A DNA stretch of 64,000 nucleotides from positions 1 to 64,000 of the forward strand of contig NZ_ML762921.1 of NCBI RefSeq assembly GCF_009372235.1, given 5' to 3'. Both the position numbers and the translations under genes were made by a program. The DNA comes from Dickeya oryzae. GTDB lineage: Bacteria; Pseudomonadota; Gammaproteobacteria; Enterobacterales; Enterobacteriaceae. The notes below the pieces were generated by a model that was not told the origin of the DNA, did not search any database, and saw only the letters and a list, made by a program, of their open reading frames with translations. Every line of letters starts with the position of its first letter. Position 1 is the stretch's first letter. Shown piece after piece: positions 1 through 64,000 of this stretch.

Positions 1-123
1 GAAAACGGTGCTCAAAGAATTTACTGTTTATTCGTAATGAATTAACTGTTGTCACTCTTCAAGACTTTCACTAAATAGTTTTAGTGAAGTGTCCTGCGAG
101 TGCCCACACAGATTGTCTGATTG

Positions 124-137
124 ATTGTTAAAGAGCA
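124..137 (-). promoter_or_regulatory. rrn leader boxA antitermination site
   Basis: The minus strand reads TGCTCTTTAACAAT, the canonical boxA that binds NusB/NusE and lets polymerase pass Rho-dependent terminators in rRNA operons. It sits between P2 and the 16S start, as expected. Confidence 0.85.
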
Positions 138-174
138 GTGCGACCGGCCCGAGCCTGCCGTCGCGAGGTGGCGT

Positions 175-202
175 ATACTACGCTTTCCTCATGAAGTGTC
201 AA
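175..202 (-). promoter_or_regulatory. rrn P2 promoter
   Basis: On the minus strand a perfect -35 TTGACA (197-202) is followed after 16 bp by TAGTAT (175-180). It lies downstream of P1 and upstream of boxA, the standard tandem P1/P2 arrangement. Confidence 0.8.
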
Positions 203-270
203 CGATTATTTTCGTTTCCGCTTCCTCACACCGCGCTGCGTTGCCGCTGTTGCCGTGTCAGTGGAAGCGC

Positions 271-298
271 ATTATAGGGATCCGAACGGGTTACACAA
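271..298 (-). promoter_or_regulatory. rrn P1 promoter
   Basis: On the minus strand there is a -35 hexamer TTGTGT (293-298), a 16-bp spacer and a perfect -10 TATAAT (271-276). It is followed by the GC-rich discriminator GCGC typical of stringently controlled rRNA P1 promoters. Transcription would start near 264. Confidence 0.85.
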
Positions 299-347
299 CC
301 ACTTTTTCGATCTTTTTTTCCGTTCGCGCATTTTTCCACCCTTACGG

Positions 348-914
348 CTATTTTCCATGCTGTTTTATCGTTTTAGGCAGGTCTGCCAGGCTATCAATTA
401 CCCAATCAGCCAATTTTTCGCCCTCTTCAGTGAGCGGCTTACCCGTTTTCACCAGGACTTTGGTTCCCACTCCTGCCGCCTGTGCCGCCTGCATATCTTC
501 CATTTTGTCACCCACCATATAGGAAGCAGCCATATCAATATGCAGATGACGCTGCGCGGAGAGGAACATACCTGGCTGAGGCTTACGACAATCACATTGT
601 TGGCGGTACTCTCCTTCACCGGCATCAGGGTGATGCGGACAATAATAGATACCATCCAAATCAACACCGCGATCGGCCAGTGACCAGTCCATCCATTCGG
701 TAAGCTGCATGAACTGGTCTTCAGTAAACTTGCCTCTGGCAATCCCCGACTGATTGGTCACCAACACCAAGGCAAACCCCATTTTTTTGAGTTCATGCAA
801 GGCCTCGATGACCCCATCGATAAATTGAAACTGATCGATTTCATGGACATAACCATGATCAACATTAATAGTACCGTCACGGTCGAGAAAAATTGCTGGA
901 ACGCTATTTGCCAC
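348..914 (-). CDS. gmhB: D-glycero-beta-D-manno-heptose 1,7-bisphosphate 7-phosphatase
   Basis: Removes the 7-phosphate from heptose bisphosphate in the cytoplasm, a step in making ADP-heptose for the lipopolysaccharide inner core. The 188-residue protein has the HAD motif I FLDRDGT near residues 9-15 (nucleophile D11, general acid D13). It also has VTNQSG in motif II and a zinc-binding insert with CPHHPDAG...QCDC around residues 91-109, characteristic of GmhB. Length matches the family. It stands alone on the minus strand, divergent from metN and upstream of the rRNA leader. The later pathway enzyme HldE is encoded at the other end of this window. Confidence 0.96.
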
Positions 915-999
915 TTACCTTTGCTCCTGATGGCGTAAATTGCGCGTAGTATCGCATGTTTTCATTATCAGAGAGAGTACCTCCCCAATAGGATCTCGA

Positions 1000-1028
1000 T
1001 TGACTTGGACGTCTAGACGCCTTAACAT
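1000..1028 (+). promoter_or_regulatory. metNIQ promoter overlapped by tandem MetJ boxes
   Basis: A -35 TTGACT (1000-1005) and -10 TAACAT (1023-1028) are separated by 17 bp. The spacer is almost exactly filled by two adjacent 8-bp met boxes, GGACGTCT (1007-1014) and AGACGCCT (1015-1022), against the consensus AGACGTCT. MetJ with S-adenosylmethionine binds such tandem boxes, so repression by promoter occlusion is the expected control. The element lies about 66 bp before the metN start. Confidence 0.85.
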
Positions 1029-1093
1029 CCCTTCCACATTGGGCCGGATTATCACGGTTTCTAATCCGGCTATCGGCATCTTTGATAAAACTT

Positions 1094-2125
1094 ATGATTG
1101 AACTAATTAATATTACAAAGGTTTTTCAGCAAAAGGGGCGCGCCGTCACTGCACTTGACGACGTCACATTACGCGTACCCGCTGGCCAGATTTATGGCGT
1201 AATCGGCGCATCGGGTGCGGGTAAAAGCACACTGATTCGTTGCGTGAATCTGTTGGAAAGACCGACTCAAGGGAAAGTGCTGATCGACGGGAAAGATTTG
1301 ATGAGCCTGTCGGAAAGCCAACTGACACGCACCCGCCGTCAAATCGGCATGATTTTCCAGCACTTCAATTTGCTGTCCTCACGTACCGTATTTGGCAACG
1401 TGGCGTTACCGTTGGAACTGGACAACACTCCCTCATCTGATATCAAGCAACGGGTACATCAACTTCTGGATTTGGTCGGCCTGTCGGACAAACATGATGC
1501 TTATCCTGCTAACCTGTCTGGCGGTCAAAAGCAGCGTGTCGCCATCGCCCGTGCGTTGGCAAGTAATCCCAAAGTACTGCTGTGTGATGAAGCCACCAGC
1601 GCACTGGACCCTGCCACTACTCGCTCTATTCTTGAATTGCTAAAAGACATTAATCGTCGACTGGGTCTGACCATTCTGTTGATTACGCATGAAATGGATG
1701 TCGTTAAACGTATTTGTGATCAGGTAGCGGTGATCAGTGACGGCAAACTGATTGAGCAGGACACGGTCAGCGAGGTGTTCTCACACCCGAAAACGCCGCT
1801 GGCACAGAAATTTATTCAGTCTACCCTTCATCTGGATATTCCGGATGATTACCAGCAACGACTGTCACCAACACCTCGCCAGGGGAGCGTACCGCTGCTG
1901 AGAATGGAATTCACCGGTCAGTCGGTTGACGCGCCGTTGCTATCCGAAGTGGCTCGCACGTTCAACGTCAACAATAACATTATCAGTGCGCAGATGGATT
2001 ACGCCGGTGGCGTTAAATTCGGCATCATGCTGGCAGAAATGCACGGACAAGATACTGATACTCAGGCAGCTATCGCATTTCTGCAGAAACACCATGTAAA
2101 TATTGAGGTATTGGGTTATGTCTGA
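1094..2125 (+). CDS. metN: methionine ABC transporter ATP-binding protein
   Basis: ATPase of the MetNIQ high-affinity D/L-methionine importer, acting at the cytoplasmic face of the inner membrane. Walker [10 protein letters not shown] is at residues 38-46, the LSGGQ signature near 141-145, Walker B LLCDEATS follows, and a C-terminal regulatory (NIL) domain senses methionine. The ATG at 1094 gives 343 residues, the E. coli length. An in-frame TTG at 1082 would add four residues and is less likely. The stop overlaps the metI start. Two MetJ boxes lie in the promoter upstream. Confidence 0.97.
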
Positions 2126-2771
2126 AGCCATGATCTGGTTGCTGGCCCGCGGTGTATGGGAAACCGTAGTAATGACATTTGTGTCCGGTTTCTTTGGCTT
2201 TGTACTGGGTTTGCCTATCGGTGTACTGCTGTATATCACCCGGCCGGGGCAAATCATCGCCAATCCCAAGCTCTACCGCAGTATTTCCGCGCTGGTAAAC
2301 ATCTTCCGCTCAATTCCCTTCATTATTTTATTGGTGTGGATGATCCCATTTACCCGAATCATTGTTGGAACCGCGATTGGCTTACAGGCGGCTATCGTGC
2401 CATTGACAGTAGGTGCCGCACCGTTTATCGCCCGCATGGTGGAGAATGCCTTGCTGGAAATTCCAACCGGGTTGATTGAAGCGGCACGCGCTATGGGCGC
2501 AACGCCGATGCAGATTATCCGTAAGATTTTGCTCCCTGAAGCGCTCCCTGGGTTGATCAACGCGGCGACGATTACCCTGATTACCTTGGTAGGCTACTCA
2601 GCGATGGGCGGCGCAGTCGGCGCGGGTGGTCTGGGGCAAATTGGCTATCAGTATGGCTATGTCGGTTATAACGCCACCGTGATGAATACCGTACTGGTTC
2701 TGCTGGTAGTGCTGGTTTATCTCATTCAGTTTTTTGGTGAAAGAACAGTTCGCGCAGTTACTCATAAATAA
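2118..2771 (+). CDS. metI: methionine ABC transporter permease
   Basis: Inner-membrane channel subunit of the MetNIQ importer. The 217 residues contain five hydrophobic segments and the EAA-type loop that docks on the ATPase, seen here around [21 protein letters not shown]. The ATG at 2118 overlaps the metN stop by 8 bp (ATGTCTGA), indicating translational coupling. This start gives the E. coli length, whereas the longer in-frame TTG at 2103 would begin inside metN. Confidence 0.97.
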
Positions 2772-2836
2772 TTGGGTTTTAACATCGCGTTTATCTTCTT
2801 CAAGTGCAGGTTAAAAACATTACATAGGGGTAAAAA

Positions 2837-3652
2837 ATGGCAATTAAATTGAAATCTCTCGCCGCAGTGGGTGCGTTGATTGGTGCACTGGCGCTAGCCG
2901 GATGCGGTCAGGAGCAGAAGAACCCGAACCACATTAAAGTGGGCGTTATCGTCGGTGCAGAGCAGCAGGTAGCGGAAGTGGCACAGAAAGTCGCCAAAGA
3001 AAAATACGGCCTGGACGTTGAGCTGGTGACCTTTAATGATTACGTGCTGCCGAACGAAGCGCTGAGCAAAGGCGATATTGACCTGAACGCCTTCCAGCAC
3101 AAACCGTACCTCGATCAGCAAATTAAAGACCGCGGTTACAAGCTGGTTTCCGTCGGTAACACCTTTGTGTACCCGATCGCAGGCTATTCCAAAAAAATCA
3201 AATCGCTGAGCGAACTGCAAAATGGCGCTCAGATAGCACTGCCTAACGACCCGACAAATCTGGGCCGTTCATTGTTGCTGCTGCAGAAAGTTGGTTTAAT
3301 CAAACTCAAAGATAATGTAGGTCTGTTACCGACCGCGCTGGATGTGGTTGAAAACCCGAAAAACCTGAAACTGGTTGAGCTGGAAGCGCCGCAATTGCCG
3401 CGTTCTTTGGATGACGACCAGATTGCGCTGGCTATCATCAACACCACCTATGCCAGCCAAATCAATCTGACCCCAGCCAAAGATGGTCTGTTTGTAGAAG
3501 ACAAAAACTCACCATACGTTAACCTGCTGGTTGCTCGTGAAGACAACAAAGACGCAGAAAACGTGAAAAAATTCGTCAAGGCCTATCAGTCTGAGGAAGT
3601 GAATCAGGCGGCGTTGAAAGTCTTTAATGGTGGTGCAGTGAAAGGCTGGTAA
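2837..3652 (+). CDS. metQ: methionine-binding lipoprotein
   Basis: Periplasmic substrate-binding component of MetNIQ, anchored to the inner membrane by a lipid. The N-terminus is a lipoprotein signal ending in the lipobox LAGC, with the lipidated cysteine near residue 23. The rest is a NlpA-type binding domain with the motifs GVIVGAEQQVAEVAQ and VTFNDYVLPNEAL. At 271 residues it has the family length. It lies 65 bp after metI behind the strong ribosome site AGGGG and closes the operon, followed by a hairpin terminator. Confidence 0.97.
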   Translation: MAIKLKSLAAVGALIGALALAGCGQEQKNPNHIKVGVIVGAEQQVAEVAQKVAKEKYGLDVELVTFNDYVLPNEALSKGDIDLNAFQHKPYLDQQIKDRGYKLVSVGNTFVYPIAGYSKKIKSLSELQNGAQIALPNDPTNLGRSLLLLQKVGLIKLKDNVGLLPTALDVVENPKNLKLVELEAPQLPRSLDDDQIALAIINTTYASQINLTPAKDGLFVEDKNSPYVNLLVAREDNKDAENVKKFVKAYQSEEVNQAALKVFNGGAVKGW

Positions 3653-3685
3653 GTTAATACTTACTTTCTTGCATAAAAGAGATGA

Positions 3686-3715
3686 AAGACGGGCGCCAGC
3701 CCGTCTTGTTATTTT
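3686..3715 (+). terminator. Rho-independent terminator after metQ
   Basis: A perfect 9-bp stem AAGACGGGC / GCCCGTCTT with the loop GCCA (3686-3707) is followed by the T-rich tract GTTATTTT. It ends the metNIQ operon before rcsF. Confidence 0.85.
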
Positions 3716-3766
3716 CTGTATAGCTTGCTTCAATAACCGCACTTTATCCAAGCCAGAGGAAAATTT

Positions 3767-4174
3767 ATGCGTGCTGTACCTGTTCTGTTGTTGGCACTTT
3801 CGCTAACAGGGTGTTCCCTGCTGCACAAACCCGCTGCGCCTACGCCACAACCTCAGCCCCCTGCGGCAGTAGAACCGCCGCCGAAGCCGAAGCCGGTCGT
3901 ACATACTGCACCTGCCGTGCTGTATAAAAGTGCCGAAGAATTGGTAGGTAAACCATTCCGTGATATGGGCGAAGTATCGGGTTCGTCCTGCCAGTCAAGT
4001 GCGCAAGATACGCCTCCCAGCATTCCCTCTGCCCGCAGAAAGATGCAAAACCGCGCTACCGCCATGAAAGCTAACGCGGTATTGCTGCATGACTGCCAGA
4101 TAATCAGCAATGTCGCAGGATGCTACCGTCAGGCCGTTTGCCAGGGCACCGCATTGAAAGTTTCCGCGCAATGA
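3767..4174 (+). CDS. rcsF: Rcs stress-sensing outer-membrane lipoprotein RcsF
   Basis: Sensor that relays envelope and peptidoglycan stress to the Rcs phosphorelay by contacting IgaA. The 135-residue protein has a lipoprotein signal with lipobox LTGC, then a long Pro-rich linker around residues 23-48. A C-terminal domain follows with the four cysteines that form RcsF's two non-consecutive disulfides (in SSCQSS, LHDCQ, AGCYR and AVCQG). The start follows the ribosome site AGAGGA. Its last codon overlaps trmO by ATGA, so the two are co-translated. Confidence 0.95.
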   Translation: MRAVPVLLLALSLTGCSLLHKPAAPTPQPQPPAAVEPPPKPKPVVHTAPAVLYKSAEELVGKPFRDMGEVSGSSCQSSAQDTPPSIPSARRKMQNRATAMKANAVLLHDCQIISNVAGCYRQAVCQGTALKVSAQ

Positions 4175-4878
4175 ACCAATTTTGCTTTAATCAGATCGGC
4201 GTTATCCGCTCCCCTTACAAAGAAAAATTCGCTGTACCCCGGCAACCCGGTCTGATTAAGGATGGCGGTGGGGAGTTACATCTCCTGTCGCCTTATGATC
4301 AACCCGAGGCCGTTCGCGGGCTCGAAGATTTCAGTCATCTGTGGCTGCTGTTTATTTTCCACCAGACAGCCTCCGCTGGCTGGCGCCCGACAGTCAGGCC
4401 CCCACGTCTGGGCGGCAATGCCCGTATGGGCGTATTCGCCACCCGTTCAACCTTTCGCCCTAACCCAATCGGCATGTCACTGGTTGAACTAAAAGCCATT
4501 CGCACAGCTCGGGATGGCGTCATACTGGAGCTGGGCAGTCTGGATCTGGTTGATGGCACGCCCATTGTCGATATCAAACCGTATTTACCTTTCGCCGAAA
4601 GCCAGCCTCAAGCGCGTGCCGGTTTTGCGCAATTGGCACCCGACGCCGATATGCCCGTTCGCTTTTCCGCCCTGGCGGAACAGCAACTGACTACACGACA
4701 ACACGCTCATCCCAATTTGCGGCGTTTCATTACCCAGGTGCTGGCACAAGACCCTCGCCCGGCGTATCGCAAAGGGGAAGATGACACCAAAGTGTATGCC
4801 GCTCGATTGTTGGAATTTAATGTCAAATGGCAGGTCGTTGACGGCCAAACGGAAGTTATCAGTCTTGATGCCAGTTAA
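4171..4878 (+). CDS. trmO: tRNA (adenine37-N6)-methyltransferase
   Basis: Uses S-adenosylmethionine to add the N6-methyl of m6t6A at position 37 of threonine tRNAs. The 235-residue protein is a TsaA/YaeB-type beta-barrel with the family signatures LEDFSHLWLLFIFH, GVFATRSTFRPNPIGMS and LDLVDGTPIVDIKPY. The ATG at 4171 overlaps the rcsF stop (ATGA) and gives the E. coli length. A longer in-frame start would intrude into rcsF. Confidence 0.95.
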   Translation: MNQFCFNQIGVIRSPYKEKFAVPRQPGLIKDGGGELHLLSPYDQPEAVRGLEDFSHLWLLFIFHQTASAGWRPTVRPPRLGGNARMGVFATRSTFRPNPIGMSLVELKAIRTARDGVILELGSLDLVDGTPIVDIKPYLPFAESQPQARAGFAQLAPDADMPVRFSALAEQQLTTRQHAHPNLRRFITQVLAQDPRPAYRKGEDDTKVYAARLLEFNVKWQVVDGQTEVISLDAS

Positions 4879-4942
4879 AAAACGCGGCGGCGACTTTTGG
4901 GGAACCGCCTGCGCTGGTAAACTAAACCACTTTTTCTGCCTG

Positions 4943-4957
4943 AACCACACTGTGGTT
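4943..4957. repeat. 15-bp palindrome upstream of proS
   Basis: AACCACA and TGTGGTT form perfect 7-bp arms around a single C, 36 bp before the proS start and next to the AT-rich TAATGCTATTTAT that could hold a -10. Its position suggests an operator or a small leader hairpin; no known regulator motif was recognised. Confidence 0.45.
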
Positions 4958-4993
4958 AATGCTATTTATTTGTTCTGACGGAACTCAAACATC

Positions 4994-6712
4994 ATGCGTA
5001 CAAGTCAATACATGCTCTCCACGTTGAAGGAGACGCCTGCCGATGCCGAAGTCATCAGCCATCAGTTAATGCTGCGTGCCGGGATGATTCGTAAACTGGC
5101 TTCCGGCCTTTACACCTGGTTGCCGACCGGTTTGCGGGTGCTGAAGAAAGTCGAAAACATCGTGCGTGAAGAAATGAATAACGCCGGTGCCATCGAGATT
5201 TCAATGCCAGTGGTTCAACCCGCCGACTTGTGGCAGGAAAGTGGCCGTTGGGAGCAGTATGGCCCAGAACTGTTGCGCTTCGTTGACCGCGGCGATCGCC
5301 CATTTGTACTCGGCCCAACGCATGAAGAAGTGATTACGGATTTGATCCGTAACGAAATCAGCTCCTACAAGCAGTTGCCGCTGAACTTCTACCAGATCCA
5401 GACCAAATTCCGTGATGAAGTTCGTCCGCGTTTTGGCGTCATGCGTGCACGTGAATTCCTGATGAAGGATGCGTATTCGTTCCATACCACCCAGGAATCC
5501 TTGCAGGTTACTTACGACGCCATGTATGCCGCCTACAGCAAGATTTTCAGTCGCATGGACCTCGATTTCCGCCCGGTACAGGCTGACACCGGTTCTATCG
5601 GCGGCAATGCATCCCATGAATTCCAGGTGCTGGCCAGCAGCGGTGAAGACGATATCGTCTTCTCTACAGAATCGGATTACGCCGCCAATATTGAACTGGC
5701 GGAAGCCGTTGCACCAGAACATGGCCTGGGCGCACCAACTCAACCGATGACGCTGGTAGATACGCCGAACGCTAAAACCATCGCCGAGCTGGTCGAACAG
5801 TTTACTCTGCCAATAGAAAAAACCGTCAAGACCCTGCTGGTGAAAGCAACGGAAGAAAGCGGCCATAAACTGGTTGCCCTGCTGGTTCGTGGCGATCACG
5901 AACTGAATGAAGTCAAAGCAGAAAAGCTGGAACTGGTTGCCAGCCCGCTGACATTTGCTACCGAAGATGAAATCCGTGCGATTGTAAAAGCAGGTCCAGG
6001 TTCTCTGGGGCCAGTCAATATGCCGGTACCGGTTGTCGTTGACCGTACTGTCGCCGTCATGAGCGACTTCAGTGCGGGTGCCAACATTGATGGTAAGCAT
6101 TACTTCGGTATCAACTGGGAACGCGATGTCGCGCTGCCGCAGGTTGCTGATATCCGCAATGTAGTCGAAGGTGATCGCAGCCCGGACGGTAAAGGCACGC
6201 TGCTTATCAAGCGTGGTATCGAAGTAGGCCACATCTTCCAGTTGGGTAAAAAATACTCCGAAGCGTTGAAAGCCACGGTACAAGGTGAAGACGGTCGTAA
6301 CCAGACTCTGACTATGGGATGCTACGGCATCGGTGTTACTCGTGTGATCGCCGCCGCCATTGAACAGAACCACGACGATCGCGGCATTATCTGGCCTGAC
6401 GCTATCGCGCCGTTCCAGGTTGCTATTCTGCCGATGAACATGCATAAATCCTTCCGTGTGCAGGAAGTGGCAGAAGGCATCTATCAGCAGTTACGTGCAA
6501 ACGGTATTGATGTGCTGCTGGATGACCGTAAAGAGCGTCCTGGCGTTATGTTTGCCGATATGGAATTGATCGGGATTCCGCATACTATCGTGATTGGCGA
6601 TCGTAACCTCGATAATGATGAGATCGAATACAAGCACCGTCGTAAAGGCGAGAAAGAGATGATCAAAGCTGGCGATATCGTTGAGTTTTTGTTGTCTCAG
6701 TGTGCCCGATAA
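4994..6712 (+). CDS. proS: prolyl-tRNA synthetase
   Basis: Charges tRNA-Pro with proline, a class II aminoacyl-tRNA synthetase active as a cytoplasmic dimer. The 572-residue protein is of the bacterial type. The catalytic core carries class II motif 2 around [24 protein letters not shown] YbaK-like editing domain that clears alanyl-tRNA-Pro is inserted at about residues 230-400. Motif 3 GCYGIGVTR and the anticodon-binding domain follow. In E. coli it also follows trmO. Downstream a strong hairpin separates it from convergent rpoS, which is not its E. coli neighbour. Confidence 0.98.
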
Positions 6713-6752
6713 GGCACGCCATCTCTCAGACACCAAACCTCTGTCGGACATA

Positions 6753-6784
6753 AAAAATGGTGGGGAAACCCACCATTTTTTTGT
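6753..6784. terminator. bidirectional terminator between proS and rpoS
   Basis: A 12-bp perfect stem AAAAATGGTGGG / CCCACCATTTTT with the loop GAAA (6753-6780) has A and T tracts on its two sides. It can therefore stop transcripts from both convergent genes. Confidence 0.9.
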
Positions 6785-6806
6785 GCCATGTTAATTATTG
6801 TGCAAG

Positions 6807-7799
6807 TTATTCGCGGAACAACTCTTCGATGTCCAGACCCTGCACCTGCAGGATTTCACGCAGACGGCGCAACCCTTCTACCTGAATCTGACGAACCCGT
6901 TCACGTGTCAGACCGATTTCACGACCGACATCCTCCAGTGTGGCAGCTTCGTATCCCAGCAGACCGAAACGACGAGCCAGCACCTCACGCTGCTTGGCGT
7001 TCAGTTCAAACAACCACTTAACGATATTCTGCTTCATATCGTTATCCTGAGTGGTATCTTCCGGGCCGTTATCTTTCTCATCGGCCAGAATATCCAGCAA
7101 CGCTTTTTCCGAATCCCCGCCCAATGGGGTATCGACCGACGTGATGCGCTCATTGAGGCGCAGCATGCGGTTCACGTCGTCCACGGGCTTATCCAGGCGT
7201 TCAGCAATCTCTTCTGCACTCGGCTCATGATCCAACTTGTGGGAAAGCTCACGAGCAGTACGCAGATAAACGTTGAGTTCTTTGACGATATGGATAGGTA
7301 AACGGATAGTTCGGGTTTGATTCATGATGGCCCGTTCAATCGTTTGACGGATCCACCAGGTGGCGTAAGTTGAAAAACGGAACCCGCGTTCAGGGTCAAA
7401 TTTCTCAACAGCGCGGATAAGACCGAGATTCCCCTCTTCAATCAGGTCCAGCAATGCCAGGCCTCGATTGTTGTAGCGGCGGGCGATTTTCACCACCAGC
7501 CGCAGGTTACTCTCGATCATACGGCGGCGAGAAGAGACATCGCCGCGTAATGCCCGACGGGCAAAGTAAACTTCTTCCTCAGCCGTCAGAAGAGGTGAGT
7601 AGCCGATTTCTCCCAGATAGAGCTGAGTTGCGTCCAGCACGCGCTGTGCAGTTCCTTGCGAGAGCAATTCCTCATCGAGTAGATCGCTATCGCTGGTTTC
7701 TTCCTCTGCAAGCGCTTTGTCGTCAAAAACATCGACTCCGTTCTCATCAAATTCAGCATCTTCATGCAACTCGTTAACTTTCAGCGTATTTTGGCTCAT
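6807..7799 (-). CDS. rpoS: RNA polymerase sigma factor RpoS (sigma-38)
   Basis: Master sigma factor for stationary phase and general stress. The 330-residue protein has an acidic N-terminal region 1.1, then region 2 with [42 protein letters not shown]. Regions 3 and 4 follow, with a helix-turn-helix around [20 protein letters not shown]. Its length matches E. coli RpoS. The ATG follows the ribosome site GGAG. It lies downstream of nlpD; in E. coli the main rpoS promoter is inside nlpD and a long leader allows small-RNA control. In soft-rot bacteria RpoS also affects virulence. Confidence 0.98.
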
Positions 7800-7852
7800 A
7801 AGTGGCTCCTACCCGTGATCCCATGGCAGGATACCAACATACCCTGCCCGAT

Positions 7853-9079
7853 TTATCGCTGCGGAAGAAAACGCAGCGGGTTTACGGATTTCCCCTTGTA
7901 ACGAATTTCAAAGTGCAAGCGTACTGAACTGGTTCCGGTGCTACCCATGGTAGCAATTTGTTGACCCGCCTTTACCTCTTGTTGTTCCCGGACCAGCATG
8001 GTTTCGTTATGGGCATAGGCGCTCAGGTAGTCATCATTATGCTTGATGATTATTAGATTACCGTAACCGCGTAACGCGTTACCCGCATACACTACACGCC
8101 CTGAAGCGGTAGCGACAACGGATTGCCCACGTGAGCCGGCGATATCAATCCCTTTATTTCCCCCCTCTGAGGCTGAGAAATTATCTATGACTTTCCCATC
8201 TGTAGGCCAACGCCAACTGGCAATTGCCGTGTTTGTTTGCGTCGGTTCGGTAGCAGGCAACGTAGCTGCAGCCCCTGCCGCAGGCAGCATCTTACCGCCC
8301 GCATTCTGTTTACCCGAACCCTCAGAATACGCATTAGTTGGTTGAGAATCAACCTGTGCAGTTTGCATTTGTGTTGACGATGGCGAGGCAGCAGCGGCGT
8401 TCGCTGGCAGCATATGACCGCTGCTGTTGGCGGTATTATTTCCCGACAACATACGACTACCACCAGAGGCTTTAGCCGCATTCTCTGGCAACATATGGCC
8501 GCTGTCAGACGGGCTACTGGCGACAGGTGCTGAGGTCGTTGTCATGGTCGGTGAACCAGCAACCGCCATACCCTGAGAACCGCCAGACGCATTCATGTTA
8601 CTGCCAAGACTCAGCGTCTGGCCGACATTCAGACTATAAGGTTCCTGAATATTGTTGCGCTGGGCCAGCTCGCGGTAATCATTACCGGTGATCCAGGCAA
8701 TATAAAACAGGGTATCCCCACGTTTGACGGTGTAGTTATTGCCGGTATAGCTGCCTTTCGGAATGCTGTTATAGCTACGGTTATAGACAATCTTCCCTTC
8801 GCGCGTGGTGACGGATGCCGACGATGCCTCGCTAGCAGAAGGAGTGCTGATACTCGCGGAAGGAAGAGGCTGCGAATTATTTTTCATGCTACTGCCGACG
8901 CTCGAAATACGCGGCGGTGGTGAATAGGTGGTCGTGCTGCCCGAACGGCTTCCTGCGTCGTTACCTCCTACGCTGCTGATCGGGGCCGCCTGATTATTGT
9001 CATTTGCACAACCAGCCAATCCCAGAGTAATAATCGAACACACAGCGATCTGACGCCAGTTAACGATTTGGCTTCCCAT
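7853..9079 (-). CDS. nlpD: murein hydrolase activator lipoprotein NlpD
   Basis: Outer-membrane lipoprotein that activates the amidase AmiC for daughter-cell separation. The lipoprotein signal has the lipobox LAGC. A LysM domain follows around [27 protein letters not shown], then a long low-complexity linker. The C-terminus is a LytM (M23) domain in which the metal-binding residues are degenerate, as in other activators. The ATG at 9079 follows GGGG and yields 408 residues starting MGSQIVNW; extension upstream adds 63 residues before the signal peptide and is rejected. The linker holds repeated MLP-x-x-AA motifs. Confidence 0.95.
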
Positions 9080-9360
9080 GCGCCAAATTCCCCCTATAAC
9101 CAAAAATGACGAAATCTGCCCGGCCCCGGCGTTTACTCCTGTCCGGGGTACCCTGATGAAGGGTAGTGAGCATGCCAAACAACGCAAACCGCAGCCACCA
9201 TTCATCGTCTTCGTCGATACAAACAGGCAATAACCACACAGTGCTGCCTGACAGTCATACCGTACCAATAGGGCTAAGACACGGACAACGACGGCACACA
9301 GCCTATCAATATCAATCCGTTATCACCATAAGACAGTTGTATTGAAATTTTAAATACGGA

Positions 9361-9445
9361 TGTTTTACCGATGAATACTGTTTACCAATAGATACTGTTT
9401 ACCAATGGGTACTGCTTGCCAAATAAGTACTGGTTTGCCGATCAA
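9361..9445. repeat. 17-18 bp tandem repeat in the nlpD-pcm gap
   Basis: Four to five imperfect copies of a unit like TACTGTTTACCAATAGA run in tandem. TACTG recurs at 9376, 9393, 9410 and 9428, and a decayed copy precedes them. The 406-bp gap between nlpD and pcm (9080-9485) otherwise shows no convincing gene. A minus-strand frame of 67 codons through the repeat runs into pcm and is not considered coding. Confidence 0.75.
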
Positions 9446-9485
9446 GACGATCTCATTGAAGATGATGACCGAGAGTGCCACGGTA

Positions 9486-10112
9486 TCAAGCCAGTTCCCC
9501 TTTGACCAGCGGAACAAACCGAACTGTTTCCACCGTCTGGACGATAAATTCACCATGACGGTGCACAACCACCTGCAACGTTTGCTGTTGCTCCCCTACC
9601 GGCAACACCATAATGCCGCCTTCATCGAGTTGTTCCATCAACGCCGAGGGAATTTCTGGCGGTGCCGCCGTGACAATAATGGCATCGAATGGCCCTTTAG
9701 AAGCCCAGCCTTGCCAGCCATCGCCATGGCGGGTGGAAATATTATGCAAATCCAGTTGCTTCAGACGCCTTTTCGCCTGCCACTGCAGGCCTTTAATGCG
9801 CTCAACTGAAAACACATGCTGCACCAGATGTGCCAGGATGGCGGTTTGATAGCCGGACCCCGTGCCAATTTCCAGCACACGAGATACCGGCGTCAGCCGT
9901 AACAACTCCGTCATTCTGGCGACGGTATATGGCTGAGAAATGGTTTGTCCAGAGCCTATCGGCAGGGCGACATTATCATAGGCTTTATGCTCGAACGCCT
10001 CGTCAACAAAGCGTTCACGGGGAACCGAAGCCATCGCCTGCAACAGGCGTTCATCCTGAATTCCCTGCTGGCGAAGCTGTTCCAGCAGCGTCTGCATGCG
10101 TTTGTTCACCAT
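9486..10112 (-). CDS. pcm: protein-L-isoaspartate O-methyltransferase
   Basis: Repairs age-damaged proteins by methylating isoaspartyl residues with S-adenosylmethionine. The 208-residue protein has the SAM-binding motif [15 protein letters not shown], the active-site region [19 protein letters not shown], and the family C-terminus [10 protein letters not shown]. The ATG at 10112 (ATGGTGAAC) is equivalent to the E. coli start, which in that species overlaps the end of surE. Here surE itself is missing upstream. Confidence 0.97.
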
Positions 10113-10240
10113 TCCCAGCCCGCTCCAGCGTTAGCCCATCTCATCAACTCGCTCCGTCTCCCGATAGCAAAGAAACCGACTGCCCGTCCCGGCATAGCAC
10201 AGGCGTCTGCGACCGAAAAATCCACCGTGGATCAGACCGA
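10107..10240 (-). pseudogene. surE: apparent 3' remnant of surE
   Basis: SurE (5'/3'-nucleotidase) normally sits between truD and pcm, but only about 128 bp separate those genes here. Read on the minus strand, the frame ending at the TGA inside the pcm start (GAATGGTGA) encodes [11 protein letters not shown]-stop. This aligns with the SurE C-terminus in E. coli (WLNSVGVGTQW) and keeps the same overlap with pcm. No SurE start, DDG motif or other domain is present. Taken as a deletion scar; the remnant match is short, so the identification is tentative, while the absence of an intact gene at this locus is certain. Confidence 0.5.
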
Positions 10241-11302
10241 TTACCTATTTTCCTGTTGTTCCTGTTGTTCCTGTTGCACAGGAAGCAGCAGTTCCCGCAC
10301 CACGCTGGTGGCAAAGCACCCCGCAGGCAACCAAAAGTGTAACTCCAGCGTGGTATCATCTTGCCACGACCAGCGCATCTCTTGCGGATACAACATGATA
10401 GCGCGACGAGCACTTTCCACCCGTTCACGCGTCAACAATGATAAGAGCTGAGTATGCTCCTGCAAACATTGCTGCTCAAACGACAGCGCCAGCGCTTGCA
10501 CGCCCGGGTCGCCTTGTCCCGGTAAAGCCGCAGTAATGTGTACATCGCCAGCATTCACTCGTGACTGCGCGTCGTCCAATTCCTCCGGTTTCACCACAAA
10601 CCAGCTACCGCGACCGGTCAGTTGCAGTGCATCACCCACCAAGACTTGTGTTGGGCCATACGTCGCCAGCCGCGCGCTGGCAATCTGATTAAATAATTCA
10701 CTGCGCACCGCCGACAGGTAGAAGCTACGCTTACTGCGATCCTTGACCCGAATCTCGTCATTCGCCCAACGGCGAGCCTGCTCAAGATTATTGCCATCGC
10801 GGCCAAATCGCTGACTGCCGAAATAATTAGGGACGCCCCCAGCGGCGACCTGTTGCAAACGGGTCTCAACCTCAGCACGGTCGCTAATTTCACGCAGCAC
10901 CAATCGGAACGCATTGCCACGCAGCGCACCAATGCGCAGTTTACGGCGATGGCGATGTGCTTCAAGAATTTCACACCCATCGAGTGCAAATGCGGACCAC
11001 TCAGGGTCCTCTTTGCCCGGCAAATGAAGACAGAACCACTGCTCGGTTACCGCATGACGATCTTTTAGTCCCGCATAGCTGACAGAACGCGCCGGGATAC
11101 CTGCAAATCTGGCCAGTGCTTCCGCCACAAAAATGGTATTACACTCTCGTTTACGAAGGCGTACCAGCACATGTTCGCCATCACCATCTGCGCTAAACCC
11201 CAAATCCTCGGCAACGAAAAAATCATCTGGCGACGCCTTGAGTGCCCCTGTTGCGACAGGTTCACCATGCAGCCAAAACAGTGATTCTCGAGCCATCACC
11301 AT
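10241..11302 (-). CDS. truD: tRNA pseudouridine(13) synthase
   Basis: Converts U13 of tRNA-Glu to pseudouridine. The 353-residue protein has the TruD signature [15 protein letters not shown], which carries the catalytic aspartate, plus the TRUD insertion domain and the conserved segments [18 protein letters not shown] and [15 protein letters not shown]. The ATG at 11302 overlaps the ispF stop (ATGGTGATGG). An alternative ATG lies two codons later. The C-terminus ends in EQQEQQEN, encoded by three 9-bp repeats and not seen in E. coli TruD. It may be a by-product of the deletion that removed surE just downstream. Confidence 0.95.
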
Positions 11303-11793
11303 GCCACGACTCCCGCCGCATCGCTTCTGACCAGTAACACGACCGCTTCACAGGCAATCCCTTCGCCACGCCCGGTAAAACCCAGTTGCTCCGTGGTGGT
11401 AGCCTTCACATTGACGTCATCCATATGCGATTGCAGATCTTCGGCAATATTGACACGCATTTGCGGGATGTGCGGTGCCATTTTCGGGGCCTGCGCAATG
11501 ATAGTGACATCCAGGTTACCCAACTCGTAACCTTTATCAGTAATACGACGCCAGGCCTCACGCAGTAATTCACGGCTGTCGATACCGCGATAGGCCGGGT
11601 CGGTATCGGGAAACAATTTGCCGATATCCCCCATTGCCGCTGCACCCAGCAGTGCGTCGGTAACGGCATGCAACACAACATCACCATCGGAATGCGCCAG
11701 TAAGCCGCGCTCATAGGGAATACGTACCCCACCGATCACCAACGGACCTTCCCCGCCAAATTTATGCACATCAAAACCGTGACCGATACGCAT
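11296..11793 (-). CDS. ispF: 2-C-methyl-D-erythritol 2,4-cyclodiphosphate synthase
   Basis: Fifth enzyme of the MEP isoprenoid pathway, a trimer with a zinc site. The 165-residue protein begins [14 protein letters not shown], where D and H bind the metal, and contains [21 protein letters not shown] and the family motif [18 protein letters not shown]. The ATG at 11793 matches the E. coli start; a GTG one codon upstream is also possible. It lies 24 bp behind ispD, which supplies the pathway's third step. Confidence 0.97.
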
Positions 11794-11817
11794 CACTCAG
11801 GCTCCTTTATTATCGTG

Positions 11818-12525
11818 TTAATCATTATCCAGACTGCGCGTCAAATAAAACTCCGCCAGAGCCAGATCCTCCGGGCGTGTGACTTTGATATTGTCTGCGC
11901 GCCCCGGAACTATCTGTGGCTGATAACCGCAATATTCCAGCGCCGAGGCTTCATCGGTTATGGTTGCCCCTTCGCGCAACGCTCGCTCCAGACACGAGCG
12001 TAGCAGCGCCAGCGGGAACAGTTGCGGTGTGAGTGCATGCCACAGCGCTTCGCGCTCTACCGTGTGGTCAATGCGTCCATCGCGGCTGCGCTTCATGGTA
12101 TCACGTACCGGGGCCGCCAAAATGCCGCCGACTTCACTCTGCCCGGTCAGGAGCAAGAGTCTTGATAAATCATCCTGATGCAAACAAGGGCGAGCGGCAT
12201 CATGCACCAGCACCCAATCGGCTTGCTGCACCTGTTGCAGCCCAGCCAGCACCGAGTCGGCTCGCTGGCGACCACCGTTCACCACCTGAATACGGGGGTC
12301 CGAAGCCAGAGGCAGTGCAGAAAAATAGGGGTCATCGGCGCTAATAGCGATAATTATCCGTTGAATTCGCGGCTGGCGTAACAACGCAGCGACGGTGTGT
12401 TCAAGAATGGTTTTCGTGCCGATGGAGAGATACTGCTTGGGGCGATCACTGAGCATCCGGCTGCCGTTACCAGCCGCCGGTAAAACAGCGACCACCTCAG
12501 CCACAGCGTGATTCGGAGTAGACAT
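11818..12525 (-). CDS. ispD: 2-C-methyl-D-erythritol 4-phosphate cytidylyltransferase
   Basis: Transfers CMP from CTP to methylerythritol phosphate in the MEP pathway. The 235-residue protein has the nucleotide-binding start [20 protein letters not shown], the family motif [10 protein letters not shown], and a conserved C-terminal region with [10 protein letters not shown] and [12 protein letters not shown]. It starts 2 bp after the ftsB stop, so the two are translationally coupled, as in E. coli. Confidence 0.97.
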
Positions 12526-12527
12526 AC

Positions 12528-12881
12528 CTAGCGAGACATCGATGATGAAGTGGAAGACGTCGGGGAGGATGGCGCAGGTGACGTGCTGCCGCCAGCACGG
12601 CGATCAGCCTGATCGGCTACTAAACGATAAAAACTTTCACCCGGTTTAGTCATGCCCAGCTCGTTGCGCGCACGCTCCTCAATGGCTTCCTGACCGCCGT
12701 TGAGGTCGTCGATTTCGGCGAACAGCTGTTCGTTACGGGATTTCAGTTTAACGTTGTTGGCCTGCTGCACCGCCACGTCATCCTTCACCCGCACATAATC
12801 ATGAACACCGTTTTTCCCCAGCCAGAGCGAATATTGCAACCAACCGAGAAGAATCAACAATAATAGCGAAAGTTTTCCCAT
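12528..12881 (-). CDS. ftsB: cell division protein FtsB
   Basis: Small bitopic protein that forms the FtsQ-FtsB-FtsL complex at the septum. The 117 residues comprise a short cytoplasmic start, one transmembrane helix at about residues 4-21, and a periplasmic coiled coil (about 30-65) with heptad leucines and valines. The conserved segment [21 protein letters not shown] follows. Compared with E. coli (103 residues), the C-terminus is extended by a Ser/Pro/Thr-rich tail. First gene of the ispD-ispF-truD-pcm-nlpD-rpoS string. Confidence 0.95.
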
Positions 12882-13079
12882 CCAGCCCCCTGAAAAGCCG
12901 CCTAATCATCCCATAACTTTTGTCAGGACTCCACCTCCGCCAGCAGCATTCGTTTCTGGCAGGGAAAAGTCAGGCGTAACCGGTCGGTGACGGATAAAGT
13001 TACTCACTCATGGACATAGTTTTAACAAAGAAATAAATAGTCTGAAATCGGTCTCGTGGCGGGAATAACGCCTGAAGGG

Positions 13080-13499
13080 CTACCATCCGGTGATTAGTAC
13101 GAACACCAGCCAGAATACACCCGGGATGCTGACCGCGCAGCAGAGCATCATCCACCCCACATTATTCGGCAACAATACGCGGAACAACATGCCGATCAGA
13201 ACCGACAGGGGCATCAGCGCCAGGAAGAAAGGCCAGGTATACAGCATCAACAGCAGCGTGGAATTCAGGCCGTAAAACACGAATGGCAGGGAAAAAGCCA
13301 GCCAGTAGAAACAAAAACCGGCCAGTGCGCCCACCAGCGGACTGTAGGACGCCCCAAGAGGCACGTCCTCATCGCCTTGAAAGGTCTGCGTGCTGTTATA
13401 GGTTTGCGAACTGCTATAGCTTTGCGAACTACCATAGGTTTGCGCACTACTACAGATTTGCGTACTGCTATCAGGTAATGGCGTCACACTCTGCATCAT
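13080..13499 (-). CDS. ygbE: DUF3561 inner-membrane protein YgbE
   Basis: Small membrane protein of unknown function. After a polar N-terminus come three hydrophobic segments, including FYWLAFSLPFVFYGL and LLLMLYTWPFFLALMPLSVLIGMLF, which match E. coli YgbE. At 139 residues it is longer than the E. coli protein because residues about 12-42 form five copies of a hexapeptide (pattern S-S/T-Q-T-Y-S). As in E. coli, it lies downstream of cysC on the same strand. A second in-frame ATG follows the first immediately. Confidence 0.85.
   Translation of the reverse strand: MMQSVTPLPDSSTQICSSAQTYGSSQSYSSSQTYNSTQTFQGDEDVPLGASYSPLVGALAGFCFYWLAFSLPFVFYGLNSTLLLMLYTWPFFLALMPLSVLIGMLFRVLLPNNVGWMMLCCAVSIPGVFWLVFVLITGW
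13383..13472. repeat. 18-bp tandem repeat inside ygbE, five copies
   Basis: Five 18-bp units at 13383, 13401, 13419, 13437 and 13455 share the pattern GGTTTGCGAACTGCTATA. Being a multiple of three, they encode hexapeptides in the YgbE N-terminus without breaking the frame. Confidence 0.9.
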
Positions 13500-13632
13500 C
13501 GTTCCTGCTTACCCCATCACCGGGTAACCGTTGGCCTGAAGACTGCCCCTTCACTCGCACACCCCGTAGCGCGACAACGTAAACACACCTACGCCACGGC
13601 GATGAACAGCCTCGTGAAGGGCCATCTGAGGC

Positions 13633-14265
13633 TTAGATGATAGCTCGACCATGCAGCATATCTAATAATTCGTCGACTAAATTTGTTACCAATTGTTGGC
13701 CATCCAGATGCAATTCAGGCTGCTCCGGTGCCTCATAAATGGCATCAATCCCGGTGAAATTACGCAGTTCACCGGCACGGGCTTTCTTGTACAGACCTTT
13801 GGGGTCACGGGCTTCACAAATCGTCAGCGGTGTATCCACGAACACTTCAAGAAACTGCCCCTGATCAAGCAGTTCGCGTACCATCTGTCGTTCAGCACGA
13901 TGCGGAGAGATAAACGCGGTTAATACAACCAGCCCCGCATCGACCATCAACCGGGCGACCTCGCCCACCCGGCGGATATTCTCCCGCCGGTCATCGTCGC
14001 TGAATCCCAGATCCCGGCAGAGGCCATGCCGAACATTATCGCCATCAAGCAAATAAGTACTGACGCCACGGGCAAACAGCGACTGCTCCAGCGCCCCGGC
14101 TAACGTAGACTTACCGGAACCGGACAACCCGGTAAACCACACCACAACGCCACGGTGACCGTGTTGCCGTTCCCGGTCTTCACGCGCCACCGCATGGTCA
14201 TGCCACACCACATTGGCATCAACCGGTCTATTATCGTCAACCGGTCTGGAATGCGTTTGCGCCAC
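13633..14265 (-). CDS. cysC: adenylylsulfate kinase
   Basis: Phosphorylates APS to PAPS, the second activation step of sulfate assimilation. The P-loop GLSGSGKST is near residue 45. The APS-binding segments [35 protein letters not shown] and [31 protein letters not shown] follow. A GTG at 14265, behind GGAGG and 1 bp after the cysN stop, gives 210 residues and is preferred over an ATG at 14295 inside cysN. The N-terminus carries a duplicated RPVD(D/A)N not present in E. coli CysC. Confidence 0.95.
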
Positions 14266-14266
14266 C

Positions 14267-15694
14267 TTATTTTCCTCCCAGCAGATCACGCGCACCCCAG
14301 TGCGGGAAGTGACGGCGAATCAAGGCGTTCAACTCCAGCTCAAACGCGCTGTAATCACCAGTCTGCGTGACAGTCTGTGCCACCGGCTCACGCACCAACC
14401 CGGCACCGACCGTCACATTACTCAGACGATCGATAAAAATCATGCCGCCGGTAACCGGATTGTGCTGGTACTTATCCAGCACCAACGGTTCATCAAAGGT
14501 GAGCTCCACCAGACCAATACCGTTAAGCGGCAACGATTCGGTAACCCGCTGCGTCAAGGTGTTGATGTCCACCTGATAGTGAATCTTTTCCACCCGTGCG
14601 CGGGTTTTCTTACCGGCAATTTTGATATCGTAGCTTTGGCCCGGCACCAAGGGTTGCTCAGCCATCCACACCACATCCACATTGGCACTGCGAACCGCCT
14701 GCAGTGTTTCTTCGCTGCTGACCAGCAAATCGCCCCGGCTGATATCAACTTCACTGGCTAACACCAGCGTCACCGCTTCACCCGCCTGCGCCTGCTGTAG
14801 GTCACCATCGAAAGTCACGATACGGCTGATGCTGGACTCCACACCAGAGGGCAGTACTTTCACCCGCTGCCCAACCCGCACTGTGCCTGAGGCGACCGTA
14901 CCGGCATAACCACGGAAATCAAGATTCGGGCGGTTGACATACTGCACCGGGAAACGCATCGGTTGACTCAGGCTACGAGCAGAAACATTGACGGTTTCCA
15001 GCACGTCCAGCAGTGTTGGGCCGCGATACCAGCTCATAGACGAACTGGGCGTTGCCACATTATCGCCATCCAGCGCGGAAATCGGCACAAAGGTGATATC
15101 CAAATCCGCCGGTAACTGACCAGCGAAATCCAGATAATCGCGCTTGAACTGCTCAAACACCGCCTGCTGATAATCCACCAAATCCATCTTGTTAACCGCC
15201 ACCACCAGATGGCGAATCCCCAATAGCGTAGCGATAAAGCTGTGACGCCGGGTCTGATCCAGTACGCCTTTGCGCGCATCAATCAACAAAATCGCCAGTT
15301 CGCAGGTAGACGCGCCAGTCGCCATATTGCGGGTGTACTGCTCATGCCCCGGCGTATCGGCAATAATAAATTTTCGTTTTTCAGTAGAAAAATAGCGATA
15401 GGCCACATCTATGGTGATGCCCTGTTCGCGCTCAGCTTGTAAGCCATCCACCAGCAACGCCAGATCCAGCTTTTCACCCTGTGTACCAAGACGTTTGCTG
15501 TCATTGTGCAACGTAGAGAGCTGATCTTCGTAAATCTGACGCGTATCGTGCAGCAATCGGCCAATCAGGGTACTTTTGCCATCGTCAACGCTGCCGCAGG
15601 TCAAAAAACGCAGCAGACTTTTGTTCTGCTGTGCATGAAGATAAGCCTCAACCCCGCCCTGCTCGGCAATCTGTTTTGCAATGCTATGATTCAT
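14267..15694 (-). CDS. cysN: sulfate adenylyltransferase, GTPase subunit
   Basis: GTP hydrolysis by this EF-Tu-like subunit drives APS formation by CysD. The 475-residue protein has G1 [16 protein letters not shown]3 DTPGHEQY and G4 NKMD, followed by two beta-barrel domains. It lies between cysD and cysC with minimal gaps. The 3' end abuts the GTG of cysC. Confidence 0.97.
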
Positions 15695-15705
15695 TTGACG
15701 ATTCC

Positions 15706-16614
15706 TCAGAAGTACCCTTGACGCTTTTTAAGCTCCATCGAGCCGGCCTGATCGCGGTCAATGACCCGTCCCTGACGTTCGCTGGTGGTGGACACCAACA
15801 TCTCTTCAATGATTTCCGGTAACGTCTGCGCCTGTGACTCCACCGCGCCGGTCAGTGGCCAGCAACCCAGTGTGCGAAAGCGCACCATACGTTTAGCGAC
15901 AACCTCACCCGGCTGCAGATCAATACGGTCATCATCCACCATCAATAGCATGCCATCGCGCTCGAGCACCGGACGTTCCGCAGCCAGATACAGCGGCACA
16001 ATATCGATATTTTCCAGATAGATGTATTGCCAGATGTCCAGTTCAGTCCAGTTGGAAAGTGGGAATACGCGGATGCTTTCGCCTTTGTTAATCTGGCCGT
16101 TGTAGTTGTTCCACAATTCCGGCCGCTGATTTTTAGGATCCCAACGGTGGGCACGATCGCGGAAAGAGTAGATACGCTCTTTAGCACGGGACTTTTCCTC
16201 ATCACGGCGAGCGCCACCAAATGCGGCATCAAAACCGTACTTATCCAATGCCTGTTTTAACCCTTCGGTTTTCATGATATCGGTGTGCTTGGCGCTACCG
16301 TGAACAAAGGGATTGATCCCCATCGCCACCCCTTCCGGGTTACGGTGCACCAGCAACTCACAGCCATAGGCTTTGGCGGTACGATCGCGAAACGTGTACA
16401 TTTCGCGAAATTTCCAACCAGTATCCACATGCAAGAGCGGAAACGGCAACGTGCCCGGAAAGAACGCCTTGCGAGCCAGATGCAGCATCACGGAGGAGTC
16501 CTTGCCGATGGAGTACAGCATCACCGGATTGCTGAATTCGGCCGCCACCTCACGAATGATATGAATACTTTCTGCTTCAAGCTGTTTTAAATGCGTGAGT
16601 CTTTTCTCGTCCAT
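15706..16614 (-). CDS. cysD: sulfate adenylyltransferase, catalytic subunit
   Basis: Forms APS from ATP and sulfate together with CysN. The 302-residue protein is a PP-loop ATP pyrophosphatase with the motif [17 protein letters not shown] and the conserved regions [38 protein letters not shown] and the C-terminal KKRQGYF. It starts 10 bp after cysG and runs into cysN, so cysG-cysD-cysN-cysC form one operon. Confidence 0.97.
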
Positions 16615-16624
16615 AACCTTAACC

Positions 16625-18046
16625 TTAAGCCAGATTCACCACGGCCGGGCGCCCATCAGTCGGCGTCATCCGCGCTTGTTCACCAAACCAGGCGATGTGT
16701 TGATGCAAATCCACCACTTCGCCGATAACCAGCAATGCAGGCGTCGGAGCCTGTTGCGCCAGCGTTTCTAATTCCGCCAGTGTTCCCGTCAGCACGACCT
16801 GATCCTGGCGGGTACCACGGCCAATGACCGCCACCGGTGTCTGCGCAGACCGGCCATGCGCAATCAGTTGCTGGCTGATTTCCGCCGATTTGACCGTGCC
16901 CATATAGATAGCCAATGTCTGCCTGCCACGCGCCAGCGTCGACCAGTCCAGCGCATCGCCATCCGGCCGACAATGTCCGGTGATGAATGTCACGCTCTGC
17001 GCGTAATCCCGGTGTGTCAACGGAATGCCAGCGTAGGCTGTCGCACCTGCCGCCGCCGTAATTCCCGGCACCACCTGAAACGGAATGCCTGCCTGCGCCA
17101 CCTGTTGCAGTTCTTCACCACCACGGCCAAAAATAAAGGGATCACCGCCTTTGAGCCGCACAACCCGTTTCCCTTCTTGCGCCAGTTTCACCAACAGCGC
17201 ATTAATCTCTTCTTGTGGCAGCAGGTGCGCGCTGGCGCGTTTACCGACACAAATCCGCTCGGCATCACGGCGCACCAGGTCCAGCACGTCGTCACTGACC
17301 AGATGATCGTAAAGCACCACATCCGCCTGCTGGATAACCTGCAAGCCGCGCAGTGTCAGCAAACCGGCATCGCCGGGACCTGCCCCCACCAACGCGACTT
17401 CGCCCTGTTGCCCCTCGGGCTGCAACAGTTGCTGTTCCAGTTCCTGCTCGGCCTGAGCCAGTTGACCAGCCGCTACCAGACTGGAAAAACGGCCGGTAAA
17501 CACACGCTCCCAAAACCGACGGCGTTCCGTTATCGATGCCAACTGCTGCTTGATGCGACCTCGCCATTTTCCGGCCAGTTCCGCCATCTGTCCCAGACGG
17601 GCTGGCAATAGTGCCTCGAGCTTCTCTCGCAATAACCGCGCCAGCACCGGTGCCTGACCGCCGGATGAAATCGCCACCACCAATGGTGAGCGGTCAATCA
17701 GCGACGGGAAAATGAACGAGCATTTGGGTTGATCGTCTACCACGTTAACCAGTAGCTGGCGTTGATTAGCCTGCTCAAACACCGTGGCATTGAGCGCCCC
17801 GTCATCCGTAGCAGCAATCACCAGAAACACGTTATCCAGCAGCGCAGGGGAAAAATCCTGCGCGACCCAGGCCAGTTGTCCCGCCTGATGCAAAGCCTGA
17901 AGCGGCTCGCACAACGACCGCGCCACGACCCGGACATCCGCCCCGGCACGTTGCAACAAGTCAATTTTGCGGGTTGCCACCTCACCGCCTCCCACCACCA
18001 ACACGGGGCGTTGCCGGAGATCGGCGAATATAGGGAGATAGTTCAC
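16625..18046 (-). CDS. cysG: siroheme synthase (multifunctional)
   Basis: Makes siroheme, the cofactor of sulfite reductase, from uroporphyrinogen III. The N-terminal half (about 1-205) is the NAD-dependent dehydrogenase/ferrochelatase with [15 protein letters not shown]. The C-terminal half (about 215-460) is the SAM uroporphyrinogen methyltransferase with [17 protein letters not shown] and [18 protein letters not shown]. The 473 residues match full-length CysG. E. coli keeps cysG beside nirBD; here it heads the cysDNC operon, placing cofactor supply under sulfur control. Confidence 0.97.
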
Positions 18047-18359
18047 AGATGCCTTTACTAAGCTAAAAATTCTATAAAGCGACTATAAAACGTGAAGAGA
18101 AGGGTTATGAAATGCCGAATTAGTATGATTAGTTCCGTAATGGAATAACAAACTATGCGTGAAAGAATAAAAACGCTTAATAACGGTTTTTCATGACTAT
18201 TTTTACACTTCACGTTCACCTGAGCCTGCTAAAAGCAGGCGAGAACATCAGCACGGAGATGATGCGATAGCGTTGTGCACCTGCCGCCGGAATAGCCACC
18301 GGTGACAACGCTCATGGACAAGAAGAAGAGTGACGAGCCATTTGAACCAGCAGGAAGAA
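18047..18359. other. cysG upstream region / cysH downstream region
   Basis: About 313 bp without a gene. The part nearest cysG is AT-rich and must hold the promoter of the cysGDNC operon, presumably CysB-activated, though CysB sites are too variable to mark. A 7-bp perfect hairpin GCCTGCT/AGCAGGC (18224-18240) without a clear T tract may be a weak terminator for cysH. Nothing resembling a CRISPR or cas gene, which E. coli has near this point, is present. Confidence 0.5.
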
Positions 18360-19094
18360 TCACCCCTCATGCAACCCACATTCGCGTTTCAGGCCGAAGA
18401 AACGGGTTTCTTCCTCACTCATGCCCGGCTCCCATTTGCGGGTGGTGTGGGTATCGCCGACAGACAGATACCCCAGCTCCCAGAGCGGATGGTAACTCAG
18501 CCCATTGGCTTTCAGGTACTGATACACCGTGCGGTTATCCCAATCGATGATCGGCAAAAACTTGAATACCCCACGCCGGATAGCCAATACCGGCAAGCCT
18601 TCCCGACTCCCTGACTGTTCACGACGCAAGCCAGCAAACCAGGTGCCGACCTGTAATTCCTGCAACGCCCGGTTCATCGGTTCGACTTTATTGATCTGGT
18701 TGTACTGTTCAAGCCCTTCCAGCCCCTGTTCCCACAATTTGCCGTAGCGAGCCTCCTGCCAGGCAGGAGACTGCGCCGCACGGTAAACGTGCAGGTTAAG
18801 GTTCAACTGTTCGGTTAATTGATCGATGAATTGATAGGTTTCAGGGAACAAATAACCGGTATCGGTGAGTACAACCGGGATATCCGGCCGTTGCCGGGTC
18901 ACCAGATGCAAACTCACCGCGGCCTGAATGCCGAAACTGGAAGACAGCGCGAACTCACCCGGCAGGTTTTCCAGTGCCCAACCCACACGGGCTTCAGCAG
19001 ACAACCCTTCCAGCAATTGATTGACATCCGCCAGAGCGGCGGTCTGCTCCGTTTGAGACAAGGCGCGCAGCGCCTCCAGATTCAGACTGGACAT
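18360..19094 (-). CDS. cysH: phosphoadenylylsulfate (PAPS) reductase
   Basis: Reduces PAPS to sulfite using thioredoxin. The 244-residue protein has the PP-loop-like region [16 protein letters not shown], the motif [18 protein letters not shown], a conserved RR in [14 protein letters not shown], and the C-terminal catalytic signature KRECGLHEG carrying the redox cysteine. It follows cysI by 12 bp, giving the order cysJ-cysI-cysH as in E. coli. Confidence 0.97.
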
Positions 19095-19106
19095 CAGGTT
19101 CTCCTG

Positions 19107-20822
19107 TCAGTCGTAAAAATCAACAGCGGGATCCAGCACCGGTTTAATGATGCCGACACGGATGGCAAAATCGCCAAACCCTTCGCCGCTTTCTCGTTCG
19201 CTGGCCCAACGCGCGACCAGTTGGTCAATCTCCGTCAGGATCTCTTTTTCGGTAATGTTCTCCCGGTACATACGCGGAATGCGGGTACCTTCGCGGTTAC
19301 CACCAATATGCAGGTTGTAACGACCGATAGCTTTCCCCACCAGGCCAATTTCCGCCAGCATGGCGCGGCCACAGCCATTAGGGCAACCCGTTACGCGCAA
19401 CACGATATGGTCATCACCCACGCCGTGTTTCTGCATAATGCCTTCTACCTGTGTGACAAACTCCGGCAGGAAGCGCTCTGCTTCCGCCATCGCCAGCGGG
19501 CAGGTTGGCAGCGAAACACAGGCCATCGAGTTCTGCCGTTGCTCGGTGAGACTATCGTCGATCAGGCCATGCTGTCGTGCCAGCGCCTCGATTTTCGCTT
19601 TATCTTTAGTCGCTACCCCCGCCACGATCAGGTTCTGATTCGCGGTCAGTCGGAAATCGCCTTTGTGGATTTTAGCGATTTCCGCCATGCCGGTTTTTAA
19701 CGGACGCCCCGGGTAATCCAGAATACGGCCATTTTCAATGAACAGGGTCAGGTGCCAGTGATTATCGATCCCCTTCACCCAACCGATGCGATCGCCACGA
19801 CCGGTAAACGCGTACGGCCGAACCGCTTCAAACACAATACCGGCACGACGTTCGACCTCCTGTTTAAAGGAGTCGACGCCTACCCGCTCCAGCGTATATT
19901 TAGTCTTGGCATTTTTACGGTTGGTACGGTTGCCCCAGTCACGTTGGGTGGTGACCACGGCTTCGGCTATCGCCAGTGTCTGTGCCAACGGAATGTACCC
20001 CAACTCACTGGCCGTACGCGGATAAGTGGTCTTGTCGCCATGAGCGATAGACAGGCCGCCGCCGACCAGCACGTTAAAGCCCACCAGTTGGCCGTTATCT
20101 GAAATAGCGACAAAGTTCAGATCATTGGCATGCAGATCCACATCATTCTGCGGCGGGATCACTACCGTGGTCTTGAATTTACGCGGCAGATAGGTCGGCC
20201 CCAGAATCGGCTCTTCATCGGTGGTGGCAACCTTTTCCTTATCCAGCCACACTTCGGCGTAAGCGCGAGTACGCGGCAGCAGATGTTCGGAAATTTTCTT
20301 CGCCCACTCGTAGGCCTGCTGATGCAGCACCGACTCGACCGGATTGGAGGTACAGAGCACGTTACGGTTGACGTCATTGGCGGTTGCCAACGAATCCAGC
20401 CCAACGTCATGCAGCAACTGATGGGCGGATTTCAGATCATTTTTCAAAATACCGTGAAACTGGAAGGTTTGACGGTTCGTGATACGGATACTGCCGTACA
20501 GCGTTTTTTCACCCGCGAACTTATCGATAGCGAGCCACTGCTGCGGCGTCATCACCCCACCCGGCAGACGGCAGCGCAACATCATGGCATGACGCGGCTC
20601 CAGTTTCTGCTCGGCGCGTTCAGCACGAATATCGCGATCGTCTTGCTGGTACATGCCGTGAAAGCGGATCAGCAGAAAATTATCGCCGTTAAAACCACCA
20701 GTCAGACCGTCGTTTAAATCTTGTGTAATCGTACCGCGCAGGTAATTGCTTTCCCGCTTCATACGTTCGGCGTCAGCTAGCGTACCCTCGACCACCAGCG
20801 GACCAGAATATCTTTCGCTCAT
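19107..20822 (-). CDS. cysI: sulfite reductase, hemoprotein beta subunit
   Basis: Six-electron reduction of sulfite to sulfide with a coupled siroheme and 4Fe-4S cluster. The 571-residue protein shows the cluster ligands as C-x5-C in [18 protein letters not shown] and C-x3-C in [12 protein letters not shown], plus substrate-binding arginines and lysines in the N-terminal half. The ATG overlaps the cysJ stop (TAATG), so flavoprotein and hemoprotein are made in a coupled way. Confidence 0.98.
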
Positions 20823-22642
20823 TAGTACACATCTCTCTGATAACGCCGCTCAAGACGCAGCTCGCTTAAAAACTCATCCGCCTGTTCGGCGTCCATCCCA
20901 CCTTGCTCAGCCACCACGTCCAGCAGCGCGTGCTCCACATCTTTTGCCATGCGATTGGCATCACCGCACACATAAATATGGGCACCATCCTGAATCCAGC
21001 GCCACACCTGCGCGCCTTTTTCACGAATTTTGTCCTGCACATAGACTTTGTGGGCTTGATCGCGTGACCAGGCCAGATCAATGTGGGTCAGCAGCCCCTC
21101 TTTGACGTAGCGCTGCCATTCCACCTGATAAAGGAAATCTTCAGTGAAGTGGGGGTTGCCGAAAAACAGCCAGTTTTTGCCGCCTGCTCCCTCGGCCTCA
21201 CGCTGTTGCATAAACGCGCGGAACGGAGCAATACCGGTGCCGGGCCCAATCATGATAACCGGCGTGTCTGGGTTGGCAGGCAGACGGAAATTATCATTGT
21301 GTTCAATGAACACACGAACGTCGCCCTCTTCGTCCAGCTGGTCAGCCAGATAACCTGACGCACCGCCGCTACGCGCACGGCCTTCATATTCATAGCGCAC
21401 GGCACCGACGGTGATGTGCACTTCACTGCCCACATCGTCCTGTGACGATGCAATAGAGTAGAGACGCGGCGTCAACGGACGCAGCAACCCGATAAGCTGT
21501 TCCGGCGTCAGTTCCACTGGTGCTTCACGCACCATATCCACCAGCGGAGTACGTTGCGCGTACTGCTGCAGGACAGACTTATCCGCCACCAATCCCAACA
21601 AGGTGTCGTTGCGGGACAACGCCGCATAGCTGGCAACGATCGGCGCGGTATTCTGCGTCAGCTCAAAATGGCGTTGTAGTGCTTCGGCCAGCGGCAGGGT
21701 GTTGCCGCCAACGTTGACCGGTTCATCACCTTTTAACCACAACAGACCCAGTAGCTCCTGCACCAGCGCTGGGGAGTTTTCATACCACACCCCTAACGCA
21801 TCACCGGGCTGATAACGCAGGCCAGAATCGCCTAAGTCGATTTCGATATGACGGACATCTTTCTCTGAGTGACGGCCGGTAATCTTCTGATTAGTTACCA
21901 GCGAAGCGGTATAAGGTGCTTCTTTGTGGTACGGGCTGGTGGTCACTGCGTTAACCTGACCAGTAGCAGCGGTTTGTACCGCCGCTGCCGTCTGGCTGGC
22001 GAAACGCGCTTTCAATGCCTCAGCCACCTGATGTCGCCACTGCTCAGCCAACGGCTGGAACTCCACATCAGCATCGACACGATCCAAGAGGCGCTCAGCG
22101 CCCAATTCCGCCAGGCGGCTGTCAAAATCTTTACCAGCCTTGCTGAAGAATTCGTAAGAGGTATCACCCAGACCAAATACCGCGAATGTCAGCCCCGCCA
22201 GCGACGGCGCTTTTTTCGAGAACAGGAACTTGTGTAGCGCCACCGCTTCTTCTGGCGGCTCGCCTTCGCCCTGCGTCGAGGTGACTATCAGCAACAGTTT
22301 TTCCTGTGCTATCTGCTTGAACTTGTAATCACCGGCATTCACCAGCGTCACGGGCAGGTTGGCCGCGAGCAGCTCGTCGCGAACCTGCTCCGCCACACGG
22401 CGCGCGTTGCCAGTCTGGGAGGCTGAAATCAGCGTAATGGCGGCAGGCGGTGCCGCCTCTACAGCGGCTAGCGCGCTGGTCGGTGCCGCGAGCGCACCGG
22501 GTTGCTGCTGAATCACGCCCCAGAAATAGCCAGACAGCCAGGCCAGTTGCGCCGGTGAAAGATCACCGGTCGCCGCCTGAAGACGCGAAAGTTGCTCCGC
22601 GCTCAACGGGAGCTGCGGAGTCGGAGAAGCCGGAATGCTCAT
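20822..22642 (-). CDS. cysJ: sulfite reductase, flavoprotein alpha subunit
   Basis: Passes electrons from NADPH through FAD and FMN to CysI. The 606 residues comprise a flavodoxin-like FMN domain (about 70-205, [21 protein letters not shown] and [12 protein letters not shown]). An FAD-binding barrel follows (RLYSIASS) and then an NADPH domain ([18 protein letters not shown] and [15 protein letters not shown]-like [15 protein letters not shown]). The C-terminal Y completes the FAD stack. First gene of cysJIH, divergent from the gene at 22955. Confidence 0.98.
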
Positions 22643-22811
22643 TATGGTGTCGGTATCCTTGTTCTGGCTGCGGGCGCGAATGCCGGGTTGCCGCCATAGC
22701 CAATATCATGAAATAGAAAGTCAGATAGGATATAAGGTAACCATCCCTACCTGAACAATTAAAGACAGGATGGCAATATTTAATAACCAAAATGACTAAA
22801 TAGTTTTTTTG

Positions 22812-22837
22812 ATAACACTTATTGCTTTAAGTGTTAT
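22812..22837. promoter_or_regulatory. palindrome between cysJ and the 22955 gene
   Basis: Two perfect 10-bp arms, ATAACACTTA and TAAGTGTTAT, flank a 6-bp spacer in the 312-bp divergent intergenic region (22643-22954). The AT-rich arms and the position between two divergent genes suggest a dimeric regulator's operator. It is 117 bp from the plus-strand gene and 170 bp from cysJ. The regulator is unknown. The rest of the interval should also hold the CysB-dependent cysJ promoter. Confidence 0.5.
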
Positions 22838-22954
22838 TGATCACAATTTATTGCATTGATTATTGGGATGTTTATTTTCCGCTATCGCGCAGACGTGAAA
22901 CCCTAAATAATCCGGGGCAGAACCCTATTTCGTGACCCAGGGAGCATACCGATA

Positions 22955-24667
22955 ATGTGGCAGCGTCGCGCACTGGAACTCAATACCCAGGATATCTGGC
23001 ACTGGCAGCGGGTCATCACGTTGGTGGAATATGCCCGTCGTTACGGTTTCAATACGCTGGTGCTAGGCCAGGCGGACTTGCTGGATAAGCTGGTGACGCC
23101 CGTGGCTTATCAGTCAACCCGCTTTGACGATCGTATCAGCAGTCAACAGCGATCGCGCTGCGTCTACCTCAATCAGGTTGCCGCTTATTGTCGCGAACAA
23201 GGGGTAGCGTTATACCTGCAATGCAAAGAACTGACGTTCCCCACCGACTTGCTATTGCAGTATCCCCATTTACTGGACGATGCACGTCAGTTCCGCATTG
23301 ATACCCACTTCTGGTGTGATTATCTGGCTGCCAAAGTCGAACAACTGATGCAGCAAATTCCGCGATTACATGGGCTGATGCTGGCTATCTCCAACAGCGA
23401 CAGCCTGATACGTTTCGCTCCACCACCCGGTGAAGAGATACAACGCGGCGGCACAGTCCCCCCAGCCACAGACAGCGAACCGGTCTACCGGCAATTGTTC
23501 GCGGCCGTTGCCCGCGTTATCCACGCCCACCAGCGCCACCTGGTATTACGCGCCTTTCCGGCTAATCATCAGGATATGTCCCGTGTACTGGATGCTATCC
23601 GCAGCCTGCCGACTAGCGTATCCGCCGCCATCAAAATGACGCCGGAACGCTTCTGGCCGGAATTTCCCAATAATCCGGCACTGCTGGAACTGGGGGATCG
23701 GGAAGTCTGGGTGGAGTTGGATCTGGCTGGCGAAGAAGTCGGCTGGGGCAATTTACCGTTTTTGCGCTACACCGAAGTACAAGGGCGGTTGTTATGGTGT
23801 CGGGAGAAAAATCCGGCCATCGTCAGCGCAGCTTGTCGCATCAGTTGGGACGGCGTCGATAACCACAGCGTATTAGGCTCGCTGAGCGAGTTCACCCTGT
23901 TTGCTTGCGCGCACCTGCTAAATGACAACGCGCCACCGATGAACGAAAGCGACCTTTTTCGCCGCTGGCTGGCGGAATGCTGGCAATGGCAACCGGATGA
24001 TGAGGTTTGTCACACCATGCGAACCTTGCTGGAACAGGCACAACAGGCGCTGTCGTTATCGATGTACGCACGCCACCACGTGTTCCATCGCCATAGCCTG
24101 TTACCGTCCAGTTATGGTCAGGCGGTGTGGAGCCTGTACGGTCAGCTTAACCGCAATCACTGGCTCCCCGGTTCCGGACGCGATATCACCTTTGAACGTC
24201 AGGAACCGGAACTGGCCTCCCACAATCTGTACCAGATTGTGCGGGAGAAAGACACCGCCTGGCAGTTAGCCGAGCAAAGCCAACAGGCAGCCATGCAGTT
24301 TGTCCGTGACCACCATCTTCCTGAGCCGCTACGTCAGCGCTGGCTGCAAGAATGGCGAGGGCTGGCGCTCTATTGCCGGGCTTTCGTCCATGGACAGAAA
24401 GCCTTTTTCACGTTGCACTATTGCCAGCGTGTGGAAAATAACTGGACGCTACGTGAGATAGCCAAAACCAATATTCAGGCGCTTTATGGCGTAGCCCATG
24501 AAATGGATGATTTCAGCCTGCAACACCGGGATTACCCGGTCAGCATGCATGTCATGTTTGATGCTGATCGCCCACGCTCGCTGGCAGACAGTCTGCAACA
24601 GCAGTTGACTGCGCTCACGCAAGATATTGGTGGTCATCACCCGACAGCGCCACGTCATGAGGCGTAG
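22955..24667 (+). CDS. uncharacterised 570-residue protein, distantly alpha-glucuronidase-like
   Basis: Not firmly recognised. No signal peptide is visible, so it is probably cytoplasmic. The first 330 residues read like a TIM-barrel glycoside hydrolase: YARRYGFNTLVL, YCREQGVALYLQCKEL, QIPRLHGLMLAISNSDS, LVLRAFPANHQD, REVWVELDLAGEEVGWG and RISWDGVDNHSVLGSLSEF. These run in the same order as segments of GH67 alpha-glucuronidases, but no catalytic assignment is claimed. The C-terminal 200 residues are rich in Trp, His and Gln and helical in appearance. It starts at an ATG behind AGGGAG. It neighbours a TogB-like binding protein and a GH28, which suggests a role with uronic-acid oligosaccharides. 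It is convergent with the binding-protein gene, 17 bp apart. Confidence 0.8.
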   Translation: MWQRRALELNTQDIWHWQRVITLVEYARRYGFNTLVLGQADLLDKLVTPVAYQSTRFDDRISSQQRSRCVYLNQVAAYCREQGVALYLQCKELTFPTDLLLQYPHLLDDARQFRIDTHFWCDYLAAKVEQLMQQIPRLHGLMLAISNSDSLIRFAPPPGEEIQRGGTVPPATDSEPVYRQLFAAVARVIHAHQRHLVLRAFPANHQDMSRVLDAIRSLPTSVSAAIKMTPERFWPEFPNNPALLELGDREVWVELDLAGEEVGWGNLPFLRYTEVQGRLLWCREKNPAIVSAACRISWDGVDNHSVLGSLSEFTLFACAHLLNDNAPPMNESDLFRRWLAECWQWQPDDEVCHTMRTLLEQAQQALSLSMYARHHVFHRHSLLPSSYGQAVWSLYGQLNRNHWLPGSGRDITFERQEPELASHNLYQIVREKDTAWQLAEQSQQAAMQFVRDHHLPEPLRQRWLQEWRGLALYCRAFVHGQKAFFTLHYCQRVENNWTLREIAKTNIQALYGVAHEMDDFSLQHRDYPVSMHVMFDADRPRSLADSLQQQLTALTQDIGGHHPTAPRHEA

Positions 24668-24684
24668 CGCTGTCAGGTCGACAA

Positions 24685-25974
24685 TTAGCGGATCACGCGC
24701 TTGAGAATGCGATTACCGGCCTCGCTAAACGTTCTGGCGGAGACTTCCACGGTCTTGTTGCCGTAATCCAGTTGCTCGACCGTTTGCAGAATCAGGCTGG
24801 ACAGTTGCGGGTCTTCAATATATGAAGACACCGGGGTTTGCATCGGTTTTTCCAGTGCCTGCATCAACCCTTTCACCGCCAGATCCTGCGTGTCCAGCTT
24901 CTGGTTATCCTGTAGCGTCTGTCGTGCCACCCGGCTCAGCGGTACGCCGCGCTCGGTCCCCATCAGGAGGCTGCCTTCCGGTTCATTCATCAGGAAATTG
25001 AGCAACAGTGCCGCCTCTTTCGGGTGCCCGCTGTTTTTGCTGATGGCAAACAGCATGGAGGGCTTGAAGAACTGCCCCGGGTTATCCGAGCCGGGCGTCA
25101 TGATGTACGGCCCCAGTTCCAGTTTGGCGGGCGGTGCTAACGGTTCGGCGTATTTTTTCACCACCGAAGCCCACAGTTGCGCCCCGCCGTACTCACCGTT
25201 AATCCACGGACGGGTTTCAAATACTCCCGCCTTGCCAAAGGCGTTGTAGTACTTCGTCGATGGAATAACATGCTCATCCACCAACCGTTTATAGAAACGG
25301 AACGCTTCCAGCCACTGTGCGTCGGTGTAATTAAAGCGCTTGTTCTGCTCGTCAATCATGCCGATATTGAATTTCTGCGTCATATAGGTGTTGAGCAGTT
25401 CCAGCAGCCCTTCCCCGCTGTCTTGCGCCGGGGACGCTAATGGGAAGTAGTTATCACCGAGCTTTTCTTTGAACACTTTGCCAGCCTGAAACAGTTCTTC
25501 CCAGGTGGTGGGATACGCCAGACCGGCTTTTTTCCAGGTATCGACGTTGTAGTACATCACCAGCCCGTTCAGTGAGGTCGAAATAGCGTTCACCTTGCCA
25601 TCGACCGTCGTTAGCGCATCGGCGGGGAAATCCTGCAATTTCAGGGTATCTTTCAGTGTATTGAGGTCATAAAAGCCAGTACCAGTGCGGGAAAAAATCG
25701 GAATCCAGTTCCAGTTGATCTGCATAACGTCCGGCTCCTGACCACTGGCGATTTGCGTTGTCAGGCGTGAAAGATAGCCGTCCCAACCGGTATATTCTGC
25801 TTTAACGGTAATTCCCGGGTATTTCTTCTGGAATGCGTCAATCGCTGCCAGCGTAGCCTGATGACGGCTGTTTCCTCCCCACCAGGCCATGCGTAACGTC
25901 ACCTGTTCCGCAGCCTGAACCTGGCCCAGCAAGGTCAATGCCAACAGCAGTAATCCTGTCAGTAATCTCATCAT
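24685..25974 (-). CDS. TogB-like extracellular solute-binding protein (family 1)
   Basis: Periplasmic sugar-binding protein of an ABC importer. The 429-residue precursor has a Sec signal peptide of about 21 residues ending in AQA/VQA-A. A family 1 binding domain follows, with TLRMAWWGGNSRHQATLAAIDAFQKKYPGI and AEYTGWDGYLSRLTTQIASGQEPDVMQINWNW, closely resembling the oligogalacturonide-binding protein TogB of Dickeya. No permease or ATPase gene is adjacent, so it either shares another transporter such as TogMNA or is an orphan. It is divergent from the GH28 gene. Confidence 0.88.
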   Translation of the reverse strand: MMRLLTGLLLLALTLLGQVQAAEQVTLRMAWWGGNSRHQATLAAIDAFQKKYPGITVKAEYTGWDGYLSRLTTQIASGQEPDVMQINWNWIPIFSRTGTGFYDLNTLKDTLKLQDFPADALTTVDGKVNAISTSLNGLVMYYNVDTWKKAGLAYPTTWEELFQAGKVFKEKLGDNYFPLASPAQDSGEGLLELLNTYMTQKFNIGMIDEQNKRFNYTDAQWLEAFRFYKRLVDEHVIPSTKYYNAFGKAGVFETRPWINGEYGGAQLWASVVKKYAEPLAPPAKLELGPYIMTPGSDNPGQFFKPSMLFAISKNSGHPKEAALLLNFLMNEPEGSLLMGTERGVPLSRVARQTLQDNQKLDTQDLAVKGLMQALEKPMQTPVSSYIEDPQLSSLILQTVEQLDYGNKTVEVSARTFSEAGNRILKRVIR

Positions 25975-26508
25975 GTCCCCGATCCTCTTGGTGTTGTTAT
26001 TTTAGGGCGGAAGGGTAATCAGGCAGGTACAGAGCACCTCCCGCTGGCAAACAAGATAGGCAGATTGCTGTTGTCTTCACCAGTGCCGGGGGAGCCTCTG
26101 ATACGCGTTATGCGGGGCAGGCTGAAAAAATGCGTACCGTCGGCCCTGACAACATTCATTTCATGGACATGGATGCCTTCTTTATCGCACGGCACTCCTG
26201 CTACCTCACAGCCCATCGCCTGCAGTAAACATCTTGCGCGATCTGCTTCACACTTATTTAACAAAAACAAAACACACGCGGTTACTGATGCGGCAGGCCG
26301 ACATCGGAAGGGATTAAAGTGTGATGAAACACACATTACGCTCGGGCGGTGGCGGGTATGACGTTATCACGATCACATTCCGGCTGATGGCGTCAGACAG
26401 GCTGTGAAGGCGCTCTAACCTTCAATGATTTCCCGTCGCGCTACGGCTGCTGACGAGAAAAAGCCGTGCTGGAATAGCCCATCATCTGCCCGATACAGGA
26501 TCACCACC
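25975..26508. other. divergent intergenic region, binding protein / GH28
   Basis: About 534 bp without a supported gene; short frames of roughly 100 codons exist on both strands but lack homology or good starts. It must hold promoters for both divergent genes. The one recognisable element is a CRP-like site at 26320-26335. Confidence 0.5.
26320..26335. promoter_or_regulatory. CRP-like site upstream of the GH28 gene
   Basis: TGTGA-6-ACACA within AAAGTGTGATGAAACACACA matches 9 of the 10 core bases of the CRP consensus TGTGA-6-TCACA. It lies 174 bp before the GH28 ATG in the divergent region. Catabolite control of pectin genes by CRP is well known in Dickeya. Confidence 0.45.
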
Positions 26509-27843
26509 ATGACGCTATCTTTTCGTACCTATCAGCCCGCCGCCGATGGCACTACCCCGGATACCGCACGCTTCCAGCAAGCGCTCGACGACCTGGACGC
26601 ACAGGGCGGCGGCACGCTGGTGGTCGAGTCGGGACGTTATTTGCTAGGGGGCCTGCGGCTTCCTTCGAACTGTTGCCTGCAACTGGATGAAGGCGCGGAG
26701 CTTATCGCCAGCGCCTGTTATGACGATTTTGCCCACACCACGACGCTCAGCGTGGCAGAGCTTTCCGATCGTGCATTTTTGTATGCACGCCAGCAGCGCA
26801 ACATCACCTTGTGTGGAAAAGGAAAAATTACTGGCAGCGCCGATGCCTATTTTTCGGCACAGCCCGATGAGCAAGGCTATCGGTTACCCGCGCAGCATCG
26901 GCCGCGTATTGTGGTACTGGAGGACTGTGAGCAGATTACGATACAGGATATCACTATCGAACACGCGCCGATGTGGACCGTTCATCTGGTGAGTTGCCGT
27001 CAGGTCAACGTCGAACGCCTGACGGTGGATAACGACATGACGATGGCCAACACCGATGCGCTCAATCTCGACAGTTGCCAGGATGTCATCGTCCACGATT
27101 GCCACTTGAGCGCTGCCGATGACGCTTTGTGCATCAAAACCACGGCCAAGCCCCCTACCATGCAATATAAAGCACAGCGTATGACCGTCAGCCACTGCCG
27201 GTTACGCTCACGCAGCTGTGCACTAAAAATTGGTACCGAAACCTTTGCCGATATCGAAGACCTGAACGTCAGCCACTGCACTCTCTACGACTCCAACCGG
27301 GGGATCGGCCTTATTTCACGCGATGGCGGCGCGTTTCGTCGAATTTGTTTTAGTGATATCACGGTCGAATGCGTCACTGCACCGCCGTGTCATTGGGGGA
27401 AAGCAGACCCGATATTCATCTCGGTACGTTACCGCGATCCAACGATAGAACCGGGGGTTATTGAGCAGGTTCGCTTTGTGCGGATAACCGGTGTCAGTGA
27501 AGGGGCCATCAATCTGCACAGTACGCCAGCAGGTTATGTCCGCGATATTCATTTCGAGGACATAACAATGACGCAACAGCCGAGTGATAGTACGGAACAA
27601 GGTTTGTACGACGTTCGCCCGCCCTGTAACCCGGCCCGCCCCACCGGCATGGGACTGGATAACGCGTATCTGGTTAATCCCGATACCGGGCGCGCTTATG
27701 GCGTGGAGGCTTATCCGGGGGGAATGCCCGCGTTGTTTGCTCGCGGCATTAACGGGCTGACATTGCACAACATGACGCTACAACGCCCCTCCCCGTTGCC
27801 TGTCGGCTGGAACCACGATGCGATTATTGAACTGGCAGAGTAG
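26509..27843 (+). CDS. cytoplasmic glycoside hydrolase family 28 protein
   Basis: Parallel beta-helix hydrolase of the polygalacturonase family. The 444 residues start at an ATG at 26509 and show no signal peptide, so the enzyme should act on imported oligomers in the cytoplasm. GH28 catalytic motifs are partly present: NTD in MANTDALNLDSC and DD in AADDALCIK. The usual GHG is replaced by SCALKIGT and RIK by NRGIGLISRDGG, as in GH28 branches that do not cleave plain polygalacturonate. Repeated coils with I/V-x-HD/SHC are evident. An alternative start at 26425 would add 28 residues without a convincing signal. Substrate could be an (unsaturated) oligogalacturonide or a rhamnogalacturonide. Confidence 0.88.
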   Translation: MTLSFRTYQPAADGTTPDTARFQQALDDLDAQGGGTLVVESGRYLLGGLRLPSNCCLQLDEGAELIASACYDDFAHTTTLSVAELSDRAFLYARQQRNITLCGKGKITGSADAYFSAQPDEQGYRLPAQHRPRIVVLEDCEQITIQDITIEHAPMWTVHLVSCRQVNVERLTVDNDMTMANTDALNLDSCQDVIVHDCHLSAADDALCIKTTAKPPTMQYKAQRMTVSHCRLRSRSCALKIGTETFADIEDLNVSHCTLYDSNRGIGLISRDGGAFRRICFSDITVECVTAPPCHWGKADPIFISVRYRDPTIEPGVIEQVRFVRITGVSEGAINLHSTPAGYVRDIHFEDITMTQQPSDSTEQGLYDVRPPCNPARPTGMGLDNAYLVNPDTGRAYGVEAYPGGMPALFARGINGLTLHNMTLQRPSPLPVGWNHDAIIELAE

Positions 27844-27943
27844 CTCTTAGGCTGACAGCGTAATGATTGAACTGACCCCGTGACCTGACCGCCTGATTGC
27901 GCCGTTCCCTTCGGACTGGCGCAACAGACACAAGCGACAGTGG

Positions 27944-27998
27944 CTGCACAAGGGATAGCGACCTTACACAAGGCATAGACCTCACACAAGGTATAGTC
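27944..27998. repeat. three tandem 18-19 bp repeats upstream of queD
   Basis: Three imperfect units, CTGCACAAGGGATAGCGAC, CTTACACAAGGCATAGAC and CTCACACAAGGTATAGTC, lie in tandem in the GH28-queD gap (27844-28076). No gene is supported in that gap. Confidence 0.75.
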
Positions 27999-28076
27999 GG
28001 GTTGTCAGGAAACGTGCTTCACACCGTACTTTCCGGTAGTATGCGACGGTTTTTTGAATGACACGAGAGCATCACC

Positions 28077-28445
28077 ATGCCAACCACACTGTTTAAAGAC
28101 TTCCAGTTTGAAGCCGCACACCGGCTTCCCCATGTGCCGGACGGCCATAAATGCGGCCGCCTGCATGGTCATTCGTTCATGGTTCGGCTGGAAATTACCG
28201 GTGAGGTCGATCCTTATACCGGCTGGGTGATGGATTTCGCCGAATTGAAAGCGGCGTTCAAGCCAACCTGGGAGCGGTTAGATCACCACTACCTCAACGA
28301 GATCCCAGGGCTTGAAAACCCAACCAGCGAGGTGCTGGCCCGTTGGATTTGGCAGCAGCTTAAACCGACACTGCCGTTACTCAGCGCCGTGACCGTCAAG
28401 GAAACCTGCACCGCCGGGTGCATCTACCGCGGCGAAGAGGACTAA
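28077..28445 (+). CDS. queD: 6-carboxy-5,6,7,8-tetrahydropterin synthase
   Basis: Converts dihydroneopterin triphosphate to carboxytetrahydropterin, the second step of queuosine (preQ1) biosynthesis. The 122-residue protein has zinc-binding histidines in FEAAHRLPH and GRLHGHSF, the conserved cysteine of HKCGRLHGH, and a catalytic LDHHYLNE and [11 protein letters not shown] region. It converges with queE, the next pathway enzyme, across 36 bp. Confidence 0.95.
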
Positions 28446-28481
28446 CCCCACACCCGACGCCGCGCGCTATTTCCCGGCTCG

Positions 28482-29153
28482 TCAGGCAATATTCAGGTAT
28501 TTGTGAGTCTGCATCGATAAACGCCAGTTGCGGGCGATGCAGGTTTCAATACACAGCCGGGTGGCATCCTCTTTCTGGCTGACGGGTTGTAAGGCCACAA
28601 CCCGCGCCTTATCGTCATCCAGTCGCGCCAGTAACCCATCCAATGCCTCGATATCCCGCTCACGCGCCACCGGGTGTTTGATTTCATCCGCCCGTTGCAA
28701 CGCCTGATCCAACACAGCCAGACCGCCACGCATATTCACTTTGGGAGACACCGTCACCCAACAAGCTGATGAGCAACGCACCTCATGGGTGCCGCTGGTT
28801 TCAATCTGGGTACTGAATCCCTGCTGTTCCAGCGCCTGCGTCAACGGCGTTAAGTCATGAATACAAGGCTCGCCGCCGGTAATCACCACATGTCTGGCGC
28901 TGTACCCTTGCTGCGTTATCTGTTGCAACAGCTCCTCGACACTGGAACTGCTCCAGGCATCACTTTCCACGCGCTTAACCAGAACCTCTGCCAGTGAGAT
29001 CTGCCGCTCTGGCAGTGTGTCCCAGGTGTGTTTGGTATCACACCAACTGCACCCTACCGGGCATCCTTGTAGACGGATAAACACCGCCGGGACGCCGGTA
29101 AAAAAACCTTCGCCCTGCAGGGTCTGGAACATTTCGTTAATCGGGTAACGCAT
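28482..29153 (-). CDS. queE: 7-carboxy-7-deazaguanine synthase
   Basis: Radical SAM enzyme making the deazaguanine ring of queuosine. The 223-residue protein has the family's cluster motif in RLQGCPVGCSWCDTKHTWD (C-x3-C-x2-C), the SAM-binding VVITGGEPCIHDL, and the C-terminal CIARNWRLSMQTHKYLNIA identical in form to E. coli QueE. It is convergent with queD. Confidence 0.96.
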   Translation of the reverse strand: MRYPINEMFQTLQGEGFFTGVPAVFIRLQGCPVGCSWCDTKHTWDTLPERQISLAEVLVKRVESDAWSSSSVEELLQQITQQGYSARHVVITGGEPCIHDLTPLTQALEQQGFSTQIETSGTHEVRCSSACWVTVSPKVNMRGGLAVLDQALQRADEIKHPVARERDIEALDGLLARLDDDKARVVALQPVSQKEDATRLCIETCIARNWRLSMQTHKYLNIA

Positions 29154-29408
29154 CGTGTTTGAGTATTCCTTCTGGCTAAACCACTATTATCGCCGATAGT
29201 GGATGTCATGCCAAACCGCCGGGTGCGCTTCCCAACCGAACGGCTGAATGAAACGATGACCTGCATACGGTTACCTGAAAACGGTTGTCAGAAAAAAGCA
29301 GTTACCGGGAAAAGACGATTGTCGGAAATTTGTACCTTCCCGCTTCCCGGTTAATAATCAACAGGCAGCATATATCCGGCCGAATTTCTTCAAATAAGGA
29401 AATGCAAG

Positions 29409-30383
29409 ATGACGTTATTAAAGCCCTTGGCTGTTTTCTGTTTATCACTTTCTCTGGTGTCGACATTCGCCCATGCCGAAGCGGTCGCGCAAGTCAAAAC
29501 CCAACCCGGTTATTACCGTATCATGGTCGGGCAATATGAAATTACTGCCTTGTCTGATGGCACCAACACCATGCCAATGGACAAGCTACTCACCCGCACC
29601 CCACGGGAGAAAATTGTCAGCCTGCTGGACGCCAGTTACCTGAAGCCACAGGTGGAAACCTCCATCAATGCCTTTCTCATCAACACCGGCAAAAACCTGA
29701 TTCTGGTCGACAGTGGCACCGGTGCTTTGGGGGGTAAAACCACCGGTAAAACCCTGACCAACCTGAAAGCCGCAGGTTATAAACCGGAGCAGGTCGATAC
29801 CGTGCTGGTCACCCACCTGCACGCCGATCACTTCGGCGGGCTGGTTAGCGACGGCAAGCTGGTTTATCCCAATGCCGTCATTTATGTGAACCAGAAAGAC
29901 ACGGATTTCTGGTTGAGCCAGGATAATCTGAAAAAAGCGCCCAAAGATAAAAAAGCCGGATTTGAACGCGTGCAGGAAGTGTTCCGCCATATTCGTGAGG
30001 CTGGCAAACTCAGAACATTTACCGATCACCAGTCGCTGCCAGCCAATATCGTTGCTGTACCGACACCAGGCCATACCCCCGGCCATACTGCATTTTTGGT
30101 CAACAGCGACGGGCAGAAAATCCTGCTGTGGGGAGATATCGTCCATGCTGAAGCGGTACAGATGCCACTACCGGATACCGCTATCACCTTTGACTCCGAT
30201 AGCGATCAGGCGGTTCGCACCCGCGATGCATTACTGAAAGAGACGGTGAAACAGGGCTATTGGGTGGCTGGCGCACACCTGCCATTCCCCGGTATTGGTC
30301 ACGTCGCGGCACAGCATGATGCCAGCGGTAAAACCAACGGTTATCGCTGGTTACCGGTGAATTACAGTCTGTCGGGATTGTGA
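29409..30383 (+). CDS. secreted metallo-beta-lactamase-fold hydrolase
   Basis: A 324-residue protein with a Sec signal peptide of about 22 residues ending FAHA, so it is probably periplasmic. The metal-binding motif is HLHADHFGG (H136, H138, D140, H141). Further ligands lie in VPTPGHTPGHTAF, GDIVHAEA and AGAHLPFPGIGH. Substrate is not evident; the fold covers lactonases, phosphodiesterases and sulfatases. It starts after AAGGAAATGCAAG. It sits between queE and rhiN, outside any operon, and shares a bidirectional terminator with rhiN. Confidence 0.88.
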   Translation: MTLLKPLAVFCLSLSLVSTFAHAEAVAQVKTQPGYYRIMVGQYEITALSDGTNTMPMDKLLTRTPREKIVSLLDASYLKPQVETSINAFLINTGKNLILVDSGTGALGGKTTGKTLTNLKAAGYKPEQVDTVLVTHLHADHFGGLVSDGKLVYPNAVIYVNQKDTDFWLSQDNLKKAPKDKKAGFERVQEVFRHIREAGKLRTFTDHQSLPANIVAVPTPGHTPGHTAFLVNSDGQKILLWGDIVHAEAVQMPLPDTAITFDSDSDQAVRTRDALLKETVKQGYWVAGAHLPFPGIGHVAAQHDASGKTNGYRWLPVNYSLSGL

Positions 30384-30403
30384 GTCATCTCGTTCATCAA
30401 AAA

Positions 30404-30428
30404 CACGGGCTTCCAGCGGAAGCCCGTG
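30404..30428. terminator. bidirectional terminator between the MBL gene and rhiN
   Basis: A perfect 11-bp stem CACGGGCTTCC / GGAAGCCCGTG with a 3-base loop sits between two convergent genes. An A tract on the left provides the U run for rhiN transcripts. Confidence 0.85.
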
Positions 30429-30454
30429 CAACATAACCTTACCTGTCGGCGTGT

Positions 30455-31594
30455 TTACAGATAAACGCGCAAGTACTCTGACAGACACAAAATCGCCATC
30501 GCTTGACCATAGGGCATGGAGGTCAGCGGAATCTGGCGATAGTAATCCAGATCTTTCCCCATCGCCGTCCCGAAGGATACGTTGAGCAGCTCGCCGCTCT
30601 CGCTGATATTCGCCAGTACGCCACGCATCGCCTTTTCCGCCACCTCGGCGTAGCGACGGTCAATGTAGCGTTTGCGTACCGCTTTCAAGATGCCATAGGC
30701 AAACCCGGCGGTCGCGGAGCTTTCCAGATAAGAATTAGGGTCATCGAGCAGGGTATGCCACAGACCGCTATCATCCTGATACTTCGCCAGAGCATCGACC
30801 TGACTTTCCAGCACCTGAATCAGAAAACGGCGGGTGGCGTTACCTTCGGGCAAATCCAGCAACTCGATAAATTCAGGAATAACGATGGTCAACCAACTGT
30901 TGCCGCGAGCCCAACGCGCCTGGGCAAAACTGTGGTTGCCGTCAAACGTCCAACCGTGGAACCACAAGCCACTTTGACGATCCATCAGGTACTGCACATG
31001 CAGCAGGAACTGGTAGGTCGCTTCCTCCACAAATTCAGGACGATTAAGCAACTTGCCGATCTTCGCCAGCGGCAACACGCTCATCATCAGGGTATCATCC
31101 CACAGTTGATCGGTGTTTTCGCTGTTATAGACGATATGTTGCAACCCGTTCTTGTGGGTACGCGGCATATCGTACATCACCCATTCTGCCCAGCGTTCAA
31201 GATACGGCACCCAACGACTGTCGCCGGTTTCTTCATAACGGTAGGCCAGCGTCAAAAACGGGCATACTGTGTTGACGTTTTTGGTCGGCGTCCCCTCTTC
31301 CAGTCGGGCGGTAAACCAGTCATCGATGATAGCGCGCATCCGCTCATCGCCGGTCTGGAGATAATACTGGTAGATGCCATACAGCCCGATGCCGTGCGTC
31401 CATTCCCAACCAGCCCACCCTTTGGTGTCGATAACCCGGCCGTCATCCAGACGTAGCAGGAATTCACCGGTTTTATCTTCGATATTGACAAGATTGTCGG
31501 TCACCCGACAAATCAATGCCTTTAACTCGTCCCGTGAGATAACGTATTCGGGCTGGCGCAGCAGCGCACTATGCTTTACAGGAAAAATGGTCAT
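30455..31594 (-). CDS. rhiN: unsaturated rhamnogalacturonyl hydrolase (GH105)
   Basis: Removes the unsaturated galacturonyl end from rhamnogalacturonate oligomers produced by rhamnogalacturonate lyases, in the cytoplasm. The 379-residue protein is an (alpha/alpha)6 barrel with GH105 segments WAGWEWTHGIGLYGIYQYY, YNSENTDQLWDDTLMMSVLPLAKIG, GLWFHGWTFDGNHSFAQARWARGNSW and SATAGFAYGILKAV. Conserved aspartates lie in the WDDTLMM and DGNHSFA regions. No signal peptide. It follows rhiT by 93 bp, matching the rhiTN operon described in Dickeya dadantii, which RhaS activates in response to rhamnose. Confidence 0.93.
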   Translation of the reverse strand: MTIFPVKHSALLRQPEYVISRDELKALICRVTDNLVNIEDKTGEFLLRLDDGRVIDTKGWAGWEWTHGIGLYGIYQYYLQTGDERMRAIIDDWFTARLEEGTPTKNVNTVCPFLTLAYRYEETGDSRWVPYLERWAEWVMYDMPRTHKNGLQHIVYNSENTDQLWDDTLMMSVLPLAKIGKLLNRPEFVEEATYQFLLHVQYLMDRQSGLWFHGWTFDGNHSFAQARWARGNSWLTIVIPEFIELLDLPEGNATRRFLIQVLESQVDALAKYQDDSGLWHTLLDDPNSYLESSATAGFAYGILKAVRKRYIDRRYAEVAEKAMRGVLANISESGELLNVSFGTAMGKDLDYYRQIPLTSMPYGQAMAILCLSEYLRVYL

Positions 31595-31687
31595 AACAGA
31601 TATCCAGTTCCAGTTTTATTACCCATCAATCGATGGCTTAACAGTCAATCACATCGCACCAATAGCGCGTCAGCGTTAACGACAGGC

Positions 31688-33268
31688 TCAATGGACGCCG
31701 TGGTGAGGCGTTCCACGGGCTATCGACCGGGCTGGCGCTTTATGGCGATTGAGGTAACCAATGTTGTTGTTCCCCCACAGCGACTCATAAGGCATACCCG
31801 CCAGCATCTCCACTGTCTCACGCGCTTCGGGCGTAATTTTTTCCGGTACGATACGGCCAGCGTCGCGCATTTTCGCCGTTTCCTGCCGCAAGACTTCATG
31901 GGTTTGCAGATTCAGTTTAAAGCGCAAGGACACTAGAAAACCCAATGCCAGTACGGCGACAGTCCCAAAGCACAGCACCGTCAGAATGGTGTGGCTGACG
32001 CCCGGTGCCTGCACACTCTGGCCAGAAACAAAGCCGGATAGTTGTAGAACGATCCCCACCAGCATCACCGCACCCGCCTGAGAGGCTTTACGGGTCAAAG
32101 TCATAATCCCGGCAAAGATCCCTTCACGACGTTGTGCAGTGATCACCTCGTCCACATCCGCAATGTAGGTATAGGTATTCCATGGCACATAGTTGATACC
32201 GCCACGTCCCAAACCAGCCAGGCCAGATACCAACAACAACAGCGAAAACGCCGAATGCATCCCGCTGTAATACAGGAAGCCATACGAGAGTGCGCTCACA
32301 CCAAACAGGCATACCACCATGCGGTAAGACGGTGCCGGACCAAATTTGATGCACAACGGGATCATCGCGATCACCGCGATAAATTGCAGGATAGCCATCG
32401 TCCCCATCAGGTTTGACGCCACCGTCGGGCTTTGCATCAACACGAACACCACGTAATACGTGAACACCGCATTAAATACGTCCTGCGCGATATAACCGCC
32501 CAGATACATCCCTAAATGCTGGCGGAAAATGCGAATACGCAGCGTCGACAGCAGTTCAATATTGAGGCGCTTGAGGCTCTGTCCGAGCGTCAGTGACTGA
32601 CGTTCTTTTTCCGCCCGTAATGAGGCTTCAGACATCTGGTCGCGTGACCGCTCCCAGGTAAACAGATACACCAATGTCAGTACACACGCGCAAATGACTG
32701 AGAACACCAGACTGGCGTAGAAAAAAGACACCGCGTTATCTTTGCCGAAATGCCCCAGCAGAATGCCCGGCAAAAACGCGGCCAGAATGGCCGACAACTG
32801 TGCCAGTGCGATACGCGCGCCGGAAAACTTGGTTTTTTGTTTAAAGTCATCCGTCATTTCCGGCACCAGCGTTTCATACGGCACCAGTACCATGGTGTAA
32901 ATAACGTCAAACAGCAGGTAGGTTAGCAGGTAATACCAGTAATCCATGTGGCCGACCCACATCAGGCTGTAGCTGAAGACACAAGGAATACCAAGCAGAA
33001 TAAAGAACTTGCGACGCCCAAAGCGCTTACCCAACCAGGTCGAACCGAAGTTATCGGTCAGGAAGCCCATCAATGGGCTGACGACGGCATCCAGCACCCT
33101 GGCCATAGCAAAAATAAAGGTCGCCTCAATCGGCGTCAGACCGCAAAACGTGGTGTAAAAATAGAGCAACCAACCAGCGGTGAGCGCCGTGGTACCGGCC
33201 CCGAGAAAATCGCCGGAACCGTAGGCCAGATAATTCGCCAGCCCAATCTTACGTGTTTTCATCGCCAT
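31688..33268 (-). CDS. rhiT: rhamnogalacturonate transporter RhiT (GPH family)
   Basis: Inner-membrane cation symporter that imports rhamnogalacturonate oligomers. The 526-residue protein has about twelve transmembrane segments and family features of glycoside-pentoside-hexuronide symporters: MGFLTDNFGSTWLGKRFGRRKFFILLGIP near the N-terminus and ARVLDAVVSPLMG. The C-terminal tail is cytoplasmic and long. The start follows the strong ribosome site AGGAAGG. First gene of rhiTN, downstream of a 509-bp region carrying a KdgR-like box. Confidence 0.92.
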   Translation of the reverse strand: MAMKTRKIGLANYLAYGSGDFLGAGTTALTAGWLLYFYTTFCGLTPIEATFIFAMARVLDAVVSPLMGFLTDNFGSTWLGKRFGRRKFFILLGIPCVFSYSLMWVGHMDYWYYLLTYLLFDVIYTMVLVPYETLVPEMTDDFKQKTKFSGARIALAQLSAILAAFLPGILLGHFGKDNAVSFFYASLVFSVICACVLTLVYLFTWERSRDQMSEASLRAEKERQSLTLGQSLKRLNIELLSTLRIRIFRQHLGMYLGGYIAQDVFNAVFTYYVVFVLMQSPTVASNLMGTMAILQFIAVIAMIPLCIKFGPAPSYRMVVCLFGVSALSYGFLYYSGMHSAFSLLLLVSGLAGLGRGGINYVPWNTYTYIADVDEVITAQRREGIFAGIMTLTRKASQAGAVMLVGIVLQLSGFVSGQSVQAPGVSHTILTVLCFGTVAVLALGFLVSLRFKLNLQTHEVLRQETAKMRDAGRIVPEKITPEARETVEMLAGMPYESLWGNNNIGYLNRHKAPARSIARGTPHHGVH

Positions 33269-33442
33269 CCTTCCTCATTGATTGTATTTATGAAGGTGTT
33301 GCAGCGGCCCTAAAAAACATCGCTGCCGCCGTAGCGTTAAGGTAACGAGGCGGCAAGGCAAAAACCTTTGTGCGTTTGCCACCCCCTCATTGCTATTGGC
33401 ATCTGCGGGAAGAACCAGCCGATCGGCTTCAAACTTCTTATC

Positions 33443-33455
33443 GAAATAGGATTTT
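33443..33455. promoter_or_regulatory. candidate KdgR box upstream of rhiT
   Basis: GAAATAGGATTTT (minus strand AAAATCCTATTTC) fits the palindromic KdgR core RAAAYRNYRTTTY with one mismatch. It is about 175 bp before rhiT. KdgR represses pectin catabolism genes in Dickeya until KDG accumulates. Single-mismatch sites occur by chance, so this is tentative. Confidence 0.35.
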
Positions 33456-33700
33456 GAATCAGAAGAACCTGTAGTTTGAAATCACTCTACCGGGTCGTGA
33501 GGCAGGCCGCATGCGGCGAGGAAGAGATTTGGGATCGGGTTCATTATTTGTTAGTGCAAGGTTCAGGACTCTAAAAAGAGTCAGGAAGCGTGCTCATACA
33601 TCAACAATGTCGCCCTCCTCCTGGCAGGTCAAAAAACAGGGTAACGCTATCCACCACACCAGACCGTATCGCGCTGGCAGCAGACCATGAACGACAGGCA

Positions 33701-33733
33701 AAAAAAATCCGGAAGCGAAAACGCTTCCGGATT
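33701..33733 (-). terminator. eno terminator
   Basis: On the minus strand a 12-bp stem AATCCGGAAGCG / CGCTTCCGGATT with a TTTT loop is followed by a run of T. It lies about 45 bp after the eno stop. Confidence 0.92.
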
Positions 33734-33777
33734 GCAGAGATGATTTCCGGCGAGTTAACTCACCGGATGGCAGGCGA

Positions 33778-35109
<1,332 letters not shown>

Positions 35110-35116
35110 TCAGACG

Positions 35117-35146
35117 GCAACGCGCGATCAGGAGACCGCGCGTTGC
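35117..35146 (-). other. hairpin between pyrG and eno
   Basis: A perfect 10-bp stem GCAACGCGCG / CGCGCGTTGC with a 10-base loop lies 27 bp after pyrG and about 40 bp before the eno start. It lacks an immediate U tract, so it is more likely an mRNA-stabilising or attenuating hairpin than a full terminator. Confidence 0.5.
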
Positions 35147-35173
35147 TGCAAAACTCATTTCACTGGTAAAACC

Positions 35174-36826
<1,653 letters not shown>

Positions 36827-36998
36827 TTAGGTTTAAGGACGATGGAAAGACCAGGACGGGAAACTAGTATACCCGAACCTGGTAGACGCCACAAATGATC
36901 GTTTTACCCTTTGTGACGTTGACAGGCTCCGGCTGGTAAGGTATTTCCCAAGCATACAGGAGACAATGTTCGGGTTTACAATCAGCCGGATAGCACGA

Positions 36999-37021
36999 AA
37001 AAGCGCATAAAACGCGCCTTT
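36999..37021 (-). terminator. probable mazG terminator
   Basis: On the minus strand AAAGGCGC pairs with GCGCTTTT around a 7-base loop, giving a GC core followed by a T tract. It lies 17 bp after the mazG stop and before the pyrG promoter. Confidence 0.6.
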
Positions 37022-37037
37022 CACTCAGAAAATCAAC

Positions 37038-37835
37038 TCAATCTTTTCTTTCTGATGCTTTTACCTGCTGCCAGGCCATTTCCATTTCGTCTAACGTCGC
37101 GTCAGACAAGGTTTTGCCTTGGGCAGCAATGCGCTGTTCTACCTGCTGGAAACGGCGAGTGAACTTGCGATTAGCCTGTTGCAACGCCGTTTCCGCTTTA
37201 TGACCGAGATGGCGGGACAAATTGACCGCCGCAAACAGCATGTCGCCTATCTCCTCACCCAGTTTTTCCGGGTCGATCACCGCCTGCTGAGCCTCAGCCA
37301 TCACCTCATCGATCTCTTCATACAGCTTATCGACCACTGGCCCAAGCGTCGTCCAGTCGAAACCGACGGCAGCACACCGCTGCTGGATTTTATGCGCCTG
37401 CATCAGCGCGGGTAGCGCCTGGGGGATGTCATCGAGTTGCGAATGGCGATCTTTTTCTGCCCGCTCTTGCGCTTTGGTCTGCTCCCAGTTAGCCAGCACC
37501 GCTTCACTGCTTGACAAGGTAGCGTCACCAAAAATATGTGGATGACGGCGCTCCAGCTTATCGCTGATGGCATCACACACATCCGAGAAATCAAACAGCC
37601 CTTGCTCTTGCGCCATACGTGCGTAAAACACCACCTGAAACAGCAGGTCACCCAGTTCACTGCGCAGGTCGTCAAAATCCTTACGGCTGATGGCATCTAG
37701 CACTTCGTAGGTTTCTTCCAGCGTATACGGGGCGATGGTGTCAAAGGTTTGTTCGCGATCCCAGGGGCAACCATTTTCCGGGTCGCGCAGTTGCTGCATG
37801 ATGCGCAGCAAGCGCTCGATGGCAGATGAATTCAT
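37038..37835 (-). CDS. mazG: nucleoside triphosphate pyrophosphohydrolase
   Basis: Hydrolyses (d)NTPs to monophosphates and pyrophosphate, limiting (p)ppGpp and mutagenic nucleotides. The 265 residues hold two MazG repeats, each with the EExxE...ExxD metal-binding pattern: TLEETYEVLDAI / RSELGDLLFQVVFYA and KLYEEIDEVMAEA / EEIGDMLFAAVNLSRHLG. The ATG at 37835 (MNSSAIERLLRIM) aligns with E. coli. Extension to 37931 adds 32 residues reaching into the relA terminator and is rejected. Confidence 0.96.
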   Translation of the reverse strand: MNSSAIERLLRIMQQLRDPENGCPWDREQTFDTIAPYTLEETYEVLDAISRKDFDDLRSELGDLLFQVVFYARMAQEQGLFDFSDVCDAISDKLERRHPHIFGDATLSSSEAVLANWEQTKAQERAEKDRHSQLDDIPQALPALMQAHKIQQRCAAVGFDWTTLGPVVDKLYEEIDEVMAEAQQAVIDPEKLGEEIGDMLFAAVNLSRHLGHKAETALQQANRKFTRRFQQVEQRIAAQGKTLSDATLDEMEMAWQQVKASERKD

Positions 37836-37859
37836 AATAATCCTGATAATGACATGATA

Positions 37860-37880
37860 AAGGCGGGACCAGCCCGCCTT
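37860..37880 (-). terminator. hairpin between relA and mazG
   Basis: An 8-bp stem AAGGCGGG / CCCGCCTT with a 5-base loop is followed on the minus strand by TATCATG. It is a likely partial terminator between relA and mazG. Confidence 0.65.
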
Positions 37881-37902
37881 AAGGTAGTAACAACAGTATC
37901 GA

Positions 37903-40140
37903 TCAATTGCCCTGCAAGCGCCGAGCGTCAATCACATCCGGCAGCTGATTGAGCTTAGCCAGTACCCGGCCCAGCACCTGCAGATTGTAGATTTCGATAT
38001 CCATGTCGATAGTGGCGAGTTGCTGTTTCACGTCGCTACGGCTGGATACCCCCAACACGTTGACCTTCTCGTTGGCCAGAATGGTGGTGATATCACGCAA
38101 CAGGCCGCTGCGGTCGTTGGCGGTCACCCTGACGACCAGCGAGTAGCCGCTGGAGTAGCTTTCCCCCCACACGGCTTCGACAATACGCTCCGGCGCATGG
38201 CTACGCAGGTCATCGAGCTGTTCGCAATCGGCACGGTGGATGGAGATACCGCGTCCACGGGTGATAAAGCCGATAATATCGTCGCCCGGAATCGGCTGGC
38301 AGCAACGCGCGATGTGGTGCATCAGATTGCCAACGCCTTCTACCACCACCCGGCCATTGTCCTTGGTACTGACACGCTGAGCCGGTTGATGGGATTTCTG
38401 CGTCAACTGGCGCAGTGCTTCGCGATCCTGCTCTTCCGCACTCGGCTGGTTCACCTTCGATTGCAGGAAGTTCACCAGCTGATTCAGGCGGATATCGCCA
38501 CCACCGATGCCAGCCAGCAATTCATCCATCGAATTGATGTTGTAACGCGGCAACAGCAGTTTTTCAGCCATCTTCAGGCTTACACCAAGATGCGCCAGCT
38601 CATCATCCAGGATCTGTTTACCCGCGAGAATATTCTTGTCCCTGTCCTGCTTGCGGAACCAGTTGTGAATTTTGGAGCGCCCGCGGCTGGTGGTGATATA
38701 CCCCAGATTGGGGTTCAGCCAGTCACGGCTTGGGTTCGGCTGCTTCTGGGTAATGACCTCGATTTGGTCGCCCATTTGCAACTGATAGGTAAACGGCACG
38801 ATACGCCCGCCTACTTTGGCACCGATGCAGCGGTGACCGATATCGCTGTGGATGTGATAGGCAAAATCCAGCGGCGTGGAGCCAGCGGGTAAATCCACCA
38901 CATCACCTTTGGGCGTAAACACATACACGCGGTCGTCGAACACCTGGCTGCGCACCTCGTCGAGCATTTCGTCCGAGTCAGCCATTTCCTCCTGCCAGGC
39001 CAGCAGTTTACGCAGCCAGGCGATGCGCTCTTCGTAGCCGGAGCGCCCGCTGGTGGAGGCACCTTCTTTGTATTTCCAGTGCGCAGCAACCCCCAGCTCG
39101 GCATCCTCGTGCATCTGCCGGGTACGAATCTGAATTTCCAGCGTTTTACCGCCCGGCCCTAACACCACAGTATGGATCGACTGATAACCGTTAGGTTTAG
39201 GGTTGGCGACGTAGTCGTCGAATTCATCCGGCAGGTGGCGATAATGAGTATGCACAATCCCGAGCGCGGCGTAGCAATCCTGCAAGCGCTCGACCACGAT
39301 ACGCACCGCCCGCACATCAAACAGCTCATCAAACGACAGCGATTTTTTCTGCATCTTGCGCCAGATGCTGTAGATATGCTTGGGACGGCCATAAACCTCG
39401 GCTTTCAGCCCTTCGGTTGCCATCGAGGCGCGCAGGTTTTTAACGAAGTCGTCAATGTACTGCTCACGGTCGATACGCCGTTCGTGCAGCAATTTAGCGA
39501 TGCGCTTGTACTCATCCGGGTGCAGATAGCGGAAGCAGAAATCCTCAAGCTCCCACTTGAGCTGCCCGATACCCAGCCGGTTCGCCAGCGGCGCATAGAT
39601 ATTGGTACACTCTTTAGCCGCCAGTACGCGCTCTTCTTCGGGTGCGTCTTTCACTTCTCGCAGGTGAGCGATACGCTCAGCGAGCTTTATCACCACGCAG
39701 CGGAAATCTTCCACCATCGCCAGCAGCATACGGCGGATATTATCCACCTGTTCAGACGCCATCGAATCGTGCTGGGTGGCTTTAAGCTGGCGAATCGCAT
39801 CCATATCGCGCACGCCATGCACCAAATTGACAATATTCTTGCCGAAGGTTTCCTTCAGCGTGTCTTCTTCCACCACGTCGGCGTTGGCCAACGGGAACAG
39901 CATCGCCGCACGCATGCTGTCGTTATCCATACTCAGGGTAGAGAGGATTTCCACCATTTCGATGCCGCGCCACAACAGCAACATCGCATCCGGGTGGCCT
40001 TGCGTTTTTTCTTCGCAGTAACGCCAGGTCTCGGCGAGACGTTCGCACGACGTTTTACTGGCGATACCCAAGGAGGCAATCCACGCGTCCGGCACGAACT
40101 TGCCTTCGGTATTCAAATGCGCACTTCTTACCGCAACCAT
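37903..40140 (-). CDS. relA: GTP pyrophosphokinase RelA
   Basis: Ribosome-bound (p)ppGpp synthetase that starts the stringent response when uncharged tRNA enters the A site. The 745-residue protein has a degenerate HD hydrolase domain. The synthetase domain shows KHIYSIWRKMQKKSLSFDELFDVRAVRIVV and NGYQSIHTVVLG. TGS (VFTPKGDVVDLPAGSTPLDFAYHIHSDIGHRC), zinc-finger (ARCCQPIPGD) and C-terminal ACT domains follow. It starts 9 bp after rlmD. Confidence 0.98.
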   Translation of the reverse strand: MVAVRSAHLNTEGKFVPDAWIASLGIASKTSCERLAETWRYCEEKTQGHPDAMLLLWRGIEMVEILSTLSMDNDSMRAAMLFPLANADVVEEDTLKETFGKNIVNLVHGVRDMDAIRQLKATQHDSMASEQVDNIRRMLLAMVEDFRCVVIKLAERIAHLREVKDAPEEERVLAAKECTNIYAPLANRLGIGQLKWELEDFCFRYLHPDEYKRIAKLLHERRIDREQYIDDFVKNLRASMATEGLKAEVYGRPKHIYSIWRKMQKKSLSFDELFDVRAVRIVVERLQDCYAALGIVHTHYRHLPDEFDDYVANPKPNGYQSIHTVVLGPGGKTLEIQIRTRQMHEDAELGVAAHWKYKEGASTSGRSGYEERIAWLRKLLAWQEEMADSDEMLDEVRSQVFDDRVYVFTPKGDVVDLPAGSTPLDFAYHIHSDIGHRCIGAKVGGRIVPFTYQLQMGDQIEVITQKQPNPSRDWLNPNLGYITTSRGRSKIHNWFRKQDRDKNILAGKQILDDELAHLGVSLKMAEKLLLPRYNINSMDELLAGIGGGDIRLNQLVNFLQSKVNQPSAEEQDREALRQLTQKSHQPAQRVSTKDNGRVVVEGVGNLMHHIARCCQPIPGDDIIGFITRGRGISIHRADCEQLDDLRSHAPERIVEAVWGESYSSGYSLVVRVTANDRSGLLRDITTILANEKVNVLGVSSRSDVKQQLATIDMDIEIYNLQVLGRVLAKLNQLPDVIDARRLQGN

Positions 40141-40149
40141 AATTTCTCC

Positions 40150-41484
40150 CTACTTTACCGAACCTTCGGAACCAAGCAAAAACAGTGCCATTGACTCAAG
40201 ATGTCCGGTATGTGGAAACATATCCAACATGGTCAACCGTTCCAGACGATACCCGGCGGCCATCAACACCTTGCTATCCCGCGCCAGGGTGGTGGGGTTA
40301 CAGGATATATACACCACCCGCCGGGGAGCCAGTTTCACAATCTGCGGCATCACACCCGGTGCGCCGGCACGCGCCGGATCAAGTAGTACTTTATCAAATC
40401 CCATTGATGCCCACGGTTGTCGGGTAACGTCTTCTTCCAGATTATGATGATAAAATGTGACCTGGGTCAGCCCATTGCGCTGGGCATTTTCCTGCCCTTT
40501 CTCCACCAGCGCCGTGACACCCTCAACCCCCACCACCCGACCAGCCTGCTGCGCCATCGGTAACGTGAAATTGCCCATGCCACAAAACAGGTCAAGCACG
40601 CTGTCCTGCGGTTGCAGTTCCAGCCATGCTAACGCCTGCGCCACCATGCGTTGGTTAATGTCATCATTCACCTGAATAAAATCACGTGGACTGAACGCCA
40701 GCGATAACCCGGCGATACGATAAGACGGCATGTCGCCGTGCAGGCACTCCAGCGTGCCCGCTTGCGGCGCAGCAAACAGCGACGCACCGTGCGCCTGCGC
40801 AAACGCCGTCAATACGTGCTGGTCGGCGTCACACAACGGATCCAGATGACGCAAAATGACCAGCGGCCCTTGCTCCGCCAACACCAGCTCCACATGTCCA
40901 AGCCGCCGCTGCGCCTGCAACTGCCCCAGACAGTCGCGTAACGGCACCAGTAAGGCTTCCAGCGCAGGATGCAGAATCGGACAGGCGCGGATATCCACCA
41001 GGTCGTGCGACCCCGCCTGCCGATAGCCCATCTGCAACTGGCGTGTTTTCGCCTGATAGTATAATGCAAGGCGCGCGCGGCGGCGGTAGCCATAGGCCGC
41101 TGCACCGATAACCTCCGGCTCCGGCACGGTTTCACCGGTTTCCCGTTGCATCAGGTGTTTCAGTGCGGCCGATTTACTGCGATGCTGTAACGGCTGGCTG
41201 GCATGCTGCTGCTGGCAGCCGCCACACACGGAAAAATGCGGGCAACGCGGCGCGACACGTTCTTCGCTGGTGGTCAGTAAACGTCGTAATTTGGCGTGGG
41301 CAAACTGGCGTTTGTCTTGCGTTAGCTGCACCTCGGCCTGCTCTCCCGGTAAGACGCCGGGAATAAACACCGTTTTTCCCTGATGACGGGCAACGCCTTG
41401 TCCGAATGGATCGAGATCGGTCACCGTCACGGTAAGGGTTTGCCGGGTCGTCATGCGCCGGTTTGGAGAGTAGAATTGCGCCAT
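40150..41484 (-). CDS. rlmD: 23S rRNA (uracil1939-C5)-methyltransferase
   Basis: SAM-dependent RNA methyltransferase carrying an Fe-S cluster. The 444-residue protein has an N-terminal TRAM domain and cluster cysteines in [14 protein letters not shown] and CPILHP. SAM-binding segments are [17 protein letters not shown] and LLDPARAGA, and the catalytic cysteine lies in [16 protein letters not shown]. It is divergent from barA by 60 bp and lies just upstream of relA, as in E. coli. Confidence 0.96.
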
Positions 41485-41544
41485 AAGTGTGCTGTCATTG
41501 ATTTAATGGAATAGTCGACCTTAATTGTCCCACATTGGAACCCC

Positions 41545-44313
41545 ATGACCAAATACAGTCTGCGCGCACGAATGATGATACTGATTCTGGCCCCAACGAT
41601 GCTGATCGGGCTGTTGCTCAGTAGCTTTTTCGTCATCCACCGTTATAACCAGTTGCAGGAACAGTTGGCCGACGCGGGTGCCAGCATCATTAAACCGTTG
41701 GCAGCCAACAGCGCCTATGCCTTGACCCAACGACAGCCTGAATCGCTGCGGCAACTGGTCAACATGCTGCACCGCCATCATTCCGGCATTGTGCGTGCCA
41801 TCAGCGTATTTGACGCCCGTAACCAGTTAATCGTCACCAGTAATCCGAACAACCCACACGCCTTGATGTTGCAGGTGCCGTCAGGCAGCCCGATGCCGAC
41901 CACGCTGCAATTACAAGACAAAGGCGAAAGTCTGGTACTGCAGATGCCTATCGAAAACGAAGGCCCGCTTGCGACCAATACGCTGGTCAGCCGACAAACG
42001 CCCATGGGGTATGTGGCGGTCGAACTGGATTTAAACACGATACGGTTACAGCAATACCGTGAGATGTTCATGGCCGCGATGCTGTTGCTGTTCTGCATGG
42101 GCGTAGCCATGTTGCTGGCCTATCGCCTGATGCGTGACGTGACCGCGCCCATCCGCAACATGGTGGAAACCGTAGACCGTATCCGTCGTGGCCAGTTGGA
42201 CAGCCGGGTAGAAGGCCACATGCTGGGTGAGTTGGACATGCTGAAAAACGGCATCAACTCGATGGCGATGTCTCTGACCGCCTATCATGAGGAAATGCAG
42301 CAAAACATCGATCAGGCGACGTATGACCTGCGCGAAACGCTGGAACAGATGGAAATTCAAAACGTCGAGTTGGATTTGGCCAAAAAACGGGCACAGGAAG
42401 CCGCACGCATCAAATCCGAATTTCTGGCTAACATGTCTCACGAACTGCGCACACCGCTCAACGGTGTTATCGGTTTTACCCGGCAAACGCTAAAAACCCA
42501 GCTCACGACAACTCAGAAGGACTATCTGCAAACCATTGAGCGTTCGGCCAATAATCTGCTCAACATCATCAACGACGTACTGGATTTCTCCAAGCTGGAA
42601 GCCGGGAAACTGGTGCTGGAGAATATCCCGTTTTCGCTGCACAACACGCTCGATGAAGTGATCATGCTGTTAGCGCACACCGCCCATGAGAAAGGGCTGG
42701 AGTTGACACTCAACATTCAGCACGACGTGCCGGAGCAATTTGTCGGCGATCCGCTGCGTTTGCAGCAAATCATTACCAATTTGCTGGGTAACGCCATCAA
42801 GTTTACCGAGCAGGGCAACATTGATATCCGCATCGAGAAACGCAAACAGGAAAACCTGCAGGTATTACTGGAAATCCAGATTAAAGATACCGGCATCGGT
42901 ATCGCCGAAGCGCAGCAGACCCAGTTATTTCAGGCGTTCCGTCAGGCCGACACCAGCATTTCACGCCAGCATGGCGGTACCGGTCTGGGGCTGGTGATCA
43001 CCCAGCGACTGGTTCGGGAGATGGGTGGGGATATCAGCTTCCACAGTAAGCTCAATCAGGGCACCACCTTCTGGTGCACCGTCAACCTGACATTGAATCC
43101 ACATATGCTGGAACCGGATTATTACTTTGCGCCGTTGCAGGGTAAACATCTGGCCTATGTGGAAACCAACCCGGCAGCGGCTCAGGCCACGCTGGACATT
43201 CTGGTGCATACACCGCTCACGGTCAGCTACAGCCCGACGCTGGAGCAATTGCCGGAACGCACCTTCGATATCCTGCTGATAGGCGTACCGATCCACTATC
43301 GCAATACGTTGCTGGATTTTACGCCCTCGATCCGCGACTTCTGCCGTCTGGCTTCACGCGTCATTCTGGCTCTGCCCAGCCTGGCGGAAATGGAAGCCGA
43401 GCAGTTGAAAGCATTTGGCATCCATGCCAGTTTGAGCAAACCAATTACCGCCCCCCGGCTCTTATCGCTATTGCAGGACACTAACCTGTTTAGTCAGGAA
43501 CCTCACGAAGAGGTACAGGCCCTGCCGCCACCGGCCACAGTGCTCCAGCGTTTACCGCTCAGCGTGATGGCGGTCGACGACAACCCCGCTAACCTGAAGT
43601 TGATTGGTGCGTTGCTGGAAGAACAGGTAGAAAACATCATTTTGTGTGAAAGCGGCGCTGATGCGATCGCTCGCGCCCAGGAAAACCGCCTCGATATCAT
43701 CCTGATGGACATTCAGATGCCGGGTATGGATGGGTTACAGGCCAGCGAGCACATCCGGCGGTTGCCACAACACGCACAAACCCCGATTGTGGCGGTCACC
43801 GCACATACCATGAGCGGAGAGCGCGAAGTGCTGCTACAGGCCGGTATGGATGATTACCTGTCCAAACCGATTGATGAACAGATGCTGCGCCAGACACTGC
43901 TGCACCATACCAGCAAGCCCGAACCCGAAGTGACCGTGTTACCGCCAACGGTGGCCACACCATCACCTTTGTCACTGGACTGGGACCTGGCGTTACGACA
44001 GGCCGCCAGCAAACTGGATCTGGCGCGTGACCTGCTGGCGATGTTGCTCGATTTTCTCCCCGAAGTGCGTGAGCAGATAAACGCGGTGCTGGCTGGCAAT
44101 CCACCGGATAATCTCGTCGATATCATTCATAAACTGCACGGCAGTTGCAGTTATAGCGGTGTGCCACGGCTCAAACAGATTTGCCACTACCTTGAACAGT
44201 CGCTACGCAAAGGCCTGCCTGTTGATGAACTGGAGCCGGAATGGCTGGAATTGATGGATGAGATGACCAACGTGGAAAAAGCCGCACGGAAACGACTTGA
44301 GATATCGGCCTGA
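41545..44313 (+). CDS. barA: hybrid sensor histidine kinase BarA
   Basis: Tripartite sensor kinase that phosphorylates the response regulator UvrY/GacA and so drives CsrB/RsmB small RNAs, which control virulence enzymes in soft-rot bacteria. The 922 residues have a transmembrane helix at about 10-31, a periplasmic domain, and a second helix at about 173-193. HAMP follows (about 194-245), then the kinase core with H299 in [12 protein letters not shown] and GTGLGLVI. A receiver domain carries D722 in [11 protein letters not shown], and the Hpt domain carries H865 in HKLHGSCSY. All phosphorelay residues are intact. Confidence 0.97.
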
Positions 44314-44363
44314 ACAGGTTCACCGGGAAGCGTTATCAGGCTCGACGACCCGACTTCCCATCA

Positions 44364-44395
44364 GGCAGGCGTCGCAGACAAAGGCAGCGCCTGCC
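44364..44395. repeat. inverted repeat between barA and garK
   Basis: GGCAGGCG and CGCCTGCC pair across 16 bases in the convergent barA-garK gap (44314-44439). No T tract follows, so it is at best a weak terminator. Confidence 0.4.
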
Positions 44396-44439
44396 GGTTG
44401 ATAAGCCGCCCGACTGACGGCCCATAATGAGTCAGTGGC

Positions 44440-45582
44440 TCAGGCGATGGTCTGTGCCAGTTTGATGGTGGCGGCGATATTGCGCGCCGTCATACGCACA
44501 TTGTTGGCCGCGTTATCCAACGCCTCCTCCAGCGAGCAAATGGTGTACAGCACGCTGAATACGGCATCGAGACCGTGATCGTGTACCACCCCCACATCGG
44601 CCGTCAGGCTACCGGCAATGCCGATCACCGGTTTATGGTAGCGTTTGGCGACAGACGCCACGCCAATCGGCACTTTTCCGTGAATGGTCTGGCTGTCGAT
44701 ACGGCCTTCACCGGTTATCACCAACGAGGCATCTTTGACCAGTTCATCCAGCCCCAGCGCTTCGGTAACAATCTCAATACCCCGGCGCAATTCCGCGCCG
44801 CAGAACGCCAGTAACGCCGCGCCCATCCCGCCAGCAGCACCGGCCCCCGGCACCTGCTCGACATCGATATCCAGGTCACAGCGGATAACGCCAGCATAAT
44901 GCTGCAAGGCCTTATCCAGCTGCTCTACCATCGCTTCGCTGGCACCTTTTTGCGGCCCAAACACCGCCGAAGCCCCTTGCTTGCCAGTCAGTGGATTGGT
45001 GACATCACACGCCACTTCGAAACGGCACTGCTGAATACGCGGGTCAAGCGAGTGGGTATCAATGTACGCCAGCCGGGCCAGCTCCGCGCCGCCAAAACCT
45101 ATCGGCTGTTTCGCGTCATCGAGCAATTGCGCGCCCAACGCCTGCACCATCCCCGCGCCGCCATCATTGGTGGCGCTGCCGCCGATACCAATAATGCAGT
45201 GGCGTACACCGTGGTCCAGCGCGCTGCGAATCAACTCGCCGGTGCCATAGCTGGTGGTCAACAGCGGATTGCGCAGATGCGGCGGCACCCGTTCCAGTCC
45301 ACTGGCGGCCGCCATCTCGATGAACGCCGTTTTTTCATCCCCAGACAGCCCGAAAAAGGCTTCGATATCATCGCCCAGCGGACCGGTGACGTTCACTTTG
45401 ATGATTTTACCGCGGGTTGCCGCCACCATGGCCTCCACGGTTCCCTCTCCCCCATCGGCGACCGGCAGTTTCACATAGCAGGCTTCGGGGAACACCTCCC
45501 GAAAACCGGCCTCAATCTGCGTCGCCACTTCCTGGGCGGATAAGCTCTCTTTGTAAGAATCCGGTGCGATAACTATTTTCAT
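44440..45582 (-). CDS. garK: glycerate 2-kinase
   Basis: Phosphorylates D-glycerate to 2-phosphoglycerate, the last step of glucarate/galactarate breakdown. The 380-residue protein belongs to the GckA/GarK type: MKIVIAPDSYKESLSA, LPVADGGEGTVEAMV, IGIGGSATNDGGAGMVQALG and VITGEGRIDSQTIHGKVPIGVA. Last gene of the minus-strand gudP-gudX-gudD-garL-garR-garK string, 100 bp behind garR. Confidence 0.95.
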   Translation of the reverse strand: MKIVIAPDSYKESLSAQEVATQIEAGFREVFPEACYVKLPVADGGEGTVEAMVAATRGKIIKVNVTGPLGDDIEAFFGLSGDEKTAFIEMAAASGLERVPPHLRNPLLTTSYGTGELIRSALDHGVRHCIIGIGGSATNDGGAGMVQALGAQLLDDAKQPIGFGGAELARLAYIDTHSLDPRIQQCRFEVACDVTNPLTGKQGASAVFGPQKGASEAMVEQLDKALQHYAGVIRCDLDIDVEQVPGAGAAGGMGAALLAFCGAELRRGIEIVTEALGLDELVKDASLVITGEGRIDSQTIHGKVPIGVASVAKRYHKPVIGIAGSLTADVGVVHDHGLDAVFSVLYTICSLEEALDNAANNVRMTARNIAATIKLAQTIA

Positions 45583-45682
45583 AAACGACTCGCGTCATCA
45601 ACTACCCGCGCTGCAGAACCGGCGCTAATCAAAATGTTCCGTCAACCAGGCGGCGTGCGTTATGCCGACGCCGCCTTGTCGA

Positions 45683-46567
45683 CTACCGAGTGACTTCCAC
45701 TTTCGCCAGCTTCTCATAATAACGAGCCAGCGCACTGTGATCGGCACCGCCCAGATCATCGGCTTTCAGCGCCTGCATCATTTCCATTACGGCTGCGGTC
45801 AGCGGCAATTGCGCCCCAACGCCGTGAGAGGTATCCAGTGCGTTCGCCAAATCCTTGATATGCAGATCGATGCGGAAACCGGGTTTGAAGTTACGGTCCA
45901 TCACCATCGGCGCTTTGGCATCCAACACGGTACTGCCCGCCAGACCACCACGAATCGCCTGATACACCAGGTCTGGATTAACACCCGCTTTGGTTGCCAG
46001 CACCAGTGCTTCAGACATGGCCGCGATATTCAGCGCCACAATGACCTGATTCGCCAGCTTGGTGACGTTACCAGCACCGATATCACCGGTATGCACCACT
46101 GAACCAGCCATCGCCTTCATCACGTCGTAGCAACGTTCAAACACCGCTTTATCACCGCCCACCATGACGGACAGCGTACCGTCGATCGCTTTCGGCTCAC
46201 CGCCACTGACCGGTGCGTCCAGCATATCGACGCCTTTTTCCGCCAGGGCTGTGGCAATTTCACGGCTGGCCAACGGCGCGATAGAACTCATGTCGATAAT
46301 GACAGCACCTTTGCGTGCGCCTTCAATCACACCGTTTTCACCTAGCACCACCTCTTTCACGTGAGGAGAGTTCGGCAGCATGGTAACGATGATATCGCTC
46401 TGCTCGGCGATAGCTTTCGGCGTTGCCGCCGCGCTGGCACCCGCGGCGGTGACTTCGGCAACAGCTTCACTATTTCTGTCCAGCACTACCAATGAATAAC
46501 CCGCTTTAATCAGGTTTTTGCTCATCGGTTTGCCCATGATACCCAGTCCAATAAAACCAATTTTCAT
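45683..46567 (-). CDS. garR: 2-hydroxy-3-oxopropionate (tartronate semialdehyde) reductase
   Basis: Reduces tartronate semialdehyde from the aldolase reaction to D-glycerate with NAD(P)H. The 294-residue protein has the dinucleotide-binding GFIGLGIMGKPMSKNL, the substrate signature DAPVSGGEPKAIDGTL and the catalytic lysine in GNVTKLANQVIVALN. The ATG at 46567 starts MKIGFIG and is preferred over one seven codons upstream. It lies 74 bp after garL. Confidence 0.95.
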   Translation of the reverse strand: MKIGFIGLGIMGKPMSKNLIKAGYSLVVLDRNSEAVAEVTAAGASAAATPKAIAEQSDIIVTMLPNSPHVKEVVLGENGVIEGARKGAVIIDMSSIAPLASREIATALAEKGVDMLDAPVSGGEPKAIDGTLSVMVGGDKAVFERCYDVMKAMAGSVVHTGDIGAGNVTKLANQVIVALNIAAMSEALVLATKAGVNPDLVYQAIRGGLAGSTVLDAKAPMVMDRNFKPGFRIDLHIKDLANALDTSHGVGAQLPLTAAVMEMMQALKADDLGGADHSALARYYEKLAKVEVTR

Positions 46568-46641
46568 TGCGATAACCTCGTTGTCCATTCAGTGACATGG
46601 TCAGATATGTTGACGGCCGATGCGGCCCTGATTAATCCGAA

Positions 46642-47412
46642 TTACTTTTTGAATTTGTCGCACAGCGCCTGAGTGGCACCACGGAACACCCCCAGGTCGC
46701 TGCCAACAGCAACAAAACGGGCACCCCACTCCAGATAACGACGCGCATCTGCTTCCACCGGCGCGAGAATACCGCTCGGTTTACCGTGAGCCGCCGCACG
46801 TTCAAAAATGTGGCGAATGACTTTCTGCACTTCCGGGTGATTCGGCTGGCCCAGATACCCAAGTGCGGCCGACAGGTCGCCGGGGCCGACGAAAATACCG
46901 TCCACGCCATCAACGGCGGCAATCGCGTCCAGGTTGTCCACCCCTTCCTGCGTTTCTATCTGCACCAGCACGGTAACGTTGTCATTAATGGTGGCAAAGT
47001 AGTCCGGCTCAGTGCCGTAAGCATTACTGCGATGGCCGACCGATACACCACGAATCCCCGCTGGCGGGTAACGGGTTGATGCGACGGCGCGAATGGCTTC
47101 CTCTTCGGTTTCCACAAAGGGGATCAGGAAGTTATAGAAACCGATATCCAGCAACCGCTTGATAATCACCGGCTCATTACAGGGCGGACGCACCACCGGC
47201 GCGCTGTGGCTACCTTTGAGCGCCATCAGTTGCGGAATAAAGGTGTTGATGTCGTTCGGCGCGTGCTCGCCGTCCAAAACCAACCAGTCGAACCCTGCCA
47301 GCCCCAATACCTCGGTGGAAATCGGATTAGCCAGCGCACACCAGCAACCGATCAGGGTATTGCCCTGACGTAAATCCTGGCGAAATTGGTTAGGCAACAG
47401 TGGCGTCTTCAT
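46642..47412 (-). CDS. garL: 5-keto-4-deoxy-D-glucarate aldolase
   Basis: Cleaves 5-keto-4-deoxyglucarate, the product of both dehydratases, into pyruvate and tartronate semialdehyde. The 256 residues are of the HpcH/HpaI metal-dependent class, with [47 protein letters not shown] and [17 protein letters not shown]. Length equals E. coli GarL. It lies 86 bp after gudD; in E. coli garL follows garP instead. Confidence 0.96.
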
Positions 47413-47498
47413 GTTTTGTCCTTACTCTTTACCGCGCCGCCCCGGATGAAGCGGCGCTCTTCATTAACAACCTACGATAATTAACGAACCGTGATGGA

Positions 47499-48845
47499 TT
47501 AACGGACCAGACAAGGGCGTTTGTTATCAAACGTCCAGTTAGGGATCAGGTATTGCATGCCGACGGCATCGTTACGCGCACCTAACCCCATGTTTTTATA
47601 AAGTTCATGTGCTTTCATGACCTGTTCCATATCCAGCTCGACACCCAGACCCGGTTTCTTCGGTACTTCCACCATGCCGCCGACAATCTGCAACGGCTCT
47701 TTGGTCAGGCGCTGGTTGCCCTCCTGCCAAATCCAGTGCGTATCAATAGCCGTAATACGGCCCGGCGCTGCCGCTGCCACGTGGGTGAACATCGCCAGTG
47801 AAATATCAAAGTGGTTATTGGAGTGAGAGCCCCAGGTCAGACCCCATTCATGGCACATCTGCGCCACACGCACGGATCCTTGCATGGTCCAGAAGTGCGG
47901 ATCCGCCAGCGGAATATCTACAGATTGCAGGGAAATGGTGTGCCCCATCTGCCGCCAGTCGGTGGCTATCATGTTGGTGGCGGTAGGCAAACCGGTAGCG
48001 CGACGAAACTCGGCCATCACCTCACGGCCAGAGAAGCCCTGCTCAGCACCACACGGGTCCTCAGCATAAGCCAGCACACCGCGCAGCTGTTTACCCAGGC
48101 GAATCGCCTCGTCCAGTGACCAGGCACCGTTCGGGTCGAGCGTAATACGTGCCTGAGGGAAGCGCTTAGCCAGCGCGGTGACCGCTTCGGCCTCTTCGCT
48201 ACCGGCCAGCACGCCGCCTTTGAGTTTGAAATCGTTGAAGCCGTATTTCTCGTACGCGGCTTCAGCCAGACGCACCACCGTTTCCGGCGTCAGTGCTTCT
48301 TCGTGGCGCAGACGATACCAGTCGCATTTGTCATTCGGCTGGCTCTGGTACGGCAGGTCGGTTTTGTTGCGATCGCCGATATAGAACAGGTAACCGAGCA
48401 TTTCTACCGCGTCACGCTGTTGACCATCGCCCAGCAACGCGGCCACCGGTACGTTCAGGAACTGTCCCAGCAGGTCCAGCATGGCGGCTTCAATGCCGGT
48501 GACCACGTGAATGGTGGTACGCAGGTCGAAGGTTTGCAGACCACGGCCGGAGGCATCGCGATCGGCAAACTGGTTGCGTACCGCTGTCATCACGTTTTTG
48601 TATTCGCCCAGCGTTTTACCGACCACCAGCGCCGCAGCGTCTTCCAGCGTTTGGCGGATCTTCTCACCGCCCGGGATTTCCCCCACGCCGGTATGGCCCG
48701 CGTTGTCGTTAATGATCACGATATTACGGGTGAAGTACGGCGCGTGCGCTCCGCTGAGGTTCAGCAACATGCTGTCGTGCCCGGCCACAGGGATCACCTG
48801 CATACTGGTAATAACCGGGGTAGAACTTTGCGACGTCATGGTCAT
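47499..48845 (-). CDS. gudD: glucarate dehydratase
   Basis: Dehydrates D-glucarate (and L-idarate) to 5-keto-4-deoxyglucarate. The 448-residue enolase-superfamily enzyme has the K-x-K base in [11 protein letters not shown], metal ligands around [21 protein letters not shown] and TNMIATDW, and the catalytic histidine in [16 protein letters not shown]. It follows gudX by 9 bp. Confidence 0.97.
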
Positions 48846-48854
48846 TTCCTTCTG

Positions 48855-50216
48855 TTAAAACGTAGAACTCTTAGGTAACTCGCGTCCGAATACCGGACGT
48901 TTGCGATCAAATGTCCAGCCGGGGATCAGATACTGCATCGCCGCCGCGTCATTACGCGCACCACTCGGCAGTTTTTTATGCAGCTCATGAGCTTTCATTA
49001 CCTGCGCCATATCCAGCTCAATACCCAGCCCCGGCCGCTCCGGCACCTTGATTTTGCCGTTAACGATTTGCAGCGGCTCTTTGGTCAGGTGCTGACCTTC
49101 CTGCCAGATCCAGTGGGTGTCGATGGCGGTCGGTTTGCCCGGCACCGCAGCCCCCACATGGGTAAACATCGCCAGCGAAATATCGAAGTGGTTATTAGAG
49201 TGACAACCCCAGGTCAGCCCCCAGTCATCGCACAGTTGTGCCACCCGTACCGCACCGTGCATGGTCCAGAAGTGTGGGTCTGCCAGCGGGATATCCACCG
49301 CCTGCAACATCACCGCGTGGTTCATCTCGCGCCAGTTGGTGGCAATCATGTTGGTGGCGACCGGCAACCCGGTGGCGCGACGGAATTCCGCCATCACTTC
49401 ACGGCCGGAGAAACCTTGTTCCGCGCCGCAAGGGTCTTCCGCGTAAGTCAGCACGCCGTTCAGGCCTTTGCACAAGCGAATAGCTTCATCGAGCAGCCAG
49501 GCACCGTTTGGGTCCACCGTGATACGGGCATCGGGGAAGCGCTTTTTCAACGCTTTCACGGTGTCGATTTCCAGCTCACCCGGCAGTACGCCACCTTTGA
49601 GCTTGAAGTCTTTAAAGCCGTAGCGATCAGCTGCGGCTTCCGCCAGCCGGACCACCGACTCACTGTTCATCGCCTGCTGATGGCGCAGGTGATACCACGG
49701 GTGTTTACCCTGCTCGCCTGCCAGATAGGGCAAATCGGTTTGAGTGCGATCGCCGATATAGAACAGGTAGCCCAGTACCGTGACTTCATCACGCTGTTTA
49801 CCCGGCCCCAGCAATTCGGCGACAGGCACATTCAGATGCTGCCCCAACAGGTCCAGCAGGGCGGCTTCCAGTGCGGCGACAGCGTTGACCCGCAATTCGA
49901 ACGTCCAGGCGCCTTTGCCGAACGAATCGAAATCCGAAGACTGGTTGCCTTTGTGAACCTGATGCACCAGATGGTTCATACGCGCGACCTGTGACCCTAC
50001 CACCTGTGATGTCATCGCCATCAGCGTGTTGTAAATCACCTCGCCGCCGGGGGCTTCACCAACGCCGGTGTGACCGGCGTTGTCTTTGAGAATCACGATA
50101 TTGCGGGTGAAATAGGCCCCGTGAGCACCGCCGATATTGAGCAACATGCTGTCATAGCCGGCGACGGGGATGACGGTCATCTCGGTAATCACAGGGGTAT
50201 CTTGCGTACTGCTCAT
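48855..50216 (-). CDS. gudX: glucarate dehydratase-related protein GudX
   Basis: Paralogue of GudD. The 453 residues keep [31 protein letters not shown] and the catalytic-histidine segment [10 protein letters not shown], where GudD has GSH. E. coli GudX is reported to have little dehydratase activity on its own and may assist GudD, so the role here is inferred. The ATG at 50216 lies behind AAGGACGAG; a longer start at 50240 would overlap gudP. The gene sits between gudP and gudD as in E. coli. Confidence 0.93.
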
Positions 50217-50236
50217 TTTCTCGTCCTTACCCGACA

Positions 50237-51589
50237 TCACTGGGGTTTATAAGGTTTCAGTTCGATACGTTTGATGTCCTGCACAATGAACAGGAAGCTC
50301 AAAATGGCGACGAACGCATGGACACCCACATACACCAACCCACCATTAAAGGAACCGGTCACACCGACGATATAACCGATGGCAATCGGCGTGACGATGC
50401 CGGAGATATTGCCGAACATGTTGAACAGACCGCCGCTCAGGCCACTGATTTCTTTCGGTGCGGTATCCGCCATCACCGCCCAACCCAACGCGCCGATGCC
50501 TTTACCGAAGAACGCTGCCGCCATCACTGCGATGACCACCCACTCTGTGGTGACGTAGTTACAAATCACCATCGACATGGAGAGCAACATCCCCAGTACA
50601 ATTGGCGTTTTACGGGCAATGGTGAGTGACTGGGTACGACGCATCAGATAATCGGAAATCACGCCACCCAGCACGCCACCGACGAACCCGCAAATAGCCG
50701 GTATTGATGCTACAAACCCGGCTTTTAAAATCGACATGCCACGGGCCTGAACCAGATACACCGGGAACCAGGTAATAAAGAAGTAGGTCAGCGCATTGAT
50801 GCAGTATTGGCCAAGATAGATGCCCATCATCATGCGGGAGGTCAGTAATTGTTTAATCTGGTGCCACTTCTCACCGCGAGCGACTTCTTTTTTCGCGGCT
50901 GACGCATCCATGTTGACCAGTGCGCCACCGGCTTCGATGTATTCCAGCTCAGCTTTGTTCACGCCGGGGTGATCTTTCGGGTCATGAATCACTTTCAGCC
51001 ACAGGAAGCTGATAACCATACCCAGGCCGCCCATGAACCAGAACACGTGTGCCCAACCCACTTCATGCGTCAGCCAGCCCATGATGGGGGCGAAGATAAC
51101 GGTGGCGAAATACTGCGCGGAGTTGAAGATGGCGACAGCGGTACCACGTTCTTGCGCCGGGAACCAGGCCGCCACAATACGACTGTTACCGGGGAAAGAC
51201 GGGGATTCACACAGCCCCACCATGAAGCGCAACATAAACAGCGAAATCACAATGGCCGAGCCGTGGAAGAGGTCTACAAACCCTTGCAGCAGGGTAAACA
51301 ACGACCAGGTGAAAATACTCCAGAAGTACACGCGTTTGGAACCAAAACGGTCCAGCAGCCAGCCGCCAGGGATTTGACCGATGACATAAGCCCAGGAGAA
51401 CGCGGAGAAGATATAGCCCATGCCGACGGCATCAAGACCAATCTCTTTGGACATGGCGGAACCTGCGATAGAAATCGTGGCTCGGTCGCCATAGTTGAAT
51501 GACGTGACAATGAACAGCATCACGACAATCCAGTAACGGGCGTTGGTTTTCTTTTGTAATACGCCTGCTGCTGTGCTGACGGTATTCAT
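50237..51589 (-). CDS. gudP: D-glucarate/galactarate MFS transporter
   Basis: Proton symporter for hexarates, anion:cation symporter family. The 450-residue protein has about twelve transmembrane helices, with the family motifs [46 protein letters not shown] and [20 protein letters not shown]. First gene of the gud-gar operon. No separate garP is present in the window, so GudP probably imports both glucarate and galactarate. Confidence 0.95.
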
Positions 51590-52144
51590 GATGAACTCCT
51601 ACTTTCAGATAGCGGTTAGCTCATTCATTCCGAATAACAACACAATGTAAGGTTGAGTTACCAGAATGAAATCAAGAGTCGGTAATGGTTTGAAACCTGA
51701 GCAAAGAAAAAAACAGAACAGCAAAAATAAACCACGGACCTCTTAGACTTCTGGAAACGATTATAAAGGGCAGCCCCTGGCACCTCACTGGACAGGCGCA
51801 CAACAATCACCACCACATCCAACATGGATTATGGCAATCGCCCAGCCAATTGGGAGTCATTTCACGAAAACACCGTTTTTTGCCATCGCGGTCACAGAAC
51901 ACGACGGTCAGAATAAGGAGGGAATAAGTCAATGGACGGAATAATGTGACAAGTCTCACTACCTATTGTTTCTTCGCCCGAGAAATTAAGCACAACGCGC
52001 CGGGATGTCAGTCAATTGCATAATGCATGATGGCGGAAAGCTCACCTATACTGATGCCGAGCAAAGTTATTATTAGCATCAACAGTGAAAATAAACCGCG
52101 CGTTATAACTTTAACCAGCGTTGTAACTCATGAAGGTTAACGCC
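51590..52144. other. gudP-garD divergent control region
   Basis: A 555-bp divergent intergenic region with no gene. It contains a near-perfect CRP site (51945-51960) and a likely garD -10 TATACT (52047-52052). CdaR, the known activator of gar/gud genes in E. coli, should bind here, but no site could be assigned by eye. Confidence 0.6.
51945..51960. promoter_or_regulatory. CRP site in the gudP-garD region
   Basis: TGTGA-CAAGTC-TCACT matches nine of ten core bases of the CRP consensus. It lies about 107 bp before the presumed garD start of transcription and could serve either divergent promoter. Confidence 0.6.
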
Positions 52145-53719
52145 ATGTCAGAGAATAAAACAACCGGTGTGGCCGATGATCGGCCGCTTTATATCAAGGT
52201 CCATGAGTCTGACAATGTCGCCATTGTCGTTAACAATAACGGCCTGAAAGCGGGCACCCGATTCAGCTGTGGTCTGGAACTGAAAGAGCATATACCGCAA
52301 GGTCACAAGGTCGCGTTAAGCGATATCGCCCAAGGCGCACCGATCGTTCGTTACGGCGAAATAATCGGTTATGCCCTCAGGGATATCGCCCGTGGCAGTT
52401 GGATAGACGAATCGCTGGTGGAATTGCCCAATGCCCCCGCACTGGAAACACTGCCGCTGGCAACCCGGGTTCCCCCTGCGTTACCACCACTGGAGGGTTT
52501 TACCTTCCAGGGCTACCGTAATCCGGACGGTAGCGTCGGTACCAAGAACCTGCTTGGGATTACCACCAGTGTTCACTGCGTCGCCGGTGTGGTGGATTAT
52601 GTCGTCAATCTGATAGAACGCGATTTGCTGCCCCGCTACCCTAACGTCGACGGCGTGGTGGCGTTGAACCACCTGTACGGCTGCGGTGTGGCGATCAATG
52701 CCCCGGCAGCAGTAGTCCCCATTCGTACTATCCATAATCTGGCGTTAAACCCGAATTTCGGCGGCGAAGTGCTGGTGGTTGGGCTGGGCTGCGAAAAACT
52801 ACAGCCGGAACGACTGCTGCAAGGCACGCCAGATGTGCAGGCCATTTCGCTCGATGAAACCAGTATTGTGCGATTGCAGGATGAACACCATGTCGGTTTC
52901 AAATCGATGGTGGACGATATCCTGTCCATGGCGGATAAGCACCTGCAACAACTCAATCGCCGTCAGCGTGAGACGGTGCCAGCCTCGGAGCTGGTCGTCG
53001 GTATGCAGTGCGGCGGTAGCGATGCGTTTTCCGGCGTGACCGCCAATCCAGCGGTAGGGTTCGCCTCTGATCTGCTGGTGCGCTGCGGTGCTACGGTCAT
53101 GTTTTCCGAAGTCACCGAAGTCCGCGACGCTATCCATCTGCTTACGCCACGAGCCATCAACGAAGAAGTGGGTAAACGACTGCTGGAAGAAATGGCCTGG
53201 TATGACGATTACCTCGATAGCGGTAAAACCGACCGCAGCGCTAACCCGTCCCCCGGCAACAAGAAAGGCGGCCTGGCCAATGTGGTGGAAAAAGCGCTGG
53301 GCTCTATCGCTAAATCCGGCACCAGTGCGATTGTAGAAGTGCTGTCACCAGGCCAACGCCCGACTAAACGCGGCCTGATTTATGCTGCCACACCCGCCAG
53401 CGACTTCGTCTGTGGTACGCAGCAACTCGCTTCCGGTATCACAGTGCAGGTCTTTACTACCGGGCGTGGCACGCCTTACGGGCTCAAAGCCGTGCCGGTT
53501 ATCAAGATGGCGACCCGCTCAGCGCTGGCAGAGCGCTGGCATGACCTGATGGATATCAACGCTGGCACCATCGCGACTGGCGAGGCTACCATCGAGGATG
53601 TGGGCTGGCAGTTGTTCCACTTTATTTTAGATATTGCCAGCGGCAGGAAAAAAACCTGGTCTGATCAATGGGGCCTGCATAACGCCCTGTCAGTGTTTAA
53701 CCCGGCACCGGTTACCTGA
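52145..53719 (+). CDS. garD: galactarate dehydratase
   Basis: Iron-dependent dehydration of meso-galactarate to 5-keto-4-deoxyglucarate. The 524-residue UxaA-family protein has an N-terminal SAF domain (about 15-95) and the core with [60 protein letters not shown] and [16 protein letters not shown]. The ATG at 52145 behind AAGG is chosen; an ATG five codons earlier lacks a better ribosome site. Divergent from the gud-gar operon, whose GarL uses its product. Confidence 0.96.
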
Positions 53720-53744
53720 TACGCGCCGTCATACCATTAATGCC

Positions 53745-53780
53745 CATTCCCCCCGGTACCTCATCCGGGGGGAATGTTTT
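53745..53780 (+). terminator. garD terminator
   Basis: A 12-bp perfect stem CATTCCCCCCGG / CCGGGGGGAATG with an 8-base loop is followed by TTTT, 25 bp after the garD stop. Confidence 0.92.
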
Positions 53781-54362
53781 CAACACACCGGCAGTGAGCA
53801 GCACCCTGAAATTAATTTAATGTGTCAATTACGTGAATTATTCTCGAAAGAAAATAACGCCACATATTTTCCCCTGGCCCACCATCAATACCCCTAAATA
53901 AGTAATGCAATCTCACTCCATTTCAGGAGGACTGTTTTCGTGACTCATGTTAATAAAACGTTTTTATTGTGATGTCATCTTTAAGAAAAAATCGAACAAC
54001 ATTTAATAAACACAAAGAAGATAAAAAAAGTGCTGTTCAAAAAATGATTTCATTGACAACACAAAGACCCAAAGCATAAATTCCTCCCTACAAAAAAAGG
54101 AATAATTTTACTTAGGGATGCTTTCTCGTTTAAAGCGCCCTTTTTTTCGTACCCTCTAACCATTTTCAAAAACAAAAATGATGATCTTACACACCGTTAA
54201 TGATCTCTCCTGACGGGTGCCCTGTTGCAGCCAGACAACACGCGGACTGCACCAAAAGGCCCGAAAGGCAGGTTTTCAACCGGTGTGATTAATCAGGCCA
54301 CACTCACACGTTGGCTCTTTATTTTCATGACATATTACTGACACACAGCATCGGGGTTTCCA
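53781..54362. other. AT-rich intergenic region before the aer-like gene
   Basis: About 580 bp without a supported gene. The part from about 53930 to 54130 is far richer in A and T than the flanks and contains the near-palindrome AATAAAACGTTTTTATT (53952-53968). It presumably holds the aer-like promoter; no sigma-28 motif was found in it. Low GC suggests an H-NS-bound or horizontally acquired stretch. Confidence 0.5.
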
Positions 54363-55898
54363 ATGAGGGTTAATACACCTATTACACAACAGGAACACCT
54401 GTTGGATGACGACACAACATTAATGTCGACCACGGATGTTAAAAGCCACATCACTTACGCCAATTCCGCATTTATACGTATAAGCGGATTTGATGAAGAT
54501 GAACTCATGGGGGCGCCGCACAATATTGTTCGTCATCCTGATATGCCCGTCGAAGCCTTTGCGGACATGTGGTACACCCTGCAACAAGGTGACAGTTGGA
54601 CCGGGCTGGTAAAAAACCGTCGCAAAAACGGCGATCATTACTGGGTACGAGCTAATGTCACACCGGTTTATCATAACAACCACCTGACGGGCTATATTTC
54701 GGTTCGCAATACTCCCAAAGCAGCAGAAATTCAGGCGGCAGAACCGTTGTATGAAGCGGTACAAAATAAGCAAGCCCGCCACCTTCGTTTTTATAAAGGA
54801 CTGGTAGTTCGTACCGGACTATTCTCTGTATTGTCATTATTCCAGCGCTTATCGGTACGCGGGCGATTACGGCTGGCGGTATTGTTCGGCGGCCTGGTGC
54901 CACTGGCTCTCACCCTACTGGGCGTCGGCACGGGCGTGTCTATTGCCGCGACACTCCTGCTCATGGTGGTGCTGGACTACTTTTTGCAACAACAAATCGC
55001 TCGCCCACTGCGTTTGATCCTGCGTCAGGCGCAGCAGGTAGTGTCTGGCCGCCGGGCGGATAGCATCCATCTCAACCGGGTAGACGAGATCGGGCTATTG
55101 CTGCGGGTTGTCAACCAGTTTGGGTTGAACCTGCATTCGCTGGTCAACGATGTCAGTACACAGGTTTCTGGCATTAACGACATCAGCCAGCAACTGGCCG
55201 ACAGCAACAGCAACCTGAGCGTACGCACCGAAGAGACCGCCGCCAATCTGCAACAGACCGCCGCCGCTATCGAGCAAATTACGGTAGCGGTGCAGCAAAG
55301 CGCAGATACCGCCACACAAGCGACGCAGATGGCGCAAAACGCCAGTCACTCTGCCCGCAAAGGTGGCGACATCATGGCGGAAACCGTCAGCATGATGGAG
55401 TCGATTTCCAACGCCAGCCGCAAGATTGTCGATATTATCGGCGTCATCGACAGCATCGCGTTTCAGACAAATATTCTGGCGCTGAATGCGGCAGTAGAAG
55501 CAGCACGAGCGGGCGTAGAAGGGCGCGGTTTTGCCGTTGTAGCCGCGGAAGTGCGCAATCTGGCACAACATTCCGCTTCCGCCGCTCGCGAAATCAAGGC
55601 GTTGATCGACGCTAATATGGCGAGTGTTGAAACCGGCAGCGCACTGGTGGATAACGCCGGTCAACATATTCACGACATCATTCATGACGTGCAGCAGGTT
55701 GCCGCGATGATTAGCGAAATCAGCAATGCCACCCGGGAGCAGACCGAGGCGTTGTCGCTTATCAACGGCTCTATCGCCCAAATTGAACAGATGACTGTCG
55801 GCAATACCGGCATGGTCGATCAATCCGCTGAATTCTCCGCCAACCTCAGCAAACAGGCGCTGCGATTAACCGATGCCATTAACGTCTACGGGAAATGA
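54363..55898 (+). CDS. Aer-type methyl-accepting chemotaxis protein
   Basis: Energy/redox taxis receptor. The 511 residues begin with a PAS domain (about 10-125) resembling that of Aer, including SHITYANSAFIRISGFDEDELMGAPHNIVRHPDMP and NGDHYWVRANVTPVY. A hydrophobic region at about 165-205 forms the membrane anchor without a periplasmic domain, followed by a HAMP-like segment. The C-terminal signalling domain carries the MCP hairpin IDSIAFQTNILALNAAVEAARAG near residue 362. No C-terminal CheR-binding pentapeptide is seen. The start lacks a strong ribosome site. Confidence 0.93.
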   Translation: MRVNTPITQQEHLLDDDTTLMSTTDVKSHITYANSAFIRISGFDEDELMGAPHNIVRHPDMPVEAFADMWYTLQQGDSWTGLVKNRRKNGDHYWVRANVTPVYHNNHLTGYISVRNTPKAAEIQAAEPLYEAVQNKQARHLRFYKGLVVRTGLFSVLSLFQRLSVRGRLRLAVLFGGLVPLALTLLGVGTGVSIAATLLLMVVLDYFLQQQIARPLRLILRQAQQVVSGRRADSIHLNRVDEIGLLLRVVNQFGLNLHSLVNDVSTQVSGINDISQQLADSNSNLSVRTEETAANLQQTAAAIEQITVAVQQSADTATQATQMAQNASHSARKGGDIMAETVSMMESISNASRKIVDIIGVIDSIAFQTNILALNAAVEAARAGVEGRGFAVVAAEVRNLAQHSASAAREIKALIDANMASVETGSALVDNAGQHIHDIIHDVQQVAAMISEISNATREQTEALSLINGSIAQIEQMTVGNTGMVDQSAEFSANLSKQALRLTDAINVYGK

Positions 55899-55997
55899 TG
55901 TCAGGTATACAGACACAATTCTTTACCTATCATCACGCTCAAAGAGTAGCCAGGTATCACGTTTTGGTTAATAATCACTCATAAGATCGCACCAGGT

Positions 55998-56005
55998 GCC
56001 GATAA
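55998..56005 (+). promoter_or_regulatory. sigma-28 -10 element before first FlxA-like gene
   Basis: A perfect FliA -10 GCCGATAA lies 51 bp before the ATG. The expected -35 is poorly conserved (TCATAAGA at the standard distance), so the site is weaker than the one before the second gene. Confidence 0.5.
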
Positions 56006-56056
56006 CAGAAATAGCAGGGACAGTCCCCTGCCAAGACGACCCAATCAGGAGGATGT

Positions 56057-56389
56057 ATGCTGAGTCCAATTACCAGCTCTGCGTTTGCAGTGATGCCGGT
56101 GCCAGCATCCACCAGCGTCGAAACCAATACGGAACAAAAGGTTTCCGATCGCAACTTGCAAAGTCTGAAAGCTACTGAAACATCAGGTGAAAGCACCAAG
56201 AAGCAGCAGGAAACCACGATTAACGGGCAACAACAGTCGATGCAGGCTCAGATCGTTGTGATGCAAGGGCAGATCGCACAGTTGCAAAACCAGCAGGTTC
56301 AACAGCCGCAGGAAAGCAAACCGATGGTGCGGCCGGTTGAAGGGGTTAACCGCCCTTCTGCCGAACACGCTATCGACATCTATATCTGA
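56057..56389 (+). CDS. FlxA-like small protein 1
   Basis: A 110-residue polar protein of unknown function. Residues about 50-85 form a Gln-rich coiled coil (QSMQAQIVVMQGQIAQLQNQQ), as in E. coli FlxA, a FliA-regulated protein. The C-terminus EGVNRPSAEHAIDIYI is shared in form with the second FlxA-like protein. No signal peptide or membrane segment. It has a good ribosome site AGGAGG and its own terminator, and follows the chemoreceptor gene. Confidence 0.8.
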   Translation: MLSPITSSAFAVMPVPASTSVETNTEQKVSDRNLQSLKATETSGESTKKQQETTINGQQQSMQAQIVVMQGQIAQLQNQQVQQPQESKPMVRPVEGVNRPSAEHAIDIYI

Positions 56390-56418
56390 TTCGGTCTGTC
56401 AGACATACGGCCTACCCG

Positions 56419-56444
56419 AGCCCGCTGCCACCCAGCGGGCTTTT
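56419..56444 (+). terminator. terminator after FlxA-like gene 1
   Basis: A 9-bp perfect stem AGCCCGCTG / CAGCGGGCT with a 5-base loop is followed by TTT. Confidence 0.85.
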
Positions 56445-56651
56445 GCGTTTTAAGGCCGGGGAGACAACGGCAACACTGTAGTCAGCGAGGTTTTCGCCAG
56501 ATTCGGTAGAAAGAAGTCGTTGATGTATGGCAATCATTGTTGTATGAGCAATCTTTAACCGGTAGCAGCGCATTTCACTGAAGGTGCGCGATAACAACCG
56601 CTATTATGCCGGTATATTTGTATATACTTCGTCAGGAAATCGAAAATCCGA

Positions 56652-56679
56652 TAAGGCTATCGCGGTGCAATGCCGATAA
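56652..56679 (+). promoter_or_regulatory. sigma-28 promoter before second FlxA-like gene
   Basis: TAAGGCTA (56652-56659), 12 bp, then a perfect FliA -10 GCCGATAA (56672-56679), compared with the consensus TAAAGTTT-11-GCCGATAA. The ATG is 36 bp downstream, behind AGGAGG. Confidence 0.7.
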
Positions 56680-56715
56680 CGGTATAGCCGCTATGGCTAT
56701 GTTCAGGAGGAATTT

Positions 56716-57075
56716 ATGGCAGGTTCTATCGGCTCAGCAACATCAGCCGTTTCTGCGTCATCAGGCAGCAGTAGCGCCAGTGTTGATCAGCAGATTTCCC
56801 AGTTAAACAAGGAAATTCAATCGCTGACTAAGCAAGCGACCCAGCTGACTCAACAGGCGACAGAAGCAAAGACGGATGAAGAGCGCCAGCAGCTTGAGCA
56901 ACAGCAAAAGATGATTCAGGCGCAAATCCAACAGATTCAGGCACAAATCCAGCAGTTGCAGCAGCAGAAAACACAACAGGCTCAGCAGTCAGCCGCCTCT
57001 GCAATGCAGTCGGCTACACCGAAAGAAGGCGTTAACATGCCGACGGATGAAAACAGCGTTAATATTTACATCTAA
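56716..57075 (+). CDS. FlxA-like small protein 2
   Basis: A 119-residue polar protein. After a Ser-rich N-terminus (1-24), residues about 25-90 are an almost uninterrupted Gln-rich coiled coil with the repeated pattern IQAQIQQ. The tail KEGVNMPTDENSVNIYI mirrors that of FlxA-like protein 1. Predicted to be cytoplasmic or exported by a non-Sec route; function unknown. The upstream sigma-28 promoter ties it to flagellar class III genes. Confidence 0.83.
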   Translation: MAGSIGSATSAVSASSGSSSASVDQQISQLNKEIQSLTKQATQLTQQATEAKTDEERQQLEQQQKMIQAQIQQIQAQIQQLQQQKTQQAQQSAASAMQSATPKEGVNMPTDENSVNIYI

Positions 57076-57109
57076 TCTTTTCGCTGTCTGAATATTGTCT
57101 GGTATGAAT

Positions 57110-57148
57110 AAAAGCATCATGTATCCTGATGATTCATGATGCTTTTTT
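57110..57148 (+). terminator. terminator after FlxA-like gene 2
   Basis: A 12-bp perfect stem AAAAGCATCATG / CATGATGCTTTT with a 13-base loop is followed by further T residues. Confidence 0.9.
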
Positions 57149-57214
57149 ATTTGCTAAAAAGGGTGTCGGCACCGGCGAATTACCAGCGCCATCAATACCT
57201 GTCAGGTTACTGTA

Positions 57215-57436
57215 TCAGGGTGAGGGGCGGCGCAAAGGCTTAATCAGCCCCTGCAATCCTTCTATCTTGATAGCAAGGGTAATCTGCATCAATTCCCCCA
57301 GACGCCCGGCAGGGAATTCGCCCTTGCGGGCGAACCATAAGAGGTATTCTTCAGGTAAATCGACCAGCATACGTCCTTTATATTTGCCAAACGGCATCGG
57401 TGTAGTGGCAATTGCCAGCAGATCCTCTTTTTCCAT
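57215..57436 (-). CDS. ypeB: DUF3820 family protein YpeB
   Basis: A 73-residue protein with the family core MPFGKYKGRMLVDLPEEYLLWFARKGEFPAGRLGELMQ. It matches E. coli YpeB, encoded right after ligA there too. The Pfam family includes a quorum-sensing-regulated virulence factor in Pseudomonas; the role in enterobacteria is unknown. It starts 6 bp after the ligA stop. Confidence 0.9.
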   Translation of the reverse strand: MEKEDLLAIATTPMPFGKYKGRMLVDLPEEYLLWFARKGEFPAGRLGELMQITLAIKIEGLQGLIKPLRRPSP

Positions 57437-57442
57437 ATGAAC

Positions 57443-60933
<3,491 letters not shown>

Positions 60934-61047
60934 TCCCTGGCTCCAAAAACAGGTTCATTTTAACGCGCGCTATACTACCACAACTACCACTCTCAGCTAT
61001 CACACTCACCGGGTAGCCACCGCCCTGACGGGCGTTTTGCACGCGCC

Positions 61048-63900
61048 TTACTCCAGCCACGTTTTCCAGCTCTGCAACACCTGCTGCCGTTCGGCGGTGA
61101 AACTATCCTGTCCGACCCGACTGGGTAACTCCTGCAACGCCAGATGATGGATTTCATCACGCAGGGTGATGTAAGCCAGTCGCAGCGCCTCAGCTTCAGC
61201 CTCTTCCATCACGCCGTGGCGAGCCAGCAATTCCAGAATGCGCACGTTGTCAGACCAACGCGTTAATCGCGGCTCCTGTGCTGCATAGCGCAACACCAGA
61301 TACTGCGCGATAAATTCGATATCGGTAATCCCGCCAGCGTCCGCTTTAATATCGAACCCCATGTCCTTACTGGCGTGATGCTGACGCATCTTTTCGCGCA
61401 TTTCCCGTACTTCGGTGCGCAAAGCGTCGCCGTCACGCTCACGACATAAAATACGCTGGCGGATCTGTTCGAACTGCTGCTGTATGGCAGGCTCGCCATA
61501 CACAACCCGGGCGCGGACCAGAGCCTGATGCTCCCAGGTCCAGGCTTCGTTACACTGATAGTCTTCAAACGCCGCCACGGTACTCACCAGCATGCCCGCT
61601 GCCCCCGAAGGCCTTAAACGCGCATCCACCTCGTACAAAATGCCGGACGAGGTACGGGTACTAAAGAGATGCATCACGCGCTGGGCCAGGCGCAGGTAGA
61701 ACTGGCGGCCATCAATACTGCGCTCACCGTCGGTCATCACGTTATCGGGGCAATCGATCAGAAACACCAGGTCCAGATCCGAACTGTAGCCCAGTTCCCA
61801 GCCCCCCAACTTGCCATACCCTACAACCGCGAAGCCTCGCCCGGATTCAGCATGCAAATGGGTCGGCTGGCCGTAACGCGTTGTCATCTGGCTCCACGCC
61901 TGCTGCACGACCGCCGCGATGATGGCCTCCGCCAGATAGGTTAAGTGATCACTCACTTTCATGACCGGCAATGCACCGACGATATCGGCAGCAGCAATAC
62001 GCAAATGCTGTGCTTGTTTGAACTGACGCAGGGCTTCCAGTTGCTGCTCCTCATCGTCTGTCGGTACGCGCATCAGGTATTGACGCAGTTCATCGGCGTA
62101 AGCATCCAGGGCGATGGGTTGATACAGACTGGCGGGGTCGAGCAGTTCATCCAGCAGCAACGGATAGCGTGCCAGTTGGCTTGCTATCATCGGCGATACA
62201 GCACACAGCCGGATCAACTGCGTTAATGCCGCACGTGATTCCAGCAACAGCTCCAGATAGGTCGTACGGGTGACAATCCCCAGCAACAACGGCGTCAGGC
62301 GCGCTACGATAACATCAGCATTGGCATGACCGCAGGCCTGCGCCAACAACGCGGGCATCAGTTGATCCAACACGTCACGACCACGGGGCCCGATCGTACG
62401 GCGAGATAAATCGGCACGAAAATCCGCCACCCGAATCAGTAAACGCTCACCTACTTCGGCAGTCAGTTGCGGTGACAACACCGACAGTTCTGCACTCTCC
62501 AGACCATCCTGCCACAAACTGCTGTAATGACTGTGTTCCGGGGTTTCGCTGCCATCAGGCGCGTCATCACCAATCAATTCATGGAACACCGCACGTACCA
62601 CCTGCATCTGCTGATGTAAGTGTTCACTCAGTTGCTGCCAGTTGTCACAACGCATCCCCCATGCTAGCCGCGCCTGATTCAGCGCGTCTTCCGGCAAGGT
62701 TTGTGTTTGCTCATCGGCGATCGATTGCAGCAGGTTCTCCAGCCGCCTTAAAAACAGATAAGCCTCGCGCAACCGGGTCGCCTGCTCCGGGGTCAATAAC
62801 CCTAGTGCGCCCACTTGCTCCAGCGTCGGTAACAGAGATCGCCCTTGCAAAATAGGTTCACGGCCACCCCGAATCAACTGGAATACCTGGGTGATGAATT
62901 CCACTTCACGGATGCCGCCCGCCCCCAGCTTGATGTTGTTACGCAAATCACGCCGGCGCACTTCGCGGGCGATCATGCTCTTCATGTTGCGTAGCGACTG
63001 GATCACACTGAAATCGATATAACGGCGGAACACAAACGGCCGTAACAGACGGATCAATTCCTGACTGTAATGGTCATCATCGCCGCCCATCAGCCGGGCT
63101 TTGACCATCGCATAACGTTCCCAGTCACGCCCTTGTTCCTGATAGTAATCTTCCAGCGCGGCAAAGCTCATCACCAGCGGGCCGCTGTCACCAAACGGCC
63201 GCAGACGCATATCAACGCGATACACAAACCCGTCTACCGTCGGCTGGTCCAGCGCTTTAATCAACCGTTGTCCAAGACGGGTAAAAAACTGGGCGTTATC
63301 CAGTTCACGACGCCCGCCCTGAGTCTGGCCATTTTCGGGATACGCGAAAATCAGGTCGATATCCGAAGAAAAATTAAGCTCACCGCCCCCCAGTTTCCCC
63401 ATCCCTAAAATCAACAACGGTTGCGGTTCGCCCTCCGCATTGCATGGCGTCCCCCACTCACGGCAACAGGCGTCATACAGCCACTGTCGGGCGGCAACGA
63501 TCAATGCCTCTGCCAGTACACTCAATTGTTGCAATGTCTCGTCCGTGGTACTGAGTTGTAGCCATTGCCCCCAGGCAATGCGCGTCAACATACGACGCCT
63601 GAACAGACGCAGCGCCTTCATTAACGTCGCCTCGTCCGTGACATCGCCCAGCGCTTGCGACAACCACTGCGCATAGTGCTGCCACTCCTGCGCTTGAGGG
63701 GGTTGCCGGGTTATCTCCTCTCGCCAGTCCGGGTAACGTGCCAGCGACTCACTGACAAACTCGCTACAGGCCAGCACTGCCGCCGCACTGTCGTCGGCTA
63801 TCGGCGTGGGAGCGGCACTCAACGCACGCTCCACCTCGTGGCGAGCCTGTTCAGTCAAGGATGCAGAGAGCGGAAATAGTGATGCGGGACGACAGGTCAT
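61048..63900 (-). CDS. glnE: glutamine synthetase adenylyltransferase/deadenylase
   Basis: Adds and removes AMP on glutamine synthetase according to nitrogen status, under control of PII. The 950 residues contain two nucleotidyltransferase domains. The N-terminal deadenylase has [26 protein letters not shown] and the C-terminal adenylyltransferase has [25 protein letters not shown], each with the catalytic D-x-D. They are joined by a helical linker. Order glnE-hldE as in E. coli. Confidence 0.98.
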
Positions 63901-63926
63901 GGCGATATCCTTGCACAGCTGCCCCG

Positions 63927-64000
63927 TCAGGCAGCCTCAATACGGGGTAAACCGGGGCGGTGGCTCCAGAACCAGCGCGCCCCGAATGGCGATAGTCTGG
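63927..64000 (-). CDS. ygiF: possible 3' end of ygiF (partial)
   Basis: The minus-strand frame entering from the right edge encodes the last 23 residues, ending [18 protein letters not shown]-stop, 26 bp before the glnE start. In E. coli the triphosphatase gene ygiF directly precedes glnE on the same strand. Another frame stopping at 63937 is also open to the edge, so the reading frame and identity rest mainly on position. Confidence 0.4.

Follow-up and report, generated by a model that had tools for sequence, protein, structure and literature searches.

The described systems closest to the gene studied here are the glycosidase families GH67, GH138 and GH20 and the cytoplasmic pectin enzymes of GH28 and GH105. 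In GH67, a GH67N domain precedes the barrel; we take E292 to be the general acid, D365 and E393 to be the base candidates, and R325 and K360 to bind the carboxylate. GH20 carries an Asp-Glu catalytic pair on strand 4. GH138 is represented by BP0997, of which BT0997 presumably is a GH138 relative. According to PMC7939467, BT0997 is an α-galacturonidase acting on an α-1,2-GalA linkage, and the Bacteroides RG-II enzymes were produced recombinantly without N-terminal signal peptides, which argues that those enzymes are exported. PMC6831795 describes that, in Serratia oryzae and Dickeya, TogMNAB and TogT take up short oligogalacturonides, which are then cleaved in the cytoplasm.

The gene analyzed here lies in a stretch of 64,000 nucleotides from Dickeya oryzae (contig NZ_ML762921.1, positions 1 to 64,000), which as a whole is referred to as the window. 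The gene and its domains are the following:

22955..24667, + strand: the complete gene for a 570-aa protein of an orphan family with kinship to GH67/GH138 (from ORF, model and profile comparison)
22955..23941, + strand: TIM-barrel domain, residues 1-329 (AlphaFold2 secondary structure; the boundary is our own reading)
23942..24634, + strand: C-terminal helical domain, residues 330-560 (AlphaFold2 model)

The ORF opens with an ATG at 22955, ends with a stop at 24667 and is free of internal stops; the opposite strand of 22955-24667 holds many stops in the register read. The start is conserved, since all 41 loci of the window protein's own branch among the best 80 of 86 loci match from query residue 1, and dN/dS against five orthologues is 0.062-0.082. 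This is an intact, selected gene.

An earlier note, made from the DNA letters alone, had quoted the segments GFNTLVL, QIPRLHGLML, VWVELDLAGE and ISWDGVDNH, which are indeed present in that order and start at residues 31, 134, 251 and 296. Its description of the tail as rich in Trp and His holds for His (6.1% in residues 330-560 versus 3.0% in the first 329) and only slightly for Trp (3.9% versus 2.7%). It had also seen no signal peptide, in agreement with our finding that a hydrophobic signal-like stretch is absent (best 15-residue hydropathy within the first 40 residues, 0.31).

Two KdgR operator patterns gave no KdgR-like site upstream of the gene, and scans for sigma-70 promoters and terminators were not richer than shuffles. 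A near-palindromic KdgR-box-like site with 3 mismatches to the pattern lies at 46549-46569, distant from the gene.

Predicted fold and structural relatives

The earlier note could not assign the protein to a characterized family, and the libraries searched give it no name either. Pfam returned nothing at E ≤ 1, NCBIfam a single chance match (E 0.16), and PDB sequence searches no meaningful match, be it with the protein itself or with a 29-member profile. The 29 relatives hit scattered chance families only in Pfam. Within the openly accessible papers to which our literature search was limited, we noticed no description of the protein. It represents a family, as yet undescribed, of probable glycosidases from soft-rot and related bacteria, whose build resembles that of enzymes trimming acidic sugars off plant cell walls, with a rearranged active site.

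The AlphaFold2 model, built from the window protein and 57 relatives, has a mean pLDDT of 87.6 and a pTM of 0.87. It shows a TIM barrel of eight strands (residues 4-9, 34-39, 85-92, 140-145, 195-199, 223-227, 251-256, and 289-295) and then a helical domain, and is uncertain in the loop after D149, where residues 158-171 fall below pLDDT 50. Thus, the barrel expected for a GH67-like protein is present in the predicted structure.

In Foldseek, the top match is GH138 (6hzg, E 2.4e-13, TMq 0.63), next comes GH67 (1mqr, E 6.9e-12, TMq 0.55; other GH67 chains are weaker), and GH20 and GH84 chains stand below GH67 with weaker E-values. VIA-align yields Z 20.9 for GH138 (502 residues, rmsd 4.4), a match that reaches model residues 1-559 of 570, and Z 19.9 over 424 residues for GH67 (aligned range 424-450). 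For GH20, Z is up to 19.4, over approximately 285 residues or over 419-436 residues at an rmsd of 5.7-6.0 Å. The ranking by Z is not decisive, because differences under 1 are ties; judged from the model, the length of the alignments at similar rmsd speaks for GH138 and GH67, and GH138 fits at least as well as GH67, over more residues (502 versus 424-450). The best matches are therefore two uronidase families rather than an unrelated family. A shared fold alone shows no function.

Like the protein studied here, GH138 belongs to a pectic uronide setting, and BP0997 is the best structural match, covering almost all of the protein, its C-terminal domain included. However, identity to BP0997 is only about 11%, BP0997 chains have 694-860 residues versus 570, and the Bacteroides RG-II enzymes are, as argued above, exported, whereas our protein has no signal-like N-terminus. 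The match to GH20 β-hexosaminidases (GH20C type) likewise extends from the barrel into the C-terminal part, although with weaker Foldseek matches and a larger rmsd over the same length.

Family branches and homology to GH67

We scanned one genome per species and used the best 80 of 86 loci. Among these, FOC1, the branch of the window protein, comprises 41 loci at 50-87% identity and FOC2 38 loci at 22-27% identity. FOC3 consists of an outlying locus (L105, titled Lachnospiraceae MAG) and a gene on plasmid pPHB2 of Pelagibacterium halotolerans, 46% identical. Pairwise hhalign gives 100% for every pair of branches and, on these profiles, the three clearly are one family. FOC1 and FOC2 occur together in some genomes, e.g., Kluyvera georgiana and Buttiauxella sp. 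A111.

The gene occurs in many Enterobacterales, among them Dickeya, Pectobacterium, and Brenneria. Of nine Dickeya genomes, six carry it and three lack it. In a sample of 198 genomes of the taxonomic family, 27 hold a relative from any branch; a class-wide sample gave 1 of 274 (the own genome), and a phylum-wide sample 5 of 398, all five in the same family. Viral contigs held no relative; a plasmid search gave two, one of them on an alphaproteobacterial plasmid. A sample of 289 alphaproteobacterial genomes, queried with the FOC3 protein, gave none, an empty result that carries no weight in the absence of a positive control; one alphaproteobacterial plasmid does carry a member. On pPHB2 (NC_016079; L144, 3-1592) this member is unannotated, spans the start of the 4-kb record and adjoins a GH43 gene. 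Copies split into several ORFs were observed at six loci (L089, L103, L107, L131, L134, and L141), symbionts among them, and in a Klebsiella aerogenes record (L143, 12001-13660) the copy consists of two adjacent CDS.

Alignment A2 (58 rows) combines the window protein with relatives from 57 of the 80 loci. The 23 loci left out are the six broken copies just listed and 17 that are mostly near duplicates. Residue counts refer to A2 plus the Pelagibacterium piece, i.e., 59 sequences (29 FOC1, 28 FOC2, and 2 FOC3); a separate 29-row alignment, A1, stands outside these counts. Neighbour counts cover all 80 loci.

When the 58-row alignment is compared with a reference set of seven GH67 proteins taken from genomes, hhalign reports 96.1% (E 2.9e-9 for the single comparison) over 374 columns in one register, in support of the GH67-like reading of the earlier note. 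By branch, the values are 83.5% for FOC1, 57.5% for FOC3 and 0.2% for FOC2, and 96.6% for all branches. Hence, FOC2 taken alone does not support the link and is tied to GH67 through its homology with FOC1 and FOC3. As controls, ten families encoded in these neighbourhoods, including two barrels (isomerase-like and GH2), reach 0.1-2.2%. A relationship of the GH28, GH105, GH2, SBP or isomerase type was rejected (hhalign at most 1.8%); GH28 and GH105 share the gene clusters and are probable partners, but without profile similarity they are neighbours only. Searched with a 30-member HMM, 177,635 PDB sequences yielded seven matches at E ≤ 10, four of which are GH67 chains (E 0.54-0.89 over 43 residues only) in the same register as alignment A5, described below; on their own, these matches are weak. 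The GH138 entries 6hze-6hzg came up in none of three PDB sequence searches with profiles.

By profile comparison, the protein is homologous to GH67, with which it shares a TIM barrel plus a helical C-terminal domain, yet it is not a GH67 member. Membership fails because the Pfam match, the N-terminal domain and the E292 acid are all missing. Pfam Glyco_hydro_67M matches none of 29 members at E ≤ 5, and a family search of 38 genomes, including the own genome, gave 0 matches. The protein begins at barrel strand 1, and the structural alignment enters GH67 at residue 141 or 151. The GH67-fold reading of the earlier note is supported and holds in outline: we see an undescribed family of three branches beside GH67 and GH138, the latter compared by structure.

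Gene neighbourhoods

Four genes near the family gene bear on its context:

24685..25974, - strand: periplasmic binding protein, the second TogB-like one of this genome; N-terminus signal-like; best PDB match 2uvg-2uvj, E ~1e-146
26425..27843, + strand: GH28 without a signal-like N-terminus; start more likely at 26509 (our own reading)
30455..31594, - strand: GH105/GH88-type hydrolase (Pfam PF07470)
31688..33268, - strand: sugar transporter (PF13347), adjoining the GH105-type gene

The entries 2uvg to 2uvj are presumably the Yersinia oligogalacturonide-binding protein TogB. Both neighbours named in the earlier note, a TogB-like binding protein and a cytoplasmic GH28, stand up to inspection. The binding protein in the window is 57% identical to one in a cluster of the own genome with the order pectate lyase, permease, permease, ATPase, binding protein, KdgM. 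The GH105-type protein passes the NCBIfam cut-off for the β-galactosidase BglB (506.8 versus 420); instead of an unsaturated uronide, the pathway may thus have a galactoside as its substrate.

Neighbours were counted with phmmer at E ≤ 1e-15 in fetched stretches of up to 8 kb on each side. Among the best 80 of 86 loci, all 41 of FOC1 carry GH105 (33) and/or GH28 (18), and further FOC1 neighbours are a binding protein (12/41), a PF13347-type transporter (7/41), a PTS permease (6/41), and the protein c24 (23/41). The own genome (4.59 Mb) has three GH105/88 and two GH28 genes, from which we estimate that approximately 1% of random stretches of this size would hold each and 2% either. The chromosomal surroundings are of at least three kinds. 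In Dickeya, Pectobacterium, and Brenneria the gene lies between cysJ and queD/queE (labels by sequence appearance); it stands next to ppk in Buttiauxella, Pluralibacter, and some Klebsiella (named in the Klebsiella record, elsewhere by sequence appearance), and in other settings in Kluyvera, Citrobacter, Enterobacter, and others. The proposal of an intracellular enzyme for uronic-acid oligosaccharides, as the earlier note had it, fits this context.

FOC2 neighbours, again among the best 80 of 86 loci, are a Gfo/Idh/MocA oxidoreductase (31/38), a binding protein (26/38), an oligogalacturonate lyase (10/38), an isomerase-like barrel protein (10/38), and GH2 (2/38). The FOC3 gene of L105 follows an apparent binding protein and two permease-like ORFs, of which the binding protein alone was matched. 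In Serratia oryzae (L109, 9560-14162) and a Pluralibacter MAG (L110, 7791-12422), FOC2 copies adjoin a β-glucuronidase-like GH2; further neighbours at both loci are a transporter of the sugar-acid type and a protein (about 374 residues) that has no match in Pfam.

The protein c24 adjoins the family gene in its 23 FOC1 loci (e.g., L085, 9894-12362; best 80 of 86). It has about 800 residues in 12 loci and shorter or split ORFs in 11, and has no match in Pfam or NCBIfam. Its model hints at a beta-sandwich, a helical and another beta-sandwich part, but confidence is low (pLDDT 59.3) and the fold matches were therefore not used.

Candidate active site and possible functions

GH67 numbering was fixed by comparing wild type 1gqi with 1h41, entitled E292A. 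Alignment A5 places GH67 E292 at S148, with D149 adjacent, D365 at R232, K288 at A144, R325 at R199, K360 at K227, and E393 at E260. The positions under discussion are the following:

23228..23230, + strand: E92, where barrel strand 3 ends; 29/29 FOC1 and 2/2 FOC3 have E
23399..23401, + strand: D149, candidate general acid beside the GH67 E292 column; D in 29/29 FOC1
23549..23551, + strand: R199, aligned with GH67 R325; R in 59/59
23633..23635, + strand: K227, aligned with GH67 K360; K in 59/59
23648..23650, + strand: R232, column of GH67 D365; R in 29/29 FOC1
23714..23722, + strand: E254 and D256, strand 7; D or E at 254 and D at 256 in 59/59
23732..23734, + strand: E260, candidate base, aligned with GH67 E393; E in 29/29 FOC1

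The earlier note had called the fold degenerate with respect to GH67, and this is borne out in part. The equivalents of E292 and D365 are not kept, whereas those of R325 and K360 are kept in 59 of 59 aligned sequences and that of E393 in all 29 aligned FOC1 sequences. One of the two base candidates is thus retained in FOC1, and E254 shares its column with the residue that is mutated in the GH67 entry 1mqr. Strand 4 is followed by SNSD. Since E292 is replaced by S148 and D365 by R232, the acid would have to be the shifted D149 or another residue. As far as the alignment tells, FOC1 keeps the supposed uronate clamp, one base candidate and a possible acid one residue along.

The other branches differ at these positions, and the three appear to keep different catalytic carboxylates. 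Position 149 is E in both FOC3 sequences and empty in 28/28 of FOC2; position 232 is D in both FOC3 sequences and in 24/28 of FOC2 (G in four); position 260 is Q in both FOC3 sequences and I, T, L or P in 28/28 of FOC2, none acidic. In place of E92, all 28 FOC2 sequences have an E one column before. L054, a FOC2 relative in alignment A1 and outside the 59, has Cys for R199. The loss of the strand-4 loop and of the acid at position 260 was observed in all 28 aligned sequences of FOC2, the branch of L104, L106-L108, L111-L129, and other loci. With both carboxylates lost and an oxidoreductase as partner, FOC2 is the strangest part of the family. As it has neither candidate and reaches only 0.2% alone with GH67, the chemistry may differ across the family.

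We put the odds somewhat above even (about 0.55) that the protein works in the cytoplasm as a glycosidase on short pectic oligosaccharides with a uronic acid, most probably as an exo-acting α-D-galacturonidase. A cytoplasmic α-uronidase is the simplest explanation because the fold is nearest to GH138 and GH67, the N-terminus is not signal-like, the supposed clamp is kept and the neighbours are pectin genes. We infer its residue roles, substrate and direction of attack, and with them galacturonate specificity, linkage and acid/base roles, as follows. The PF13347 transporter, the TogB-like binding protein or both would bring in oligomers, a pool on which the products of the neighbouring GH28 and GH105 genes would work too. 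The substrate would be saturated, galacturonate-capped oligomers, perhaps GalA-α-1,2-Rha, whose carboxylate R199 and K227 may hold in the barrel; D149 would be the proton donor and E260 the base or nucleophile, aided by the conserved E254/D256 pair on strand 7. Weighing against this reading are the replacement of E292 and D365, the divergent FOC2 branch with the Cys of L054, the uncertain loop behind D149, the BglB score of the GH105-type protein, the missing KdgR-like site and the three Dickeya genomes that lack the gene.

The loss of the GH67 acid E292 and base D365, and a FOC2 branch without acid loop and without an acidic residue at 260, would also suit a non-catalytic descendant that binds uronic oligosaccharides in the cytoplasm as a sensor or scaffold and cuts nothing. 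We regard this as unlikely, given that D149, D/E at 254, D256, E260, E261, and E92 are present in all 29 aligned FOC1 sequences, that dN/dS is 0.06-0.08, and that the GH138 match to model residues 1-559 of 570 leaves no extra effector domain. The profile link and the retained equivalents of R325, K360, and E393 speak for a strict GH67 α-glucuronidase that removes (4-O-methyl)glucuronic acid from xylan-type oligosaccharides; but K288 is replaced by alanine, Glyco_hydro_67M misses all 29 members at E ≤ 5, and the identified neighbours are pectin-type genes (xylan genes were not sought as such), which makes such an enzyme quite improbable. Least credible in our view is a different exo-glycosidase from the barrel superfamily at large, one that resembles GH20 or GH84 and takes a non-uronate substrate. 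The GH20 Z of up to 19.4 is near that of GH67, and GH84 chains do appear lower in the Foldseek list, yet E-values are weaker for both, the GH20 alignments are either shorter (~285 residues) or of higher rmsd than those of GH67, and the conserved R199 and K227 and the pectin context point elsewhere.

Two further readings start from FOC2. In one, unsaturated or 3-oxidized uronides would be cleaved by elimination together with partner enzymes, not by acid/base hydrolysis. The loss of both GH67-type carboxylates in FOC2, the Gfo/Idh/MocA gene in 31/38 of its loci and the isomerase-like barrel protein and oligogalacturonate lyase in 10/38 (all among the best 80 of 86) are in line with this; for FOC1, however, no Gfo/Idh gene was found in 41 loci at E ≤ 1e-15 (best 80 of 86) and the carboxylates are kept, so we have little faith in elimination. 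The other, which we rate as unlikely, proposes a new glycosidase family whose three branches carry out different chemistry on one uronate-binding barrel. FOC3 would keep a GH67-like acid and base, FOC1 would use a shifted Asp acid and the other base, and FOC2, having dropped both, would cut uronides by an oxidation-assisted route with the NAD-type Gfo/Idh oxidoreductase. If this were true, a single family would present a natural series that starts with hydrolysis and ends with redox-assisted cleavage.

Soft-rot bacteria serve as models of pectin consumption, and yet this gene has no name in the family libraries searched. If the protein is a cytoplasmic α-uronidase, as we favour, it would add an extra step to the known route of uptake and degradation of pectic oligomers and would be the founding member of a new glycosidase family. 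Its three branches, with their different acid/base sets, would provide a test of how a uronate-binding barrel changes mechanism.
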